DNA from: Haloplanus rubicundus
GTDB taxonomy: Archaea > Halobacteriota > Halobacteria > Halobacteriales > Haloferacaceae
Assembly: GCF_003342675.1 (NCBI RefSeq)
Contig: NZ_CP031148.1
Coordinates: forward strand, 2,666,001 to 2,730,000
Reading direction: 5' to 3'
DNA length: 64,000 bases
This document shows, piece after piece, positions 1-64,000 of the stretch. The position numbers and the translations under genes were made by a program. The first letter of the stretch is position 1. Each line of letters starts with the position of its first letter. Under the pieces are notes generated by a model. It was not told the origin of the DNA, made no database searches, and saw only the letters and a program-made list of their open reading frames with translations.

Positions 1-507
1 GCGACCGCCGAACTCTGTGCCGAACTCCCGGTCGACGCGGTGGTAGAGACGGACGCGTACGCGGGCGGTCGGCTGATCGACTACCCGCGGACGGTCGAGG
101 TGGAGTGTGGGCTGCAGTGGTCGGAGACGGCGGTGGCGAACGGCCGGGGGCTCGTGACGGCGTTTCTCGAAGCGACGGGCGTGTTGCCGTCGGAGGGGCA
201 GGGGAGCGACAACGTGCCCGTCTTTCGACTCACCAACCGGGTGCCGAAGGCGCCGGCCACGAACCACGAGGTGTTCGTGGACAACTTCGAACGCGTCGAA
301 CCGGGCGTCCCCTTCGCCTCGGCGGACGGCGAGGACCGCGTCGCGGAGGAGCCGTTCTACCCCATCCTGATGTCGGCGGACGGATACGAGGACGTCTTCG
401 GGTACGCGGGCGAGCGCGTGGGTCGGCTGGCGGACGTGGCGACCCGTGCGGACCGTGGTGTGTCGGCGACGGACGCTCGACAGGACGTTCCGGCGAACCA
501 CCGGTAA
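1..507 (+). CDS. Succinylglutamate desuccinylase/aspartoacylase-like protein, 5'-truncated by the window
   Basis: The reading frame is open from the first base and ends at TAA 505-507, so at least 168 C-terminal residues are present and the start lies outside the window. The stretch around residue 37 (VEVECGLQWSETAV) followed by a helix ending in a Gly-Val-Leu-Pro turn resembles the C-terminal part of AspA/AstE zinc carboxypeptidase-like hydrolases, in which a conserved glutamate lies in a VE(C/L)G context. The zinc-binding N-terminal half is outside the window, so catalytic competence cannot be judged. The last codons lie in a hairpin-arm relic (492-523) that also supplies the stop codon. 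It converges on the UPF0179 gene. The family call rests on one motif region; substrate unknown. Confidence 0.6.
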   Translation, partial: ATAELCAELPVDAVVETDAYAGGRLIDYPRTVEVECGLQWSETAVANGRGLVTAFLEATGVLPSEGQGSDNVPVFRLTNRVPKAPATNHEVFVDNFERVEPGVPFASADGEDRVAEEPFYPILMSADGYEDVFGYAGERVGRLADVATRADRGVSATDARQDVPANHR

Positions 508-523
508 ACAGTTACCGTATCAG
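492..523. repeat. Truncated copy of the stop-codon hairpin element
   Basis: Bases 492-506 are identical to the right inner arm of the complete hairpin at 33604-33688. They are followed, as in that copy, by a short ACAG-TTAC stretch and CCGTATCAG. The left arm is absent and about seven bases of the outer stem are missing. The relic supplies both the TAA stop of the plus-strand gene (505-507) and the TGA stop of the minus-strand UPF0179 gene (520-522). Confidence 0.55.
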
Positions 524-969
524 GACTCGCGTGGGGCGAATTCGACGAGCGTGAGATCCCGGTCTAGCATGCAGTAGTCGTGGGGCGGGTCGCCGAGCAC
601 CTCGTCGATGCGGTACTCGGCCTCGAAATCGGCGCCGTCGGGGACGCAGTAGGCGTGGCTGGGACAGTCGGTGTACGGACAGGCGCCGGCGAGTTTCGCC
701 TTGCTGCCGGCGTAGGCGACCTTGGAGGGGACGTTCGCGGGGATGGGGGCGGGTTCGACCTCGACGGCTCGGACGCCGCCGTCGTGGACGGCGCAGTCGA
801 GCGTCTGGGCGTTCTCGCGGACGTCGGTGATCCGGTACCGCGTTCCGGGAGAGAGGTCGAGACACTGGCTGCGGTACGGACAGCCATCGCACGCGCTGGA
901 TTCGCCGTGGAAGACGAACTCGCGGCCCACCTCGGCGAGGCGCGTCCCGATGAGCGTGACCTCGGACAT
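520..969 (-). CDS. UPF0179 family cysteine-rich protein
   Basis: A 149-residue protein with seven cysteines (27, 30, 36, 59, 97, 102, 108). They include CxxC-x5-C near the N-terminus and C-x4-C-x5-C further on, a pattern that suggests metal or Fe-S binding. It opens with MSEVTLIG. Length and opening match the archaeal UPF0179 family, whose function is unknown. The frame stays open upstream to 1212, but ATG 967-969 gives the family length and the upstream part is low-complexity Arg/Thr/Pro. It lies 25 bp downstream of the 995-1375 gene on the same strand and may be cotranscribed. The TGA stop lies in a hairpin relic. Confidence 0.8.
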   Translation of the reverse strand: MSEVTLIGTRLAEVGREFVFHGESSACDGCPYRSQCLDLSPGTRYRITDVRENAQTLDCAVHDGGVRAVEVEPAPIPANVPSKVAYAGSKAKLAGACPYTDCPSHAYCVPDGADFEAEYRIDEVLGDPPHDYCMLDRDLTLVEFAPRES

Positions 970-994
970 GCGAAGACGTTCTCGGTCCGGGAGG

Positions 995-1375
995 TTAAGC
1001 CTCGCGACCGACGAGTTCGTCGAGGCGGTCGAAGTAGTCCTCGCGAGGGACCTGATAGGCGCCGCGGTAGTCGACGTCGCCGGCGGCGAACGCGCGGGCC
1101 ACGTCGCGGGCGGCGTCGACGCCCGCCTCGCGGGTGTCGGCGGTCTCCCGCCGCGCCTCCACCTCCGGTTCGAGATACAGCGTGACCGTCCAGCCGTCGT
1201 CCGTTCGGGCACCGGGACGACGCCGGGGTGAGCCGGGCGAGAGATAGATGGTCGGCAGACAGGCGGCGGGGAACGCCTCGGTGTCGAAGACGTCCGGGCG
1301 ATAGGCCAGGATGACCCGGCCGCCGGGTTCCTCGTGCCAGACCGTCCACCCGTCGGGAAGGTCCGCGAAGCTCAT
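995..1375 (-). CDS. Small conserved haloarchaeal protein (DUF5820-like)
   Basis: A 126-residue soluble acidic protein beginning MSFADLPDGWTVW. The middle carries a beta-rich stretch (VILAYRPDVF, LPTIYLSPGS, WTVTLYLEPEVE) and the C-terminus is helical (DAARDVARAF, FDRLDELVGREA). I recall similar short haloarchaeal proteins grouped as DUF5820, but cannot verify this. No catalytic motif or membrane segment is visible. It is probably cotranscribed with the downstream UPF0179 gene. Function unknown. Confidence 0.7.
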   Translation of the reverse strand: MSFADLPDGWTVWHEEPGGRVILAYRPDVFDTEAFPAACLPTIYLSPGSPRRRPGARTDDGWTVTLYLEPEVEARRETADTREAGVDAARDVARAFAAGDVDYRGAYQVPREDYFDRLDELVGREA

Positions 1376-1747
1376 GTCCCGCCTTCGTCCCGGGACCCTA
1401 TAATCTCCCCGTCACGCGGCGACACCGACTAACCGTTCGTCTTCGTTCCGATCACGGACGTATCAGCGCCGGACCGGCCCGAAACGGGACGCGTCGTCCG
1501 AATGCGTCGGTGACGGTAGGGAACACCTACCGCCCAGATGTGGAAAAGAGTTATGTATATTGAATACTGACACTGTTTATAGTCTCGGTTACCAGCGGAC
1601 CGAGTACCCTCGTCGGACACCCCGCCGCCCTCGCCGCTCCAGACGACGACCATCCCGTGGTCGGCGCCGAATCGTGGTGCGTGTTACCACGGCTTACGGC
1701 GGCGGCGTAGCCGACGACGCGCTCGGGTCCGAGACACCGATGAGACA
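1376..1747. other. Intergenic region carrying the prkA-operon promoter
   Basis: 372 bases without a convincing gene. Short ORFs here are Arg-rich shadows. A/T-rich patches at about 1549-1562 (TTATGTATATT) and 1573-1580 (GTTTATAG) are the best TATA candidates for the downstream operon. They would leave a 5' leader of about 150 nt, unusually long for a haloarchaeon. Confidence 0.4.
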
Positions 1748-3814
1748 ATGACGAAGGAAACCCTCGAAGACCTCAGCCAGCATTACAAGGAATCGGTTCC
1801 GGCGGACCTCCGCGAAGCGAAGGCGTTCGACTGGTATCTGGACGAGGTGTACGACGATCCGCGGATCGCCCGAAACGCCCACCAGCGCGTCGCCGACATG
1901 TTCGACTACTACGGGACGGAGTACGACGAAGATGCCGGCGTCGTCGAGTACCTCATGGCCTCGGAGGACCCCTTACACGACGGGGAGAACACCTTCTACG
2001 GCCGCGAGGTTCACGAGTCGATCCACGAGTTCGTCAACAAGGTGAAAAGCGGCGCCCGGGGACTCGGGCCGGAGAAACGGATCAAACTCCTGCTCGGCCC
2101 CGTCGGCTCCGGGAAGTCACACTTCGACTGGATGGTCCGACGGTACTTCGAGGACTACACCATGCACGACGAGGGGCGGATGTACACCTTCCGGTGGACC
2201 AACCTCTGTGACATCGTCCGCGACCAGGACCCCGCGGACGACACGGTGGTCTCGCCGATGAATCAGGACCCCCTCGTCCTCCTCCCGCAGGAACAGCGCG
2301 ACCGGGTGCTGGAGCGGCTGAACGCCGAGCTCGACGCGCCCTACACGATTCGCAGCGAGCAGTCGCTCGACCCCGCCAGCGAGTTCTACATGGACCGCCT
2401 GCTGGCCCACTACGACGACGACCTGAAGGCCGTTCTCGACAACCACGTCGAGATCGTCCGCCTCGTCGCGAGCGAGAACAAGCGCCAGTGCATCGAGACG
2501 TTCGAGCCGAAAGACAAGAAAAATCAGGACGAGACCGAACTGACGGGCGACGTCAACTACTCGAAAATCGCCATCTACGGCGAGAGCGATCCGAGAGCGT
2601 TCGACTACTCCGGCGCCTTCTGTAACGCCAACCGCGGCCTGTTCAGCGGGGAGGAGTTGCTGAAGCTCCAGCGGGAGTTCCTCTACGACTTCCTGCACGC
2701 CTCACAGGAGCAGACGATCAAGCCGAAGAACAACCCCCGCATCGACATCGACCAAGTGATCGTCGGCCGCACCAACATGCCCGAGTACCGGGACAAGAAG
2801 GGCGACGAGAAGATGGAGGCGTTCAACGACCGGACCAAACGCATCGACTTCCCGTACGTCCTCGAGTACAGCGAGGAGGCCGAAATCTACCGGAAGATGC
2901 TCCGGAACGCGGACGTCCCGGACATGCACATCGAACCCCACGCCATGGAGATGGCGGGGCTGTTCGGCGTCCTCACCCGCATCACGGAGCCGGACGGCGA
3001 GAACGTCACGCTCGTTCAGAAAGCCAAGTCCTACAACGGCGAAATCGACGAGGCCGACGACGTGGACGTGAAGAAGTTGCGCGAGGAGGGTGAACGAAAC
3101 GCCGACATCGCGGAGGGGATGGACGGCGTCTCCGCGCGGTTCATCGGCGACGAAATCGCCGAAGCCATCATGGACGCCACCCACCGCGGCCGGGGGTATC
3201 TCTCCCCGCTCTCGGTGTTCACCCACTTCGAGCGCAACCTCGAGAACCACGGCTCCATCCCGGAGGAGAACATCGAGCGCTACCACCGCTATCTCGAACT
3301 CGTGCGCGAGGAGTACAAGGAACGCGCCATCGAGGACGTGCGCCACGCGCTGGCCTACGACGTGGACGAAATCCAGCGCCAGGGCGAGAAGTACATGGAT
3401 CACGTGATGGCGTACATCGACGACGCCACCGTGACCGACGAACTCACCGGGCGGGAACAGGAGCCCGACGAGACGTTCCTGCGCTCCGTCGAGGAGAAGT
3501 TGGAGATTCCGAGCGACCGGAAAGACGACTTCCGACAGGAGGTGTCGAACTGGGTCAGCCGCCGCGCCCGCGAGGGCGAAGGGTTCGATCCGCAGGACAA
3601 CGACCGCCTGCGCCGGGCGCTGGAGCGCAAACTCTGGGAGGACAAGAAACACAACATCAACTTCTCCGCGTTGGTGTCGGCGAACGAACTCGACGACGAC
3701 GAGCGGAGCGCGTGGGTCGACGCGCTGATCGAACAGGGCTACTCCCGCGAGGGCGCCCAGGAAGTACTGGAGTTCGCCGGCGCGGAGGTCGCCAAGAGCG
3801 AACTGGAAGGCTAG
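1748..3814 (+). CDS. prkA: PrkA family serine protein kinase (AAA+ domain plus kinase-like C-terminus)
   Basis: A 688-residue protein of the PrkA/YeaG family, cytoplasmic AAA+ proteins first described as serine kinases and linked to stress and starvation signalling. The Walker A motif GPVGSGKS is at residues 117-124 and follows a family-typical FYGRE(V/I) region. A central ANRGLFSGEELLKL block aligns with the PrkA ANxG(L/M) Walker-B-region motif, and a later TNMPEYRDKKG...AFNDR stretch matches the sensor/arginine-finger region. The C-terminal third is charged and helical, as in the PrkA kinase domain. Length is close to bacterial PrkA (about 640-690). It is the first gene of a four-gene operon, one base from the next ORF. 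In E. coli the equivalent set is yeaG-yeaH-ycgB. Kinase activity is inferred from the family. Confidence 0.92.
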   Translation: MTKETLEDLSQHYKESVPADLREAKAFDWYLDEVYDDPRIARNAHQRVADMFDYYGTEYDEDAGVVEYLMASEDPLHDGENTFYGREVHESIHEFVNKVKSGARGLGPEKRIKLLLGPVGSGKSHFDWMVRRYFEDYTMHDEGRMYTFRWTNLCDIVRDQDPADDTVVSPMNQDPLVLLPQEQRDRVLERLNAELDAPYTIRSEQSLDPASEFYMDRLLAHYDDDLKAVLDNHVEIVRLVASENKRQCIETFEPKDKKNQDETELTGDVNYSKIAIYGESDPRAFDYSGAFCNANRGLFSGEELLKLQREFLYDFLHASQEQTIKPKNNPRIDIDQVIVGRTNMPEYRDKKGDEKMEAFNDRTKRIDFPYVLEYSEEAEIYRKMLRNADVPDMHIEPHAMEMAGLFGVLTRITEPDGENVTLVQKAKSYNGEIDEADDVDVKKLREEGERNADIAEGMDGVSARFIGDEIAEAIMDATHRGRGYLSPLSVFTHFERNLENHGSIPEENIERYHRYLELVREEYKERAIEDVRHALAYDVDEIQRQGEKYMDHVMAYIDDATVTDELTGREQEPDETFLRSVEEKLEIPSDRKDDFRQEVSNWVSRRAREGEGFDPQDNDRLRRALERKLWEDKKHNINFSALVSANELDDDERSAWVDALIEQGYSREGAQEVLEFAGAEVAKSELEG

Positions 3815-3815
3815 G

Positions 3816-6071
3816 ATGACGAACGACTACATCCGCGCCGGCGACGAGGAGCTCTCCGGCGCGTACGAGGAGCCGATGAGCCTCGAGGCGTACGTCGAGC
3901 GGGCGCTCTCCCGCCCCTCCATCGCCTCCCACGCCCCGAAGTATCTGCTCGAAGCCATCGAGTCGATGGGGACGCGAACCGTCATCGAGGAGGGCGAAGA
4001 GCGCGAGCGCTACCGCTTCTTCGACGACCCCGCTAACGACGGCGAACACGCCATCCTCGGCAACACGGCGGTGTTGAACGGCTTCGTCGACGACCTCCGG
4101 ACCATCGCGGCGGACCGGGGCAAACGCGAGAAGATCATCTGGTTCGACGGCCCGACGGCAACGGGGAAATCGGAGCTCAAGCGCTGTCTCATCAACGGGC
4201 TCCGCGAATACTCGAAGACCGACGCGGGGCGGCGCTACACGGTGGAGTGGAACGTCGCCAGCGCCACCGAGGACCGCGGCCTGAGCTACGGCGACGAAAT
4301 CGACCGCGAGGACGACTGGTACGAGAGCCCCGTCCAGTCCCACCCGCTCTCCGTGTTCCCCGAGGGTGTCCGGTCGACCATCCTCGCGGACCTCAACGAG
4401 GGGGGACACGTCCCGATCCGCGTCGAGGCCGGCCTCGACCCCTTCTGCCGCGAGGCCTACGACGTGCTCGAGGAGCGCTACCGGCGGGCCGGGGGGACCA
4501 ATCTGTTCTCCTCGATCACCGACCCGCGCCACCTCCGGGTCAAAAACTACGTCGTCGACGTGGGGAGAGGCATCGGCGTCCTCCACTCGGAGGACGACGG
4601 CTCGCCCAAGGAGCGACTGGTCGGGTCGTGGATGCCGGGGATGCTCCGCGAACTCGACTCGCGGGGCCGAAAGAACCCGCAGGCGTTCTCCTACGACGGC
4701 GTGCTCTCGCAGGGCAACGGCCTGTTGACGATCGTCGAGGACGCCTCCCAGCACGCCGACCTGCTCCGCAAACTCCTGAACGTGCCCGACGAGGGGCGCG
4801 TCAAACTGGACAAGGGCATCGGGATGGATATCGATACGCAGCTCCTGATCATCTCGAACCCCGATCTGGACGTGGAGCTCGACCAGTACGCGGACCGCAA
4901 CGGACGGGACCCGCTGAAGGCGCTGAAGCGCCGCCTCGACAAACACGAGTTCGGCTACCTGACCAACCTCTCCTTAGAGGCGGAGCTGATCCGCCGCGAA
5001 CTGACGAGCGAGACGGCCGTCTGGGAGGCCGAGGGCTACGCCGACCTCGAAGCGCGGGTCCGAGAGGGGCTGACACTGTCGATGCGTGACGGCCGCGGCG
5101 GCGCCGTCGAGCGCGAACTCGCACCCCACACCGTCGAGGCGGCGGCGCTCTACAGCGTCGTCACCCGGCTCGACGGCGAGGACACGCCCGGCAGCCGTGG
5201 CCTCGTCGACAAGGCGCTCCTGTTCGATCAGGGCTACCTGCAGGAGGGCGACGAGCGCATCGACGCCGACGAGTTCGAGTTCGACGGCGACGACGGCAGC
5301 CACGGGATTCCCGTCACCTACACGCGCGACGTGATCGCCGACCTGCTCCAGACCGACGCCGACCGCCAGCATCCCGACCTGCCGGTCGAACGGGTCGTCA
5401 TGCCCGACGACGTGCTGGACGCGATGGCCGGGGGGCTGTCGGACGCCCCCGTCTTCTCCCGTGCCGAGGCCGCGGAGTACGAGAACCGCCTCGCGGTCGT
5501 CAAGAGCCACGTCTACGACCGACAGGAGGCGGACGTGCTCGACGCGCTCCTGGCCGAGAAGGGCGTCGACGAGGACACCGTCGCGGAGTACGTCGAACAC
5601 GTCTTCGCGTGGGCGAACGAGGATCAGGTCGACACCGACCGCGGTCCGGTCGACCCCGATCCGCTCCTGATGAAGGTGTTCGAGACGGAGCATCTGGGGC
5701 GGTTCGGCGAGGACGCCTACGCCGGGGCGGAGCCGGCCGACCGTGTCGAGGAGTTCCGCCGCGAGAAGGTCATCACGGCCATCAACCGCTACGCGTGGGA
5801 GAACCGCGACGAGGACTTCGCCATCGAGAACGTCGACGTGAGCGAGATTCCGGTCATCCGCGCGGTCCTCGACGCCCACGACTGGAGCGACGTGAAGCGG
5901 CTGTTCGAGGGGTTCGATCCGACACAGTGGACGGACCCGCCCTCGGATACGGAGACCGAGCGGTGTAAAGAGCGGACGATAGCGCACCTGCAGACGCAGG
6001 GCTACTCCCCGGCGTCGGCCGAACTGACCAGCCGCAAGGTGATGCGGGAGGTGAGCTACCGATGGGACTGA
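3816..6071 (+). CDS. Second, divergent PrkA-like AAA+ protein
   Basis: A 751-residue PrkA paralogue starting one base after the first prkA stop. Walker A is GPTATGKS at residues 112-119. The canonical ANxGL block is replaced by a [12 protein letters not shown] stretch, while the sensor-1-like asparagine ([10 protein letters not shown]) and an [14 protein letters not shown] region remain. The C-terminal half is longer than in the first copy and highly acidic. The two copies are clearly unequal, so they may form a hetero-oligomer or divide ATPase and kinase roles (inference). It overlaps the YeaH-like gene by 10 bp, consistent with translational coupling. Confidence 0.88.
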
Positions 6072-7387
6072 GAGAGGATCTGGATCGATTCCGTGAAGTC
6101 GGCGAGCGACGCCGCGAGGACCTGAAGGAGTTCATCCGCTACGGCGACCTGGGCGGGAGCGACCCGGACAGCATCAAGGTGCCGATCAAGGTGGTGGACC
6201 TGCCGGAGTTCGCCTACGACCCGCGTGACCGCGGCGGCGTCGGGCAGGGACAGGGCGGCACGCCCGACGTGGGGCAGCCGGTCGGCCAGCCCCAGCCAGG
6301 AGACGACGGCGACGAGGACGGCGAAGACGGCGAACCCGGCGACGAGGCCGGCGAGCACGAGTACTACGAGATGGACCCCGAGGAGTTCGCGGAGGAACTC
6401 GACGAGGAACTCGGTCTCGACCTGGAGCCGAAGGGGAAGGAAGTCGTCGAGGAGGTCGAAGGCGACTTCACCGAACTCACCCGCGCCGGCCCGAACAGCA
6501 CGCTCGACTTCGAGCGCCTGTTCAAGCAGGGCCTGAAGCGCAAGCTTGCGATGGATTTCGACGAGGAGTTCGTCCGCGAGGCGATGCGCGTCGCGGACGC
6601 GACGCCGGACGACGTGTTCCGCTGGTGTCGCGGGGAGCACATCCTCGTCTCCCGGGTCTGGATCGAGGACCAGTGGGACGAGATTCCCGACGACGAGCGC
6701 GGCCGCTGGGCGAGCTTCGAGGAGATGGCCGAGAACGTCGAGCGGACGACGACGCTCGAACGCATCCGTCGCGAGGGGCTTCGCGAGGTGCCCCTCCGCC
6801 GCGAGGACGAGCGCTACCGTCATCCCGAGGTGATCGAGAAGACGGAGAAAAACGTCGTCGTCGTGAACATCCGGGACGTCTCCGGCAGCATGCGCGAGCA
6901 GAAGCGCGAACTCGTCGAGCGAACCTTTACCCCGCTCGACTGGTATCTCACCGGCAAGTACGACCGCGCGGAGTTCGTCTACATCGCCCACGACGCGGAG
7001 GCGTGGGAGGTGGAACGCGGGGACTTCTTCGGCATCCGCTCGGGCGGTGGCACCCGCATCTCCTCGGCGTACGAACTCGCCGCGGAGATTCTGGAGGAGC
7101 GGTATCCGTGGAGCGAGTGGAACCGCTACGTCTTCGCCGCGGGCGATTCGGAGAACTCGAGCAACGACACCCGCGAGAACGTGGTGCCGCTGATGCGGGA
7201 GATTCCGGCGAACCTCCACGCCTACGTGGAGACCCAGCCGGGCGGGACGGCGATCAACGCCACCCACGCCGAGGAGGTGGAACGGGCGTTCGACGAGGGA
7301 GAGGGCGTCGTCGTCGCCTACGTCTCCGATCCGGCGGACGTGACCGACGCCATCTACGAAATCTTGAGCACGGAGGACGAATCATGA
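6062..7387 (+). CDS. YeaH/YhbH family (DUF444) protein with VWA-like domain
   Basis: A 441-residue protein of the DUF444 family, the partner of PrkA in bacteria. An acidic, Gly/Asp/Glu-rich low-complexity linker occupies about residues 60-105. The C-terminal half carries a von Willebrand A-like fold with a MIDAS-type DVSGSM motif, an [13 protein letters not shown] strand, an [14 protein letters not shown] segment, and a later [13 protein letters not shown] block. These are the diagnostic DUF444 blocks. The protein probably works as a metal-dependent adaptor or substrate of PrkA; no enzyme activity is established. It overlaps the upstream PrkA-like gene by 10 bp and the SpoVR gene by 4 bp (ATGA). 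Confidence 0.9.
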
Positions 7388-9390
7388 GAGACGACCGTAT
7401 CGACGCACGGCGGGAAGCGACGCGCCTCACCGAACCGGTCGAGGAGGCGGCGGCGTTGGCGAGAAAGCTGGGGCTCGACCCCTACCCGGTCAACTACTGG
7501 ATCGTCGACCACGACGAGATGAACGAACTCATCGCCTACGGCGGGTTCCAGCGGCGCTACCCACACTGGCGGTGGGGGATGGCCTACGACCGCCAGCGCA
7601 AACAGGACCAGTTCGGCATGGGGAAGGCGTTCGAAATCGTCAACAACGACAACCCTTCCCACGCCTTCTTACAGGAGTCCAACTCGCTGGCCGACCAGAA
7701 GGCCGTCATCACCCACGTCGAGGCCCACGCGGACTTCTTCGCCAACAACGAGTGGTTCGGTCTCTTCGGCGACGGGGAGGGCGACGACCGCTCCGACCTG
7801 GACGCCGCAGCCATGCTCGAACGCCACGCCGAGACGATCAAGGGGTACGTCGAGGACCCCGACATCGACCGCGAGGACGTAGAGCGGTTCATCGACGCCG
7901 TCCTCTGTCTGGAGGACACCATCGATCAACACCGCGCGTTCGCCCGCGCAGGCGAGCGTCGCGAACGCGACGCCCCCGCGGACCTCCGCGAGCAACTGGA
8001 CGAACTCGACGTGTCCGAGGACGTGCGCCGCCACGCCTTCGACGAGGAGTGGCTGGACGAACTCGCCGAAGCGGAGCAGGCGAAAGCACGACTGGAGGAC
8101 CCCCACAACGACGTACTCGCCTTCCTCATGGAACACGGCCGGCAGTACGACGAGGAGTCGAGCAAGGCCGTCGAGTTCGAGCCGTGGCAGAAGGACGTGC
8201 TCGAAATCCTGCGTACCGAGGCCTACTACTTCGCCGGCCAGAAGATGACGAAGGTGCTCAACGAGGGGTGGGCGAGCTACTGGGAGTCGCTGATGATGGG
8301 CGACGAGAACTTCGCCGACGACGACGAGTTCGTCACCTACGCCGATCACATGGCCCGCGTCCTCGGCTCGCCCGGCCTCAACCCGTACAAACTCGGGATG
8401 GAGCTGTGGCAACACGTCGAGAACGTCACCAACCGCCGCGAAGTGGCCGACAAACTGCTCCGGGTGGAGGGGATCACCTGGCGGAACTTCCACGACGTGG
8501 TCGATTTCGACGAGGTGGCCGACCTGCTGGCCCCGGACCCAGCCATCGCGTCGATCACCGCCGAGACGCTCGCCGACCTCGATCCCGACGATCCGCGGGT
8601 CGACGCCGAGGCGCTCGCGGCGGCGCGTGACGGCGAAATAGACGTGGACCGCTACCCGTGGAAGGTGCTCACCACCGAGGGGCTGGCGGAGCGACACTTC
8701 TCGCTCTGTAAACCCCAGAACCGCGGCTTCCTCGGTCGCATCCGACGGTCGGAACTCGAACGGCTGGCGCGGTACATGTTCGACGACGCGAAGTACGACT
8801 CGGTCGCCGACGCCGTCGCCGACGTGGACTACGGCGCGGGCTGGCGGCGGATGCGCGAACTCCGGGAGAGCCACAACGACGTGACGTTCATCGACGCCTT
8901 CCTCTCCGAGGAGTTCGTGACCGAGAACAACTACTTCACCTACGAGTTCTCGCAGGCGACCGGCGACTTCCGGGTGGCCTCGGACGCGGCCGCCGACGTG
9001 AAAAAGAAGCTCCTGCTCCAGTTCACCAACTTCGGGAAGCCGACGGTCGCCGTCTACGACGGCAACTTCGGCAACCGCAGCGAACTCCTGCTGGGCCACC
9101 AGTACAACGGCATCAGCCTCGACGTCGAGCAGGCAAAGCGGGTGCTCGAACGCACCTACGACCTCTGGGGGCGGCCGGTCAACCTCATGACGGTCGTCAA
9201 GGAGTACGACGAACACGAGTTGGAGATCGCCAGACGGCGGAACCGCGAGCCGACGCCGACGGAGGTCGGCAAGCGCATCCGCTACGACGGGGAGCGCTTC
9301 GAGACCCACGACCTCGAATCCGACCTCGAGGAGCGAATCGCCGCCAACGACATCGACTACGACACGAAACCCGACGACTGGCTGACCTAG
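7384..9390 (+). CDS. spoVR: SpoVR family protein
   Basis: A 668-residue protein of the SpoVR/YcgB family. Family blocks visible are [14 protein letters not shown] near the N-terminus, [39 protein letters not shown], and the central [22 protein letters not shown]. Conserved histidines and glutamates suggest a metal-binding helical protein, but its biochemical role is unknown. In bacteria SpoVR affects spore cortex formation and YcgB is induced in stationary phase. The start ATG (7384) overlaps the yeaH-like stop as ATGA. The frame is open further upstream (to 6625), but that extension is a shadow of the yeaH-like gene. Its TAG stop is shared in a CTAG with the convergent downstream gene. Confidence 0.93.
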
Positions 9391-9965
9391 TCGTCGGGTC
9401 CCTCGATCGGCGCGTCGTCGCCGCCGATGTGGTTCCGACGGGCGCGGCGCGAGTGGATGCCCGCGAAGAGCGCGAACAGCCCGACGACCCCACCCGCGAG
9501 CAACAGATCCGGGAGCGCGGTGAACGGATACACGCCGAGCCACGCCGCGACGACGAACAGCGACGCGACGGCCGACAGCCCGAGATAGAAGTCACACCAG
9601 GGGATGTCGTGTTCGCCGACCAGTTCGAGATAGACGTCGAGATCGGTCGCCCGATCCGCGAGCGTGATCGTCCCCTCCGACCGGTCGTAGTCGACGATGC
9701 CCGCCTCGTCGAGTTTCGGAAGATGCGTCTGGTGAAGCGAGGTGTAGACTCGTTTGCGCTGTTTGTAGTCCAGATCCGCCACCTCGACGTCGTTTTCCCA
9801 CGCGGCGATCCGTTCGGCGAGGTCCCGCAGGGAGACCGGTCCCGGATTTCGGTTGAGGTAGTAGAGGACACATCGCCGACGCTGGTTGCTCAGCATCGAG
9901 AATATCGTGTCTTTCGACAGCCGCCCTCGGGAACGACCGTGGGGTGATGATTGGTTGGACGACAT
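9387..9965 (-). CDS. Winged-helix (DUF7344-like) regulator with two membrane segments
   Basis: A 192-residue protein. Residues about 17-90 contain SKDTIFSMLSNQRRRCVLYYL followed by VSLRDLAERIA and a YTSLHQTHLPKLDEAGIVDYD segment. This is the winged-helix pattern common in haloarchaeal ArsR/DUF7344-type regulators. A PIPW-less linker leads to two hydrophobic segments (about residues 134-150 and 154-170) and a basic, acidic-ended tail, so the DNA-binding head is probably tethered to the membrane. Target genes are unknown. It converges on spoVR with a 4-base overlap, CTAG providing both stops, and its promoter faces the repeat-rich tRNA-Glu region. Confidence 0.75.
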   Translation of the reverse strand: MSSNQSSPHGRSRGRLSKDTIFSMLSNQRRRCVLYYLNRNPGPVSLRDLAERIAAWENDVEVADLDYKQRKRVYTSLHQTHLPKLDEAGIVDYDRSEGTITLADRATDLDVYLELVGEHDIPWCDFYLGLSAVASLFVVAAWLGVYPFTALPDLLLAGGVVGLFALFAGIHSRRARRNHIGGDDAPIEGPDD

Positions 9966-10465
9966 TGGTTAGCCTGAGGTCGCACGACGGGTGTGACCGC
10001 GAGAGCGAGACACTCAGCCGAAACGATCCCCCCCTCGTGGCGACGGTGCGCCGGGTTCGAGGCGCCGACCGCGTTCACACATCTATCAGTCCGTTCGCAT
10101 CATAAAGTCACGGTTTGTGATAGGAACGTGGGAGTCGGAGCGCGAACGCCGTCGCCATCTCGTCGGGAGGAATCACGCTCGGTCAGGGATTTGAACCACG
10201 GTCGCGGCGAAGCCGCTCCCTGATTCAAACTGTGCGCTTCGCTCGCTCACTAACGTTCGCTCGCTGTAGTGCTCGGTCAGGGATTTGAACCACGGTCGCG
10301 GCGAAGCCGCTCCCTGATTCAAACTGTGCGCTTCGCTCGCTCACTAACGTTCGCTCGCTGTAGTGCTCGGTCAGGGATTTGAACCACGGTCGCGGCGAAG
10401 CCGCTCCCTGATTCAAATCCCTTTCCTGCGCGTGCTTCTTCACTCACTCCGTTCGTTCAGAATCA
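9966..10465. other. Non-coding interval with tRNA-Glu relic repeats
   Basis: 500 bases without a supported gene. The first ~210 bases contain the 5' flank of the winged-helix gene and no recognised signal. From 10177 onwards the interval is made of 94-bp tandem repeats that begin with the 3' end of tRNA-Glu (see repeat entry), followed by a unique spacer up to the intact tRNA. Confidence 0.6.
10177..10417. repeat. 94-bp tandem repeats built on the tRNA-Glu 3' end
   Basis: Copies start at 10177, 10271 and 10365, exactly 94 bp apart, and are identical. The third stops matching at about 10417. Each begins with GCTCGGTCAGGGATTTGAAC, the complement of the acceptor and T-arm of the downstream tRNA-Glu, then diverges (CCACGGTCGCGG). 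After 45 bases it shows the T-arm again in the opposite orientation (CTCCCTGATTCAAA). The rest of the unit is rich in CGCTTCGCTCGC-type strings. The units cannot encode a tRNA. Confidence 0.9.
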
Positions 10466-10540
10466 TGCTCGGTCAGGGATTTGAACCCTGGTCGTCGGCT
10501 CGAAAGGCCAACATGATTGGCCGGACTACACCAACCGAGC
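10466..10540 (-). tRNA. tRNA-Glu (anticodon UUC)
   Basis: A 75-nt cloverleaf on the minus strand. The 7-bp acceptor GCTCGGT/ACCGAGC ends with discriminator A. The anticodon stem TTGGC/GCCGA encloses the loop CTTTCGA, giving anticodon TTC. The T-arm is CAGGG-TTCAAAT-CCCTG. No intron and no encoded CCA. The 3' side is flanked by tandem relics of its own acceptor/T-arm. Confidence 0.95.
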
Positions 10541-10568
10541 GTCGCAGTTTCGACGAGGAGTGGGCCAT

Positions 10569-10576
10569 TGATAAAT
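10569..10576 (-). promoter_or_regulatory. TATA box of tRNA-Glu
   Basis: On the minus strand the octamer ATTTATCA lies 29-36 nt upstream of the mature tRNA 5' end. This is the spacing expected for an archaeal TATA element. Confidence 0.55.
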
Positions 10577-10600
10577 CCGTCTTTTTTCCTCGCGGCACGA

Positions 10601-12160
10601 TCAGGAGACGTTCGTGAACTCGAAGCGGGCGCCCCCCGCCTCGCTCTCGGTGACCGTCACGGTCCAGCCGTGGGCCGTCGCGATGTCTTCGACGATGCCG
10701 AGTCCGATGCCCGTCCCGTCCTCGGCCGTCGTGTAGCCGAACTCGAGGACGTGTTCGCGTTCCGACTCGGGGATACCGACGCCGTCGTCCGCGACGTAGA
10801 AGCCGTCGGGGAGTGGGCCGACCGTGATCGAGAGGGTGGGCGCGTCGTCCGTGACGCCGTGTTCCACGCTATCGTCGGCCTCCGGCCGACTGTCAGTGGA
10901 GCCATGCTCCACACAATTCCGAAACAGGTTCTCGAACAACTGCTGGATGCGGGAGCGGTCGCCGCCGATTTCGGCGTCGATATCGACCGTCAGCGTGGCG
11001 TTCGCCGTCTCGACCTGCGACCAGGCGTCGGCCGCGACGGCGGCCACGTCGAGGTCGACGGGATCGTCGACGGTCCGACCGGCCCGCGCGAGCAACAGGA
11101 GGTCGTCGACGATGGCCCGCATCCGTTCGTGGGAGTCCGTGATGTGTGAGATTGCCTCGCTGTCACACTCCTCGTTCACCATCTCGAGCCACCCCTCGGC
11201 GACGTTGAGGGGGTTCCGAAGGTCGTGGGAGACGAGCGTCGCGAACTTCTCCAGTCGCTCGTTCTGGTGGCGGAGGCGGTCCTCGGTCAGTTCCCGTTCG
11301 AGTGCGACGCTCACCCATCGACCCATCAGGTCGACGAGCGTGACCTCCCAGTCCGAGAACGACTCGGTCCGTGCGTCCGTGTCGTAGAAGCAAAACGTCC
11401 CGTACACCTCGTCGTCGACGACGACCGGCGTGCCGAGATAGCAATTGATCCCAAGCTCCCGATTCCCGGCCCGCTCGGCGAGTTCGGAGGCTTCCTCGGC
11501 GAGGTTCGCGAGGACGAGCGTCTCCTCGGTGAGGACGACCCGCTCGCAGTTCGTCACCGACAGGTCGACGGTGTCACCCGCCGACAGGTCGCCGGGGGAT
11601 CGAACCACCTCGAAGACGTACTCGTCGCCCCGGACGCGGGACAGCGTCCCGTGGGACGTATCGAGGACACGCTGGCCGATGCGCAGGAGGTCGTCGACCC
11701 GATCCTCGAAGGACGACTCCCGGGCGGCAATGGCCTCGTATATCTCGCGGAGGACCGTCTCACGGGTCACGATCCGGTCGTGACGGCGGCGGCGTTCGGT
11801 GATGTCGCGGAAGCAGACCGAGAGCCCCGTCTCGGAGGGATACGCCCGAACCTCCAACCACGCGTCGAGTGGCTCGTAGCGTGCGTCGAACGAGACTTGC
11901 TCCCCGGTCCGCATCGCCTCGCGATACTTCGACTCGAACGTCGTGCCGGTCGCCTCGGGGACGAGTTCCCAGAGGCTCCGCCCGCGGAGTTCGTCGACGG
12001 TGAACGACTCGCCGGCCGCGTCAGAGATGATGGCGCGAGCCGTCTCGTTCAGGTACGTGAACTGCCAGTCGGTGTCGAGACCGAAGACCCCGTCGGTCAT
12101 CCGATCCAGAACCCGTTCGAGGGTCGCATCGGAGACGTGACCGTCGCGTTCGTCAGCCAT
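10601..12160 (-). CDS. PAS-GAF sensor histidine kinase
   Basis: A 519-residue soluble sensor kinase. Residues about 10-125 form a PAS domain (DGVFGLDTDWQFTYLN, ending in the typical VCFRDITERRR). Residues about 140-290 form a GAF domain (LGTPVVVDDEVYGTFCFYDT). A HisKA dimerisation helix follows, with the phosphoacceptor in LVSHDLRNPLN (His312). The C-terminal HATPase domain shows an N box (ENLFRNCVEH), a G1 box (VADDGVGIP) and a G2 box (GTGIGLGIVEDI). No membrane segment is visible, so it probably senses a cytoplasmic signal. No response regulator is adjacent, as is common for haloarchaeal orphan kinases. Downstream lies tRNA-Glu; upstream is a hairpin element. Confidence 0.93.
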   Translation of the reverse strand: MADERDGHVSDATLERVLDRMTDGVFGLDTDWQFTYLNETARAIISDAAGESFTVDELRGRSLWELVPEATGTTFESKYREAMRTGEQVSFDARYEPLDAWLEVRAYPSETGLSVCFRDITERRRRHDRIVTRETVLREIYEAIAARESSFEDRVDDLLRIGQRVLDTSHGTLSRVRGDEYVFEVVRSPGDLSAGDTVDLSVTNCERVVLTEETLVLANLAEEASELAERAGNRELGINCYLGTPVVVDDEVYGTFCFYDTDARTESFSDWEVTLVDLMGRWVSVALERELTEDRLRHQNERLEKFATLVSHDLRNPLNVAEGWLEMVNEECDSEAISHITDSHERMRAIVDDLLLLARAGRTVDDPVDLDVAAVAADAWSQVETANATLTVDIDAEIGGDRSRIQQLFENLFRNCVEHGSTDSRPEADDSVEHGVTDDAPTLSITVGPLPDGFYVADDGVGIPESEREHVLEFGYTTAEDGTGIGLGIVEDIATAHGWTVTVTESEAGGARFEFTNVS

Positions 12161-12239
12161 GCTCCGTCACCGGGGACCAGTTCATCTTATAAAGGATGCA
12201 CCACCCACGCTGAAAAGGTCACCGGTGGTCGGGACCGCG

Positions 12240-12323
12240 CATACTGTCGGCTGTACCTGTTTCGAGATAGCCGCCACTCCGGGGTGGCGGCTATCTCGAT
12301 TGACGTACAGCCGGCAGTTTCAG
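12240..12323. repeat. Long two-stem hairpin element at the 3' end of a lipoprotein gene
   Basis: A perfect 15-bp inner stem (12263-12277 with 12284-12298) has a tiny loop. A six-base internal loop on each side separates it from a perfect 8-bp outer stem (12249-12256 with 12305-12312). Beyond it, ACTG/CAGT pairing extends after a 2x2 mismatch. The right end ...GTTTCAG contains the TGA stop of the minus-strand gene 12320-12892. The architecture matches the element at 33604-33688 although the stem sequences differ. Confidence 0.85.
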
Positions 12324-12892
12324 GCCGAGGTGACCTCGAACGTCGTCGAGACGCGCTCGGACGTGCGATGCAGCTGGAGTTCGCCGATGGCGGCCGTCGC
12401 GGTCAGGTCCCCGAGGGGCCACTCGGCCGTCTCGAACGTCATGGCGTCCTCCCACGTGTAGAGACCCGGGGAGTCGACCCGCCGGTCGACGTCGCGGAAC
12501 CGACGGACCACCAGGTCGTCGTCGTGGACGATATCGACGCCCTCCTTGAGGTTGATCGTCCCCTCCGGGATACGAATCCGGTATCGAAAGGCGACGACGG
12601 CGGGTTGCCCGCGCCGGACGCTCTCGATCCGGTTCGCGGTCAGATCACCCGCCTCCGACCACGTCGAGACGAGACCCACGTCGAGCAACTGCGGGAGATA
12701 CCGCCGCTCCGGCGGCGTCCGCGTCGGCACCGGCGTGTCCGTGGGCGTCGGCGTGGGCGACGCGGTGAGCGTCGCCGTCGTCGTCGACGCCGCCGTCCCC
12801 TCGTCGATCGGGGGCGGCGACCCCGCCGAGCCACAGCCCGCGAGGCCGGAGAGGGCGGCCGCCGTGCCCGCCAGAAACGCGCGTCGATCCAT
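12320..12892 (-). CDS. Tat-exported lipoprotein of unknown function
   Basis: A 190-residue protein from ATG 12890-12892. The frame is open nine codons upstream, but this ATG puts a twin-arginine signal (MDRRAFLAGTAAALSG) at the N-terminus, followed by a lipobox (LAGC) with the lipidated cysteine at about residue 20. A Thr/Pro-rich linker (TPTPTPTDTPVPT) follows, typical of haloarchaeal surface lipoproteins. The mature domain is about 125 residues and beta-rich. It would be anchored outside the cell membrane. No homologous fold recognised. The stop codon is part of the hairpin 12240-12323. Confidence 0.75.
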   Translation of the reverse strand: MDRRAFLAGTAAALSGLAGCGSAGSPPPIDEGTAASTTTATLTASPTPTPTDTPVPTRTPPERRYLPQLLDVGLVSTWSEAGDLTANRIESVRRGQPAVVAFRYRIRIPEGTINLKEGVDIVHDDDLVVRRFRDVDRRVDSPGLYTWEDAMTFETAEWPLGDLTATAAIGELQLHRTSERVSTTFEVTSA

Positions 12893-13085
12893 GGCCTCCG
12901 GTGTGGGAGTCAGGGGCATAAGCGTTCGTCATATCGACCGGCCGGAGCGGACTTCGCGGGGGCTGAGGGGCGTGCAGGGGACCGGCATCGGCGGCGGGAG
13001 CGGTCGGTCGTGGGGTCGTGACGGCGGGCAGCGGCAGGGAGGGTTGGAAAACGAACTTTACGCTCGCGGCTCGCTACACGAACGT

Positions 13086-13487
13086 ATGTATCGACGTCGC
13101 GTACTCTCGAGCGTCGGCCCCGTCCTCCTCGGCCCCACGGCCGGCTGTCTCGGCGGATCGAGCGGCAGCGACGCGCCCGGCACCGCGGGCCTGCCGACCC
13201 GCCTCTGGTTCGAACGCGTCGAACTGACCGAGTCCGAACGGAACGCCGTCGACCCCATCGTGTTCGCCGACCTGCCCGCCGCGGAACGGAAACTCGTCGC
13301 TACGGCGCTCGACGAGGGGGAGTACGTCGTCGAGAGCGAGGCGGCGCCGCCGGCGCTCGAAACGCTCCGCGACCGGATCGAACGTCGGACGGACGGCGGG
13401 CTGGAGGTGTACCTCCGACGCGATCGGACCTACTACCGCGTCGGATTCGCCGAGGGCGACCACATCGTCGCCCATCCGTCGCAGTGA
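13086..13487 (+). CDS. Small predicted lipoprotein
   Basis: A 133-residue protein beginning MYRRRVLSSVGPVLLG and reaching a lipobox-like TAGC about 20 residues in, followed by Gly/Ser. It is most likely a Tat-type lipoprotein with an RRR-x-L signal. The mature part is acidic and mixed alpha/beta (LPAAERKLVATALDEGEYVVES, LEVYLRRDRTYYRVGF). ATG 13086 was preferred because an A/T box (AACTTTACG, 13053-13061) lies about 27 nt upstream and because it starts the signal peptide. The longer upstream frame is low-complexity. It is divergent from the other lipoprotein gene. Function unknown. Confidence 0.7.
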   Translation: MYRRRVLSSVGPVLLGPTAGCLGGSSGSDAPGTAGLPTRLWFERVELTESERNAVDPIVFADLPAAERKLVATALDEGEYVVESEAAPPALETLRDRIERRTDGGLEVYLRRDRTYYRVGFAEGDHIVAHPSQ

Positions 13488-13524
13488 GCGGCCTGTTCGT
13501 CGGCGACCCACCGCCGAAGCGTCG

Positions 13525-13659
13525 TTACGGCGCTTCCCAGCCCTCGTCGCGGTGCTCGTCCGCGACGATCTTGTCGCGGAACATGTCGATGATGCTCGTG
13601 AACTCCGTCATCTCCTGGTGCGGAACGTCCACGTAGTAGAGGGTGTTCCGTCCGTTCGG
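13525..13659 (-). pseudogene. 3' remnant of an unidentified gene
   Basis: The minus-strand frame reads ...NTLYYVDVPHQEMTEF and continues through IIDMFRDKIVADEHRDEG to a TAA at 13525-13527. It is coding-like (acidic, good haloarchaeal composition) but is cut off upstream by a stop at 13660-13662, about 44 codons in. The only internal ATG would give a 28-residue peptide. It looks like the C-terminus of a larger protein whose 5' part was lost, close to the RHH/PIN pair and tRNA relics. Parent gene not recognised. Confidence 0.45.
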
Positions 13660-13775
13660 TCACAACCGTGGATGGGCAGTGTCGGATAGAAAGTGTTTTA
13701 GGAGTGATACTCTCTCAGGATTCGTCGCGGTGGTTCGCGAGTAGGACCGATTCGGGCATCCGCTTCGGTGTTATC

Positions 13776-13783
13776 TTTATAAA
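13776..13783 (+). promoter_or_regulatory. TATA box of the RHH/PIN pair
   Basis: TTTATAAA in an A/T-rich patch, 17-24 nt upstream of ATG 13800 and 29-36 nt upstream of ATG 13812. The spacing fits a leaderless transcript and slightly favours the second ATG. Confidence 0.55.
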
Positions 13784-13799
13784 TTCGTAGGTACAACGT

Positions 13800-14117
13800 A
13801 TGTACAAGTGGATGGTAATGACGCGAAAAGTCAACTTCAGGCTGCCGGACGAACTGGTCGAGAAAGCGGACGTAGCGGCCGAAGTCTCGCACAAGAACCG
13901 CACAGAGATAATTAAAGAAGCGCTCCAGCAGTACCTCCAGGAAGTCGAAGACGACGAGAAGTTCAAAGAAGCGGTCGTCGAACTCTACCTCGACGACGAA
14001 ATCGGATTCGAGACCTTGAAACAGTTCATCGGCCGGCAGGACGCCGAAAGCGTTCGGGCCTCCAAAGCACTACTCGTACAGGGCGAAGACTTGGCCGACG
14101 AACTCGCCGGACTCTGA
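13800..14117 (+). CDS. Ribbon-helix-helix antitoxin-like regulator
   Basis: A 105-residue protein. After a short variable N-terminus comes an RHH signature: a strand (RKVNFRLPDELVEKAD), then helix, turn and helix (SHKNRTEIIKEALQQYLQEV). The C-terminal half is acidic and helical. Starts at 13800, 13812 and 13818 are all in frame; the TATA spacing suits 13812 best. It lies six bases upstream of a PIN-domain gene, the order expected for an antitoxin/toxin pair, and should bind its own promoter and the PIN protein. A/T content is higher than in neighbouring core genes, suggesting acquisition with the adjacent tRNA relics. Confidence 0.82.
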   Translation: MYKWMVMTRKVNFRLPDELVEKADVAAEVSHKNRTEIIKEALQQYLQEVEDDEKFKEAVVELYLDDEIGFETLKQFIGRQDAESVRASKALLVQGEDLADELAGL

Positions 14118-14123
14118 GACTCG

Positions 14124-14615
14124 ATGATCGTCGCCGACACCTCCGCACTCGTCTCCCTCACCGCAGCCGACACCCTTGATCTGCTTCTCGAAGAATTCGA
14201 TGTCCACACCACTGAAACAGTGATCAAGGAACTGGAGGATCTAGCCAGCTACGGAGACAAAACAGCCGAACACGCACAGCAAGTCTTGGGCCGGAAAGAA
14301 CGGACAACGATACGTGAAGTAGATACGCTCGAGTACCAGTCCTCGCGGGTCGATGAGGGAGAGGGTAGCTGCATACAACTTACGCGGGATATAGCGGCTG
14401 ACTTCTTGATTACTGACGACCTTCGTGCCTTGCCAGAACTCCAGACCCTCACCGAAACACGGATCGCCATCTCACCCATCGTCCTCAAAGCCCTCGTCGA
14501 GCGCGGCGTCCTCGCGCGCGGAGAAGCGCTTGAGCGGCTGGACGACGCGGCCGAAGAACGGGACTGGTTGGAAGCACCGATCTATCGGCGGGCGAGGGGA
14601 CTGTTCGACGAATAG
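14124..14615 (+). CDS. PIN domain protein, putative VapC-type toxin
   Basis: A 163-residue PIN-fold protein. The acidic cluster expected of PIN ribonucleases is present: Asp5 (ADTS), Glu36 (VIKEL), Glu80 (DEGEGSC) and Asp98/Asp99 (LITDD). It is longer than typical VapC, with a C-terminal helical extension (residues 115-163). This matches a group of archaeal PIN proteins often paired with RHH or UPF0175-like partners. It is likely an Mg2+-dependent RNase held inactive by the upstream RHH protein. Codon choice is less G/C-biased than in the ribosomal cluster, in line with horizontal origin. The tRNA-Gly relics begin immediately downstream. Confidence 0.82.
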   Translation: MIVADTSALVSLTAADTLDLLLEEFDVHTTETVIKELEDLASYGDKTAEHAQQVLGRKERTTIREVDTLEYQSSRVDEGEGSCIQLTRDIAADFLITDDLRALPELQTLTETRIAISPIVLKALVERGVLARGEALERLDDAAEERDWLEAPIYRRARGLFDE

Positions 14616-15000
14616 GCGGGCTGGGATTTCGAACTACGGTCGTTTCGCCCTCAGTCGTTGAACTCCTGAAAACGCGCTGGCTGGGATCGTGAACCGAAAT
14701 CAGACGTGCTCGCTCCCTGCGGTCGCTGCGCGCGACTGGTAGGGTTCAAATCAGGTGCGATTTCGCCTCGAAACGCGACTAGCTGGCTCACGGCTACGCC
14801 GTTCGCCGTTCCGAGATGCGCACTCCGTTCGCATCTCGCTTCGCTCGTCGGTTTGCTTCGGCAGAAATGCGCTGGCTGGGATTTGAACCACGGTCGCTCT
14901 GCTCGCTTCGCTCGCGACGCTCCCTGATTCAAATCCCGAGGGGACGATTTTCAGGATTCAGGACCGCTCGCTTCGCTCGCGGTCGTTAGAATCCTGAAAA
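14616..15000. repeat. Relics of the tRNA-Gly 3' end with palindromic modules
   Basis: 385 bases without a gene. Three degenerate copies of the acceptor/T-arm end of tRNA-Gly (GCGCTGGCTGGGATTTGAACC in the intact gene) occur near 14609, 14672 and 14871. The 14672 copy and the intact gene share the same flank (CCTGAAAA, then C or T, before GCGCTGG). The 14871 copy is followed by CCACGGTCGC and later CGCTCCCTGATTCAAATCCC, the module also found in the tRNA-Glu repeats. This is the pattern left by repeated insertion and excision at a tRNA 3' end. Confidence 0.75.
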
Positions 15001-15001
15001 T
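14947..15001. repeat. Palindrome abutting tRNA-Gly
   Basis: A perfect 13-bp inverted repeat (14947-14959 with 14989-15001), with a further GACCGC/GCGGTC stem inside and a CG-rich loop. On the minus strand the right arm begins directly after the tRNA discriminator base and gives ATTTTCAG, so it may serve as the tRNA terminator. Confidence 0.7.
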
Positions 15002-15071
15002 GCGCTGGCTGGGATTTGAACCCAGGTTGTGACCATGGCAAGGTCACGTGATACCACTACACTACCAGCGC
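15001..15071 (-). tRNA. tRNA-Gly (anticodon GCC)
   Basis: A 71-nt cloverleaf on the minus strand. The acceptor GCGCTGG/CCAGCGC ends with discriminator A. The anticodon stem GTGACC/GGTCAC encloses TTGCCAT, giving anticodon GCC. The T-arm is CTGGG-TTCAAAT-CCCAG. The D-arm contains AGTGGTA. No intron and no encoded CCA. Partial copies of its 3' half lie downstream. Confidence 0.95.
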
Positions 15072-15099
15072 CCTTCGCATTCAGACCAAGCCGGGTGTG

Positions 15100-15107
15100 A
15101 TTATTAA
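15100..15107 (-). promoter_or_regulatory. TATA box of tRNA-Gly
   Basis: TTAATAAT on the minus strand, 29-36 nt upstream of the tRNA 5' end. This is the same spacing as at tRNA-Glu. Confidence 0.55.
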
Positions 15108-15292
15108 GGGTTCCGAAATCCGGCCCCGAACGGCCGGCGGCGTGGGGACGACTGCCGTGAGACGGCCCCCCACGAAACGGCGTTTTGCGGCGTGTCAGGC
15201 CCTCACAGGCGCCCGCGTGGTTTCGCTACCCTTTTACCGGAGGATACGGTACGGCTATCACAGTCTAGTGACGTGACGCGAAACGGCCCGGC

Positions 15293-16147
15293 ATGACGTT
15301 CAGCGTGCTCGTGCCGTCTTCCCTCGTCCGGGAAGCCGAGGACAAACGCGAGGCAACTCGCAAACTCGGTTACGTCGCCCGCGCGGCGACGGTGTTTCGG
15401 ACGGATCGGCTGATCGTCTTCCCCGACGGGGAAGGCGAGCGCCGATGGGGAGGCGGGTTCGTCGAGACGGTCCTGCGGTACGCCGCGACGCCCCCGTACC
15501 TCAAAACCGAGGTGTGGGGGACGCGGGACGAACTGGAGTACGCCGGCGTGTTGCCGCCCCTTCGCGTCTCGTCGCGGACCGGCTCCGGACCTGAGCGTCC
15601 GGGGTCGTTACAAGAGGGAATCGTGACCGAGGTCGGATCTGACGGCCGCGTCCGGGTCAATTGCGGACTGCAACACCCGATCTCCCTCCTCCTCCCCGAC
15701 GGGATGGAGGTGTCCGAAGGAGAGCGCGTCGCCATCAGGATCTCTTCGAGAGAGCCGGTCCGCGCACGGATCGTCGACGAACCCTTGCCTGGGTTCGAGA
15801 TCCAGCGTGCGGACCTGCCGGAAGTGCTGGCCCGGCCCGACGCCGGGGCTCGGATCGCCACGTCCGTTCACGGAACGGAACTGTCGGTCGGTCGCCTGAC
15901 CGAACTGGTCGGGCGGATCGACGACGCGGGCGATCTGACGGTCGCCTTCGGGGCGCCCGGGCGCGGTCTTCCGGCCATCCTCGACGTGGCTGTCGAGGAC
16001 GTAGCCGCCGCCGGCGGTGAGGGCGTCGAACCCGACGATCCGGGGTTCGACCTCTGGCTGAATACGATTCCGCGACAGGGAAGCGAGACGGTGCGAACCG
16101 AGGAAGCGATGTTCGCGTCGCTCGCGCCCCTGACACTCACGGAGTAA
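15293..16147 (+). CDS. SPOUT-fold RNA methyltransferase (DUF171-like)
   Basis: A 284-residue protein. It opens with a strand (TFSVLVPSSLVREAED) and helix KREATRKLGYVARAATVFRTDRLIVFPD, typical of the DUF171 branch of the SPOUT (trefoil-knot) methyltransferases. A central S1/OB-like insertion (about residues 105-165, EGIVTEVGSDGRVRVNCG) is followed by the C-terminal knot region (VAFGAPGRGLPAIL, then FDLWLNTIPRQGSETVRTEEAM). It would methylate rRNA with S-adenosylmethionine; the target is not determined. It lies four bases before rpl3 and probably heads the ribosomal operon, an arrangement common in haloarchaea. Confidence 0.85.
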   Translation: MTFSVLVPSSLVREAEDKREATRKLGYVARAATVFRTDRLIVFPDGEGERRWGGGFVETVLRYAATPPYLKTEVWGTRDELEYAGVLPPLRVSSRTGSGPERPGSLQEGIVTEVGSDGRVRVNCGLQHPISLLLPDGMEVSEGERVAIRISSREPVRARIVDEPLPGFEIQRADLPEVLARPDAGARIATSVHGTELSVGRLTELVGRIDDAGDLTVAFGAPGRGLPAILDVAVEDVAAAGGEGVEPDDPGFDLWLNTIPRQGSETVRTEEAMFASLAPLTLTE

Positions 16148-16151
16148 ATCC

Positions 16152-17168
16152 ATGCCACAACCAAGCAGACCACGAAAAGGCTCGATGGGCTTCGGCCCGC
16201 GCCAGCGCGCGGCTAGCGAAGTCCCGCGTATTCGCTCGTGGCCCGACGACGACGGCGCACCCGCGCTGCAGGGCTTCGCCGGCTACAAAGCCGGCATGAC
16301 CCACGTCGTCATGGTCAACGACGAGGCCAACTCCCCCCGCGAAGGGATGGAGGAGTCGGTCCCGGTGACCGTCGTCGAGACGCCGCCGATGCGCGCCGTT
16401 GCCCTGCGAGCCTACGAAGACACGTCGTACGGACTGAAGCCGGCAACCGAAGTGTGGACCGACGAGTTCCACCCCGAACTCGACCGCACGCTCGACCTGC
16501 CGGCGGACAACAGCTTCGAGGCGGACGCCGACGCGCTCCGCGAGGCCGTCGAGAGCGGCGAGGTCGACGACCTGCGGATGATCACCCACACGGTGCCGAG
16601 CGAGTTGGCGAACGTCCCGAAGAAAAAGCCCGACGTGATGGAGACGCGCGTCGGCGGTGGCTCGCTCGACGAGCGCCTCGACTTCGCGCTCGACCTCCTC
16701 TCGGAGGGCGGGGAACACGCCATGTCGGACGTGTTCCGCGCGGGCGAGTACATGGACGCGAGCGGCATCACGAAAGGCAAGGGCACCCAGGGCCCCGTCA
16801 AGCGCTGGGGCGTCCAGAAGCGGAAGGGCAAGCACGCCCGGCAGGGCTGGCGGCGACGCATCGGGAACCTCGGGCCGTGGAACCCGTCCCGCGTGCGCTC
16901 GACCGTCCCCCAGCAGGGCCAGACGGGCTACCACCAGCGGACGGAGCTCAACAAGCGCCTCGTCGACATCGGTGAGGGCGACGAAGCGTCCGTCGACGGC
17001 GGCTTCGTCAACTACGGCGAGGTCGACGGGCCGTACGCGCTCGTCAAGGGCTCGCTGCCCGGGCCGGACCAGCGCCTCCTGCGCTTCCGTCCCGCCGTCC
17101 GACCGAACGACCAGCCGCGCCTCGACCCCGAGGTGCGCTACGTTTCCACCGCATCCAACCAGGGATAA
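16152..17168 (+). CDS. rpl3: Large ribosomal subunit protein uL3
   Basis: A 338-residue archaeal uL3. The conserved N-terminus (PRKGSMGFGPRQRA, then GYKAGMTHVVMV) and the central KGKGTQGPVKRWGVQKRKGKH loop, which reaches the peptidyl-transferase centre, are present. So are the RRIGNLGPWNP and GQTGYHQRTELNK blocks. Usual archaeal length. It starts four bases after the methyltransferase stop and three bases before rpl4. Confidence 0.98.
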   Translation: MPQPSRPRKGSMGFGPRQRAASEVPRIRSWPDDDGAPALQGFAGYKAGMTHVVMVNDEANSPREGMEESVPVTVVETPPMRAVALRAYEDTSYGLKPATEVWTDEFHPELDRTLDLPADNSFEADADALREAVESGEVDDLRMITHTVPSELANVPKKKPDVMETRVGGGSLDERLDFALDLLSEGGEHAMSDVFRAGEYMDASGITKGKGTQGPVKRWGVQKRKGKHARQGWRRRIGNLGPWNPSRVRSTVPQQGQTGYHQRTELNKRLVDIGEGDEASVDGGFVNYGEVDGPYALVKGSLPGPDQRLLRFRPAVRPNDQPRLDPEVRYVSTASNQG

Positions 17169-17171
17169 CCA

Positions 17172-17918
17172 ATGCAAGCAACAGTACGCGATCTGAACGG
17201 CGAGGATGCGGGCACGGTGGACCTCCCCGAGGTCTTCGAGACGGCCTACCGGCCGGACCTCATCAAGCGTGCCGTCCTGGCCGCCCAGGCGAACCGAAAG
17301 CAGGCGTACGGTGCCGACCCCTACGCCGGGCTGCGAACCCCGGCGGAGTCCTTCGGCAGCGGTCGCGGGATGGCCCACGTGCCCCGAGAGAACGGGCAGG
17401 GCGCCCGCGTCCCCCAGACCGTCGGCGGGCGCAAGGCGCACCCGCCGAAGGCCGAGAAGGACCAAGGGAAAGGAATCAACGACAAGGAGCGAAAACTCGC
17501 GATCCGGTCGGCCATCGCGGCGACGACCGACGCCGAGCGCGTGGCCGAGCGCGGGCACGCGTTCGATTCGGATCTCGACCTGCCGCTCGTCGTCAGCGAC
17601 GACTTCGAGGATCTGGTCAAGACCCGTGAGGTCGTCGACGTCCTCGAAGCGCTCGGCGTCCACGCGGACATCGAGCGCGCCGACGAGGGACGGACGATCA
17701 AGGCCGGGCAGGGCAAGGCCCGCGGCCGGAAGTACCGCGAGCCGAGTTCGATCCTGTTCGTGACGAGCGGGGAGCCGTCGAAGGCGGCACGCAACCTCGC
17801 TGGCGCGGACGTGACGACGGCCGCGGAGGTCAACGCCGAGGAACTGGCGCCCGGCACGCACGCCGGCCGCCTGACCGTCTGGACCGAGAGCGCCGTCGCG
17901 GAGGTGGCCGACCGATGA
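17172..17918 (+). CDS. rpl4: Large ribosomal subunit protein uL4
   Basis: A 248-residue archaeal L4 (L1e type). The N-terminal globular part begins MQATVRDLNGEDAG. The exit-tunnel loop is the basic stretch SFGSGRGMAHVPRENGQGAR. KAHPPKAEKDQGKGINDKER and the C-terminal VLFVTSGEPSKAARNL-like region complete the family pattern. It overlaps rpl23 by four bases (ATGA). Confidence 0.98.
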   Translation: MQATVRDLNGEDAGTVDLPEVFETAYRPDLIKRAVLAAQANRKQAYGADPYAGLRTPAESFGSGRGMAHVPRENGQGARVPQTVGGRKAHPPKAEKDQGKGINDKERKLAIRSAIAATTDAERVAERGHAFDSDLDLPLVVSDDFEDLVKTREVVDVLEALGVHADIERADEGRTIKAGQGKARGRKYREPSSILFVTSGEPSKAARNLAGADVTTAAEVNAEELAPGTHAGRLTVWTESAVAEVADR

Positions 17919-18169
17919 GCTCGATCATCGAGCATCCGCTGGTGACCGAGAAGGCGATGGACGAGATGGACTTCGACAACAAGCTCCAGTTCATCGTCGA
18001 CATCGACGCCACCAAGCCGGAGATCACGGAGGCCATCGAGTCCCGCTACGACGTGACGATCACGAAGGTGAACACACAGATCACCGCCCGCGGCGAAAAG
18101 AAGGCGGTCGTCGCCCTGTCGGAGGACGACGACGCACAGGAAATCGCCTCGCGAATCGGGGTGTTCTAA
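17915..18169 (+). CDS. rpl23: Large ribosomal subunit protein uL23
   Basis: An 84-residue protein beginning MSSIIEHPLVTEKAMDEM, the family N-terminus. A LQFIVDIDATKPEITEAIE block and a VNTQITARGEKKAVVAL hairpin follow. It sits at the tunnel exit and docks SRP/SecY in other systems. Overlaps rpl4 by four bases; one base separates it from rpl2. Confidence 0.97.
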   Translation: MSSIIEHPLVTEKAMDEMDFDNKLQFIVDIDATKPEITEAIESRYDVTITKVNTQITARGEKKAVVALSEDDDAQEIASRIGVF

Positions 18170-18170
18170 G

Positions 18171-18893
18171 ATGGGACGACGCATTCAGGGCCAGCGGCGT
18201 GGTCGCGGTGGGCCGACCTTCCGTGCCCCCAGCCACCGCTACAAGGCCGAACTCAGTCACAAGAAGGACGAAGAGCGCGATACGATCAGTGGCGAAATCG
18301 TCGACATCGAACACGACCCCGCCCGCTCGGCGCCCGTCGCCGCGGTGGAGTTCGAGGACGGGGACCAGCGGCTGGTCCTCGCCCCCGAGGGCGTGACCGT
18401 CGGCGAGACGATCCAGGTCGGCGTCTCCGCCGAGATCAAGCCGGGCAACACGCTCCCGCTGGCCGAGATTCCGGAAGGGGTCCCGGTCTGTAACGTCGAG
18501 AGCAGCCCCGGCGACGGCGGCAAGTTCGCCCGCGCCTCGGGGACGAGCGCACAGCTCATGACCCACGACAAGCGCGTGGCGGTCGTGAAGCTGCCGAGCG
18601 GTCAGGTCAAGCGCCTCAACCCGCAGTGTCGCGCCACCATCGGCGTGGTCGCGGGTGGCGGCCGGACCGAAAAGCCGTTCGTCAAGGCCGGCAACAAACA
18701 TCACAAGATGAAGGCACGCGGCACGAAGTGGCCGCGGGTCCGCGGGGTCGCCATGAACGCCGTCGACCACCCGTTCGGTGGCGGCGGCCGCCAGCACCCC
18801 GGCAAGCCCAAGTCCGTCTCACGGAACGCCCCGCCGGGACGGAAGGTGGGTGACATCGCCTCGAAACGAACCGGACGCGGAGGGAACAAATAA
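18171..18893 (+). CDS. rpl2: Large ribosomal subunit protein uL2
   Basis: A 240-residue archaeal L2 beginning [20 protein letters not shown]. The essential C-terminal loop is clear: [21 protein letters not shown], with the histidine conserved near the peptidyl-transferase centre, followed by [14 protein letters not shown]. Its stop overlaps the rps19 start by one base. Confidence 0.98.
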
Positions 18894-19315
18894 TGAGCTC
18901 CGAATACCGAACCGGCCGCGAGGGTGAGTTCACCTACCGCGGTCACACGCTCGACGAGCTGCAGTCCATGTCGCTCGACGAGGTTGCGGAACTGCTCCCC
19001 GCTCGAATGCGGCGAACCATCACCCGAGGGCTCTCGGTCGAACACGAGAAGCTGCTCGACAAAGCACGGGGGGCCGGCGAGGAGGAGACGGCGAACGACC
19101 CGATCCGCACGCACCTCCGTGACATGCCCATCGTGCCCGAGTTCGTGGGGCTGACCTTCTCGGTCTACAACGGCCAGGAGTTCCAGCGCGTCGAGGTCGA
19201 ACCCGAGATGATCGGGCACTACCTCGGCGAGTTCCAGCTCACCCGAACCTCGGTCGAGCACGGCCAGGCCGGCATCGGCGCGACCCGGTCCTCGAAGTTC
19301 GTGCCACTCAAGTAA
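18893..19315 (+). CDS. rps19: Small ribosomal subunit protein uS19
   Basis: A 140-residue archaeal S19 with the N-terminal extension [15 protein letters not shown]. The conserved core is [15 protein letters not shown]-like (here [16 protein letters not shown]), then [24 protein letters not shown] and a C-terminal [14 protein letters not shown]. It binds the head of the 30S subunit. Confidence 0.98.
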
Positions 19316-19318
19316 CAC

Positions 19319-19780
19319 ATGGGAATCAACTACAGCGTCGAGGCCGACCCGGAGACGACCGCCAAGGCGATGCTCCGAGAGCGGCCCATCAGCATCAAGC
19401 ACAGCAAGGCCATCGCCCGCGCGATCAAGGGTATGAGCGTCGCCGACGCCGAGGCGTACCTGCACGACGTGATCGACGAGAAGCAGTCGGTCCCGTTCAA
19501 ACAGCACAACTCCGGGGTCGGTCACCGGAGCGACATCGACGGCTGGGACGCGGGTCGCTACCCCGAGAAGGCCAGCGAGGACTTCCTGAAGCTCATCGAG
19601 AACGCCCGCAACAACGCGGACGAACAGGGCTTCGAGGGCGAGGCCATGACGATCAAACACGTCGCCGCTCACAAGGTCGGCGAACGACAGGGCCGGAAAC
19701 CCCGCGCGTTCGGTCGCGCGGACCCGTGGAACACCACGCTCTGTGACGTCGAACTCATCATCGAGGAGGACGAGGAATAA
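19319..19780 (+). CDS. rpl22: Large ribosomal subunit protein uL22
   Basis: A 153-residue archaeal L22 (L17e type): MGINYSVEADPETTAKAMLR, IKHSKAIARAIKGMSVADAEAYL, and the tunnel loop around HRSDIDGWDAGRYPEKAS. The C-terminal KHVAAHKVGERQGRKPRAFGR is family-typical. Its stop overlaps the rps3 start by one base. Confidence 0.97.
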   Translation: MGINYSVEADPETTAKAMLRERPISIKHSKAIARAIKGMSVADAEAYLHDVIDEKQSVPFKQHNSGVGHRSDIDGWDAGRYPEKASEDFLKLIENARNNADEQGFEGEAMTIKHVAAHKVGERQGRKPRAFGRADPWNTTLCDVELIIEEDEE

Positions 19781-20727
19781 TGGCTGACGAACACCAGTTC
19801 ATCGAGAACGGCCTGCAGCGCTCACAGATCGACGAATTCTTCGCGGACGAACTCGGCCGCGCCGGCTACGGCGGCATGGACGTCGCCAAGACCCCGATGG
19901 GGACCCAGATCGTCCTCAAGGCCGAGAAGCCCGGCATGGTCATCGGCAAGGGTGGGAAGAACATCCGCAAGGTGACCACCGAACTCGAGGAGCGCTTCGA
20001 CCTCGACGACCCCCAGATCGACGTACAGGAGGTCGACGAACCCGACCTCAACGCCCGCATCGTCGCGGACCGACTGGCCAACGCCCTCGAGCGTGGCTGG
20101 TACTTCCGCAAGGCGGGCCACACGACCATCGACCGGATCATGGAGGCCGGCGCGCTGGGCGCCGAGATCGTCCTGTCCGGGAAGGTCACCGGCGCCCGGT
20201 CGCGTGTCGAGAAGTTCAACCGGGGCTACATCAAGCACAACGGCGAACCCGCCGAGTCCATCGTGGACGAGGGGCAGGGCGTCGCCGTGATGAAGCTCGG
20301 CACCATCGGCGTGACGGTGAAGATCATCCCGCCGGGCGCCGAACTCCCGGACGACTTCGAGATCGCCGAGGACGCCGACGTCGAACCCGTCGAGCAGGCG
20401 GCCGAAACCGGCGGCGGCGTCGAGGAACTCCTCGAGGAGGAACCGGAGGAGATCCCGGACGTCGGCGAGGGCGAGGAGGTCGACGTGCCGACCGAGACGC
20501 CCGAAGACATCGAGGAGAGCCTCGACGAGGAGATCGTCGAGGAAGTCGTCGAAGAGGAACTCCCGGATGAGGAAGACGAGGACGAGGACGAAGCCGAGGC
20601 CGACGAGGCCGCGGACGACTCCGACGACCTCGACGAGGACGTCGACGAGGAGACGATGGACGAGGCGGCCGATCTCGTCGAAGAGATGGAAGCCGACGAC
20701 GACGAAGACGAGGAGGAGGACGCATAA
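19780..20727 (+). CDS. rps3: Small ribosomal subunit protein uS3 with long acidic tail
   Basis: A 315-residue uS3. An N-terminal type-2 KH domain carries VIGKGGKNIRKVT, and the S3-C domain carries TGARSRVEKFNRGYIKHNGEPA and GTIGVTVKIIPP. After about residue 195 the protein becomes an almost purely Asp/Glu tail of about 110 residues, a halophilic extension absent from bacterial S3. It overlaps rpl22 and rpl29 by one base each. Confidence 0.97.
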   Translation: MADEHQFIENGLQRSQIDEFFADELGRAGYGGMDVAKTPMGTQIVLKAEKPGMVIGKGGKNIRKVTTELEERFDLDDPQIDVQEVDEPDLNARIVADRLANALERGWYFRKAGHTTIDRIMEAGALGAEIVLSGKVTGARSRVEKFNRGYIKHNGEPAESIVDEGQGVAVMKLGTIGVTVKIIPPGAELPDDFEIAEDADVEPVEQAAETGGGVEELLEEEPEEIPDVGEGEEVDVPTETPEDIEESLDEEIVEEVVEEELPDEEDEDEDEAEADEAADDSDDLDEDVDEETMDEAADLVEEMEADDDEDEEEDA

Positions 20728-20930
20728 TGGCGATCCTGCACGTCGCGGAGATTCGCGACATGACGCCCGCCGAACGGGAGGCGGAACTCGAGGACCTCGA
20801 GACGGAACTGCTGAACGCCAAGGCCGTCCAGGCCGCCGGCGGGATGCCCGAGGACCCCTCGCGCATCGGCGAACTGAAAAAGACCATCGCGCGGATCAAG
20901 ACGATCCAGCGCGAAGAGGGCGACATCTGA
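20727..20930 (+). CDS. rpl29: Large ribosomal subunit protein uL29
   Basis: A 67-residue helical hairpin protein: MAILHVAEIRDMTPAEREAE, then LLNAKAVQAAGGMPEDPSRIGEL and the terminal helix KKTIARIKTIQREE. One-base overlaps with rps3 and the RNase P gene (TGATG at 20928-20932). Confidence 0.97.
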   Translation: MAILHVAEIRDMTPAEREAELEDLETELLNAKAVQAAGGMPEDPSRIGELKKTIARIKTIQREEGDI

Positions 20931-21319
20931 TGGCGCTCACACCCGAGACCCTGACCCGACACGAACTCGTCGGCCTGCACGTGCGGGTCGTCGAGTCCAC
21001 GAATCCCGACGCCGTCGGGATTAGCGGCCGCGTCGTCGGCGAGACGATGGGGACGCTCTCGGTGGAAGGGGATCGGGTGTGGCAGCTCCCCAAACAGGGG
21101 ACGACATTCGAATTCGCTCTCCCGCGGCCGCGCACAGATGAAGCCGCCGACGCCGCGAAGGCGTCGGGGACCACGTCCGAACTTCCGTCGGAAACTGCCA
21201 GCCGAACTGGTCAGTCTAACGGTTGCGAGGACGTGGCCTACGTTACGGTGGATGGCGCACGACTGCTCTCACGACCCGCCTTGCGAACCGAGAAGGCAGG
21301 TGTATCCACATGGCGATAG
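20930..21319 (+). CDS. rnp1: Ribonuclease P protein component 1 (Rpp29/aRpp29)
   Basis: A 129-residue protein from ATG 20930. The Sm-like barrel of archaeal Rpp29 is visible: [35 protein letters not shown], and [15 protein letters not shown]. It is split from the last strand ([15 protein letters not shown]) by a variable Ser/Thr/Glu-rich insert. It binds RNase P RNA and aids tRNA 5' maturation. Position between uL29 and uS17 is the conserved archaeal location. Its stop overlaps the rps17 start region (21310-21319). Confidence 0.93.
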
Positions 21320-21636
21320 GACTGAACGTAACAGAACCGGAGGAAGCCTGTTCCGACCAGCACTGTCCGTTCCACGGCTCGTTGTCCGTGCGCGGGCAGA
21401 CGCTGGAAGGCACGGTGGCCTCCACAGCAATGGAAAAGACGGTCGTCGTCGAACGCGAGTACGACGTTCGCGTTCCGAAGTACGACCGATACATGAAACG
21501 CCGGAGTCGCATCCCGGCCCACGCACCCCCGTGTCTGGGCCTCGAGGAAGGCGACACGGTCCGCATCGCGGAGACCCGGCCCCTCTCGAAGACCAAATCA
21601 CACGTGGTCGTCGAGAAACTGGGAGGTGACGAGTGA
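21310..21636 (+). CDS. rps17: Small ribosomal subunit protein uS17
   Basis: A 108-residue archaeal S17 from ATG 21310 ([16 protein letters not shown]). The open frame continues 29 codons upstream but that part overlaps the RNase P gene and is not conserved in character. OB-fold blocks: [37 protein letters not shown], and [22 protein letters not shown]. It overlaps the RNase P gene by 10 bases and rpl14 by one. Confidence 0.97.
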
Positions 21637-22034
21637 TGGAGGCGCTGAAAGCCGACGTCACCCGTGGTCTCGCCAAGGGCTCGCTGATCAACTGCGCCGA
21701 CAACACGGGCGCACGGCAGCTGAAGGTCATCAGCGTCGCGGGCTACTCCGGAACCAAGAATCGACACCCCAAAGCGGGCATCGGTGACAAGGTGACCGTC
21801 TCGGTCACCAAGGGCACGCCGGAGATGCGACGACAGGTCCTCGAGGCCGTCGTCGTCCGCCAGCGCAAGCCCATCCGCCGACCCAGCGGCACGCGCGTGA
21901 AATTCGAGGACAACGCCGCCGTCGTCATCGACGACATGGAAGAGCCTCGCGGGACCGAGATCAAGGGTCCCGTCGCACGCGAAGTCGCCGAACGCTTCGG
22001 GAGCATCGCATCGACGGCAACGATGATCGTATGA
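21636..22034 (+). CDS. rpl14: Large ribosomal subunit protein uL14
   Basis: A 132-residue L14 from ATG 21636. An in-frame GTG one codon earlier is not needed. Family blocks: [61 protein letters not shown] and a C-terminal [16 protein letters not shown]. It binds 23S rRNA near the subunit interface. Four-base overlap with rpl24. Confidence 0.97.
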
Positions 22035-22387
22035 CTCGACAGCCACGCAAACAGCGCACGCAGACACGGAACGCGCCCCTGCACGAGCGACACGACCAGG
22101 TCCGATCCACGCTCGCGGACGACCTCCGCGAGCAGTACGGCCAGCGGTCGGTTCGCGTCAACGCGGGCGACACCGTCGAGGTGCTCCGTGGCGACCACGC
22201 CGGCGAGGAAGCCGAAGTGATCGCCGTGGACCTCGCGGACGAAGTCGTCCACGTCGAGGGTGTGACCGTCGAGAAGGCCGACGGCGAAGAGGTGCCCCGG
22301 CCGCTCGACGCGAGCAACCTTCGCGTGACCGATCTCGACCTGGAGGACGACCGCCGACGGGCGCGACTGGAGGAGGATAGCGAATGA
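22031..22387 (+). CDS. rpl24: Large ribosomal subunit protein uL24
   Basis: A 118-residue L24 (L26e type): N-terminal [20 protein letters not shown], then a KOW motif ([21 protein letters not shown]), then a strand [19 protein letters not shown]. An assembly initiator of the 50S subunit. Four-base overlaps on both sides. Confidence 0.97.
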
Positions 22388-23100
22388 CGCGACATCAGAA
22401 ACGACTCTCGGTCCCGAAGTCCTGGCCGGTCGAACGGAAGACCGCGACGTGGACGGTCAAGGCCGGTGCCGGCCCGCACGGCGAGGCAGGGGTCCCCCTG
22501 CTGATCGTCCTGCGGGACGTGCTCGGCTACGTCGACTCGCGGAAGGAAGCCAACTACGCCCTGAACCAGGGCGGCGTGCTCGTCAACGGGGACGTCCCGT
22601 CGAGCGTCGAACGCCCCATCGGGATGTTCGACATCCTCGCCTTCGGCGACCGCGACGAGTTCTACCGCGTGTTCCCGGACGAGGGCGGTCGACTCGCGCT
22701 GACCCCCATCGACGCCGACGCGGCCGGAAGCCGCCTCGGCAAGATCGTCCGCAAGACGCAGGTCACCGGCGGCGACGTCCAGCTCACGCTCCACGACGGC
22801 GCGAACGTTCGCGTCGACGCGGACAGTGAGTACGCCACCGGCGACTCGCTCGTGATCGACAACGAGGACAAGGAGATCGTCGCCCACTTCGTCTACGAGG
22901 AGGGCGCGCTCGTGACCGCCGTCGCCGGCAGCCACGCCGGCGAAATCGGCGAAATCGAGGAGATCACGGTCACGCCGGGCAGCGGTGACAACGTCGTCAC
23001 CGTGTCCCAGGACGACGGCGGCTTCGAGACGGTCGAAGACTACGTCGTCGTGATCGACGAGAACTTCACCGAGGACGACTCGGAGGAGGCTGACGAATGA
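22384..23100 (+). CDS. rps4e: Small ribosomal subunit protein eS4
   Basis: A 238-residue archaeal/eukaryotic-type S4e. It begins [19 protein letters not shown], carries an S4 RNA-binding segment ([20 protein letters not shown], then VNGDV) and a C-terminal KOW segment ([15 protein letters not shown]). It ends in an acidic tail. Four-base overlap with rpl24 and rpl5. Confidence 0.97.
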
Positions 23101-23624
23101 GCGAGAGCGACACCGCCGAGTTCCACGAGATGCGCGAGCCGCGGATCGAGAAGGTCGTCGTCCACATGGGCGTCGGCGAAGGCGGCCGCGAACTCGCGGA
23201 CGCCGAGGAGATCCTCGAGGACGTCACCGGCCAGCAGAGCGTGCGAACGAGCGCGAAGCGGACGGTCCAGGAGTTCAACATCCGCGAGGGCGACCCCATC
23301 GGTGCGAAGGTGACCCTCCGCGGTGCGGACGCCGCGGACTTCCTCGACACCGCGCTCCCGCTGGTCGACCTCTCGGCGTCGCAGTTCGACGAGACCGGCA
23401 ACTTCAGCTTCGGCGTCGAGGAACACACCGCGTTCCCGAGTCAGGAGTACGATCCGAACGTCGGCATCTACGGGCTCGACGTGACGGTCAACCTGGTTCG
23501 ACCGGGCTACCGTGTCGCCAAGCGCGACAAGGTGTCGCGGTCGATCCCGTCGGCCCACCGACTCGACGCCGACGACGCGGTCGCCTTCATCGAGGCCAAC
23601 TTCGACGTGGAGGTCACGCAATGA
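23097..23624 (+). CDS. rpl5: Large ribosomal subunit protein uL5
   Basis: A 175-residue L5 with [17 protein letters not shown], then [21 protein letters not shown], a GAKVTLRG segment and the [20 protein letters not shown] block. It contacts 5S rRNA and the P-site tRNA elbow. Four-base overlap with rps14. Confidence 0.97.
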
Positions 23625-23803
23625 GTGAATCACAAGACGAACGCGACGTGACCGGTGAGCACGCCTCGCCGCGGACCGACGACCGCCACCAGTGTCGTCG
23701 GTGCGGCCGCAAGCAGGGGCTCGTCGGCAAGTACGACATCTTCCTGTGTCGGCAGTGCTTCCGAGAGGTCGCGCGCGACATGGGCTTCAAGAAGTATCGA
23801 TAA
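23621..23803 (+). CDS. rps14: Small ribosomal subunit protein uS14, zinc type
   Basis: A 60-residue Zn-binding S14. Cys25-x2-Cys28 and Cys43-x2-Cys46 form the zinc knuckle around [12 protein letters not shown]. An 18-residue N-terminal acidic extension is halophile-typical. Two bases precede the rps8 ATG. Confidence 0.97.
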
Positions 23804-23805
23804 CA

Positions 23806-24198
23806 ATGGCAGGGAACGACCCCCTCTCGAACGCGCTCTCGGGGCTCGACAACGCCGAGAGCGTGGGACATCTGTCCCACACGGTACAGCCCGCCTCGAA
23901 CGTGATCGGCTCGGTACTCGAGGTCTTCTACGACCGCGGGTACATCGACGGATTCGAGTTCGTCGACGACGGCAAATCCGGTCGCTTCGAGATCGAACTG
24001 AAAGGTGCGATCAACCACTGTGGCGTCGTCAAGCCCCGCTACTCCGCGGGCGCCGACGAGTACGAAAAGTGGGAGAAGCGGTATCTCCCCGCCCGCGACT
24101 ACGGGGCACTCGTCGTCACGACCAGTCACGGCGTCATGAGCCACTACGAGGCCCGCGAACAGGGCATCGGTGGCCAGGTGATCGCGTACGTCTACTAA
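23806..24198 (+). CDS. rps8: Small ribosomal subunit protein uS8
   Basis: A 130-residue archaeal S8 (S15a type): DPLSNALSGLDNAESVG, SNVIGSVLEVFYDRGYIDGF, and the C-terminal GALVVTTSHGVMSHYEARE with GGQVIAYVY. ATG 23806 gives the family length; the longer upstream frame overlaps rps14. Confidence 0.97.
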   Translation: MAGNDPLSNALSGLDNAESVGHLSHTVQPASNVIGSVLEVFYDRGYIDGFEFVDDGKSGRFEIELKGAINHCGVVKPRYSAGADEYEKWEKRYLPARDYGALVVTTSHGVMSHYEAREQGIGGQVIAYVY

Positions 24199-24200
24199 CG

Positions 24201-24734
24201 ATGAACCGAACAGCACTCACGATTCCGGACGACGTGTCCGCCGAGATAGACCACCTCGACCTGACCGTCGAGGGGCCGAACGGGAGCGTCACGCGACGCC
24301 TCTGGTACCCCGACGTGTCGGTGTCGGTGGACGGTGACAGCGTGGTGATCGAGAGCGAGGCCGACGACGCCAACACGCGCGCGACGCTCGGCACCTTCGA
24401 GAGCCACGTCGAGAACATGTTCTACGGCGTGACCGAGGGATGGGAGTACGAGATGGAGATCTTCTACGCCCACTTCCCGATGCAGGTCACCGTCGAGGGC
24501 GACGAAGTCGTCATCGAGAACTTCCTCGGCGAACGCGCGCCGCGGACGGTCCAGATTCGCGGCGACACGCAGGTACAGGTCGACGGCGAGGAGATCACCC
24601 TCTCCGGTCCCGACAAGGAGGCCGTCGGACAGACGGCCGCCGACATCGAACAGTTGACACGCGTCAACGACAAGGACACCCGCGTCTTCCAGGACGGCGT
24701 CTACATCACCCAGAAACCCCGAGGTGGGGCATAA
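24201..24734 (+). CDS. rpl6: Large ribosomal subunit protein uL6
   Basis: A 177-residue archaeal L6 (L9e type). Two repeated L6 folds are visible, with VEGPNGSVTRRL in the first and VIENFLGERAPRTVQIRGD in the second. VYITQKPRGG stands at the C-terminus. ATG 24201 follows the rps8 stop by two bases, and its stop directly abuts the rpl32e start. Confidence 0.97.
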   Translation: MNRTALTIPDDVSAEIDHLDLTVEGPNGSVTRRLWYPDVSVSVDGDSVVIESEADDANTRATLGTFESHVENMFYGVTEGWEYEMEIFYAHFPMQVTVEGDEVVIENFLGERAPRTVQIRGDTQVQVDGEEITLSGPDKEAVGQTAADIEQLTRVNDKDTRVFQDGVYITQKPRGGA

Positions 24735-25448
24735 ATGAGCGCAGACGACGACATCCAGTCCATCGAAGACATCGGCGGCGTCGGGCCGTCGAAGGCGGAG
24801 GCGCTCCGCGAGGCCGGCTACGAGTCCATCGAGGACCTCAAGGCCGCGAGCCAGTCCGAACTGGCCGACATCGACGGCATCGGCAACGCGCTCGCCGCGC
24901 GTATCAAGGCCGACGTCGGTGGTCTCGAAGTCAGCGAGGAGACCGAAGCCGAAGTCGAAGAGGAAGAGCCGGCGGAGACCGAGGAGACGGAGGAAGTCGA
25001 GACGGAGCTGCGCCCGCGCGGCCACGCCGACAAGACTCCCGACCTCGACGACGAGGCCGCCCGCGCGTTGGTGCAGAAACACCGGCAGGGCAAGCCGCAG
25101 TTCAACCGGCAGGACTACCACAAGAAAAAGCGCACCCCGACCTCGTGGCGGAAGCCGCGTGGGAACCTCTCGAAACAGCGCCGCGGGATCAAAGGTAAGG
25201 GCGCGACCGTCGAGGCGGGCTACCGCTCGCCGACGGCCGCGCGCGGCCTGCACCCCAGCGGCTTCGAGGAGATTCGCGTCCACAACACGGACGACCTGGA
25301 GGGGGTCGACCCCGACACGGAGGCCGTCCGTATCGCGAGCGGCGTGGGCGCGCGCAAGCGCGAACGCATCGAGGACGTCTGTGAGGACCGCGAGATTCGC
25401 GTCCTCAACCCGACGTACGTCGAAGTCGAAGTGGAGGAGGAAGCATGA
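24735..25448 (+). CDS. rpl32e: Large ribosomal subunit protein eL32 with helix-hairpin-helix extension
   Basis: A 237-residue eL32. The C-terminal half is the conserved domain ([38 protein letters not shown]). The N-terminal ~70 residues form a helix-hairpin-helix-like extension ([20 protein letters not shown] and [17 protein letters not shown]), followed by an acidic linker. This extension is known from other haloarchaeal L32e proteins. Four-base overlap with rpl19e. Confidence 0.96.
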
Positions 25449-25903
25449 CGGACCTGAGCGCACAGAAACGGCTCGCGGCCGACGTGCTCGACGTGGGCAA
25501 GGACCGCGTGTGGTTCGACCCCGAAGCCCAGAGCGAAATCGCGGACGCGATCACCCGCGAGGACATCCGTGACCTCGTCGACGAGGGCACGATCCAGCAG
25601 AAGGGCTCCTCGAACAACTCGCGTGGCCGTGCCCGCGAGCGAGCGGACAAACAGGCCTACGGCCACCGCACCGGTGCCGGCACCCGTCGTGGGACCGCCG
25701 GCGCACGCGAGAACAGCAAGGAGAACTGGACGAGTCGCATCCGCGCCCAGCGGCGTCGTCTGCGCGAGTTGCGCGACGACGGCCCGCTCGACCGAACGCA
25801 GTACCGCGAGCTCTACAACAAGGCTGGCGGTGGCGAGTTCGAGAGCGTGGCGCGACTCGAAGCGTACATCGAGAACAACTACGACGTGGAGGTGAACGAC
25901 TGA
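25445..25903 (+). CDS. rpl19e: Large ribosomal subunit protein eL19
   Basis: A 152-residue eL19: [39 protein letters not shown], then the basic [20 protein letters not shown] helix region and [20 protein letters not shown]. One-base overlap with rpl18. Confidence 0.97.
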
Positions 25904-26463
25904 TGGCAACAGGCCCACGATACAAGGTCCCGATGCGGCGCCGCCGCGAGGACCGAACCGACTACCACCAGAGGTTGCGCCTGCTGAAATCCGGCAAGCC
26001 CCGCCTGGTCGCTCGCGTGAGCAACCGGCACGTCAGGGCGCAGCTGATCACCCCCGGTCCGAGCGGTGACGAGACGCACGCGGCCGCCTCCTCCGAGGAC
26101 CTCGCGGAGTACGGCTGGGACGCCCCGACGGGCAACCTCCCCAGCGCGTACCTCACGGGCTACCTCGCGGGACTCCGCGCGCTCGACGCCGGCCTCACGG
26201 AGGCCGTCCTCGACATCGGTCTCAACACGGCGACGCCCGGGAACAAGGTGTTCGCAGTACAGGAAGGCGCAATCGACGCGGGACTCGACATCCCGCACAG
26301 CGAGAGCGTCCTCGCGGACTGGTCGCGCAACCGCGGCGAGCACATCGCCGAGTACGCCGAACAGCTGGACGAACCGCTGTACGGCGGCGACTTCGACGCG
26401 ACGGAGCTCCCCGAGCACTTCGACGAAGTGCGCGAACGACTGATGGAGGACAATGAGCAGTAA
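25903..26463 (+). CDS. rpl18: Large ribosomal subunit protein uL18
   Basis: A 186-residue archaeal L18 (L5e type). It begins [20 protein letters not shown] and contains [20 protein letters not shown] and the [14 protein letters not shown]-like helix (here [18 protein letters not shown]). It anchors 5S rRNA. Its 3' end overlaps the rps5 start by 11 bases. Confidence 0.97.
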
Positions 26464-27109
26464 CGATTACGGCGACGGCTGGGAACCGCGCACGCGGCTC
26501 GGCCGCAAGGTACAGGACGGCGACATCTCGTCGATGAAGGCGGCCCTCGAATCCGGGCTCCCGCTGAAGGAGGCCGAAATCGTCGATCAGCTCCTGCCGG
26601 GGCTGGACGACGAGGTGCTGGACATCAACATGGTCCAGCGGATGACCGACTCCGGGCGCCGGGTGAAGTTCCGGTGTGTCGTCGCGGTGGGCAACCGCGA
26701 CGGCTACCTCGGCTACGCCGAGGCCCGCGACGATCAGGTCGGCTCCGCCATCCAGAAGGCCATCGACGTGGCCAAGCTGAACATCATCGAGGTCGACCGC
26801 GGGTCGGGGTCCTGGGAGGACCGCGCCGGCGGCGTCAACTCCCTGACCCGGAAGGCGACGGGGAAAGCCGGCTCGGTGACGGTCGAGATCATCCCCGCCC
26901 CGCAGGGGCTGGGGCTGGCGGCCGCCCCGACGGTGCGGAACATCCTCGAACTCGCGGGCGTGCAGGACGCCTGGACGAAGTCGACGGGCAACACCCGGAC
27001 GACGGTCAACCTCGCGAAGGCGACGTACAACGCGCTCCAGAACGCGTCACAGTCGCGGACGCCCCGGCGGGCACGCCGCAAACAGACCGAAACCGAGGTG
27101 AACGAGTGA
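26453..27109 (+). CDS. rps5: Small ribosomal subunit protein uS5
   Basis: A 218-residue archaeal S5 (S2e type). The dsRBD-like segment shows [20 protein letters not shown] and [16 protein letters not shown]; the C-terminal domain shows [20 protein letters not shown] and [12 protein letters not shown]. It contributes to decoding accuracy. One-base overlap with rpl30. Confidence 0.97.
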
Positions 27110-27573
27110 TGGAAGCGCTCGTCCAGATTCGCGGCGAGGTGAACATCTCCGGTGACGTGCAGGATACGCTCTCGATGCTCAACCTGCACGCCGTCAACCA
27201 GTGTACGCTGGTGCCCGAGACCGACACCTACCGCGGCATGATCACGAAGGTGAACGACTACGTCGCCCACGGCGAGCCGTCGGCGGACGTGGTCGCGACG
27301 CTCGTTCGGAATCGCGCCGAACCCCTCGAAGGCTCGGCCGACATCGACGACGAGTGGGTCGCAGCGAACACCGACTACGCCGACGTGGACGAACTGGCGG
27401 CGGCGCTGGTCGACGAGGAGACGACGCTCCGCGACGCGGGGCTCGCCCCGTCGATCCGGCTCCACCCGCCGCGTGGCGGCCACGAGGGCGTCAAACACCC
27501 GACGGTCGAGGGCGGTCAGCTCGGCAAGCACTCGACCGAGGAGATCGACCGACTGCTGGAGGCCATGCGATGA
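27109..27573 (+). CDS. rpl30: Large ribosomal subunit protein uL30
   Basis: A 154-residue archaeal L30 (L7e type): ALVQIRGEVNISGDVQDTLS, LNLHAVNQCTLVPETDTYRG, and the C-terminal LHPPRGGHEGVKHPTVEGGQ with LGKHSTEEIDRLLEAM. Four-base overlap with rpl15. Confidence 0.97.
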   Translation: MEALVQIRGEVNISGDVQDTLSMLNLHAVNQCTLVPETDTYRGMITKVNDYVAHGEPSADVVATLVRNRAEPLEGSADIDDEWVAANTDYADVDELAAALVDEETTLRDAGLAPSIRLHPPRGGHEGVKHPTVEGGQLGKHSTEEIDRLLEAMR

Positions 27574-28064
27574 CGAACAAGAAAAAGCGCCAGCGCGGCT
27601 CCCGGACACACGGTGGCGGTACCCACAAGAACCGGCGCGGCGCCGGTCACCGTGGCGGCCGTGGCCGCGCGGGCCGATCCAAACACGAGTTCCACAACTA
27701 CGAACCGATCGGCAAACACGGCTTCTCGCGCCCCGAGAGCGCGAAAGACGACGTCGTCGAGGTGACGGTGCAGGAACTCGACGAGAACGCCGTCCTCTAC
27801 GTCGCAGAGGGGCTCGCTGAAGAGGCCGACGGTGGCTACCACATCGACGCCCGCGACGTGGCCGACGACGGCTACGACGCCGACGTGGTGAAGGTGCTCG
27901 GCGACGGGCAGGTTCGCAACGAACTGTCGGTCGTCGCGGACGCGTTCACTGCGAGGGCGGTCGAAAAGATCGAATCGGCCGGTGGCAGCGCCGACCTCTC
28001 CGAGCGCGGCGAGGCGGCGGCGGCCGACGAGGCCGACGACTCCGAGGAGTCGGACGAGGAGTAA
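27570..28064 (+). CDS. rpl15: Large ribosomal subunit protein uL15
   Basis: A 164-residue archaeal L15 (L27a type): N-terminal basic RGSRTHGGGTHKNRRGAGHR, then FHNYEPIGKHGFSRP and a C-terminal VVADAFTARAVEKIESAGG, followed by an acidic tail. The secY ATG follows four bases after its stop. Confidence 0.97.
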   Translation: MTNKKKRQRGSRTHGGGTHKNRRGAGHRGGRGRAGRSKHEFHNYEPIGKHGFSRPESAKDDVVEVTVQELDENAVLYVAEGLAEEADGGYHIDARDVADDGYDADVVKVLGDGQVRNELSVVADAFTARAVEKIESAGGSADLSERGEAAAADEADDSEESDEE

Positions 28065-28068
28065 ACCC

Positions 28069-29538
28069 ATGGGATGGAAGGAGACCGCCGAACCGGTGCT
28101 GACGCGGATGCCCTCAGTCACGCGGCCGGAGGGGCACGTCCCCTTCCGGCGGAAGCTCGGCTGGACCGCGGGCGTCCTCGTGTTGTATTTCTTCCTGACG
28201 AACGTCCAGCTGTTCGGGCTGGACGCGGGCACGCAGAGCGACCTGTTCGGTCGCTTCCGGTCGATCCTCGCCGGATCGCAGGGCTCGATCCTCCAGCTGG
28301 GGATCGGCCCCATCGTCACGGCGAGCATCGTCCTGCAGTTGCTCGGCGGGGCCGACCTGCTCGGTCTCGACACGGACGACCCCCGCGATCAGGTGCTGTA
28401 TCAGGGCCTCCAGAAGCTGCTGGTGGTCGTGATGATCTGTCTGACGGGGCTGCCGATGGTCTTTGCGGGCAACTTCCTGCCGGCCGATCCCGCCGTTGGT
28501 CAGTCGCTGGGGATCGGTCTCGGTGGCGTCCAGACCCTGCTGTTCGTCCAGATTGCCGTCGGCGGTATCCTCATCCTGTTCATGGACGAAATCGTCAGCA
28601 AGTGGGGCGTCGGCTCCGGCGTCGGGCTGTTCATCATCGCCGGCGTGAGCCAGCAGCTCGTCGGCGGACTGTTCGCGTGGGAAGGGCTGGGCGGTACGCC
28701 CGGCTTCTTCCCGACGTGGTTCGCCATCCTGACCGGCGCTCAGGAGATCGCCTCGCCGCTGACCGCACAGGGGCTGCAGGCGCTCCTGCTCGGTCAGGGG
28801 CAGTTGCTCGCGCTGGTGACGACGGTACTCATCTTCGGCATCGTCGTCTACGCCGAGAGCGTCCGCGTCGAGATCCCCCTCTCGCACGCCCGCGTCAAGG
28901 GCGCCCGCGGTCGCTTCCCGGTGAAGCTCATCTACGCGAGCGTCCTGCCCATGATCCTCGTGCGCGCCCTGCAGGCGAACATCCAGTTCGCCGGGCGCAT
29001 CCTCAACAGCACGTGGAACCAGATGCCGGCGTGGCTCGGGCAGTACAGCAACGGCCAGCCCACCGCCGGACTGTTCTACTATCTGGCGCCCATCCAGACG
29101 CGCAACGACTGGATGTGGTGGCTCGCCGGCACCGCCGCCGAGCCGTGGCAGATCATGATCCGCGTGGGGCTCGACCTCTTCATCATGGTCGTCGGGGGCG
29201 CCATCTTCGCCATCTTCTGGGTGGAGACGACCGGGATGGGCCCGGAAGCGACCGCCCAGCAGATCCAGAACTCCGGGATGCAGATCCCCGGCTTCCGGCG
29301 TAACCCGCAGGTCATCGAGAAGGTCATGGAGCGCTACATCCCGCAGGTGACCGTCATCGGCGGCGCCCTCGTCGGCCTGCTCGCCGTCGGCGCCAACATG
29401 CTCGGCACCATCGGGCAAGTTTCGGGTACGGGTCTCCTGCTCACCGTCTCCATCACGTACAAACTGTACGAGGAGATCGCGGAAGAGCAGTTGATGGAGA
29501 TGCACCCGATGATGCGCCAGATGTTCGGCTCGAAGTAA
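28069..29538 (+). CDS. secY: Preprotein translocase subunit SecY
   Basis: A 489-residue SecY/Sec61-alpha with about ten membrane segments. Seen are a plug-region start (FLTNVQLFGL), GIGPIVTASIVLQLLGGADL, a VGSGVGLFIIAGVSQQLVGG segment, and the cytoplasmic loop YAESVRVEIPLSHARVKGAR. C-terminal RNPQVIEKVMERYIPQVTVI and LLAVGANMLGTIGQVSGTGL are also present. It forms the protein-conducting channel. ATG 28069 gives MGWKETAEPVLTRMP; an earlier frame overlaps rpl15. It ends the ribosomal superoperon. A GC-rich imperfect inverted repeat (about 29551-29579) follows. Confidence 0.97.
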   Translation: MGWKETAEPVLTRMPSVTRPEGHVPFRRKLGWTAGVLVLYFFLTNVQLFGLDAGTQSDLFGRFRSILAGSQGSILQLGIGPIVTASIVLQLLGGADLLGLDTDDPRDQVLYQGLQKLLVVVMICLTGLPMVFAGNFLPADPAVGQSLGIGLGGVQTLLFVQIAVGGILILFMDEIVSKWGVGSGVGLFIIAGVSQQLVGGLFAWEGLGGTPGFFPTWFAILTGAQEIASPLTAQGLQALLLGQGQLLALVTTVLIFGIVVYAESVRVEIPLSHARVKGARGRFPVKLIYASVLPMILVRALQANIQFAGRILNSTWNQMPAWLGQYSNGQPTAGLFYYLAPIQTRNDWMWWLAGTAAEPWQIMIRVGLDLFIMVVGGAIFAIFWVETTGMGPEATAQQIQNSGMQIPGFRRNPQVIEKVMERYIPQVTVIGGALVGLLAVGANMLGTIGQVSGTGLLLTVSITYKLYEEIAEEQLMEMHPMMRQMFGSK

Positions 29539-29630
29539 CGCACACACCGGCGATTTCCGGCGGCGCACGCCCGCCGGCACACACCCCCTGCGAAACACTC
29601 TTTTCACCACCGAGACGGTAGAGAGGTGCG

Positions 29631-31304
29631 ATGAACCACGTCAAGGGGCCACTACTCGAGATCGACGCAGGCGACCGGGAGGCGACGACTGTCGGCGTGA
29701 CCGAGGAGCGACGGTCGTTCGTCGGCGGCCGGGGGCTCTGTACGAAGCTTGCACACGATCGCATCCCGTACGACGCGGACCCGCTGGGTCCGAACAATCG
29801 GATATACTTCGCATCCGGCCCGCTCCAGCAGTCGGGGATGTCGTTCACCGGTCGGATGAACTGCACGGGGCTGTCGCCGCTGACCGACGGCCTCCTCTCG
29901 ACGAACGCCGGCGGGTATCTCTCGCGGAACTTCGTCGACACGGGGCATTCGGCGGTTGAAGTCGTCGGCGCGGCCGACGAGTTGCTCGTGATCCACGTGA
30001 CCGACGAGGGCGTCGAGTTCGTCGAGGCACCCGAACTCCGAGGCGCGACGGTGCCCGAGGTGACGGCGTACGTGCAACGAGAGCGGAATCTGGACGCCGA
30101 AAACGTCGTCTGTATCGGCCCTGCGGGCGAGAACCAGGTCCGGTTCGCGTGCGTGATGACCTACGAGAGCCGGGCGTTCGGCCGGGGTGGGATGGGCGCA
30201 GTCCTCGGGTCGAAAAACGTGAAGGCGATTACCTTCGAGGGCGACGCCGCACCGGATCTCGATCTTCCCGAGGACGTCCAGCGGGAGGTCCACAGCGCCG
30301 CGGCTACCTCCGACGACCTGATGCGGCGACAGGGGACTACGGGCGGGACGGAGTTCATCAACGACAACTTCTCGCTCCCGACGCGGTACTTCGAGAAGTA
30401 CAGCTTCGAACACGCGGACGCAATCGGCGGCGACGCCGTCGAGGAGAAGAAGTACCGAAAGGGGTCGTGTTCAGTGTGTGCCTTCGCCTGTAAACTTCCC
30501 ACGCGGGACGAGGCGACGGGACTGGAGACGGAGGGTCCGGAGTTCGAGACGGTGTTTTCCTTCGGAAGCAACTGCGAAATCGGCGACATCGTCGACGTGA
30601 TGAAGTCGAACGAGCTCTGTGACGTCTACGGACTGGACACCATCTCCTGTGGTAACGTGGTCGCCGCCTATCTCGCGTCGAAAGACGAGTTCGGCAACGC
30701 CGAGTTGGTCCACGAGACGGTCGAAAAGATTGCGACTCGTGAGGGCGTCGGTGACCTGCTCGCGGAGGGGATTTCGCGGGCCGCCGACGAACTCGGCGTG
30801 CGGAACTACACGGTCAAGGACATGGAGTTCGCGGCCCACGACGGTCGCGTCCTCCACGGCCAGGGACTCAGCTACGCCGTTGCCAACCGTGGCGGCGACC
30901 ACATGTACTCCACGACGCTCCGCGTCGAGTACGCCGGGGAGGTCGACCCTGAGACGTTGGATGGAAAGCCGGAACTCGTGGTGCGACGCGAGAATCACGC
31001 CGCCATCCGGGACTCGGGGATCGTCTGTGCCTTCGCCGGCGGCACCGATCACGTGACCGAGGAGACGCTGGAGGCGCTGTTCGAGTGTGACTACGAGGAC
31101 CTGCAGGAGGTGGGTGCCCGGATCGTCGAACTCGAACGCCACTTCAACAACAAGCGGGGGATGGACCGCGAGGCCGACACGCTCCCCTACGACCTCCCGG
31201 GAATAGAGGATGCACTGGACGAATACTATGCCCTGCGCGGGTGGAACACGGACGGAACGGTTTCCGACGACCTCGTCGGCGAGTACGCCGCCGCCGACGA
31301 CTGA
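29631..31304 (+). CDS. Aldehyde ferredoxin oxidoreductase family tungsten enzyme
   Basis: A 557-residue AOR-family protein, expected to oxidise aldehydes to acids with ferredoxin using a tungsten bis-pterin cofactor and a [4Fe-4S] cluster. The cluster ligands are Cys280-x2-Cys283-x3-Cys287 (GSCSVCAFACK) plus a distal Cys466 (SGIVCAFAGG), the classic AOR pattern. N-terminal blocks include FVGGRGLCTKL, PNNRIYFASGPL and the pterin region SRAFGRGGMGAVLGSKNVKA. It is slightly shorter than Pyrococcus AOR (605). A MoaD-like gene converges from downstream. The substrate cannot be deduced. Confidence 0.93.
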   Translation: MNHVKGPLLEIDAGDREATTVGVTEERRSFVGGRGLCTKLAHDRIPYDADPLGPNNRIYFASGPLQQSGMSFTGRMNCTGLSPLTDGLLSTNAGGYLSRNFVDTGHSAVEVVGAADELLVIHVTDEGVEFVEAPELRGATVPEVTAYVQRERNLDAENVVCIGPAGENQVRFACVMTYESRAFGRGGMGAVLGSKNVKAITFEGDAAPDLDLPEDVQREVHSAAATSDDLMRRQGTTGGTEFINDNFSLPTRYFEKYSFEHADAIGGDAVEEKKYRKGSCSVCAFACKLPTRDEATGLETEGPEFETVFSFGSNCEIGDIVDVMKSNELCDVYGLDTISCGNVVAAYLASKDEFGNAELVHETVEKIATREGVGDLLAEGISRAADELGVRNYTVKDMEFAAHDGRVLHGQGLSYAVANRGGDHMYSTTLRVEYAGEVDPETLDGKPELVVRRENHAAIRDSGIVCAFAGGTDHVTEETLEALFECDYEDLQEVGARIVELERHFNNKRGMDREADTLPYDLPGIEDALDEYYALRGWNTDGTVSDDLVGEYAAADD

Positions 31305-31390
31305 GACGGAGTGATGCAACTGTTTCCCGGTTGGTCGCCACCCCGTCTTGGTGACCACCGGCAACGAGTGACAACGAATCGTCTGACAGC

Positions 31391-31672
31391 TCAGCCGCCG
31401 ACGACCGGTGGGGCGAGACGCACCACGTCGCCGTCGGACAGCGTCGTCCCGTACCCGTCCAACTGCCGGACGTTCGTCCCGTCGACCGTCACCGTCACCT
31501 GCCGAGTCCAGCCACCGTCGTCGTCGCGGAGGTGATCCGTGAGGCCGTCGAACGCCACACAGAGCGACTCGAGGGCGGCGTCGACCGTCGTCGTCCCGTC
31601 GAACGTCCGGGTGACACGCTTTCGTCCCACAGCGTCCCGCATCGGGCCGAAGAAATCGAAGTGGACCTCCAT
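31391..31672 (-). CDS. SAMP/MoaD-type ubiquitin-like protein with C-terminal Gly-Gly
   Basis: A 93-residue beta-grasp protein from ATG 31670-31672 (MEVHFDFFGPMRDAVGRK). It ends in LAPPVVGG, the di-glycine tail required for adenylation by an E1-like enzyme. Length and tail resemble haloarchaeal SAMP1 and MoaD. It may act in molybdopterin/tungstopterin sulfur transfer, in protein modification, or both. The frame is open well upstream but only this start gives the family fold. It is convergent with AOR and divergent from another MoaD/ThiS-like gene 77 bp away. Confidence 0.82.
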   Translation of the reverse strand: MEVHFDFFGPMRDAVGRKRVTRTFDGTTTVDAALESLCVAFDGLTDHLRDDDGGWTRQVTVTVDGTNVRQLDGYGTTLSDGDVVRLAPPVVGG

Positions 31673-31749
31673 CGTCTGTAGACGACGGCCGCGACGGCTT
31701 GTAGCTGTCCGTCCGAAGTGGTTTTGTGTTTGGTGTCCGACCATCGCTC

Positions 31750-31986
31750 GTGCGCATCGAGGTTCGGTGTTACGGCGAGGTAGCGGCGGCGGTCGGCGAT
31801 CACGCCCAGACTCTGTCGCTGGCCGACGACGCGACGGTCGGCGACGCTCGCGCGGCCCTCTCCATCGCGACGGAGTCGTTCTCCGGCGGCCTCGTCGTGC
31901 TGGTGAACGGGAGCCACGCCGCCGCCGACGCGGCGCTGTCGGACGGCGACACACTCGCGCTCTCACAGTCGCCGATGCGGGAGTGA
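31750..31986 (+). CDS. MoaD/ThiS-fold protein lacking the Gly-Gly tail
   Basis: A 78-residue beta-grasp protein starting at GTG 31750 (IEVRCYGEVAAAVGDHAQTL). A TTTTGTGTTTGG box lies about 25 nt upstream. It shows the MoaD-like LADDATVGDARAAL helix and VLVNGSHAAADAALSDGDTL hairpin. It ends SQSPMRE with no Gly-Gly, so it cannot be an ordinary sulfur carrier or conjugated modifier without processing. GTG 31726 is a possible alternative start. It lies divergent from the Gly-Gly-ending paralogue. Confidence 0.7.
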   Translation: MRIEVRCYGEVAAAVGDHAQTLSLADDATVGDARAALSIATESFSGGLVVLVNGSHAAADAALSDGDTLALSQSPMRE

Positions 31987-32019
31987 GGCGTTTATGTCGC
32001 GCCCGCGCCACCTCCGATC

Positions 32020-32763
32020 ATGACACCGACGGTTACCCCCCACTGCTGTGGCTCCTTCCGCGTCGACGAGCGACTCCTCGTCGGGAACCGGAGCGGCGTC
32101 GTCGAAGCACCCTCGATCACCTACCTGATCGAGGCCGAGGAGACCATCCTCGTCGACACGGGCTTCGGTTCGGTGGAGCTGATGGACCGGCGTCACCCGG
32201 GTTACGGGTGTCACCGCGAACCGGGGCAGGATCTCGAATCCATCCTCGACGACGAGGGCTATACACCGGCAGACGTGGACGCCGTCGTCCTCAGCCACCT
32301 CGATTGGGATCACTGCTACAACCTCGGCCCGTTCGACGAGTGCGAGACGGACATCTACGTCCAGCGCGAAGAACTCGCGTACGCGGTCGCCCCGTATCCG
32401 CTGCACGCGGACCGCTACGAGGCCAAATCCCTAGGCCGGGAGCCGCCGTGGCTGACGGTCGATCTGACGGCGCTCGGCGGCGAGACGGAACTCGCTCCGG
32501 GGATCACCGCCTTCCCGACGCCCGGACATACGGTCGGTCACCAGTCGGTGGCGGTCGAGGAGGACGGCGGGACGACGGTCGTCGCCGTCGACGCAGTCCA
32601 GACGTTCGAGAACGTCCCCGACGACGGCGACCCGGTGCCGGGGCTGCCGATGGACGACCTCGCGTGGTGGGAGAGCGCGAACGAGGTGCTCGACCGCGCG
32701 GATCGACTCCTGCCGGGCCACGAGTGGGGAATTCTGGACGCGGAGCCGGCGGGGTTGGTGTAG
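32020..32763 (+). CDS. Metallo-beta-lactamase-fold hydrolase
   Basis: A 247-residue MBL-fold enzyme. The zinc motif HxDWDH is at residues 93-98 (SHLDWDHCYN). Further metal ligands are expected in FPTPGHTVGHQS, VVAVDAVQ and the C-terminal LLPGHEWGIL. The HxDWDH variant and the overall layout resemble N-acyl-homoserine-lactonase-like hydrolases (AttM/AiiA group), but quorum-signal hydrolysis is not implied. A T-rich box (GTTTATG, 31989-31995) about 27 nt upstream suggests its own promoter. The btpA-like GTG follows after one base. Confidence 0.88.
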   Translation: MTPTVTPHCCGSFRVDERLLVGNRSGVVEAPSITYLIEAEETILVDTGFGSVELMDRRHPGYGCHREPGQDLESILDDEGYTPADVDAVVLSHLDWDHCYNLGPFDECETDIYVQREELAYAVAPYPLHADRYEAKSLGREPPWLTVDLTALGGETELAPGITAFPTPGHTVGHQSVAVEEDGGTTVVAVDAVQTFENVPDDGDPVPGLPMDDLAWWESANEVLDRADRLLPGHEWGILDAEPAGLV

Positions 32764-32764
32764 C

Positions 32765-33592
32765 GTGGACACCGAAGCCGTCTTCGGCGCTTCTCGACCC
32801 ATCGTGGGCATGGTTCACCTGCCGGCACTCCCCGGCGCCCCCGGCTACGACGACACGGGGGGTCGCGAGGCGATTCGCGCGGCCGCGCGCCGGGACGCCG
32901 AGCGCCTCGACGCGGGCGGCGTCGACGCCCTGCTGGTGGAGAACTTCGGCGACGCGCCGTTCTACCCCGGCTCCGTCCCGCGACACGTCGTCGCGGAGTT
33001 GACGGCGCTCGTGGGGACGGTCCGAGAGGCGACCGACCGGCCGGTCGGCGTGAACGTCCTTCGCAACGACGGCCCGTCCGCGGTGGCCGTCGCGGCCGCG
33101 ACGGGCGCCGCCTTCGTCCGCGTCAACGTCCACGTCGGGGCGCGAGTGGCGGATCAGGGGGTACTGGAGGGACAAGCCCACGAGACGATGCGACTGCGCG
33201 ACCGCCTCGACGCCGACGTGCGCGTGCTCGCGGACGTGGGCGTCAAGCACTCGGCGCCGCTGGGTGGACGGGCGTCGGGGATCACCCCCGAGCTCCTCGG
33301 AGACGCCGTCGAACGCGGCCTCGCGGACGGCGTGATCGTGAGCGGATCGGGGACCGGACGGGCCACCGCGGACGACGACGTCCGGGCGGCGGTCGCGGCG
33401 CGCGACGACCGGGGACTGGACGCGCCGGTGTTCGTCGGGAGCGGCGTGACCGCCGACACCGTCGGCGACGCACTCTCGGCGGCGGACGGAGTGATCGTCG
33501 GGAGCGCGCTGGAGGCGGACGGCGAGGCCGGACGGCCGGTGTCGATCGGCCGGGTCGAGCGGCTGGTCGAGGCGGCGGACGCGGTTCGGTGA
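32765..33592 (+). CDS. BtpA/SgcQ family TIM-barrel protein
   Basis: A 275-residue protein beginning at GTG 32765. RPIVGMVHLPALPGAPGY is the BtpA signature, followed by GVDALLVENFGDAPF, PVGVNVLRNDGPSAVAVA, ADVGVKHSAPLGGR and a phosphate-binding-like C-terminus (VFVGSGVTADTVGDAL, then GVIVGSALE). BtpA is needed for photosystem I accumulation in cyanobacteria; in archaea the role is unknown. It is probably cotranscribed with the MBL-fold gene. A hairpin element follows 11 bases after the stop. Confidence 0.88.
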   Translation: MDTEAVFGASRPIVGMVHLPALPGAPGYDDTGGREAIRAAARRDAERLDAGGVDALLVENFGDAPFYPGSVPRHVVAELTALVGTVREATDRPVGVNVLRNDGPSAVAVAAATGAAFVRVNVHVGARVADQGVLEGQAHETMRLRDRLDADVRVLADVGVKHSAPLGGRASGITPELLGDAVERGLADGVIVSGSGTGRATADDDVRAAVAARDDRGLDAPVFVGSGVTADTVGDALSAADGVIVGSALEADGEAGRPVSIGRVERLVEAADAVR

Positions 33593-33603
33593 TCGGACCG
33601 GCT

Positions 33604-33688
33604 CATACGGTCTGTTGTAAGTCAGTACCGGTGGTTCGCCCACCGTCCTGGCGAACCACCGGTACACAGTTACAACAATCCGTATCAG
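33604..33688. repeat. Complete stop-codon hairpin element
   Basis: A perfect 16-bp inner stem (33625-33640 with 33650-33665) closes a 9-nt loop. After short internal loops come a perfect 8-bp stem (33613-33620 with 33670-33677) and a 6-bp end stem ATACGG/CCGTAT (33605-33610 with 33680-33685). The right end CGTATCAG contains the TGA stop (33685-33687) of the minus-strand macrodomain gene. It lies between convergent genes. Confidence 0.88.
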
Positions 33689-34191
33689 CCCTGCACCTCG
33701 GCGGCGACGCGCCGAAGCGTCTCGGCGTCGTCTTCGGAGTAGGCGATCACGCGCACGTCGTCGAGCGTCGTCGGCTCGTGGTCCCGAACCTCCTCGCAGA
33801 CGTAGCGGGCGCCCGTCTCGAAGTCGAAGCCGGCGGCGCCGGTGCCGAGGACGGGGATCACGAGCGATGCACAGCCGAGTTCGTCGGCGCGGTCGAGGCT
33901 GCCGCGTGTCGCCTCGCGGATGCTCGTCTCGGTCGCGCGCCCGTCTCCGTAGTGGGGCATGGCGGCGGCGTGGATCACATAGTCGGCGCCCAACTCGTAG
34001 GCGTCGGTGACGGCGACGCCGCCGAGGTCGACCGGTCCCTTCGACGTGGCCTCCTCGTTGATCGGGCCGTTGGCACCCCGACGGAGTGCGCCGGCCACCC
34101 CGCTGCCCATCCGTAAACTGGTCCCCGCGGCGTTCACCAACGCGTCGGCGGACTGTGCGGCGATGTCGCCCTGAACGACGGTGAAATCCAT
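33685..34191 (-). CDS. Macrodomain (ADP-ribose-binding) protein
   Basis: A 168-residue macrodomain from ATG 34189-34191 (MDFTVVQGDIAAQSADALVN). Hallmarks are GDI near the start, VNAAGTSLRMGSGVAGAL for the ADP-ribose loop, YVIHAAAMPHYGDGRAT, and the second loop SLVIPVLGTGAAGFDFE. It probably hydrolyses or binds ADP-ribosylated substrates or O-acetyl-ADP-ribose. The frame is open nine codons upstream, but this start begins the fold. Its stop codon lies inside the hairpin. Confidence 0.9.
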   Translation of the reverse strand: MDFTVVQGDIAAQSADALVNAAGTSLRMGSGVAGALRRGANGPINEEATSKGPVDLGGVAVTDAYELGADYVIHAAAMPHYGDGRATETSIREATRGSLDRADELGCASLVIPVLGTGAAGFDFETGARYVCEEVRDHEPTTLDDVRVIAYSEDDAETLRRVAAEVQG

Positions 34192-34231
34192 AGGCGGGTG
34201 TACGGGCGGTGCGGACAAAAGCGTCCGGCGG

Positions 34232-36172
34232 CTACAGCCCCCACAGCACGACGATGCCGGCGACGGTCACCACCGAGAGGAACAGCTGGAGGGGCGCGCC
34301 GACCCGGATGTAGTCGGTGAACTTGTAGCCGCCGGGACCGTAGACGAAGAGGTTGGTCTGGTAGCCGACGGGCGTGAGGAAGGCGGTGGAGGCGGCGAAG
34401 GTGACCGCGAGGACGAAGGAGAAGGGGTCGGCGCCGATCCGCCCCGCGGCCTCGACGGCGACGGGAAGCATCAACACGACGCTCGCGTTGTTCGAGATGA
34501 CGCCGGTGATGAGGCCGGTGGCGAGGTAGAACACCCAGAGGACGCCGACGGCGGGGAGGACGGTTCCGGTCGCGGCGACGAGAGCGCCGAGGATGTCGGC
34601 GCCACCGGTCTGTTCGAGCGCGATTCCGAGCGGGATGACGCCGGCCAGCAGGAAGATCACGTCCCACTCGACGGCGTCGTAGAGTTCGGTGGGTGCGAGG
34701 ACGCCCGTCGCGACCATGGCGACGACGCCCGCGAGCGCGGTGACGAGGATGGGCAAGGAGAGGGCGCCGAGCGCGGTGAAGGCGCCGACGCCGGTGGCGG
34801 CGACGAGGGCCTCACCGACCGACGCCCACGGGACGGCGGCGAAGCCGACGACGCCGAGCATGATGGCGACGGCGTGGGGTATCTTCTCCGTCCGGTAGTG
34901 GGGTTCGTCCGGTTCGTGGGCGACGATGAAGTCCTCGTTGTCGGCGAGGCGGTCGATGCTGTCCGGCGCCGCCTGGATGAGGAGGGTGTCGCCCACGCGG
35001 ATGCGGCGGCGGTCCATGTGATCGCGGACGGTTTCACCCCGACTCCGGAAGGCGAGGACGTTCGCGTCGTAGCGCTGGCGGAACGTCGAACTCGCGAGCG
35101 ACTTGCCCGCGAGGAAGGAGCCGCGGGGGATGACGACTTCGACGAGGGTCTGGGCCGTCTCGGATTCGGGTTCGAGTTCCTCGCCCGTCTGCGGTGGGTG
35201 ACCGGTGAGCGTGAGCGTGTCCCGCTCGACGAGTCGCCCGAGCGTGTCGCGGTCGGCGCGAAGCCGGAGCACGTCGCCCGCGCGGATCGTCAACTGGCCG
35301 AGCGGTTCGATGAACTCGTCGCCGTCGCGGACGACCTGGAGGATGTCGGCGTCGAAGTCGACGTGGGTGATGGCGGTGCCGACGGTCCGACCGACGAGCG
35401 GCGAGTCGGGTTCGACGACGACTTCGGTCAGATACTCCTCGATGGCGTACTCCTGGACGTAGTCGTCCTCGACGGGGACGCGCTCGGGGAGGAGGTAGGG
35501 CCCGACGGTCATGAGATAGAGACTGCCGGCGACGAGGACGATGACGCCGAGGGAGGTGAACTCGAACATGGAGAAGGGGTGGCCGAGGAGGCGGGCCGAC
35601 ACGTCGCTCGCGAGGATGTTCGTCGAGGTGCCGATGAGGGTGAGCATCCCGCCGAACATCGAGGCGTAGGAGAGCGGCAAGAGGAGTTTCGAGGGCGACG
35701 TCTTGCCCGCGTGCGCGAGGTCGGTGATGACGGGGACGAGGATGGCGACGACGGGCGTGTTGTTGATGAACCCCGAGACGGGACCGGCGACGCCGATGGT
35801 GGCGAGCAGCTGCCGGTTGCGGTCCTCGCCGGCGAAGGCGGCCATCTTCCGGCCGAGAATCTGGACGAGGCCCGTGCGGCTGATGCCCGAACTCAGGATG
35901 AGCATCGCGAGGACGGTGATCGTCGCGGGGTTGGAAAAGCCCGAGATGCCCTCGGCAGTCGAGATGCGGGTGAGGTTCACCACGCCGTCGGGGCCGAGAA
36001 TCATCAGGAGGACCATGATGAAGATGGCCGTCACGTCGATGGGGAGGAGTTCGGTAACGAAGAGGACGAGCGCGAGGGCGACGATGCCGAAGACGACGAG
36101 GGTGTCGGTCGTCACCGCCGGCATCGGCGTCGCCAGCACCGTCTCCGAGAGCGAGAATCCGGGGAGAGACAC
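34232..36172 (-). CDS. SLC13/DASS-type permease with two cytoplasmic RCK_C (TrkA-C) domains
   Basis: A 646-residue membrane transporter. About five N-terminal membrane segments (LVVFGIVALALVLFVTELLP onward) contain the first helical-hairpin motif GPVSGFINNTPVVAIL and a TLIGTSTNIL Na+/substrate site. Residues about 220-400 hold two TrkA-C-like domains (SPLVGRTVGTAIT...GDVLRLRADRD and GSFLAGKSLASSTF...GDTLLIQAAPD). The C-terminal half adds about five segments and the second motif ISNNASVVLMLP with FLTPVGYQTNL. It likely moves a dicarboxylate, sulfate or similar anion. The RCK_C domains suggest ligand gating. The start is uncertain (Met16 is an alternative). Confidence 0.9.
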   Translation of the reverse strand: MSLPGFSLSETVLATPMPAVTTDTLVVFGIVALALVLFVTELLPIDVTAIFIMVLLMILGPDGVVNLTRISTAEGISGFSNPATITVLAMLILSSGISRTGLVQILGRKMAAFAGEDRNRQLLATIGVAGPVSGFINNTPVVAILVPVITDLAHAGKTSPSKLLLPLSYASMFGGMLTLIGTSTNILASDVSARLLGHPFSMFEFTSLGVIVLVAGSLYLMTVGPYLLPERVPVEDDYVQEYAIEEYLTEVVVEPDSPLVGRTVGTAITHVDFDADILQVVRDGDEFIEPLGQLTIRAGDVLRLRADRDTLGRLVERDTLTLTGHPPQTGEELEPESETAQTLVEVVIPRGSFLAGKSLASSTFRQRYDANVLAFRSRGETVRDHMDRRRIRVGDTLLIQAAPDSIDRLADNEDFIVAHEPDEPHYRTEKIPHAVAIMLGVVGFAAVPWASVGEALVAATGVGAFTALGALSLPILVTALAGVVAMVATGVLAPTELYDAVEWDVIFLLAGVIPLGIALEQTGGADILGALVAATGTVLPAVGVLWVFYLATGLITGVISNNASVVLMLPVAVEAAGRIGADPFSFVLAVTFAASTAFLTPVGYQTNLFVYGPGGYKFTDYIRVGAPLQLFLSVVTVAGIVVLWGL

Positions 36173-36392
36173 GTCTTCGCCGGATGGAAGTGACCGAAGG
36201 CATTCAACATACCGACGTGCGGAGTCGAATCGTGGGGGCTGTTACCATGATTTCCGGCAGTAACGATCATGAAGGTTTATTATGGATGGGCACTTTGGAG
36301 GAGTTACGATGCAACGCGTCGCACTCGTATGCTGATCGTGGTTCGATGACGCAGTGCAGTTCCACAACCGATCCAGCATACGACCTAACCCA
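36173..36392. other. Intergenic region with A/T patches
   Basis: 220 bases upstream of the SLC13 gene and the small 36393 ORF. It contains an A/T-rich box (GGTTTATTATGG, about 36274-36285) and an ATGAT...ATCAT inverted repeat nearby (about 36248-36271). No coding frame here has haloarchaeal codon character. Confidence 0.35.
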
Positions 36393-36596
36393 ATGAGCAC
36401 GTCCCGACGCACGACCCCGAAGAACCGATCCACAATCACCGTCGATCCCGTCATCCCCCTGCAGCCCCGCTCCGGAAGCGGTCCGACGACCGACGGCCGC
36501 CGTGACCGACCGGAGCCGGAACCGACGCCGGAGCCGAAGACGATGATCCCGATGATCGACCGCGGCGGACTCGGACCGAAGCCCGGCGCGAACTGA
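36393..36596 (+). CDS. Small basic, Pro-rich hypothetical protein
   Basis: A possible 67-residue protein from ATG 36393 (MSTSRRTTPKNRSTITVDP). The N-terminus is basic, the middle is proline/glutamate-rich (PEPEPTPEPK) and the end Gly/Pro-rich. Third-codon positions are strongly G/C, as in real genes here, but the protein is low in hydrophobic residues and nothing resembles a known fold. In-frame codons extend to 36354. It may be a small disordered protein or a chance frame. Confidence 0.4.
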   Translation: MSTSRRTTPKNRSTITVDPVIPLQPRSGSGPTTDGRRDRPEPEPTPEPKTMIPMIDRGGLGPKPGAN

Positions 36597-36695
36597 CGGT
36601 CCCCCCTTTCTACCCTGTCCTCGCACGCCGAACAGCGGCGCGCCCACCGCCGATCCGGCAAGGGTTTTGACCGCCGAGGTGCAAGGTCGGGTACG

Positions 36696-37034
36696 ATGGA
36701 CGAATCCGAACTCGAGGAGGAACTGCGAAACTTCGGCGTCGACGTCCACGACATCGGGGACGTCGACCCCGTCGAACTGTCCTACATCACCGCGTATCCG
36801 GGCGAGGAGGTCAACCACATGGAGATGGGGAAGGTGTTGAACGCCTTCATCGACTTACAGGAGGAGAGCGAGTGGGAGCCGAGTCGGGTCGAGGCGACCG
36901 TCCTCCGGTTCGAGGACGAGGTGATGAACACCTGGTACGCGAAGGCGGAGTGGTTCGAGGGGTTGCGCGACTACCGCATCTCCGAGACCGAGTTCTCGAC
37001 GCGCGTCCTCGAGACGCTCGAGAAAGACCTGTAA
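36696..37034 (+). CDS. Conserved-looking acidic hypothetical protein (112 aa)
   Basis: A 112-residue soluble acidic protein: ELEEELRNFGVDVHDIGDVD, then ELSYITAYPGEEVNHMEMGK, VLNAFIDLQEE, and EATVLRFEDEVMNTWYAKAE. An A/T box (GGTTTTGACC, about 36663-36672) lies about 28 nt upstream, and composition is that of a true gene. Not recognised. It is one base upstream of an alpha/beta hydrolase and probably cotranscribed with it. Confidence 0.75.
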   Translation: MDESELEEELRNFGVDVHDIGDVDPVELSYITAYPGEEVNHMEMGKVLNAFIDLQEESEWEPSRVEATVLRFEDEVMNTWYAKAEWFEGLRDYRISETEFSTRVLETLEKDL

Positions 37035-37035
37035 G

Positions 37036-37947
37036 ATGGCGGTGACCGCGACACCACCCCGGCGCCGCTTCGACGTCGCGACGACGACGCTCGCCTTCGA
37101 GAGCGAGGGCCGGACGTGTCGCGGTCGGCTCTACCGGCCGGACCGCCCCGCGACCCCGCCCGTGATCGTCCTGGGGCCGGAGCTGGCGGCGGAGGGGTCG
37201 TTCGGCTACCCGCGCTACGCCGAGCGGTTCGCCCGCGCCGGCTACGCCGCCTTCGTCTTCGACTACCGCGGCGTCGGCGAGAGCGAGGGGGAGCCACGCA
37301 ACCTCGTCGACCCCGCCGGACAGGTCGCCGACTGGAACGCGGCGGTCGACCGGGTCCGCACGCTCGGCGGCGAGCGGCGGCGGATCGTCCTCTGGGGGTT
37401 CGGCCTCGGCGGCGGCCACGCGATACGGGTGGCCGCGAACCGGCGCGTAGCGGCCGTCGTCGCCATTGCCCCCCTGCTCGACGGGCGGGCGTTCGCCCGG
37501 AGTCGCTCGCCCCGGTACCTCGCGCGGGCGGTGGGCGCGGGACTCCGCGACCGACTGGGCGCCCCGCTCGGGCGCACCCACACCGTCCCCGTCGTCGGCG
37601 GGCGCGACGAGTTCGGCGTCCTGCCGCGCCCGGCCGGCGACACGTATCTCGACGCCATCCCGCCGGAGAGCGACTGGCACAACGAGACGCCCGCTCGCGG
37701 GCTGCTCTCCCTGTTTCGGTACCGGCCCCTCGACGACGCGGAGCAGGTGACCGCTCCGACCTTCCTGCTGGCCGCGACCGACGACGACGTGGCCGCGCCC
37801 GGCGTCGTCGCCGACGCCGCCGACCGGATCGAGGGGTCGACGTTCCTCCGTCTCCCCGGCGACCACGTCGACCCGCTCGGCCCGGCGTTCGAGACGGCCG
37901 CCGCTCACCAGACCGTCTTCCTCGACGACGTGTTCGACGAGCGATAG
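37036..37947 (+). CDS. Alpha/beta hydrolase-fold protein with glycine at the nucleophile position
   Basis: A 303-residue alpha/beta hydrolase of the dienelactone/X-Pro-peptidase-like type. Visible are VIVLGPELAAEGSFGY (oxyanion region), YAAFVFDYRGVGES, the nucleophile elbow, a cap, and C-terminal TFLLAATDDDVAAP (acid) and LPGDHVDPLG (His). The elbow reads LWGFGLGGGHA. The Gly-x-Ser-x-Gly serine is replaced by Gly123, codon GGC at 37402-37404, one transition away from AGC. It may be catalytically dead or have another role. It follows the 112-aa gene after one base. Confidence 0.85.
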   Translation: MAVTATPPRRRFDVATTTLAFESEGRTCRGRLYRPDRPATPPVIVLGPELAAEGSFGYPRYAERFARAGYAAFVFDYRGVGESEGEPRNLVDPAGQVADWNAAVDRVRTLGGERRRIVLWGFGLGGGHAIRVAANRRVAAVVAIAPLLDGRAFARSRSPRYLARAVGAGLRDRLGAPLGRTHTVPVVGGRDEFGVLPRPAGDTYLDAIPPESDWHNETPARGLLSLFRYRPLDDAEQVTAPTFLLAATDDDVAAPGVVADAADRIEGSTFLRLPGDHVDPLGPAFETAAAHQTVFLDDVFDER

Positions 37948-37988
37948 GTCCGCAACCCTGATACGCCGTTCGCCCCTCCCGTGTGGTA

Positions 37989-39209
37989 ATGACCCACACG
38001 AAAACCGTGGAGCTGGAGGGCCACATCATCGACTCGGGGACGATGGGCCGGTGTTTCGGCCTCGTCATGGATCTGGGCGGGGAGTTCGAGGTGGAGGCGT
38101 TCGACGTCGGCCGCCACAAAGAGGAGGAGTCGTACTGTCGACTGCGGGTGAGCGCGCCGAACGAGGGACGGCTGCGGTCGATCCTGCACGAACTCCACCA
38201 GAACGGGGCGAACCTCTCGGACCCCGTGGACGCGACGCTCGATCCGGCGCCCGCGGATCGGGTGGTGCCGACCGGCTTCTACTCGACGACCAACCACCCG
38301 ACACAGGTTCGCCACGCGGGGGAATGGCTCGACGTGGAGCGTATCGAGATGGACTGTGCCGTCGTCGTCGACCCCGACGGCCCGCGGGCGTACACGGCGA
38401 CGCTGAACGCCGTTCGAGCGGGTGATCTGGTGGTGACCGGGGAGGCGGGCGTTCGGGTCGATCCGCCGGATCGACCCCGCGACGGCGGCGGTCCCTTCGG
38501 ATTCATGCAGGGCGGCGTCTCCAGCGAACGCCCCTCCCGGTCGCTCATCGAGCGGGTGGCCGAGGCGCTGGTCGAGACGAAAGCCGAAGGAGGGCGGATA
38601 CTCGTCGTCGCGGGGCCGGCGGTGATCCACTCCGGCGCCGGCGAGGCCCTCGCCCGCCTCGTGCGCGAGGGGTACGTCGACGCCCTCAGCGCGGGCAACG
38701 GCTTCGCGGTCCACGACCTCGAACGCGCCATCTACGGCACGTCGCTCGGGATGAACATCGAGACGCTCGAACACCCGCGCAAGGGGCACAAACACCACAT
38801 CTACACGATCAGCGAAGTGATCCGGGCCGGCGGCATCGAGGCCGCCGTCGAGGAGGGACTGGTCGAGGACGGCGTGATGTACGAGTGCGTGGTCGGGGAC
38901 GTACCGTACGTCCTCGCGGGATCGATCAGGGACGACGGGCCGCTCCCGGAGACGATCACGGACGCCGTCGAGGCACAGAACGCCATCCGGGAGCAGGCCC
39001 ACCGGGCGGATATGGTGCTGATGCTCTCGACGCTCCTGCACTCGGTGGCGGTCGGAAACTGTCTTCCCTCGACGACCAAGGTGGTCTGTGTCGACATCGA
39101 CCCGGCGACGGTGACGCAGTTGCTCGACCGGGGGAGTTCACAGGCCGTGGGCATGGTCACCGACGTGGGGACGTTCGTGCCGACGCTGGCCGAGACGGTG
39201 TTAGACTAA
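37989..39209 (+). CDS. Archaeal-type ornithine cyclodeaminase (TIGR00300 / LOR-SDH family)
   Basis: A 406-residue protein from ATG 37989 (MTHTKTVELEGHIIDSGTMG). N-terminal LOR/SDH domain: CFGLVMDLGGEFEVEAFDVG and the AGNGFAVHDLERAIYGTSLG-type NAD region further on. KGHKHHIYTISEVIRAGGIE and LHSVAVGNCLPSTTKVVCVD are family blocks. The methanococcal homologue was reported to convert ornithine to proline and ammonia, so it probably supplies proline. An in-frame GTG six bases upstream is an alternative start. It converges on a universal stress gene with a nine-base overlap. Confidence 0.82.
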   Translation: MTHTKTVELEGHIIDSGTMGRCFGLVMDLGGEFEVEAFDVGRHKEEESYCRLRVSAPNEGRLRSILHELHQNGANLSDPVDATLDPAPADRVVPTGFYSTTNHPTQVRHAGEWLDVERIEMDCAVVVDPDGPRAYTATLNAVRAGDLVVTGEAGVRVDPPDRPRDGGGPFGFMQGGVSSERPSRSLIERVAEALVETKAEGGRILVVAGPAVIHSGAGEALARLVREGYVDALSAGNGFAVHDLERAIYGTSLGMNIETLEHPRKGHKHHIYTISEVIRAGGIEAAVEEGLVEDGVMYECVVGDVPYVLAGSIRDDGPLPETITDAVEAQNAIREQAHRADMVLMLSTLLHSVAVGNCLPSTTKVVCVDIDPATVTQLLDRGSSQAVGMVTDVGTFVPTLAETVLD

Positions 39210-39596
39210 GGGCACGATGGCGACGGGACGTGCGGTGCGCAGGAGGACCGCCTGGGCCGTGCTCCCGAAGACGACTTTGGCGGTCGGGTTGCGCTTGCGG
39301 ACGCCGATCACGAGTTCGTCCGCGGCCACCTCGTCGGCGTGGGCGAGGAGGTCCTCGTGAGAGGCGTTACCGCGGACGAACTGGTGGGTCTCGACCGTCG
39401 CGCGGGCGCCGAGTCGCGACCGGACGACGTTGATCGCGTCCTCGCCGTCGCGCACGTCGGTCGCGTCGGTCCGCTCACCGCCCGGGAGGGAGTTGACGGC
39501 GTGGATCGTATCGGCCGCGTCGACGCGGCCGTCGAGGTAGTCACACAGCGCGGCGCTCGTATCGACGGTGTCGGTGCCGACGACGTAGACGGTCAT
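39201..39596 (-). CDS. Universal stress protein (UspA family)
   Basis: A 131-residue UspA-fold protein from ATG 39594-39596 (MTVYVVGTDTVDTSAALCDY). The C-terminal block ADELVIGVRKRNPTAKVVFG, then STAQAVLLRTARPVAIVP, matches the nucleotide-binding G-x2-G-x9-G(S/T) motif in relaxed form (VRKRNPTAKVVFGSTAQ). The frame is open upstream, but this start begins the first strand. A TATA-like TTTATGTTATC (39617-39627) lies 21-31 nt upstream. It probably binds ATP and acts under stress. Confidence 0.88.
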   Translation of the reverse strand: MTVYVVGTDTVDTSAALCDYLDGRVDAADTIHAVNSLPGGERTDATDVRDGEDAINVVRSRLGARATVETHQFVRGNASHEDLLAHADEVAADELVIGVRKRNPTAKVVFGSTAQAVLLRTARPVAIVPLV

Positions 39597-39679
39597 GGGC
39601 GGGTAGTCGCGCCGCGATAACATAAATCGGGGCTTCAGCCTCCCCAAGACATTTGCCGAGTCCACGAGGATGGCGAGGT

Positions 39680-40693
39680 ATGCGCCGTGAAACCGCGCTG
39701 GCCGCGGGGGCGGCCGGCGTTGCCCTCCTGGCCGTCGTCGCCGCCGTCGTCGTCCCCGGCGCCCTCGCCGATCCGAGCGCGGACCGGCCGGTGCGACCCG
39801 GCCCGGTCGACATCACCGACATGGAAATTGCGGCGACAGACGTGACCGGGAGCACGGTCACCCTGAACGTGACGACGCGCCTGTCACACCGGGGACCGCC
39901 GGCCCGGAACGTGAGCGTGCGGGTGCAGGCGGTCGACGCGGAGTCGGGGCTAGTCGAGACCACCCGGACCGTTCGGGTGGGCGACCTGAGCGACGAGCGC
40001 GAAGTGGCGGTGCCGACGACCCTGACCGTCGAGCGCGAGGGCGGGTATCGGGTCCGCGCCGTCGTCTACCGCGACGGCCAACGGGTCGACAGCGGGGGGC
40101 GCGAACTCCGCGGCCTCGACGCCCTCCAGCCGCCGTACGCCCGGAGCGACGTGGGGTTCGCCGCGGCGGACGCCCTCCCGCCCGTCTCCTTCTCCGTCGC
40201 GGAGACGAGCGGGAACCGGACGACGCTCGCCCTCCAGATGGCGCTGACGAACGCGGGCGACGACCAGCCGGAGGACCTGCGCGTCACGGTGACGCTCCGA
40301 CAGGCCGACTCGAACATCGTCGCCAACCGCACCTCGGTGCCGGTGGGGTCGATCCGCCCCGGCCGCACGGAGACGGCCGAGACGCGGCTGACCGTCCCGA
40401 CGGGCTACAACTACTACATCGACGCCGTCCTCTGGAAGGACGGCGTCGTCGTCGACAGCGCCCGCGGGGCGGCGAACCTCGACCCGACGGAGACCATCAG
40501 CGTCAACGAGACGCGACGCGACGTGGAACTGCGCGTGAGCGACTTCACCCGCGGCGACGGGGAGCGCGACCGGCCCGTGCCGGAGGCGACGGGCGAACCC
40601 GCCGCCGGCGGGTCGGCGCCCGGCTTCGGCGTCGGCGTCGCCGTCGTCGCGCTCCTCGCCGCGGCCCTGCTCGCACGGAGGACGAGCCAATGA
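39680..40693 (+). CDS. Secreted surface protein with PGF-type C-terminal anchor
   Basis: A 337-residue protein from ATG 39680. An N-terminal signal/membrane segment (ALAAGAAGVALLAVVAAVVV) leads to two repeated beta-sandwich-like domains: VTLNVTTRLSHRGPPARNVS, then the analogous ALQMALTNAGDDQPEDLRVT. Both domains have the turn RVDSGGRELRGL/VVDSARGAANLD. A Gly/Pro linker precedes the C-terminal PGFGVGVAVVALLAAALLARR, a PGF motif, hydrophobic segment and basic end, the layout of archaeosortase A substrates. It probably becomes lipid-anchored outside the cell. It overlaps the next gene by four bases. Confidence 0.8.
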   Translation: MRRETALAAGAAGVALLAVVAAVVVPGALADPSADRPVRPGPVDITDMEIAATDVTGSTVTLNVTTRLSHRGPPARNVSVRVQAVDAESGLVETTRTVRVGDLSDEREVAVPTTLTVEREGGYRVRAVVYRDGQRVDSGGRELRGLDALQPPYARSDVGFAAADALPPVSFSVAETSGNRTTLALQMALTNAGDDQPEDLRVTVTLRQADSNIVANRTSVPVGSIRPGRTETAETRLTVPTGYNYYIDAVLWKDGVVVDSARGAANLDPTETISVNETRRDVELRVSDFTRGDGERDRPVPEATGEPAAGGSAPGFGVGVAVVALLAAALLARRTSQ

Positions 40694-40977
40694 GTGAGAC
40701 CGACACCACCCCCGAGAGTGAGAGTACCGCTACCGACGCGGACGAAGACGAAGGTCGCGGCGAGCGCGTCCGGCGGTACGCCAACTACGCCGTGTTGCTC
40801 GTCCTCGGCATCCTCGCCTTCGTCGCCGTGATCCAACTGTATCTCAGCGTCTCGAACGCCATCCGGACGTGGATCGAGCCGGAGTACCGGTCGCTGTTTC
40901 AGGCGGCCTTCAACCTCGTCGTCCTGCTCGCGGCGGGGCTCGGCATCTCGTACCAGCTCCGACGGCTGTACGGCTAG
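40690..40977 (+). CDS. Small two-segment membrane protein
   Basis: A 95-residue protein. The first 30 residues are acidic (SETDTTPESESTATDADEDE), followed by one membrane segment (YAVLLVLGILAFVAVIQLYL), a short loop, and a second (AFNLVVLLAAGLGISYQL) with a basic end. It is translationally coupled (ATGA) to the PGF-anchored protein, so it may be its membrane partner. Function unknown. It converges on the ZIP gene with a shared CTAG. Confidence 0.78.
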   Translation: MSETDTTPESESTATDADEDEGRGERVRRYANYAVLLVLGILAFVAVIQLYLSVSNAIRTWIEPEYRSLFQAAFNLVVLLAAGLGISYQLRRLYG

Positions 40978-41795
40978 GTGACGGCCACCCACGCGAGAAA
41001 CACGGCGATGCCGCCGAGCCCCGTGCTGAGGACGGCGTGGACCCGGAGTTGGTCCAGCAGGTCGTGGGCGTCGCCGGTGACCGTCAGGAGTTCGTGTACG
41101 TCGCTCCCGATCTCGCATCGCGGCAGGAAGTCCATGGCGACGTGGAGGAAGATGCCGGCGGCGAAGCCGAAGACGACGCCACGGACCGCGGGGGCGGCCG
41201 GGAGCTGGATCAGGCTAGAGACGATGGCCGCGATGCCGACGCCCGCCGCGGGCAGGAGGAGGACGGTCGGATCGCGGTCGTTCGAGACGAGGCGCCGGGC
41301 GGCCGCGTAGCCCGCCGGCCCCTTGTGGGAGACGATGGCGAGGCCGAGGATCGGCCCGAGGCTCGGCATGTTGCCGTAGACGATGCCGATGATCAGCCCC
41401 GCCGAGAAGGCGTGTGCCGAGAGTTCGGCGACGGTGCGATCCAAGGGCAAGTCGTAGTGGGCGAGGCGGTGCCCGACGGTGTGGCCGGCAAAGCCCACCA
41501 GCAGGCCGAGCGCGACGCCGAAGCCGCCGAAGTTGGCGTCGTGGGCGATGGCCTGCGGGACGAGGAAGACGGCGGCGCTGGTGATCATCGCCCCGGCGGC
41601 GAGGCCGTAGCCCCACACGAGCGCCCACGACCGGTCGCCGAGGGTACGTCGCCCGAGCGGAATCCCAAGTGCCATCGCGGCGAAGGCGACCCACGAGATA
41701 CTGAGAAGTTTCCACGCGCCGACGGTCGCCGCGAGGCCGGAGAGGAGGATCAGGGCGCCGGCCGCGGCCAGACCGGCGACGGAAGGTCGACTCAT
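40974..41795 (-). CDS. ZIP family divalent metal transporter
   Basis: A 273-residue membrane protein with about eight hydrophobic segments. Segments 4 and 5 hold the ZIP-type metal motifs: AELSAHAFSAGLIIGIV (HxxxxG) and LAIVSHKGPAGYAA (H-x-G-P). It probably imports zinc or a related metal. The loop between segments 3 and 4 is short and not His-rich. A TATA box is placed 20-31 nt upstream of ATG 41793-41795. Confidence 0.88.
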   Translation of the reverse strand: MSRPSVAGLAAAGALILLSGLAATVGAWKLLSISWVAFAAMALGIPLGRRTLGDRSWALVWGYGLAAGAMITSAAVFLVPQAIAHDANFGGFGVALGLLVGFAGHTVGHRLAHYDLPLDRTVAELSAHAFSAGLIIGIVYGNMPSLGPILGLAIVSHKGPAGYAAARRLVSNDRDPTVLLLPAAGVGIAAIVSSLIQLPAAPAVRGVVFGFAAGIFLHVAMDFLPRCEIGSDVHELLTVTGDAHDLLDQLRVHAVLSTGLGGIAVFLAWVAVT

Positions 41796-41814
41796 ATTAA
41801 CAACGATACGGTAG

Positions 41815-41826
41815 CAATTAATAATA
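41815..41826 (-). promoter_or_regulatory. TATA box of the ZIP transporter
   Basis: A TATTATTAATT patch on the minus strand, 20-31 nt upstream of the ATG, consistent with a leaderless transcript. An A/T-rich stretch continues to the start codon. Confidence 0.5.
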
Positions 41827-41838
41827 CGTTCGGTTCGG

Positions 41839-42513
41839 CTACCGGGTAGCCGACTTCCACGCGCGCAAGTCCAGAATCTCGCCGTTCACGTCCTCGGCGT
41901 CGCGGGCCGCCCACACGAACATCAGCGCGACATCGTCCGGGTCGCGGCCCTTGCCGCCGCTGAGGTCCGTGGCGACGTAGCCGGGATCGACGACGGCGAC
42001 TGACCCGTCGATGTCGGCCGCGAAGCCCCGAACCAGCGCCTCGGCGCCCGCCTTCGAGACGGCGTAGGCGCCCATTCCCGGCGTCGACTCGCGCGCGACG
42101 CTCCCCGAGGGAACGAGGATACGGGCGTCCGGTGCGAGATGCGGGAGCGCCTCCCGGACCGTCGCGAAGACGCCGCGGAGGTTCGTCCGCATCGTGTCGT
42201 CGAAGCGCGTGTACGACTCCTCCGCCAGCGGACTCTCGCCGGGCGGGCCGTGGTTGACGGCGGCGTTCGCCACCACGGCGTCGATGGCTCCCTCGCTCGC
42301 GGCCGTCTCCATCAGCCGTTCCACGTCGAACTCGTCGCGAACGTCGGCCCGAACCGGCGTCACCGACCCGGCAGCGGACTCGACGACCGACTCCAACTCC
42401 TCCAGCGTCCGGGCACAGCAGGTGACGGTGGCGCCCGCGTCGGCGAACGCCCGCACGACGCTCGCACCGATTCCCCGACTCGCACCCGTGACGACGACGT
42501 TCGTTCCATCCAT
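41839..42513 (-). CDS. Short-chain dehydrogenase/reductase
   Basis: A 224-residue SDR from ATG 42511-42513. The cofactor motif TGASRGIG is at residues 9-16, NAAV (NNAG-like) at about 83-86, catalytic Ser at 136/138 and YxxxK at Tyr150-Lys154 (GAYAVSKAG). Tail AEDVNGEILDLRAWK. It is shorter than most classical SDRs because the C-terminal substrate lobe is compact. The frame is open 57 codons upstream, but that part is not SDR-like. Substrate unknown. Confidence 0.88.
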   Translation of the reverse strand: MDGTNVVVTGASRGIGASVVRAFADAGATVTCCARTLEELESVVESAAGSVTPVRADVRDEFDVERLMETAASEGAIDAVVANAAVNHGPPGESPLAEESYTRFDDTMRTNLRGVFATVREALPHLAPDARILVPSGSVARESTPGMGAYAVSKAGAEALVRGFAADIDGSVAVVDPGYVATDLSGGKGRDPDDVALMFVWAARDAEDVNGEILDLRAWKSATR

Positions 42514-42622
42514 ACGCTCCGTTGGGTCGGAAGCCGCATGAACCCACGGACGGGACGGCCGTGAAGTGTGTGAACCTTCGTCAATAACGGATGTTAATTT
42601 GCTATTTGGAAACTTTACTTCG

Positions 42623-42634
42623 GAATTTTTAATT
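42623..42634 (+). promoter_or_regulatory. TATA region of the 43-aa gene
   Basis: AATTTTTAATTC, centred about 29 nt upstream of ATG 42658. It sits in the most A/T-rich stretch of the neighbourhood. Confidence 0.5.
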
Positions 42635-42657
42635 CTTTCGGGCTCCCAATCGGATAC

Positions 42658-42789
42658 ATGAGCAAGACACCTGCATCCAAGCAACAGTCGGACGACCAGT
42701 ACTACCTCCCGGGCGTCTCGGTTTCCGCCACTCCCGGTCCCGTCGAGCGGTTCCTGACGCGCCTGTTCCGGCGCCGTGGCCGGTTCTGA
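42658..42789 (+). CDS. 43-residue basic-tailed small protein
   Basis: A short gene running from ATG 42658 to TGA 42787. The N-terminus is polar (MSKTPASKQQSDDQYY), the middle is LPGVSVSATPGP, and the end is an amphipathic basic helix (VERFLTRLFRRRGRF). The well-placed A/T box suggests a leaderless, strongly expressed transcript. The basic amphipathic tail might bind membrane or nucleic acid. No family recognised. It stands alone between the SDR gene and a membrane protein gene. Confidence 0.55.
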   Translation: MSKTPASKQQSDDQYYLPGVSVSATPGPVERFLTRLFRRRGRF

Positions 42790-42911
42790 TAGGGGTATCG
42801 TAACGCGCCTGAGATTCTCGCCGGATCGCTCCGGCGCGGATCGACGACGACGCCCTACAGCGCCCCGACCGATTTCTGACCGTTTTTATCCGTCCATCCC
42901 CGAGCGTGGAG

Positions 42912-43358
42912 ATGAACGTTCGTGCGTTCGATCCGCTCCACGTCGTCGCGGCGCATCTGGTCGTTCTCGTCGCCGTCCTCCATCTCGCACTCGGCGTCAG
43001 TAACTGGCTGACCTACCTGAGCGCGGGCATCGTCTTCCCGCCCGACCTGCGGTGGCCGCTCTTCGTCGTCTCGGGACTCGCCCTCGTCGGCGGGTTGCTG
43101 GCCGCCGTCGCCGGCGCGGACCGTCGGCCGCTCTACGTCGGCGGCGTCGCCCTGATGGTCGTCTACGTCGTCGGCTACTTCGCGTGGCACGCGAGCGGCC
43201 ACCGGCCACTCTTTTTCGTCGGCCCCGGCACCCACCACGGCGGCTCGACGCTCGCGTCTCTGGGTGCCCACGTCGTCGCCGGTCCCGTCGAGACGCTCGC
43301 GCTCGCGTCCGAGACGGCGCTCGCGGGGCTGCTCGCGTACTTCCTGTATCGCGAGTAG
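42912..43358 (+). CDS. Four-segment integral membrane protein
   Basis: A 148-residue protein from ATG 42912 (MNVRAFDPLHVVAAHLVVLV). An in-frame GTG two codons earlier is possible. Four hydrophobic segments are seen: HVVAAHLVVLVAVLHLALGV, LFVVSGLALVGGLLAAVAG, YVGGVALMVVYVVGYFAWHA and ETALAGLLAYFLY. Histidines are scattered near the membrane faces. GTTTTTATCC (about 42883-42892) lies about 25 nt upstream, a good TATA position. Not recognised beyond a haloarchaeal membrane protein. Confidence 0.75.
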   Translation: MNVRAFDPLHVVAAHLVVLVAVLHLALGVSNWLTYLSAGIVFPPDLRWPLFVVSGLALVGGLLAAVAGADRRPLYVGGVALMVVYVVGYFAWHASGHRPLFFVGPGTHHGGSTLASLGAHVVAGPVETLALASETALAGLLAYFLYRE

Positions 43359-43421
43359 CGCATCTGCACCCGTGACGCGAACGCGACGTACGCTTTTGTC
43401 GGCGGTCGGTGAAGGAGTCGT

Positions 43422-44837
43422 ATGGACCCGTTCGTCGTGGTCGGCGGCGACGCCGCCGGACTGAGCGCCGCGAGCAAGTGCAGACGCGAGAGCGACCGCG
43501 AAGTGATCGTCTTCGAGAAGGGGCAGTGGATCTCCTACGCCCACTGCGGGACGCCCTACTTCGTCGAGGGGTCGGTCGACCGGCTGACCGACCTGCTCTC
43601 GCTCTCGCCGGCCGAGGCCGAAGCGCGCGGCATCGACCTGCGTCGCGGTCACGAAGTCGTCTCGGTCGACGCCGAGGACCGGACCGTCACCGTCCGCGCC
43701 GACGGCGAGCGATTCGAACAGCCGTACGCGGAGTTGCTCGTCGCGACGGGCGCCAGCGCGGCGGCCGGGCCGTTCGACCGCTCCCTCGACGGGGTCTTCA
43801 GCCTCCACGGCCTCGACGATGCCGCGGCCATCGACGCCTACCTCGCCGCGCCCGACGACTACGACCCGGCCCGCCTCGGCGACGGTCCCGTCGACCGCGA
43901 CCGCGTCGACCACAACGCCGCGCTCGAACCGCCGGAGCGGGCCGCCATCGTCGGCGGCGGCTACGTCGGCGTCGAGATGGCCGAAGCGCTCTCTGCCCGC
44001 GGCGTCGACGTCCACCTCTACCAGCGCTCCGCCCACCTCCTCACCCCCTTCGGCGCGGCGGTCGGCGAGCGGGTCGAATCGACCCTCCGCGACCACGGTG
44101 TCACGGTCCACACCGACACCGAAGTCGACGCACTCGTCGGCGACGAACGCGTCGCGGCCCTGCGCATCGACGGCGACGAGCGCCCGGTCGACGTGGCGAT
44201 ACTCGGTGTCGGCATCCGCCCCAACACGGCCCTCCTCGACGGGACGGGCGTCGACCGGGGGCCGAGCGGCGCGATCAAAACCGACGACTACGGCCGGACG
44301 AGCCTGCCGGCCGTCTACGCCGCGGGCGACGTGGCGACCGCACGCCACGCAGTGACGGGCGCGGAGACGTGGGTGCCCCTCGGTCTGACGGCGAACCGCG
44401 CGGGGCGAGCCATCGGGTCGACCGTCGCCGGCGACCCCACACCCGTCGGCGACGTGGCCGGGACGGCGGTGGTGAAGGCCTTCGACCTCGAATGCGGGCG
44501 GGTCGGCCTCGTCGACGAGTCGGCGGCCGCGGACGCCGGCTTCGACCCCGTCAGCGAGACGATCACCGCGGGGTCGCGGTCGGGCTACTACCCCGGCAAC
44601 GAGGAGACGACCGTCACCCTCGTCGCGGACCGGACGACCGGGCGGACCCTCGGCGGGTCCATCGTCGGCCGGGACCGCGCGGCCGTCCGCATCGACACGC
44701 TCGCGACGGCCATCGAGGCCGACCTGACGGTCGCCGAACTCGAACGCCTCGACCTGGCGTACGCGCCGCCCTTTAGCCCCGTCTGGGACCCCGTCCTCGT
44801 CGCCGCGAAGGTGGTGAACGGGCAGCTATCGGAGTGA
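43422..44837 (+). CDS. FAD-dependent pyridine nucleotide-disulfide oxidoreductase, CoA-disulfide reductase-like
   Basis: A 471-residue flavoprotein. An N-terminal FAD motif (VVVGGDAAGLSAAS), the redox cysteine Cys42 in SYAHCGTPYF (the NADH oxidase/CoA-disulfide reductase single-cysteine site), an NAD(P)H motif (AAIVGGGYVGVEMAEAL) and a second FAD motif (LPAVYAAGDVAT) are all present. The C-terminal dimerisation domain ends with DLAYAPPFSPVWDPVLVAA. It probably reduces CoA disulfide or a similar low-molecular-weight disulfide, or oxygen. It has its own T-rich box about 30 nt upstream. Confidence 0.9.
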   Translation: MDPFVVVGGDAAGLSAASKCRRESDREVIVFEKGQWISYAHCGTPYFVEGSVDRLTDLLSLSPAEAEARGIDLRRGHEVVSVDAEDRTVTVRADGERFEQPYAELLVATGASAAAGPFDRSLDGVFSLHGLDDAAAIDAYLAAPDDYDPARLGDGPVDRDRVDHNAALEPPERAAIVGGGYVGVEMAEALSARGVDVHLYQRSAHLLTPFGAAVGERVESTLRDHGVTVHTDTEVDALVGDERVAALRIDGDERPVDVAILGVGIRPNTALLDGTGVDRGPSGAIKTDDYGRTSLPAVYAAGDVATARHAVTGAETWVPLGLTANRAGRAIGSTVAGDPTPVGDVAGTAVVKAFDLECGRVGLVDESAAADAGFDPVSETITAGSRSGYYPGNEETTVTLVADRTTGRTLGGSIVGRDRAAVRIDTLATAIEADLTVAELERLDLAYAPPFSPVWDPVLVAAKVVNGQLSE

Positions 44838-44883
44838 CGGCCGCGGCGCCGACGGGCGAGTACGTCGCCCCGCCGGCGGGCAG

Positions 44884-44890
44884 TATATAC
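44884..44890 (+). promoter_or_regulatory. TATA box of the carotenoid operon
   Basis: TATATAC centred about 27 nt before ATG 44914 in an otherwise GC-rich flank. This is the best-defined promoter in the window and implies a leaderless crtD mRNA. Confidence 0.65.
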
Positions 44891-44913
44891 GGCTCACGTC
44901 CCTACGGGAGGAC

Positions 44914-46419
44914 ATGAACGGTAACCCGCCGACCGGGGCGGCCGACGGGCGGTCGGTCGTCGTCGTCGGCAGCGGATTCGGCGGCCTCTCGACGGCCTGT
45001 TATCTCGCCGACGCCGGTGCGGACGTGACGGTACTGGAGAAAAACGAACAACTCGGCGGCCGTGCCAGCCGGCGCTACGCCGACGGCTTCCGGTTCGACA
45101 TGGGCCCCTCCTGGTATCTCATGCCCGACGTGTTCGAGGACTTCTTCGGCGACTTCGGGCGCGAGCCCTCGCAGTACTACGGCCTCGAACGCCTCGACCC
45201 CCACTACCGCATCTTCTTCAAGGACGGCGATCAAGTGGATCTGGTCCCCGACCTGGCCGAAAATCGCGAGACGTTCGATTCCTACGAACCCGGCGCCGGC
45301 GAGGCGCTCGACGACTATCTGGAGCAGGCCGCCTACACCTACGACGTGGGCATGGAACATTTCGTCTACGAGGACCGCGCCCGCCTGCGCGACTTCGTCG
45401 ACCTCGACGTGGTGCGGTACGCCAACGGGCTCTCCCTGCTGGGGACGATGCAGGACCACGTCGAGGACTACTTCGATCACCCGAAGCTCCAACAGATCGT
45501 CCAGTACTCCCTCGTCTTCCTCGGCGGCGCGCCGAACAACACGCCCGCGCTCTACAACCTCATGAGTCACGTCGACTTCGAACTCGGCGTCTACTACCCC
45601 GAGGAGGGGATGGGCGGCGTCGTCGACGGCATCGTCGCGATGGCCGAGGAACTGGGCGTCACCTTCCACACGGACCACCCGGTCGCGGAGATCAGAGGGC
45701 AGGAGGGCGGCTTCGCCGTCCGCACGGCGGACGGCCGCGAGTTCTTCCCCGACGAGGTGGTCTCCGACGCCGACTACGCCCACACCGAACAGGACCTCCT
45801 CGTCCCCGAGGACCGCCAGTACGACGCCGACTACTGGGACTCCCGCACCTACGCCCCCTCCGCCTTTCTCCTCTATCTCGGTGTCGAGGGCGACGTGGAC
45901 CCCCTCGCCCACCACACGCTCGTCCTCCCCACCGACTGGGACGACCACTTCGACACCATCTTCGGCGACGACCCGGAGTGGCCCGAGGACCCCGCCTACT
46001 ACCTCTGTGTCCCCTCGGAGACGGACGACACCGTCGCCCCCGAGGGCCACAGCAACCTCTTCGCCCTCGTCCCCATCGCCCCCGGACTCGACGACGGCAC
46101 GGAGCGCCGCGAGGAGTTTCGTGATCTCCTCCTCGACGACATCGCCGAACACACGGGCGTCGACCTCCGGGACCGCATCGTCTTCGAGGAAACCTTCTCG
46201 GTCTCCGAGTTCGCCGACCGGTACAACAGCACGCAGGGGACGGCACTGGGCCTCGCACACACCCTCCGACAGACCTCGCTGTTCCGCCCGCCACACGCCT
46301 CGACCGAGGTGGACGGGCTCTACTTCACGGGATCGTACACCACGCCCGGCATCGGCGTCCCGATGTGTCTCATCAGCGGCCGCCTGACGGCCGAGCGGAT
46401 GGCGAAAGAACGACGATGA
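44914..46419 (+). CDS. crtD: Carotenoid 3,4-desaturase (CrtI/CrtD family)
   Basis: A 501-residue FAD-dependent carotene desaturase. An N-terminal dinucleotide motif (VVVGSGFGGLSTACYLADAG) is at residues 16-35, followed by LEKNEQLGGRASRRYADGFR and FDMGPSWYLMPDVFEDFF. The C-terminal CrtI signature is GLYFTGSYTTPGIGVPMCLI. Followed by lyeJ and cruF, the order shown in Haloarcula japonica to encode the enzymes from lycopene to bacterioruberin. It should introduce the 3,4 double bonds into isopentenylated intermediates. ATGA overlap with lyeJ. Confidence 0.93.
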   Translation: MNGNPPTGAADGRSVVVVGSGFGGLSTACYLADAGADVTVLEKNEQLGGRASRRYADGFRFDMGPSWYLMPDVFEDFFGDFGREPSQYYGLERLDPHYRIFFKDGDQVDLVPDLAENRETFDSYEPGAGEALDDYLEQAAYTYDVGMEHFVYEDRARLRDFVDLDVVRYANGLSLLGTMQDHVEDYFDHPKLQQIVQYSLVFLGGAPNNTPALYNLMSHVDFELGVYYPEEGMGGVVDGIVAMAEELGVTFHTDHPVAEIRGQEGGFAVRTADGREFFPDEVVSDADYAHTEQDLLVPEDRQYDADYWDSRTYAPSAFLLYLGVEGDVDPLAHHTLVLPTDWDDHFDTIFGDDPEWPEDPAYYLCVPSETDDTVAPEGHSNLFALVPIAPGLDDGTERREEFRDLLLDDIAEHTGVDLRDRIVFEETFSVSEFADRYNSTQGTALGLAHTLRQTSLFRPPHASTEVDGLYFTGSYTTPGIGVPMCLISGRLTAERMAKERR

Positions 46420-47255
46420 CGGCGGCCGCGGCGCGGTACCTCCTGAAGCTGTCGCGCCCACGGTTCTGGCTCTACCTCGCCGGCCCCGTGGCGGTCGGCG
46501 TCGTCTACGCCGCCGCCTCGACGGCCGACCTCTTCACCCCGACGACGCTCACCCTCTTCGCGTACTTCCTTCTCCCCGCGAACGTCCTGCTCTACGGCGT
46601 CAACGACGTGTTCGACGTCGACGTGGACGCGGAGAATCCGAAAAAGGAGGGCCGCGAGGTGCGCTACGGCGGCGACCGACTCGTCCCCGTCGCCGTCGTC
46701 GTCTGTGGCGGCCTCGCTCTCGCCCCCGTCGCGCTGACGCCGCCGCTCACGTGGCCGTGGCTCGCCGGCTTCCTCGCACTCGGCGTCGCCTACAGCGCGC
46801 CACCGCTCCGGCTGAAGACGCGCCCGCCGCTCGACTCGCTCTCGAACGGCCTGTACGTCCTGCCCGGTGCCGCGGCCTACGCCGCCGTCGCCGGCCGCCA
46901 TCCGCCACTGCTGGCCGTCGCCGGCGGGTGGCTGTGGACGATGGCGATGCACACCTTCTCCGCGATTCCCGACATCGAACCGGATCGGCGGGCGGGCATC
47001 GAGACGACGGCGACGAAACTGGGCGAACGGCGGACGTACGCCTACTGCGCCGCCTGCTGGGCGCTCGCCGCCGTCGCGTTCGGCCTGCTCGACGTTCGGC
47101 TGGGCGCCCTGATCGGCTGTTATCCCGTCGGCGTCGTCCTCGTCGCCCGGTCGTCGGTGGCGGCCGACCGGGCGTACTGGTGGTTCCCCGCGGTCAACAC
47201 CGTCGTCGGAGCGCTCATCACGATGGGCGGGCTCTGGAGGCTGGTGCATGGCTGA
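46416..47255 (+). CDS. lyeJ: Lycopene elongase / 1,2-hydratase (UbiA prenyltransferase)
   Basis: A 279-residue membrane prenyltransferase from ATG 46416. The first Asp-rich motif NDVFDVDVD is at residues 63-71 and the second DIEPD at 186-190, within about eight membrane segments. It adds C5 units from dimethylallyl diphosphate to both ends of lycopene, the committed step to C50 bacterioruberin. The frame is open further upstream inside crtD; the ATGA overlap marks the start. It overlaps cruF by eight bases. Confidence 0.92.
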   Translation: MTAAAARYLLKLSRPRFWLYLAGPVAVGVVYAAASTADLFTPTTLTLFAYFLLPANVLLYGVNDVFDVDVDAENPKKEGREVRYGGDRLVPVAVVVCGGLALAPVALTPPLTWPWLAGFLALGVAYSAPPLRLKTRPPLDSLSNGLYVLPGAAAYAAVAGRHPPLLAVAGGWLWTMAMHTFSAIPDIEPDRRAGIETTATKLGERRTYAYCAACWALAAVAFGLLDVRLGALIGCYPVGVVLVARSSVAADRAYWWFPAVNTVVGALITMGGLWRLVHG

Positions 47256-48144
47256 TCCCGGCGGCGGCGACGGCGACGGCGGCGGTGCGAGTGCGAACGC
47301 CGCCGCCACGCCTGCGACCCGCCGCGGCGACCGGGCGGCCGTCCAGGCCCGCCTCGACGCCCTCGTCCGCGAGAACCGGTTCACCATCGCCGTCGTCTTC
47401 CCAGTCGTCGGCGCCGTCCTCCTCGTCGCGAGCGCGGAGGGACTCCTGCCGCCGCCGCTCGCGTTCGACCCCCTCCTCATCCTGCTGGGGACGCTCGTCA
47501 TGCGCTCGCCGCTGCTCGTCGGCATCGCGCCGCTGATCGACCGGACGGCGGCCGTCGGGGTCGCCGTCCTCGCCGGCTACGCCTACGCCATCGAGTTCGT
47601 CGGCCTGCGAACCGGGTGGCCCTACGGCGACTTCCACTACGCCATCGACCTCGGGCCGACCGTCGCGGGCGTCCCCGTCGGTCTCCCCGTCTTCTTCCTG
47701 CCGCTCGTCTGCAACGCCTACCTCCTCTGTCTGCTCCTCCTCGGCCCGCGGGCGCGGGCGACGTGGGTGCGCCTGCCGGCCGTGATCGGAACCGTCGTCG
47801 CCATGGACCTCGTGCTCGATCCCGGCGCCGTCGCGCTGGGGTTCTGGGCCTACGCCGGCGGCGGCGCCGTCTACGGCGTCCCGCTCTCGAACTTCGCGGG
47901 GTGGGTGCTCTCGGCGACGGTGACGGTGCTCGTCCTCGACGCCGTCCTCGACCGGGCGGCGCTGCTCGACCGTCTCGAAACCTGTGAGTTCGCGCTCGAC
48001 GATCTGGTGAGTTTCGTCCTGCTCTGGAGCGCGGTCAACGTCTACTTCGGTAACTGGGGGGCGGCGGCCGTCGGCGGCCTCTTCGGCCTCGGGCTGGTTC
48101 GGACGAACCGCTTCGACGTGCCGACGCGGCCGCGCTGGGTCTAA
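47248..48144 (+). CDS. cruF: Bisanhydrobacterioruberin hydratase
   Basis: A 298-residue membrane protein (DUF422 family) from ATG 47248. After a Gly/Ala-rich start there are seven or eight hydrophobic segments with family blocks FVGLRTGWPYGDFHYA, GVPVGLPVFFLPLVCNAYLL, MDLVLDPGAVALGFWAY and VYGVPLSNFAGWVLSA. CruF hydrates the terminal double bonds to complete bacterioruberin. Last gene of the crtD-lyeJ-cruF operon. Its TAA stop overlaps the convergent crtB stop by four bases. Confidence 0.92.
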   Translation: MADPGGGDGDGGGASANAAATPATRRGDRAAVQARLDALVRENRFTIAVVFPVVGAVLLVASAEGLLPPPLAFDPLLILLGTLVMRSPLLVGIAPLIDRTAAVGVAVLAGYAYAIEFVGLRTGWPYGDFHYAIDLGPTVAGVPVGLPVFFLPLVCNAYLLCLLLLGPRARATWVRLPAVIGTVVAMDLVLDPGAVALGFWAYAGGGAVYGVPLSNFAGWVLSATVTVLVLDAVLDRAALLDRLETCEFALDDLVSFVLLWSAVNVYFGNWGAAAVGGLFGLGLVRTNRFDVPTRPRWV

Positions 48145-49142
48145 GTCAGCCGCCGGAGACCCTCGACCGCCCCGCGAAGGAGGCGGCGACCGACCCCGCG
48201 GTTCGGGTCGCGGCCGTGGTCGGGGTCCACGTCGCCGGGCACCTCCGGGACACAGCTCACCCGCAGGAAGACGGTTTCGGGGTCGTGGTTCCAGAGCCAG
48301 TGCCAGCGCGTCCGCGCCACGAGCGCGAGCTTTCGGGTCGTCGCTATCGACGGCGTCTCGGAGAGCACGTCGTAGTCGCGCTCGCGGATCAGCCGGTGGT
48401 GGTCGGCGTAGAGGACGGCGGCCACGAGCACCGGGAACTGGCAGTCCTTCGGGAGATACTCGATGCCGGCGACGCCCTCGCGGTAGAGCGCCTCGGTCCG
48501 CCGGAGTTCGCGCTCCATCGCCTCGCGAAAGCCCTCGGTCACCTCGAAGTTTCGGAGGTCCGCCTCGCGGACTCCGTACTCGTCGAGCGTCTCCCGTGGG
48601 AGATAGATGCGGTCACGCTCGACGATGTCCTCGCGCACGTCACGCAGGAAATTCGAGAGCTGGAACGCCTCACCGAGCACCGTCGCGTGGGGGAGCGCCC
48701 GCTCCGGCTCCTCGGGCTCCATCACCGCCGTCATCATCCGCCCCACCGCGGCCGCCGAGCCGTCCATGTACGCCCGCAGTTCCGCGAACGTCTCGTAGCG
48801 GCTCTTGGTCACGTCGGTCAACATCGCGTCGACGAAGGTGTTCACGTCCGCGTCGGGGATGTCGTACGTCTCGCGGAGCTCCGCGAAGGCGGCGAGCACG
48901 GGGTCGTCGGTCGATTCCTCGCCCAGCGCCGCCGCGCGGAGCCGTTCGAGTTCCGTACGCTGCTCGGCGGGCGGAACGCCCTCGGCGTCGTCGACGACTT
49001 CGTCCGCCACTCGGAAGAAGGCGTAGAGAACGTACGTCGCCTCGCGGACGCGGGCGGGTAGCAGTCGGGTTGCGAGATGAAACGTCTTCCCAGTCCGTCG
49101 CTGGATTTCCTTTCCCCGGGCGACGCCGTCGTCGCTCACCAT
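48141..49142 (-). CDS. crtB: Phytoene synthase
   Basis: A 333-residue trans-isoprenyl diphosphate synthase (squalene/phytoene synthase type). The first Asp-rich motif is in FFRVADEVVDDAEG and the second in LSNFLRDVREDIVERDRIYL, with YMDGSAAAVGRMM between. It condenses two geranylgeranyl diphosphates to phytoene, the entry to the pathway completed by the convergent crtD-lyeJ-cruF. GTG/ATG choice: the ATG at 49140-49142 gives MVSDDGVARG before the first conserved helix (TFHLATRLLP). Confidence 0.94.
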   Translation of the reverse strand: MVSDDGVARGKEIQRRTGKTFHLATRLLPARVREATYVLYAFFRVADEVVDDAEGVPPAEQRTELERLRAAALGEESTDDPVLAAFAELRETYDIPDADVNTFVDAMLTDVTKSRYETFAELRAYMDGSAAAVGRMMTAVMEPEEPERALPHATVLGEAFQLSNFLRDVREDIVERDRIYLPRETLDEYGVREADLRNFEVTEGFREAMERELRRTEALYREGVAGIEYLPKDCQFPVLVAAVLYADHHRLIRERDYDVLSETPSIATTRKLALVARTRWHWLWNHDPETVFLRVSCVPEVPGDVDPDHGRDPNRGVGRRLLRGAVEGLRRLT

Positions 49143-49202
49143 CGTGTCCCCCCCTCCGCCGACCGACCAGTGATGATCGTAGCTGTATCGTAATCCGTCA
49201 TG

Positions 49203-49310
49203 TCACCAGAACGTATCGCTGCAGTCGAAGACGACCCCGTGGTTCGGACAGACGTACTTGCAGTGACGGCGGTGCATCGCCGTCTCGCACCGGGGACACC
49301 GAGCAGACAT
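49203..49310 (-). CDS. 35-residue zinc finger protein (HVO_2523-like)
   Basis: A tiny gene from ATG 49308-49310 to TGA 49203. Protein: MSARCPRCETAMHRRHCKYV, then CPNHGVVFDCSDTFW. CPxC (5, 8), Cys17, Cys21 and His24 make a compact zinc ribbon, and the FDCSDTFW ending recalls the haloarchaeal HVO_2523 family of micro zinc-finger proteins. It probably binds protein or RNA; function unknown. A striking TATA-like TTATATAAA (about 49314-49322) is only 4-12 nt before the ATG, closer than a standard TATA box. Confidence 0.72.
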   Translation of the reverse strand: MSARCPRCETAMHRRHCKYVCPNHGVVFDCSDTFW

Positions 49311-49472
49311 ACCTTTATATAAATACTACATCGACATGACTGTTCCGCCGGTCGGTCGAGCGATGACCGGATCGAAACGTTTCGGGCGGCTGATCGGGAA
49401 GTTTTGAATCGGGTGTCGGACACGTATCGAACGCGAAAAAAAAACGAACGGGGAGCGGAGGCGGTCAGCCGG

Positions 49473-52400
49473 TCAGCACTCCGACCAACCACACGACTCG
49501 CAGGTCTTGCAGCCCTCGGAGTAGTAGAGGCTCATCGACCCGCAGTCGGGGCATTCGGGGCTCTCGCCGGCCGCGAGCAGGTCGGCGGTGTCGTCGGTGT
49601 CCGTGGCCGCGGCAGTCGTCGCGCCGCCGTCGGCCTCGGGACCGTCGTTCATCGCCTTCGCTTCGGCCTCCTCGAGTTCCGTCAGGTTCTGCTGTTTGGG
49701 GTATGGTCGGTCGATTTCGTCGTCGAGGTAGCGACGCATGGCCGTCCCGACGGCGTCGGGGATGGAGTTGATCTGTTCGCCCTTGTCCCAGGCCACCTTG
49801 GGCGAGCGGATGCCCTGCAGTTCGGAGGCGATTTCGCGCGGGTCGACGCCCGAGCGCAGCGCCGTCGAGATGGTCTTCGCCAGCGCCTCGGTGAAGGAGG
49901 CGGTGAAGCCGCCCGAGTTGCCGATGTTGGCGAACAGTTCGAACGGTCGGCCCGCCTCGTCCTCGTTGATGTTGACGTAGAGTTTCCCGTACCCGGTGTC
50001 GATGCGCTGGGTGACGCCGTGGAGCACGTCAGGCCGCGGGCGCTTCGTACCGAGTTCGCGTTCGCCGTCGGCGGCCGCGAGCAGATCCTCCAGTTCGGAA
50101 TCGAGGGCGGCGCGCACGTCCTCGTTGTCGAGGAAGCCCTCGATACCGCCGAAGACCTCCTCGATCTGTTCGACGATGGTTTCGGCCGCCTCGCTCTCGT
50201 CCGCGAACTCCGCGTTCTGTGCGCGGGTGGTCAACACCTGCTTCGAGCGCGTGCCGTCGCGGTAGACGGTGACGCCCTTCCCGCCGTGTTCGTAGATGTA
50301 TCGGTACACCTCGTCCATGTCCTCGATGGAGGCGCTGTTGGGGAAGTTGCAGGTCTTCGAGATGGCGGAGTCGACGCCCTCCTGACACGCACACTGGACC
50401 GCGGCGTGTTGTTTCCCGGAGAGGTCGCCGGTGACGACGAACAGTTCGCCGATGGCGTCCGGGACGGTGTCGAGTCCCTCGACGCCGTCGAAGGCGTTCT
50501 CGGCCATCTGCTCTTGGGCCTCCCGTTTGACCGCGTCGACGTCGACGTCGTTCGCCTCCAGCGTCCGCAGGAAGTAGTCGTCGAACTCGACGAGCATCTC
50601 GTCGCCCTGCACGTCGTCGGAGACGTTCTTGTAGTAGGCGACGTTGTAAATCGGCTCACAGCCGCCGGTGGTGTTGCCGACCATCGACGTGGTGCCCGTC
50701 GGGGCGATGGTGGTCGTGTTGTGGTTGCGGATCGGGAAGCCGTCCGCCCACTCGTCGGCGTCCTCGCCCGTGTGGTGTTCGAACCACTCGCGGTAGCGGG
50801 TGGGGTCGGCGTACTTCGAGTCGTCCCAGTCCTCGAAGGCCCCCCGTTCCTCGGCGAGCTCGTGGGAGGCCCACTTCGACTCGTGGTTGATGTGGGTCAT
50901 CAGCTGGCGGGCCACCTCGTTGCCCGTGTCGCTGCCGTAGCGGATGCCGAGCTGGACGTACAGCTGGGCCAGCCCCATGACGCCGAGGCCGATCTTTCGC
51001 ATCTCCCGAACTTTCCGCTCGATCTCGTCGACCGGGAAGTCCGACATCGTGACGACGTTTTCCAAAAATCGCGTGCCGTAGTCGATGCGGTGGTCGAAGG
51101 CGTCCCAGTCGATGGCGTCCTCGAGGAACGCCTCGACTGCTGCTGCCTCCGAGTCGTACGCGTCGGCGTGTTCGTCGGCCCAGACCCGCCAGTCCGGCGC
51201 GTCGAGGTCCGCGAGCGTCGAGAGGTTGATGTGACCGAGGTTGCAGGCCTCGTACTCCTCCAGCGGCTGTTCGCCACAGGGGTTGGTCGCGAGGATGCGG
51301 TGGTCCGGCTGCGCCTCCACGTCGAAGGAGTGCTGTTTGTTCACGCGTTCGAGGTAGATGACGCCGGGTTCGCCGTTCTCGTGAGCGCCCTCGACGATGT
51401 CCTCCCAGATGACCTCGGCGGGCATCGAGAGTTCCTCGCCCACCTCGACGTACTCGCCGAGGCCGAACATCTCGTAGAGCTCCTTCGTTTCGGGGGTCGC
51501 AATGTGCGCCTCGCCCGTCCGCGGGTTGGTGAACGTGAAGTCCTCGCCCGCCTGCAGCGCTTCCATGAACTCGTCCGTGACGCCGACGGAGATGTTGAAG
51601 TTGGAGAGGTGGCCCTCGACGGCGTTGCGGAGGTGTTTCGGCACGCGCCCCTCGTCGTCGATGAGTTCGCGGGCCTCTTCCAAGGCCGCCGCGAAGGAGT
51701 TGTGCGTGAAGTCGTCGGGGTCGTTCAGGCGAAGGGTGTGCGCCAGCGAGACGTCCTTGTTTTTCGCGTGGATGAACTGGATCACGTCCGGATGCGAAAT
51801 GCGCATGACGCCCATCTGGGCGCCCCGGCGGGCGCCGCCCTGCGCGATGGTCTCGCACATCTGGTCGAACGTGCGCATGAAGGTGATCGGTCCCGACGCG
51901 ATGCCGCCGGTCGAGCCGACCGCGTCGCCGTACGGTCGGAGTCGCCAGAAGGCATAGCCCATGCCGCCGCCGGACTGGAACACCTGTGCGGCCTCCTTGG
52001 CCGTCTGGTGGATGTCGTCGATGTCGTCCTCGGGCGAGTCGACGAAACAGGCCGACAGCTGCTGGAGTTCGTCGCCCGCGTTCATCAGGGTGGGCGAGTT
52101 TGGCATGAAAGAGAGCTCGCCCATCAGCGTCTCGAACTCCTCGCGTGTCTCCTCGACGACGGCCCGGACCTCCTCGGGGAGGTCCGGAACGACCGTCTCG
52201 TAGGCGAACTTGTTGACGTTGTAGACGGAGAGCGTCGTCTCGGCGTCGGCGTCGGCGGTCGTCCCCGTGCCAAACACCTCGGCGGCGAGTTCGTCGCGTC
52301 GGGGATGATCCGGCTTCAACTGCTCGGGCGTGACCGTGATCTCTACGTCCCGCTTGCGCGCCTCGAACACCGCCTCGGCGAGGGCGATGTTTTTCGCGAC

Positions 52401-52577
52401 GCGCGGGAAGAGGTCCTCCGGGTCCTCGATCAGGTCCCCGTTCGCGTCCTTTCGAAGATAGCGCGCCGGGAGGATGTTGTGGTAAGCGTTGGCGGTGAGT
52501 CGGTCTTCCAGCGTCTCCCCGTCGGTCCGCTTGATCGGCAGTTCCAGTTCGTCGGTCTCGATGTCGTGCGTACTCAT
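49473..52577 (-). CDS. nrdJ: Adenosylcobalamin-dependent (class II) ribonucleoside reductase
   Basis: A 1034-residue class II reductase, which makes deoxyribonucleotides with coenzyme B12 and no separate radical-generating subunit. Visible are PARYLRKDANGDLIE near the N-terminus, LSACFVDSPEDDIDDIHQTA (first active-site Cys region), QSGGGMGYAFWRLRP, ILATNPCGEQPLEEYEACNL (Asn-x-Cys-x-Glu radical site), and APTGTTSMVGNTTGGCEPIY. The C-terminus is a four-Cys zinc ribbon with the reducing pair (PECPDCG...CKTCESCGWSEC). Long for NrdJ but usual in haloarchaea; no intein block was seen. A 5' leader of up to ~230 nt precedes it. Confidence 0.95.
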   Translation of the reverse strand: MSTHDIETDELELPIKRTDGETLEDRLTANAYHNILPARYLRKDANGDLIEDPEDLFPRVAKNIALAEAVFEARKRDVEITVTPEQLKPDHPRRDELAAEVFGTGTTADADAETTLSVYNVNKFAYETVVPDLPEEVRAVVEETREEFETLMGELSFMPNSPTLMNAGDELQQLSACFVDSPEDDIDDIHQTAKEAAQVFQSGGGMGYAFWRLRPYGDAVGSTGGIASGPITFMRTFDQMCETIAQGGARRGAQMGVMRISHPDVIQFIHAKNKDVSLAHTLRLNDPDDFTHNSFAAALEEARELIDDEGRVPKHLRNAVEGHLSNFNISVGVTDEFMEALQAGEDFTFTNPRTGEAHIATPETKELYEMFGLGEYVEVGEELSMPAEVIWEDIVEGAHENGEPGVIYLERVNKQHSFDVEAQPDHRILATNPCGEQPLEEYEACNLGHINLSTLADLDAPDWRVWADEHADAYDSEAAAVEAFLEDAIDWDAFDHRIDYGTRFLENVVTMSDFPVDEIERKVREMRKIGLGVMGLAQLYVQLGIRYGSDTGNEVARQLMTHINHESKWASHELAEERGAFEDWDDSKYADPTRYREWFEHHTGEDADEWADGFPIRNHNTTTIAPTGTTSMVGNTTGGCEPIYNVAYYKNVSDDVQGDEMLVEFDDYFLRTLEANDVDVDAVKREAQEQMAENAFDGVEGLDTVPDAIGELFVVTGDLSGKQHAAVQCACQEGVDSAISKTCNFPNSASIEDMDEVYRYIYEHGGKGVTVYRDGTRSKQVLTTRAQNAEFADESEAAETIVEQIEEVFGGIEGFLDNEDVRAALDSELEDLLAAADGERELGTKRPRPDVLHGVTQRIDTGYGKLYVNINEDEAGRPFELFANIGNSGGFTASFTEALAKTISTALRSGVDPREIASELQGIRSPKVAWDKGEQINSIPDAVGTAMRRYLDDEIDRPYPKQQNLTELEEAEAKAMNDGPEADGGATTAAATDTDDTADLLAAGESPECPDCGSMSLYYSEGCKTCESCGWSEC

Positions 52578-53074
52578 GTGTTAGTCGTCGTGGTGGTCGG
52601 TTCGCGGCCCGTCTCTCCCCACCCCAGGGGGGTACACGCGGCCCGGTCGCTGACTCGAATCGGTTCGTCCGTGACGGTTCCTGTAAGTGGAATCGGCGCT
52701 GTAAAGGCTTGGGTTCCGGTTGCCAATCTATCCGATTCCTGTCTACTTGCGTTGATCGCAGGCGGCGTGGCGCCGCTACACGTCTCACTCATCGCCGCCC
52801 GACGCATATAACGCTATGTAGATCGGAGCGAAAGTGAAATTTGACGGACGAAATCGGCAGACAGCATTCGGAAATCCAGTGGAACGAAAGGGGGGTCAGT
52901 TGTGAGGGCGATTCCCCAGTCGACGGGGACACGTGTCACCGACGAACGTAGCGTGTCCGCCACCGCGGGAACCGCCCCACCGTTACATCTCCAGATACTG
53001 ATATACCGGTAGAACGGCCACAGTGACCGATACCCGCCCACAGACTTATGCGTCCGCTGGGAGTCGGCTCGGAT
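52578..53074. other. Long intergenic/leader region of nrdJ
   Basis: 497 bases. On the nrdJ strand a TATA-like CGTTATATGCG (about 52805-52815) suggests a leader of ~200 nt. The leader contains a 6-bp hairpin (52762-52767 with 52771-52776) and a 72-codon frame (52574-52792) whose TGA overlaps the nrdJ ATG as ATGA. Its codons are not G/C-biased at position 3, so it is probably non-coding. I see no cobalamin-riboswitch B12 box. The rest, toward 53074, holds the promoter side of the small membrane gene and nothing else recognised. Confidence 0.45.
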
Positions 53075-53272
53075 ATGTCGCTCACGCCGCAGGTGCTCCT
53101 GCAGTTGGGAGGTGCCCTCAGTGGACCCCTCGGACAGTTACTGCTCGTCATCGTCGCCATCGGCCTCGTCGTCGTCGTCGGCCGCATCGTCCTGAAAATC
53201 GCGTGGCGGCTGGTGACCATCGCGGCCCTCGTCGTCGGCCTCCTCCTTCTCGCGTCGCTCTTTCTCGCCTAG
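53075..53272 (+). CDS. Small membrane protein (65 aa)
   Basis: A 65-residue protein from ATG 53075 (MSLTPQVLLQLGGALSGPLG). Two adjacent hydrophobic segments (QLLLVIVAIGLVVVVGRIVL and VTIAALVVGLLLLASLFLA) are separated by KIAWRL. An in-frame ATG at 53048 would add nine polar residues. Function unknown. It converges on trpG and shares CTAG (53269-53272) as both stops. Confidence 0.68.
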   Translation: MSLTPQVLLQLGGALSGPLGQLLLVIVAIGLVVVVGRIVLKIAWRLVTIAALVVGLLLLASLFLA

Positions 53273-53889
53273 GCCGTCGCGTCCGGCGTCCGCGCCGCGC
53301 GCAGGAAGTTGTCGATGACGTCGTGGCCGACGGCCGTCAGCACGCTCTCGGGGTGGAACTGGACGCACTCGATGGGGTACTCGCGGTGACGAACCCCCAT
53401 GACGAGGTCCGTGTCGTCGTGGGCCGTCGTCGCCGACACCTCGAAGCAGTCGGGGACTTCGGTGGCGACGAGCGAGTGGTAGCGGCCGGCGCGAAAGCCC
53501 TGTGCCAGCCCGGCGAAGACGCCCTCGCCGTCGTGGTCGACGGGGTAGGCCTTGCCGTGGATCGGTTCGGGCGCGTGGCCCACAGTCCCGCCGTAGGCGT
53601 AGACGGCAGCTTCGAGGCCGAGACAGACGCCGAGGGTCGGTACCGTCGTGCTGACCTCCCGCAACACCGCGTTCGTCACGCCCACGTCGCGGTCGTTTTT
53701 CGGGTGGCCCGGGCCGGGGCTGATGACGATGGCGTCCGGGTCGACGGCCCGCACCTCCTCCAGCGTCGCGGTGTTTTTCAGCACCTCGACCGCTATCGGA
53801 TCGCCCGTCAACGGGTCGGGATGCTCCGAGATGTACTCGACGAGGTTGTACGTGAACGAGTCGAAGTTGTCGACGACGAGGACCTTCAT
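53269..53889 (-). CDS. trpG: Anthranilate synthase component II (glutamine amidotransferase)
   Basis: A 206-residue class I amidotransferase: MKVLVVDNFDSFTYNLVEYI, SPGPGHPKNDRDVG, the nucleophile Cys89 in TLGVCLGLEA, and the His-Glu pair in CVQFHPESVL. It hydrolyses glutamine to feed ammonia to TrpE. Four-base overlap (ATGA) with trpE; last gene of trpDFEG. Confidence 0.94.
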   Translation of the reverse strand: MKVLVVDNFDSFTYNLVEYISEHPDPLTGDPIAVEVLKNTATLEEVRAVDPDAIVISPGPGHPKNDRDVGVTNAVLREVSTTVPTLGVCLGLEAAVYAYGGTVGHAPEPIHGKAYPVDHDGEGVFAGLAQGFRAGRYHSLVATEVPDCFEVSATTAHDDTDLVMGVRHREYPIECVQFHPESVLTAVGHDVIDNFLRAARTPDATA

Positions 53890-55550
53890 CGGTGGGCCTC
53901 CGGCGTCGGCGACTCTATGCGCTCGATGGCGTCGAGGACGCCGCCCATCTTCTGTTCGGTCTCCTCGTACTCGCTCGCGGGGTCGCTGTCCGCGACGATG
54001 CCCGCGCCCGCTTGCACCGTGATGCGGTCCGGATCGCCGCTCGCTATCGTCGCCGTCCGGATGACGATGGCGAACTCGGCGTCGCCGTTCCAGGAGTAGT
54101 AGCCGACGCCGCCGCCGTAGACGCCCCGTGGGTCCCGCTCCAGTCGGTCGATGATCTCCATGGCCCGCACCTTCGGTGCGCCGGTGAGCGTCCCCGCCGG
54201 GAAGGTTGCGCGCGTGGCGTCGAAGGCGTCGAACGGCGGCGACCGGTCGCCGCCCGCGCCGGGAGTCGCGCCCGTCGCCAGCCGCCCCGTCACCGTCGAC
54301 TCGATGTGCTGGACGTGGGAGTATTTGAGCACGTTCATGAACTCCTCGACGCGGACGGAGCCGGGGTCGGACACCCGGCGCACGTCGTTGCGTGCCAGGT
54401 CGACGAGCATCGTGTGCTCGGCGCGTTCCTTCCCGTCGGCGAGCATCTCGCCCGCGAGTCGGCGGTCCTCGACGGGGCTCGTCCCGCGCGGACAGGTGCC
54501 GGCGATGGGGTTCGAGACGACGCGCTCGCCGCCCACCGACACCAGCGTCTCGGGGCTCGCACCCACGATGGAGCGGTCGCCGTGGCGCAGGAGGTACATG
54601 TACGGCGAGGGGTTGACCGCCCGCAGCGACTCGTAGAGACCGAGCGGGTCGATATCGCCCGTCAGCTCGCGTTTCCGCGAGATGACGCCCTGGTAGATGT
54701 CGCCGTCGAGGACGTGTTCTTTCGCCGCCCGCACCGCGTCCTCGTACTCCTCGCGCGGACCGACCGTCTCGCCGGCGCGGACGAACCCACCCGTCTCCGG
54801 GTCGCCGGCCTCGGCGAGCGCCCGCTCCACGTCACGCGCTTCGTCGAGGAGGGCGTCGTAGGTCGAACCGGGGTCGGCGTCGGGGTCGACGACGGGCGTG
54901 AAGATCAGTTGGATGGCGTCCTCGGCGTGGTCGAACGCGAGCGTCCGGGTCGTCAGGACGAACTCCGCGTCCGGGACGATCGGTTCGGGTCGCTCCACTC
55001 CAACCTCGTCGAGCCACAGGTCGTAGACGGCGTCGTAGGCGAGGAAGCCGACGAGGCCGCCGTCGAGGTGCTGTCGGTCGGCGTCGGGAAAGCCCACCCG
55101 TTCGAGGTCCGGCAGCGTCGTGCGGAGGGCGTCGAGAACGTCCGCGTCGGGGTCGTCACCGGCTTCGCCGGTTGCCCGAGGGGTCGCGGCCCCCTCGTCG
55201 TCCGTGCCGGCCGTCGCTGCGACCAGGTCGGCGGCCGGGCCGCCGAGGGACTGGACGGTCACCTCGCTCCCCGTCACCGAGACGACGGCGTCGGGGTCGT
55301 AGCCGACGAAGGAGAATCGGGCGTGTCGGTCCGCACCCTCGCCGTCGGCGGTGAACGCGCCCTCGGGGTCGCTGGAGGGCGTCTTCTCCGCGCTCTCCAG
55401 CAGGAACCCGTAGTCGCTGTGGTCGTCGAGGGCGGCGTACGCCGAGAGCGGCGTCGACTCGACGTCGAGCGTGACGGCGAGGCGGGCGACCACCGGTTTG
55501 TCGCCCCCGAACAGGTCGACGAACGCGGCGCGGTCGCGGTCGGGGGTCAC
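53886..55550 (-). CDS. trpE: Anthranilate synthase component I
   Basis: A 554-residue chorismate-utilising enzyme. The catalytic core shows GDIYQGVISRKRELTGDIDP, the substrate block PSPYMYLLRHGDRSIVGASP, NPIAGTCPRGTSPVEDRRLA, VEEFMNVLKYSHVQHIESTV, and the signature FPAGTLTGAPKVRAMEIIDR. An acidic, variable segment (about residues 110-130) in the N-terminal domain is halophile-style. Makes anthranilate with TrpG. Separated from trpF by 34 bp. Confidence 0.95.
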   Translation of the reverse strand: MTPDRDRAAFVDLFGGDKPVVARLAVTLDVESTPLSAYAALDDHSDYGFLLESAEKTPSSDPEGAFTADGEGADRHARFSFVGYDPDAVVSVTGSEVTVQSLGGPAADLVAATAGTDDEGAATPRATGEAGDDPDADVLDALRTTLPDLERVGFPDADRQHLDGGLVGFLAYDAVYDLWLDEVGVERPEPIVPDAEFVLTTRTLAFDHAEDAIQLIFTPVVDPDADPGSTYDALLDEARDVERALAEAGDPETGGFVRAGETVGPREEYEDAVRAAKEHVLDGDIYQGVISRKRELTGDIDPLGLYESLRAVNPSPYMYLLRHGDRSIVGASPETLVSVGGERVVSNPIAGTCPRGTSPVEDRRLAGEMLADGKERAEHTMLVDLARNDVRRVSDPGSVRVEEFMNVLKYSHVQHIESTVTGRLATGATPGAGGDRSPPFDAFDATRATFPAGTLTGAPKVRAMEIIDRLERDPRGVYGGGVGYYSWNGDAEFAIVIRTATIASGDPDRITVQAGAGIVADSDPASEYEETEQKMGGVLDAIERIESPTPEAHR

Positions 55551-55584
55551 GCGATCACCCCATCGGTCGTTCGAACACTGTCTA

Positions 55585-56226
55585 TCACGCCGACACCTCC
55601 GACGCCGCGTTACGAACGAACGACGCGACCGCGTCGTGGTCCTTCTCGCCGCCGGCCCGCTCGACGCCGCTGGAGACGTCGACGGCGTACGGATCGACCG
55701 TTCGTACCGCCTCGGCGACGTTTTCCGGGGTCAGCCCGCCGGCGAGGACGACCGGGGTCGTACAGGCGTCGACGAGGGCGCGCGCCGCGTCCCAGTCGTG
55801 GGTCTCGCCCGTGCCGCCCGCACCGTCCTCGGTCGTCGAGTCGAGGAGGATGGCGTCGGCGACGCCGTCGTAGCTGCGAACCCGATCGGGGTCGGTCGCG
55901 TCGACGGCGGTGATCACGTCCGCGCGCGCCTCGCGGCGGACGTACCGGACGTCCTCGTCGTCGAACCCGCCGTGTAACTGGATGGCGTCCGGAGCGACGG
56001 CGCCGGCGAGTTCGACCGCCCGGGTCGCGGTGTCGGGCATCGACACCAAGACCGTGGAGAGGAAAGGCGGCGCGGCCGCGACGAGGTCGGCGGCGCGGTC
56101 GGGCGGGACTTCGCGGGGCGTGTCGACCGACACCTCGGTGATGATCCCGACGGCGTCGGCACCCGACTCGGCCACCGCCCGGAGGTCCGCCTCGTTCGTC
56201 ACCCCGCAGATCTTCGACCGGACCAT
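55585..56226 (-). CDS. trpF: Phosphoribosylanthranilate isomerase
   Basis: A 213-residue TIM barrel: MVRSKICGVTNEADLRAVAE with the catalytic Cys7, GADAVGIITEV, AIQLHGGFDDEDVRYVRRE, and the phosphate loop VVLAGGLTPENVAEAVRTVD, ending in AVDVSSGVERAGGEKDHD. Third step of the tryptophan branch. Its ATG shares one base with the trpD stop. Confidence 0.94.
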   Translation of the reverse strand: MVRSKICGVTNEADLRAVAESGADAVGIITEVSVDTPREVPPDRAADLVAAAPPFLSTVLVSMPDTATRAVELAGAVAPDAIQLHGGFDDEDVRYVRREARADVITAVDATDPDRVRSYDGVADAILLDSTTEDGAGGTGETHDWDAARALVDACTTPVVLAGGLTPENVAEAVRTVDPYAVDVSSGVERAGGEKDHDAVASFVRNAASEVSA

Positions 56227-57221
56227 CAGGCACCCCGCAGGTCGTCGAGTTTGGCGACGGCGGTTCCCGAGTCGATGGCCTCGCGGGCCGCGTCGACGCC
56301 CGACTGCAGGTCGTCGGCCGCGCCGGCGACGTAGATCGCCGCGCCCGCGTTCGCGAGGATGATGTCGCGTTTCGCCCCCGTCACGTCGCCCTCGACGATG
56401 CCGCGGAGGTCGGCGGCGTTCGCCTCGGGGCCGCCGCCCGCGACGGCCTCGATGGGCGCTCGATCCAGGCCCATATCCGCCGGCGTCAGCGTATACTCCG
56501 TCACTTCGTCGCCGTCGACTTCCGCGACGGTCGTCGCGTCGTGGAGCGCGATCTCGTCCATGCCGGAGCCGTGGACGACCATCGCTCGCTCGACGTCCAT
56601 CTGCGCGAGCGCACGGGCGAGGACGGGCACGAGGTCGGGGTCGTAGACGCCGACCACCTGTGCGTCCGCGCCGGCGGGGTTCGTCAGCGGCCCGAGCACG
56701 TTGAACACCGTCCGCATCCCGAGTTCCTTCCGCGGGCCGATGACCGCCTTCATCGCGGGGTGGAAGACGGGGGCGAGCATGAAGCCGATGCCGTCGCGCT
56801 CGATCGCTTCCTCGACCGACGGCGGTTCGGCCTCGACGTTCACGCCGGCGACTTCGAGGACGTCCGCGCTCCCCGAGGAGGAGGAGACGGAGTAGTTACC
56901 GTGTTTGGCGACGGCGACGCCCGCGCCCGCGACGACGATGGCGCTCGTCGTCGAGACGTTGATCGTGTCGTAGTCGTCGCCGCCAGTGCCGCAGGTGTCG
57001 ACCAGCGGCGACCGGTCGGGCGAGATGGTCCGCGCCGCGTCGCGCATCCCCTGCGCGAAGCCGGCGATCTCCGTCTCCGTCTCGCCTTTCGCCCGGAGCG
57101 CCGTCAGCAACGCCCCGATCTGTGCCTCGGTCGCCTCCTCGAAGACGGCGCGGGCCGCGTCCCGTGCCTCCTCGCCGGTCAGGTCCTCGCCGTCGGTGAC
57201 GCGTTCGATATAATCCTGCAT
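56226..57221 (-). CDS. trpD: Anthranilate phosphoribosyltransferase
   Basis: A 331-residue enzyme. Glycine-rich PRPP site LVDTCGTGGDDYDTINVSTT, KHGNYSVSSSSGSADVLEVA, FHPAMKAVIGPRKELGMRTV and FNVLGPLTNPAGADAQVVGV are all present. Second step after anthranilate. First gene of the trpD-trpF-trpE-trpG operon, the usual haloarchaeal half-cluster; trpCBA is normally elsewhere. The upstream region contains a TGTATAGATTT box (about 57258-57268). Confidence 0.94.
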   Translation of the reverse strand: MQDYIERVTDGEDLTGEEARDAARAVFEEATEAQIGALLTALRAKGETETEIAGFAQGMRDAARTISPDRSPLVDTCGTGGDDYDTINVSTTSAIVVAGAGVAVAKHGNYSVSSSSGSADVLEVAGVNVEAEPPSVEEAIERDGIGFMLAPVFHPAMKAVIGPRKELGMRTVFNVLGPLTNPAGADAQVVGVYDPDLVPVLARALAQMDVERAMVVHGSGMDEIALHDATTVAEVDGDEVTEYTLTPADMGLDRAPIEAVAGGGPEANAADLRGIVEGDVTGAKRDIILANAGAAIYVAGAADDLQSGVDAAREAIDSGTAVAKLDDLRGA

Positions 57222-57454
57222 GGATGAACACCAGTGTATGAGTTCGGGTTACGATGAACAAATCTATACATCGTCTTAAACCTGTCGTCGGAACGCCGCG
57301 GCGAAGACGGATCACGCTACGGCGAGACGAATCTCGTCGCTGGCGACGATACCGGCTAATAACTCCCCCGGAATCGCCCTCCGAAGGCCCGTTCCGAAAG
57401 GTTCAATTAGTGCCCGGGGATACGTTTGGATGCGTTCGAAAGCACGTCACGACC

Positions 57455-57529
57455 GGGTTGGTGGTCTAGTCTGGTTATGACACCTCCTTGACATGGAGGA
57501 GGCCGGCAGTTCAAATCTGCCCCAACCCA
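57455..57529 (+). tRNA. tRNA-Val (anticodon GAC)
   Basis: A 75-nt cloverleaf. Acceptor GGGTTGG/CCAACCC with discriminator A. Anticodon stem CCTCC/GGAGG around TTGACAT gives GAC. T-arm GGCAG-TTCAAAT-CTGCC. No intron and no encoded CCA. The VapBC pair lies about 250 bp downstream, but no tRNA-Val relics were seen between them. Confidence 0.95.
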
Positions 57530-57775
57530 TTCCTTTATACGGGCTAATCGCCCTCCGTTTCCAACCTCCTTAAGACAGGGGTGGTCGGCGTGAGCCGGAT
57601 CACTCGGATCTACCGACACCGCTCTGTGGCTTCTGTGGTGGCCGTATCGGAGACGACGAGGAGCCGTGTCCGGCGCGTGGCGAGGGGACGTTCTCACCGG
57701 AAGCGGAGGAGCGTCAGAGAGTGGAAGGGCTGTAGCTGACAAAGCTACTTACGTATGAATTCATTATAAATTTGT

Positions 57776-57979
57776 ATGAGCCGAACGTCGATCCCGGTCG
57801 ATTCGTCGACGAAGGACCTGCTCGACGACCTGAAGCGTGACGACGAGACGTGGGACGAGTTCTTGACGCGTATCGCGGCCGACGAAGAGCCAATCGAGGC
57901 CGGTGCGTGGTCGACCGACGAGGCGGAACGGGCGAAAGAGCGCGTCCGCAAGTCCCGAGAGAACTGGGACGACCGATGA
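57776..57979 (+). CDS. vapB: VapB-type antitoxin
   Basis: A 67-residue small acidic protein: MSRTSIPVDSSTKDLLDDLK opens with an RHH/AbrB-like strand and helix. The C-terminal part (WSTDEAERAKERVRKSREN) is the toxin-binding helix type. Its stop overlaps the PIN-domain gene start (ATGA), the standard vapBC arrangement. An A/T patch (ATTATAAATTT) immediately precedes the ATG. It should neutralise VapC and repress the operon. Confidence 0.85.
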   Translation: MSRTSIPVDSSTKDLLDDLKRDDETWDEFLTRIAADEEPIEAGAWSTDEAERAKERVRKSRENWDDR

Positions 57980-58365
57980 CGTTTCTCGACTCGTCGGCGA
58001 TCATCGACTACCTCGGCGGCGTCGAGGACGTCATCGACTATCTCGACGGCCGGGAACCCTTCTTCACCTCGACGCTCTGTGTCTACGAAGTCATCGACGG
58101 CAAACTCGGCTCGGGGGCGACCGACGTACGGGACGTGCGTGGAGACTTTGGCGGCGTGCAAGCCCTCGACCTCACCGAGGGGATCGCGCTCGAAGCGGCA
58201 CGGCTTCAGGACCAAACGATGAGCGACGGCGTTCGGCTCTCGACGCCCGACGCCCTGATCGCCGCGACTGCCCGCTCGACGGGCGACGAACTCGTCGTCT
58301 CTGATGGGGATTTTCAGACGGACGTGCTCGAATCATCTCTCACCGTGACGAATCTGCGGAAGTAA
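57976..58365 (+). CDS. vapC: VapC-type PIN ribonuclease toxin
   Basis: A 129-residue PIN-domain protein from ATG 57976. Acidic residues at canonical places: Asp5 (FLDSSAII), Glu38 (CVYEVI), Asp92 (TPDALIAATA), and Asp110/Asp112 (VVSDGDF). Standard VapC length. The longer upstream frame is out of frame with vapB and is ignored. Predicted Mg2+-dependent RNase, probably against tRNA, checked by the upstream VapB. Confidence 0.9.
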   Translation: MTFLDSSAIIDYLGGVEDVIDYLDGREPFFTSTLCVYEVIDGKLGSGATDVRDVRGDFGGVQALDLTEGIALEAARLQDQTMSDGVRLSTPDALIAATARSTGDELVVSDGDFQTDVLESSLTVTNLRK

Positions 58366-58482
58366 TCGACGGCTGTCTTCCCTCGATCTACATGATCCAC
58401 CCGAAGTCCGTGACGGTGGTCCCGACCACCTCGTCGACACCGACGCCGGAACGATACCGAGCATTCGGACGCTTGCCACCCG

Positions 58483-58590
58483 TTAGAAAACGGGCAGCAC
58501 CTGGGTGATGACGAACAACGCGATGGCCCCCACGACGAGCAAGAACGCAAGCACGCTTACGAGATCACCAATCAGCTTGGCGAGGTCCAT
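58483..58590 (-). CDS. 35-residue single-span membrane peptide
   Basis: A short gene from ATG 58588-58590 to TAA 58483. Protein: MDLAKLIGDLVSVLAFLLVV, then GAIALFVITQVLPVF. It is one long hydrophobic helix with a slightly charged N-terminus. A TATTTAGTAT box (58610-58619) lies 20-29 nt upstream of the ATG, good for leaderless expression. It sits convergent to vapC, 117 bp away. It could be a small membrane regulator or a type-I-like toxic peptide, but nothing proves this. Confidence 0.6.
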   Translation of the reverse strand: MDLAKLIGDLVSVLAFLLVVGAIALFVITQVLPVF

Positions 58591-58942
58591 AAGCGAGAGC
58601 ACTTCCGGATACTAAATAATCGTTTGGGGGAGCGTATCGGCAGAGCGGACCCGAGAACGGGGATGTCGGATCGTCATGCGACGCACGGGCTCGTGGGCGT
58701 CGTAGAGTCGGAAGCCGGTCCATCCCGGAGCTCCGGACCGGAGGGGTTTTGTAGCGCTGCCGGGAAAGGGAGGTAGACGGCACGGTCAGGCAACCCCTTT
58801 CAGCCCACGTGTACTCCACGTGTGGTCCCGTTGACTGACCTACCCCGTCTCTCTACCAACCCCGAGCGACTGCTACTGCGGTGTTCGAAACGTCGAACGG
58901 ACGACCAGCGCAGCCACCGTAACCCCCACGGCACACGTCCCG
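58591..58942. other. Non-coding interval before the channel pseudogene
   Basis: 352 bases. The left end carries the promoter of the 35-aa membrane gene. The remainder has only low-quality frames. An ORF reading through from the pseudogene (to 58800) is a shifted continuation, not a gene. Nothing else recognised. Confidence 0.4.
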
Positions 58943-59733
58943 TCACCACTGCTCCGAGACGCGTTCCCCGCCGGAGACTTCGGGGATCATCACGTCGTCG
59001 GCGCCGGCGTGGCGGGCGACCGACTCGTAGGTTTCGTCGCCGACGCGGACGATCACGGTCAGGTCCGGCGCCAACTGCGTCGCGAGGAGGGCGATCTGAA
59101 CGTTCACGTTCGAGTCGTCGATGGCGGCGACGAGCGTGTCGGCGCGGTCGATGCCGGCGTCGCGCGTCCCCGTCGACGCCAAAGAGGTCGGCGTCGAGGA
59201 CGCGTTCGTACTGCGCAGGGCCGTGTTCGACGACGTACTGCGCAGGGCCGTGTTCGACGACGTACTGCGCAGGGCCGTGTTCGACGACGACGATCACGCG
59301 GCCGCGCTCGCGCGACCGTTCGGCCGAACATCCCGTAGCCACAGATGATGGTGTGCTCGCTGATCGACGTCCGTTCTCGTTGGTCTTCCACGCGTCTGAG
59401 TTCCTCCTTGATCTGCCCGCCGAACGCCGCCGTCAGCGCCGTCTCGCCCGTCCAGAGTACAGCCACGACGAGCGCCACGCGGACGACGATGGCGAACGCC
59501 TTGACGCGCTGGACCGGCCCCGACGCGGTCCGGTGGTGGATCGCGATGCTCGACGGATCGAGCAGCCAGAACGCCGCGTCGACGACGCCGACGCCCCAAA
59601 CGAGGACGAACCCGGCGACGACGACGCCCACGAGCGTCAGGGCGGGGCGAGCGACGCGCTGGAGTAACCACCGGTTCGCGACGATGGGGACGGTCGGCCG
59701 GGTTATCACTTGCCCCTGGCGGATTCGACGCAA
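58943..59733 (-). pseudogene. Frameshifted RCK-type potassium-channel-like protein
   Basis: The coding similarity runs through three frames. Frame 1 (from about 59709-59733) gives two hydrophobic regions, IKEELRRVEDQRERTSISEH, then TIICGYGMFGRTVA, the start of a TrkA-N/RCK NAD-binding fold. Frame 2 continues as ERSRERGRVIVVVEHGPAQY with a triplicated nonapeptide, then VLDADLFGVDGDA. Frame 3 finishes TRDAGIDRADTLVAAIDDSN...ADDVMIPEVSGGERVSEQW. Two frameshifts lie near 59315-59330 and about 59160-59180. The membrane part has no TVGYG filter. A sequencing error is possible but would have to occur twice. Confidence 0.75.
59206..59286. repeat. 27-bp unit repeated three times in tandem
   Basis: Identical 27-bp units at 59206-59232, 59233-59259 and 59260-59286, inside the RCK pseudogene. 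On the minus strand each unit encodes VVEHGPAQY, so the triplication itself preserves the frame. It duplicates the strand and loop just after the expected NAD-binding beta-2 position. Confidence 0.95.
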
Positions 59734-59838
59734 AGGCGTAGACCTCCGCGCAAACGTTACCGGGGGACTGTCACCCCTTCACACGACGGCAGCGGTGAAG
59801 AAACAACTTTCAAGCCACCGGATGACCACCGTGTAGCT

Positions 59839-60981
59839 ATGGATATTGCCGAGATTGCGACCTCCGAGTACATCGAAGTCGACGCGGACGAGCGGCTGGG
59901 GAAGGTCCGCTCTATCTTCGACCGCGAGAATCCCAAGGGTCTCATCGTCACGCGAGACGGCGAGTACGCCGGCGTGATCGGGGAACGCGACCTGGTTCGC
60001 TCACGGATCGAGGACGACACCAAGGCCGGCGTGCTGATGAAATCCGCCCCCCGCGTCGACCGCACGGAGGACGTTCGCGAGGTGGCCCGCGTCCTCGTCG
60101 AGGGCAACACGAAGGTCGCCCCCGTCTACGAGGGCGAGAACCTCTGGGGGATCATTACGGCCGACGCCATCCTGACGGCCGTCCTCGACAGCCTCGACGC
60201 GCTGACCGTCGAACAGATCGAGACGGCGGACGTGGTGACCATCGGCGAGAAGGCCCACGTCGGGCAGGCGATCAACCGACTGCGCGAACACGGCATCTCC
60301 CGACTCCCCGTCGTCGACGAGGACGACACCCTCGTCGGCGTCCTCACGACCCACGACATCGTCGAGTTCGTCGTCCGCGACGCCGACCGACAGGGTCGCG
60401 GCGACCGCCGCGGCGACATCGACCGGATGCTCGACCTCCCCGTCTACGATCTGATGACCAGTCCGGTGCTGACGACGGACGACGACGCGACCGTCGAGGA
60501 GGCGGTCCGGCAGATGCTCGACAACGACGTGTCGGGACTCGTCGTCACGGACGAGGGGGACGACGACCGGGTCGGCGGCGTCCTCACCAAGACCGACGTG
60601 CTCCGTGCCCTCACCTTCACCGAGGAGGGGCAGATGGACGTCCAGATCACCAACGTCGCCCTGCTGGACACAATCAGCCGCGAGGAGATCGTGCAGGGCA
60701 TCACCGAGGTGGCCGACAAGTACCAGGAGATGCAGGTCCACCACGCCCACGTCCGATTCCACGAGCACAAGGAGAAGCTCCGCGGCACCCCGCTGATCCA
60801 GTGTCAGATTCGCCTGCGCACGAACCGCGGCCAGGTCGCCGGCTCCGGAGAAGGCTACGGCGCCGACCACGCGTTCAACATCGCCGCCGACACGCTCGAA
60901 CGCAACGTCCTCGAACTGAAGGGACTCATCGCCGACGAACAGTACCGGGGCCAGCTCCTCCGGAAGCTCGGCGAACTATAA
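59839..60981 (+). CDS. Four-CBS-domain protein with a ribosome-hibernation-factor-like tail
   Basis: A 380-residue protein from ATG 59839 (MDIAEIATSEYIEVDADERL). Four CBS motifs: residues about 1-60, 65-115, 120-180 (ISRLPVVDEDDTLVGVLTTH) and 200-265 (VSGLVVTDEGDDDRVGGVLT). CBS pairs usually sense adenylates. The last ~95 residues (HHAHVRFHEHKEKLRGTPLI, then LRTNRGQVAGSGEGYGADHA) resemble the S30AE/HPF ribosome-binding fold. This suggests an adenylate-responsive ribosome factor (inference). ACAACTTTCAA (about 59803-59813) lies near -30. It converges on radB, with stops overlapping by six bases. Confidence 0.85.
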   Translation: MDIAEIATSEYIEVDADERLGKVRSIFDRENPKGLIVTRDGEYAGVIGERDLVRSRIEDDTKAGVLMKSAPRVDRTEDVREVARVLVEGNTKVAPVYEGENLWGIITADAILTAVLDSLDALTVEQIETADVVTIGEKAHVGQAINRLREHGISRLPVVDEDDTLVGVLTTHDIVEFVVRDADRQGRGDRRGDIDRMLDLPVYDLMTSPVLTTDDDATVEEAVRQMLDNDVSGLVVTDEGDDDRVGGVLTKTDVLRALTFTEEGQMDVQITNVALLDTISREEIVQGITEVADKYQEMQVHHAHVRFHEHKEKLRGTPLIQCQIRLRTNRGQVAGSGEGYGADHAFNIAADTLERNVLELKGLIADEQYRGQLLRKLGEL

Positions 60982-61677
60982 CGTTTCCTCGCCCGCGGCC
61001 AGTCCCTCGCCGGTGATGCGGAACGTCGCCGTCTCGCCGGCGGGTTTCGACCGATGTTTCTCCAGCGTCGCTCGCCGATTCCCGCCCCGGAAGCGATCCA
61101 GCCGCAGGACCGTCCCCGTCCAGTGTTCGAGCGTGTGACCCCCGAGCGCCCGCGACCGGTCGCCCTCGGGGTCGGTGAACACCTGATTCGTCACCACCGC
61201 CGCGAGGTCGTGTTTCCGGGCGAGCGAGAGGAGATGCGTCACCTGCCGTCCCACCCGACGGAGCGTCTCGCCCTCGTCGTCGTCGTGGCGTTCGAGCCGG
61301 TAAAAGCCCGTCGCGCTGTCGAGGACGATCAACTCCGCCCGCGGCGCGAAGTCGGCGGCGTCGCGGACCGCCTCCTCCTGTTCGGCGAAGTCGTGGGCCT
61401 CGCTGACGACGATCCGGGAGGTGATGGCGTCGAGGTCCTCGCCGTCGCTCGCCGCCGCCGAGAGCTGTCGGAACCGGTCGACCGAGAGGCCTTCCGTGTC
61501 GATGTAGACCGCCGTCCCCCCGCCGACGGCCGCCTGCACGGCCGCCGAGAGCGCGAGGTTCGTCTTGCCGGCGGCGGGCGGGCCGTACACCTGCGTGACG
61601 GTGCCGCGCTCGAACCCGCCGCCCAGCAGGTCGTCGAGCGGGGGACAGCCGGTGGGCACTGGCTCTGACTCGGGCAC
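60976..61677 (-). CDS. radB: DNA repair and recombination protein RadB
   Basis: A 233-residue RecA-fold protein starting at GTG 61675-61677 (PESEPVPTGCPPLDDLLGG). Walker A GPPAAGKT is at residues 32-39, Walker B in LIVLDSATGFYRL, and a VVTNQVFTDPEGDRSRALGG block follows. RadB lacks the N-terminal domain of RadA and acts as a recombination mediator in Haloferax. The frame is open upstream through a duplicated RTAGDRDLT sequence that is not part of the fold. It is divergent from the RNase-H-like gene. Confidence 0.93.
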   Translation of the reverse strand: MPESEPVPTGCPPLDDLLGGGFERGTVTQVYGPPAAGKTNLALSAAVQAAVGGGTAVYIDTEGLSVDRFRQLSAAASDGEDLDAITSRIVVSEAHDFAEQEEAVRDAADFAPRAELIVLDSATGFYRLERHDDDEGETLRRVGRQVTHLLSLARKHDLAAVVTNQVFTDPEGDRSRALGGHTLEHWTGTVLRLDRFRGGNRRATLEKHRSKPAGETATFRITGEGLAAGEETL

Positions 61678-61732
61678 ACTCCCCCTCGGTCGGTGTCGGT
61701 CATAAACCCTCGACACCGCGACCGCGACCGTT

Positions 61733-61782
61733 AGGTCGCGGTCGCCGGCTGTTCGCAGTTCCGTCAGGTCGCGGTCGCCGGC
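61733..61782. repeat. 17-bp direct repeat upstream of radB
   Basis: AGGTCGCGGTCGCCGGC occurs at 61733-61749 and 61766-61782, 33 bp apart, in the divergent radB promoter region. An inverted CGCGACCGCGACC lies just beside the first copy. It might be an operator or just a short duplication. Confidence 0.5.
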
Positions 61783-61882
61783 GGTCCGTCTTCCGTCCGT
61801 GGCTACCAGCGATCCGTCCACCCGAGCGACCTACGGCACCCCTGCACGACACGTTTTACCGCTATGGGGGCCAACCCCGACC

Positions 61883-62611
61883 GTGATCGTCGTCGCCACC
61901 GCCGATTTCGAGCTGTACCACGAAGTCGTCGCGCTGCTCCGGGACCGCGGGGTGGCGTTCACCACCGTCGACCCCGGCGACGACCTCCCCGTGGAAGCGT
62001 CGGCCGTGATCGCCTCGCCGGACGACGACGCGGTCGGGGACGGGGAGACGGACCGCGTCACCGCGACGGCCGCCGACGCCCGCCGTGCCGTCGACGAGGC
62101 GCTGGCGCTCCTGCGGGGCGGCGAGGGCCGAACGGTCGTCGGCGTCGATCCCGGGGTCCGGCCGGGAATCGCCGTCCTCGCCGGCGAGACGGTCGTCGCC
62201 GCGTTCCAAGTGCCCCTCGGCGACGCCGTGGAGACGATTCGGCGGGAGGTGGCCGACGCGGTCGATCCGCTCGTCCGGATCGGCGACGGCGCGCGCCTTC
62301 AGGGCGCCCGACTGGTGAACGACCTCGACGACGTGACGGTCGAACTCGTCGACGAAACGGGGACGACCCCCTACCTCGGTACCGGCGCACGGGGGATGGG
62401 CGACGTGCTCGCCGCGGTCAACATCGCCCGGCTGGAGGGGGAACGGATCGACTCCCGGGAGGTCGATCCCACGGCGGGCGAACTCCAGCGAATCAAGGAC
62501 CGCTCCCGACAGCTGTCGACCGACGACCGCACCATCGACGAGGGGTTGGCCCGCCGGGTCGCCGCCGGCGACCTCACCGTCGAGGAAGCGCTGGACGAAC
62601 ACCGGGACTAG
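61883..62611 (+). CDS. Predicted RNase-H-fold (RuvC/YqgF-like) protein
   Basis: A 242-residue protein starting at GTG 61883. An A/T box GTTTTACCG (about 61853-61861) lies 22-30 nt upstream. The first ~60 residues form an alpha/beta segment (VVATADFELYHEVVALLRDR). From about residue 85 the sequence reads RTVVGVDPGVRPGIAVLAGE, the beta-1/beta-2 VDPGxxxG motif of RuvC/YqgF-type RNase H folds. Later acidic strands (VTVELVDETGTT) and helix GMGDVLAAVNIARLEGERID supply further candidate metal ligands. The C-terminus is helical (KDRSRQLS...ARRVAAGDLTVEEALDE). It resembles the nuclease part of archaeal DUF460-type proteins. Activity is not shown. Confidence 0.75.
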   Translation: MIVVATADFELYHEVVALLRDRGVAFTTVDPGDDLPVEASAVIASPDDDAVGDGETDRVTATAADARRAVDEALALLRGGEGRTVVGVDPGVRPGIAVLAGETVVAAFQVPLGDAVETIRREVADAVDPLVRIGDGARLQGARLVNDLDDVTVELVDETGTTPYLGTGARGMGDVLAAVNIARLEGERIDSREVDPTAGELQRIKDRSRQLSTDDRTIDEGLARRVAAGDLTVEEALDEHRD

Positions 62612-62991
62612 TCCCGCGCGACCGCCTCCACCTCCACGAGCATCTCGGGATCGATCAGTCGCTCGACCTGCACCATCGTCGTCGCCGGCCGCACGTCGGC
62701 GAAAGCGTCGCCGTGGGCGCGTCCGATTGCCTCCCAGTCGTCGATATCGGTGACGAACAGGCGGGTCCGCACCACGTCCGAGAGGGCGGCGTCGAGCGCC
62801 GAGAGCGCCGTTTCGACGTTCTCGATGGCTCGCACCGTCTGCGCGTGGGGGTCGCCGGGGGCGACGACCTGCCCGTCGTCGTCCGTCGCGGTGGTTCCGG
62901 AAACGTGTATCTCGTTGCCGGCACGAATCGCCCGCGAGTAGCCGACCGTCGACTCCCACTCGGTGCCCGAGGCGTAGCGCTCACGGTCCAT
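62608..62991 (-). CDS. RidA/YjgF family protein
   Basis: A 127-residue protein from ATG 62989-62991 (MDRERYASGTEWESTVGYSR). Fold blocks: VGYSRAIRAGNEIHVSGTTA, DPHAQTVRAIENVETALSAL, VVRTRLFVTDIDDWEAIGRA and a C-terminal RPATTMVQVERLIDPEMLVE. The Arg-x4-x-Glu end (EVEAVARD) is typical of RidA-like enamine/imine deaminases. It probably removes reactive enamines or has a related role. Its stop is shared as CTAG with the convergent RNase-H-like gene. Confidence 0.9.
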   Translation of the reverse strand: MDRERYASGTEWESTVGYSRAIRAGNEIHVSGTTATDDDGQVVAPGDPHAQTVRAIENVETALSALDAALSDVVRTRLFVTDIDDWEAIGRAHGDAFADVRPATTMVQVERLIDPEMLVEVEAVARD

Positions 62992-63022
62992 GGTCGCGTC
63001 TCGCTGCCGGGACATGAAACCG

Positions 63023-64000
63023 TTACTCCGGGCCGTCGACGAGTGCTTCCGCCCGCCGCATCACCTCGCGCACCGAGAGGTCGGTCTCGCGGGCGACCGC
63101 CAGCGCGTCGTCGTACTCCGCGCTCACGTCGTAGACGGCGCCGTCGGCGTCGCTCCCGACCTTGACCGCCACGTCGTACGCCTCGCCCTCGACGGTCAGC
63201 GTCGCCGTCTCGAAGCCCCGATTCGCGACCCAGCGGTGGCGGGCACCTCCCTCGCGCACGCCGAGCGTCCCCGTCTCCTCGGCGAGGCGGCGGGCGACGG
63301 CGCCCGCGTCCGCGGGGTCGACGACCACCTTCACGAGGTGGCCCGGCCGTGACTTCTTCATCGTCGTCGGGACGATGGACACGTCACGCGCGCCCGCCTC
63401 CGCGAGCGTCTCCTGTAAGCTCCCCAGTACCTCGGGAGTCACGTCGTCGACGTTCGTCTCCAGGACGGAGATGGTCTCCCGTCGCAGGCCGCCGGTCCCG
63501 TCGCCGACGAGGACGCGGAGGACGTTCGGATGGTCGGGCACGTCGGCGTCGCCGGCGCCGTAGCCGACGGCGTCGACGTCGATGGCGGGGAGTTCCGCGA
63601 CGCCTTCGGCGAGTTCGGCGAGGAGGGCCGCCCCCGTCGGCGTCAGGAGTTCGCGGTCGACCGGGCCGCCACGGAGCGACCAGTCGGCGTCGGCCGCGAT
63701 CTCCGCGACCGCGGGCGCGGGGACGGGGTAGGTGCCGTGGCTCATCGCGACCGTGCCGCCGCCGGCCGACACCGGCGCCGTCACGACGCGTTCGGCGCCG
63801 AGATCCGCGAGCAGGAGGCAGGCCCCGACCACGTCCGCGATGGCGTCGTCGGCCCCCACTTCGTGGAAGTGCGTGTCGTCGAGATCGGTGCCGTGGACCG
63901 CCGCCTCCGCCTCGCCGAGTCGGCGGAAGACGGCGAGGGCGTCGCGTTCGACCTCGGCAGGGAGGTCGAGACTCTCGACGAGCGAGACGACCTCGGCGTA
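63023..64000 (-). CDS. larC: Nickel-pincer cofactor biosynthesis protein LarC, N-terminus beyond the window
   Basis: The frame is open from the window edge (64000) to a TGA stop 63023-63025, giving 325 C-terminal residues of a ~400-450 residue family. Blocks: HFHEVGADDAIADVVGACLL, VSAGGGTVAMSHGTYPVPAP, LTPTGAALLAELAEG, ETNVDDVTPEVLGSLQETLA, and RPGHLVKVVVDPADAGAVAR. LarC is the CTP-dependent nickel insertase that completes the Ni-pincer nucleotide cofactor of lactate racemase-type enzymes. No larA/larB/larE is in the window. It follows ridA on the same strand with 31 bp between them. Confidence 0.9.
   Translation of the reverse strand, partial: YAEVVSLVESLDLPAEVERDALAVFRRLGEAEAAVHGTDLDDTHFHEVGADDAIADVVGACLLLADLGAERVVTAPVSAGGGTVAMSHGTYPVPAPAVAEIAADADWSLRGGPVDRELLTPTGAALLAELAEGVAELPAIDVDAVGYGAGDADVPDHPNVLRVLVGDGTGGLRRETISVLETNVDDVTPEVLGSLQETLAEAGARDVSIVPTTMKKSRPGHLVKVVVDPADAGAVARRLAEETGTLGVREGGARHRWVANRGFETATLTVEGEAYDVAVKVGSDADGAVYDVSAEYDDALAVARETDLSVREVMRRAEALVDGPE

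Follow-up and report, generated by a model that had tools for sequence, protein, structure and literature searches.

The window analysed here, a 64,000-nt stretch of the Haloplanus rubicundus genome, carries genes for tRNA-Glu(TTC) and tRNA-Gly(GCC), and behind both lies the same short palindromic sequence, set between pieces of tRNA T-arm. How does one sequence come to stand at the 3' ends of two different tRNA genes, and is it a mobile element, a functional part of the tRNA transcript, or the residue of something larger?

Repeat units at the two tRNA genes

Read in the sense of the tRNA, a unit runs from T3 (the 20 nt of the tRNA 3' end, from the T-loop to the discriminator) through a spacer hairpin, an inverted T-arm and an inner segment to a second copy of T3, here called T3'. 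The inverted part consists of T-loop plus T-stem, GGGATTTGAA, and splits the unit into the spacer (about 40–60 bp) and the inner segment, each of which forms a hairpin on the tRNA-sense strand. The inner segment is conserved and palindromic, TCAGGGAG-core-CGACCGTGG, with ends that are universal across the class and cores that vary. Units span 72–130 bp and are non-coding, with unit bodies of 92 bp (median) that hold no cassette genes, and arrays contain one to four of them. Other inner families, with different ends, occupy the equivalent position at some loci (L202, L163, L171, L220, L227 and L240): CCACGCGAGAC...GTCTCGCAATCGGG, CCCAGAGGAC...GTCCTCGTGG and CCCTACCAGTCGCG...

The arrays in the window are given in Table 1. 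The original prediction of a module common to the two tRNA genes proved to be real: CTCCCTGATTCAAA has four exact copies (0 mismatches) at 10216, 10310, 10404 and 14920, where shuffled sequences give an expectation of 0.08, and CCACGGTCGCGGCGAAGCCGCTCCCTGA is at 10196, 10290 and 10384, with its Gly counterpart at 14888–14927. The Glu array of three units is made of two identical 94-bp repeats and a proximal unit with another spacer; tandem repeat detection (TRF) reports the 94-bp array at 10177–10417 as 2.6 copies with 100% matches, and with the spacer hairpin included, the repeating unit exceeds the module in size. Each 94-bp unit had been described as flanked by T-arms in both orientations, and the T3' copies agree with this, but the inverted arm is complete only in the proximal unit and is reduced to TTCAAA in the distal two. 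The Gly copy does have outer sequence specific to tRNA-Gly, its T3 copy (from 14868) being perfect, and the array there comprises one intact and two decayed units, reaching down to 14613. Immediately past the decayed Gly units lies a gene for an RHH_1 (CopG-type) protein followed by a 163-aa ORF without a Pfam match (13800–14615, plus strand), a toxin–antitoxin-like layout.

Table 1. Features of the tRNA-Glu(TTC) and tRNA-Gly(GCC) arrays in the window (window coordinates).
Feature	Position	Strand	Basis
tRNA-Glu(TTC); T3 = 10466–10485	10466–10540	-	ARAGORN, Rfam RF00005
Glu unit 1 spacer, GA-type hairpin on tRNA-sense strand	10422–10465	-	sequence, unit parsing
Glu unit 1 inverted T-arm, complete (TTCAAATCCC)	10412–10421	+	
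Glu unit 1 inner segment, type A, TCAGGGAGCGGCTTCGCCGCGACCGTGG in tRNA sense	10384–10411	-	sequence, fold
Glu T3' copy 1, 20/20 vs. tRNA 3' end	10364–10383	-	
Glu unit 2 spacer	10324–10363	-	
Glu unit 2 inverted T-arm, truncated to TTCAAA	10318–10323	+	
Glu unit 2 inner segment	10290–10317	-	
Glu T3' copy 2	10270–10289	-	
Glu unit 3 spacer, identical to unit 2 spacer	10230–10269	-	
Glu unit 3 inverted T-arm, truncated	10224–10229	+	
Glu unit 3 inner segment	10196–10223	-	
Glu T3' copy 3, 19/20	10176–10195	-	
tRNA-Gly(GCC); T3 = 15001–15020	15001–15071	-	ARAGORN, Rfam
Gly unit 1 spacer, palindrome TTTTCAGGATTC...GAATCCTGAAAA, core GCGAGCGAAGCGAGC	14938–15000	-	
Gly unit 1 inverted T-arm, complete (TTCAAATCCC)	14928–14937	+	
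Gly unit 1 inner segment, type A, long core	14888–14927	-	
Gly T3' copy 1, 20/20	14868–14887	-	
Gly unit 2 spacer, long, GA-type hairpins	14753–14867	-	
Gly unit 2 inverted T-arm (TTCAAATC)	14745–14752	+	
Gly unit 2 inner segment, another inner type (CCCTACCAGTCGCGCGCAGCGA...)	14693–14744	-	
Gly T3'' copy 2, decayed, 15/20	14673–14692	-	
Gly T3''' copy 3, decayed, then CTACGGTCG remnant	14613–14632	-	

Distribution among haloarchaea

Across the H. rubicundus genome, units follow 21 of the 45 tRNA genes under a strict rule (a T3' copy matching at 16 or more of 20 positions within 380 nt of the tRNA) and 23 of the 45 by eye, and a control using the T3 of another tRNA gave 0/74. All 13 exact type-A copies in this genome lie inside tRNA arrays. 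The proposed search of haloarchaeal genomes, with the flanking tRNAs listed, showed that 219 of the 391 Halobacteria genomes carry the exact inner pattern and that 68 of the 86 genera are represented among them, several genera being without the exact type-A module; the reversed pattern, used as a control, had no match in the 391 genomes. Type-A modules are present in the type strains of Haloferax denitrificans and H. sulfurifontis. A scan of all prokaryotes returned at least 120 stretches, and among the matches listed all were haloarchaeal according to their record titles, except for one metagenome-assembled genome labelled only as Euryarchaeota. The inner segment was absent from genomes of other classes in a sample of the phylum.

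Among 162 copies at fetched loci (a set in which a few loci are present twice), 147 follow a tRNA gene at a distance of under 500 bp (median 55 bp), all in a single orientation. They adjoin 32 isoacceptors and carry tRNA-specific outer arms, so the association of one module with different tRNA 3' ends is far wider than the two cases that were first claimed. The remaining copies are mostly at contig edges, beside partial or intron-bearing tRNAs, or next to T3 fragments cut by insertions. A dense cluster of eight low-scoring tRNA genes, virus- or plasmid-like, occurs on a secondary contig (G240:C1:401600-403110). Rfam covariance models scored only tRNAs above the gathering threshold and gave no weaker match on the units, and no prior description of the units was found in the open-access literature searched.

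Outer arms follow the neighbouring tRNA

When 157 modules were compared with their tRNAs, T3' showed 0.90–1.00 identity per position over all 20 positions, and the inverted arm reached at least 0.90 for the T-loop and the first two stem bases, falling to chance level by the acceptor stem, so that only about 10 nt (T-loop plus T-stem) match. At the variable T-loop base (A or G), the inverted arm and the adjacent tRNA have the same base in a fraction of 0.92 (255 units), where other tRNAs would give 0.53. In units with a diverged T3', the arm tends to agree with the tRNA, a count that comes partly from a one-base insertion in the T-loop of T3'. A full inverted T3, with an inverted acceptor stem, was also considered (own-tRNA exact 5-mers, 22/255 vs. 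5/255), but the similarity to the own acceptor stem is weak and it is therefore not claimed. The one-base insertion, which produces an 8-nt T-loop (GGTTCRnnATCC), recurs in about 21 of 255 units, in T3' copies of Thr, Leu, Gly, His, Phe and Pro tRNAs (e.g., L051, L065 and L126), and is possibly convergent.

Strand-specific hairpins

The hairpins are strongly biased to one strand. A tandem G.A hairpin motif (GARC...GYGA) is carried by 98 inner segments in tRNA sense and by none in antisense, and by 124 spacers against 5; four of its five occurrences in the window are inside the Glu and Gly arrays. The sense strand gives the inner segment its better fold in 89% of the 149 units, and the 5-bp core stem covaries, with G.U pairs outnumbering A.C by 7 to 0 among 30 distinct cores. 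For the Glu module, the predicted fold as single-stranded DNA has −18.9 kcal/mol (z = −6.4). The bias toward sense-strand hairpins, together with the core-stem covariation, indicates that one strand matters, and the folds predicted would suit single-stranded DNA and RNA alike. Pairing of the inverted arm as RNA was considered as well and is unsupported, since the mismatches of the arm do not favour G.U over A.C (46 vs. 42).

Gain, loss and reshuffling of units

A change in copy number between strains had been proposed as a test, and sister species do differ in both the content and the number of units. In the case of tRNA-Glu(CTC), the sequence that follows T3' in H. rubicundus (L007) is the sequence that follows T3 in the unit-free sister species G135 (L180). 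At tRNA-Ser(TGA), H. rubicundus has three units (L218) and G240 none (L262), the difference being exact at T3, and at tRNA-Ala(GGC) two tandem units (L204) correspond to one in G240 (L247). Array content at tRNA-Val(TAC) differs in most of 12 congeneric species, some of them without a unit, and the flanking genes are conserved in several. What comes and goes is the whole segment from T3 to T3' (spacer, inverted arm and inner segment), rather than just the CCACGG...CTCCCTGA module. Absent sites do not prove insertion, because direct T3 repeats of about 20 bp also permit deletion and duplication by ordinary recombination, and no single case establishes whether a unit was inserted or deleted; at tRNA-Glu(CTC), the direction is ambiguous because several congeners carry a unit, a truncated unit or a relative.

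Spacers and inner segments are also found in new combinations. The Met arrays of two Natrialbaceae (L063 and L095) have common spacers paired with different inner segments, and spacer families are common to different tRNA types, including tRNAs with different acceptor ends; tRNA-Lys(CTT) and tRNA-Lys(TTT), which have identical T3 sequences, also have a spacer in common. From such families, movement of units between tRNAs may be inferred. Copies of T3 are more decayed with distance from the tRNA: of the first two T3' copies, the proximal one is better in 23 arrays and the second in 5, with 31 tied, as would be predicted either if new units enter beside the tRNA or if gene conversion corrects the closest copy. 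Perfect tandem duplications occur (the 94-bp Glu repeat, L176, L177 and L153), and arrays common to sister species decay at different rates. At tRNA-Val(TAC) of G135 (L285), four inner segments stand head to tail, joined by a bare TTCGAA. An inner–inner junction of this kind was found in only this one of 382 genomes; the inner segment alone is therefore not routinely mobile, and it was rejected as an independent element.

Integrative elements, viruses and plasmids

Ordinary integrative elements use the same tRNA genes in a different way. In G240, tRNA-Glu is separated from its array by a 10-kb element that encodes a Phage_integrase and has an att site of 49 nt; the array, though displaced by about 10 kb, is intact, as is the tRNA, and a second element, at a tRNA-Thr gene, has an att site of 17 nt. 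The element side of attR carries no adjacent module in either case. The units had been thought to differ from simple att-site duplications, and the position of these elements between tRNA and array, with other att lengths, bears this out. Of the features expected of att duplication, a duplicated tRNA 3' end around inserted DNA is present in the units, and an integrase gene within the inserted DNA is absent.

Searches of IMG/VR and of phage and plasmid collections, by pattern and by BLAST, did not find the module beyond one half-module match in IMG/VR (L190), which lies inside a coding gene and is therefore ascribed to chance. A search for virus attP sites using the Met and Val T3 sequences gave nothing useful. 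Neither a recombinase, transposase or integrase gene linked to the units nor a larger autonomous element with the ends of a unit was found. In Haloterrigena salina (L044, 1–3300), a 3.1-kb insert encoding an ORC/CDC6-like ATPase is located between tRNA-Val and the array; it was considered as an autonomous version and rejected, as it adjoins a unit and is not inside one, and a short ORF suspected to be an integrase remnant matches no Pfam family.

Discussion

The reading that we favour, tentatively, is that the units are non-autonomous DNA cassettes, comparable to those of integrons, that accumulate at tRNA 3' ends and are mobilised in trans by recombination at the T-loop. The T-loop sites (GG-TTCRAAT-CC), which are alternately direct and inverted, would be the recombination sites; the T-arm of the tRNA would serve as the entry site, as attI does, and the folded hairpin of inverted arm, inner segment and T3' would be the cassette's own site, as attC is. 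A putative tyrosine-type recombinase, encoded by the host or by an element, would act in trans to add units beside the tRNA, which would stay intact because each unit brings its own T3, and spacers and inner segments would be reshuffled at the inverted arm. The alternation of T-loop sites, the cassette-wise turnover, the reshuffling and the strand-selective folded end together lead us to favour trans-mobilised cassettes. A small non-autonomous element that targets or copies T-arms had been suggested from the window, and the tRNA-specific arms and whole-unit turnover are in keeping with that suggestion, but self-contained mobility and the copying of T-arms are unproven. That a resident recombinase shuffles very small cassettes that lack genes and bear folded single-strand sites, in a chromosomal, integron-like system that is entered at the T-arm and has its specificity rewritten for each tRNA, seems improbable.

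The units could instead be an ancient, passive satellite of tRNA genes that ectopic gene conversion, using the universal GGTTCRAATCC, has spread; slippage or homologous recombination among T3 repeats would turn them over with no enzyme of their own. We consider this a somewhat less likely possibility. T3 and T3' are indeed 20-bp direct repeats, and loss, duplication and transfer between tRNAs with the same T3 are explained by it, as seen in the perfect tandem duplications, the spacer of the two tRNA-Lys genes and the unequal decay of arrays in sister species. However, it does not account for inner ends that are universal throughout the class despite variable cores, for fixed orientation and regular unit sizes, or for spacer families that span tRNAs with different acceptor ends, and it has no need of strand-specific hairpins, so that the strand bias is left unexplained. 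That bias is what would be expected of a functional RNA, transcribed with the tRNA as a pre-tRNA trailer, in which sense hairpins act in termination, processing or stability and T-arm complementarity modulates tRNA folding. The G.A hairpins found almost exclusively in tRNA sense, the fixed orientation some 40–60 bp downstream of tRNAs, the covariation of the core stems and an inverted arm that agrees with the tRNA over T3' where the two differ are all consistent with such a role, yet 24 of the 45 H. rubicundus tRNAs have no unit by the strict rule, several genera are without the exact type-A module, content turns over between sister species, integrated elements push units about 10 kb away with tRNA and units intact, and no Rfam family matches, and we regard a trailer function as unlikely.

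A third alternative takes the units as remnants of ordinary tRNA-integrating viruses or plasmids, with T3' as attR and the unit as what internal deletion has left. The extent of T3' is that of a T-loop-type att site, and integrative elements do use these tRNAs. On the other hand, the module was not found in the virus, phage and plasmid collections searched, the G240 elements have att sites of other extents and no module beside attR, and endless convergent deletion would be needed to arrive at the same end form of 72–130 bp at 32 tRNA types, which makes this origin very improbable.

The likeness of the units to known systems is partial. Integrons have cassette arrays, attI and attC sites and the integrase IntI. 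The tRNA arrays appear similar to integron arrays in being anchored at a single entry site, with the apparently youngest unit nearest to it and cassettes that reshuffle, and in having, at the end of each unit, an imperfect hairpin that prefers one strand, its tip variable and its outer boxes conserved; they differ in that the cassettes are non-coding, the entry site is a tRNA T-arm and the boxes follow the local tRNA sequence, and no IntI was noticed beside the arrays inspected. The units are short, palindromic repeats, presumably mobilised in trans, and in being non-coding, palindromic and numerous, with trans mobilisation presumed, they are like REP/REPIN sequences and MITEs/PATEs. Unlike these, they lie only behind tRNAs and are not dispersed, their ends change with the neighbouring tRNA, and no parent transposase is linked to them; MITEs are defined by ends that are the inverted repeats of a parent transposon and by insertion at dispersed sites, and here neither was found, the inverted arms following the tRNA instead. 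REP/REPIN sequences are extragenic palindromes that are dispersed and accompanied by a RAYT (Y1 HUH) protein. Casposons also duplicate their site at tRNA 3' ends, and CRISPR insertion at the leader end has a similar leader-proximal polarity, but the units vary in size and consist of a common structured sequence rather than captured spacers. Archaeal tyrosine integrases use att sites in tRNA genes (reviewed in PMC8371274), and there too the tRNA 3' end is duplicated and the tRNA kept intact; the units differ in having no integrase or cargo, an inverted T-arm inside, and a palindromic inner segment that is conserved across tRNA types. This tRNA-bound, tRNA-tracking architecture lacks defining features of the families tested.

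The units form a family that is present in most of the haloarchaeal genera sampled and that occupies sites of virus and plasmid integration. If mobile, they would be minimal, gene-free elements that track their tRNA targets, and would point to a new recombinase; if functional as RNA, many haloarchaeal tRNAs would bear structured, fast-evolving trailers. Either way, they affect the annotation of partial tRNA copies and the borders of genomic islands in haloarchaeal genomes.

Two further repeats were observed in the window. A near-perfect long palindrome lies between two genes at 12243–12318, where weak, sub-threshold Rfam matches to miRNAs on both strands are due only to the palindrome, and a 27-bp tandem repeat, CGTACTGCGCAGGGCCGTGTTCGACGA, is present in 3.1 perfect copies at 59207–59289.
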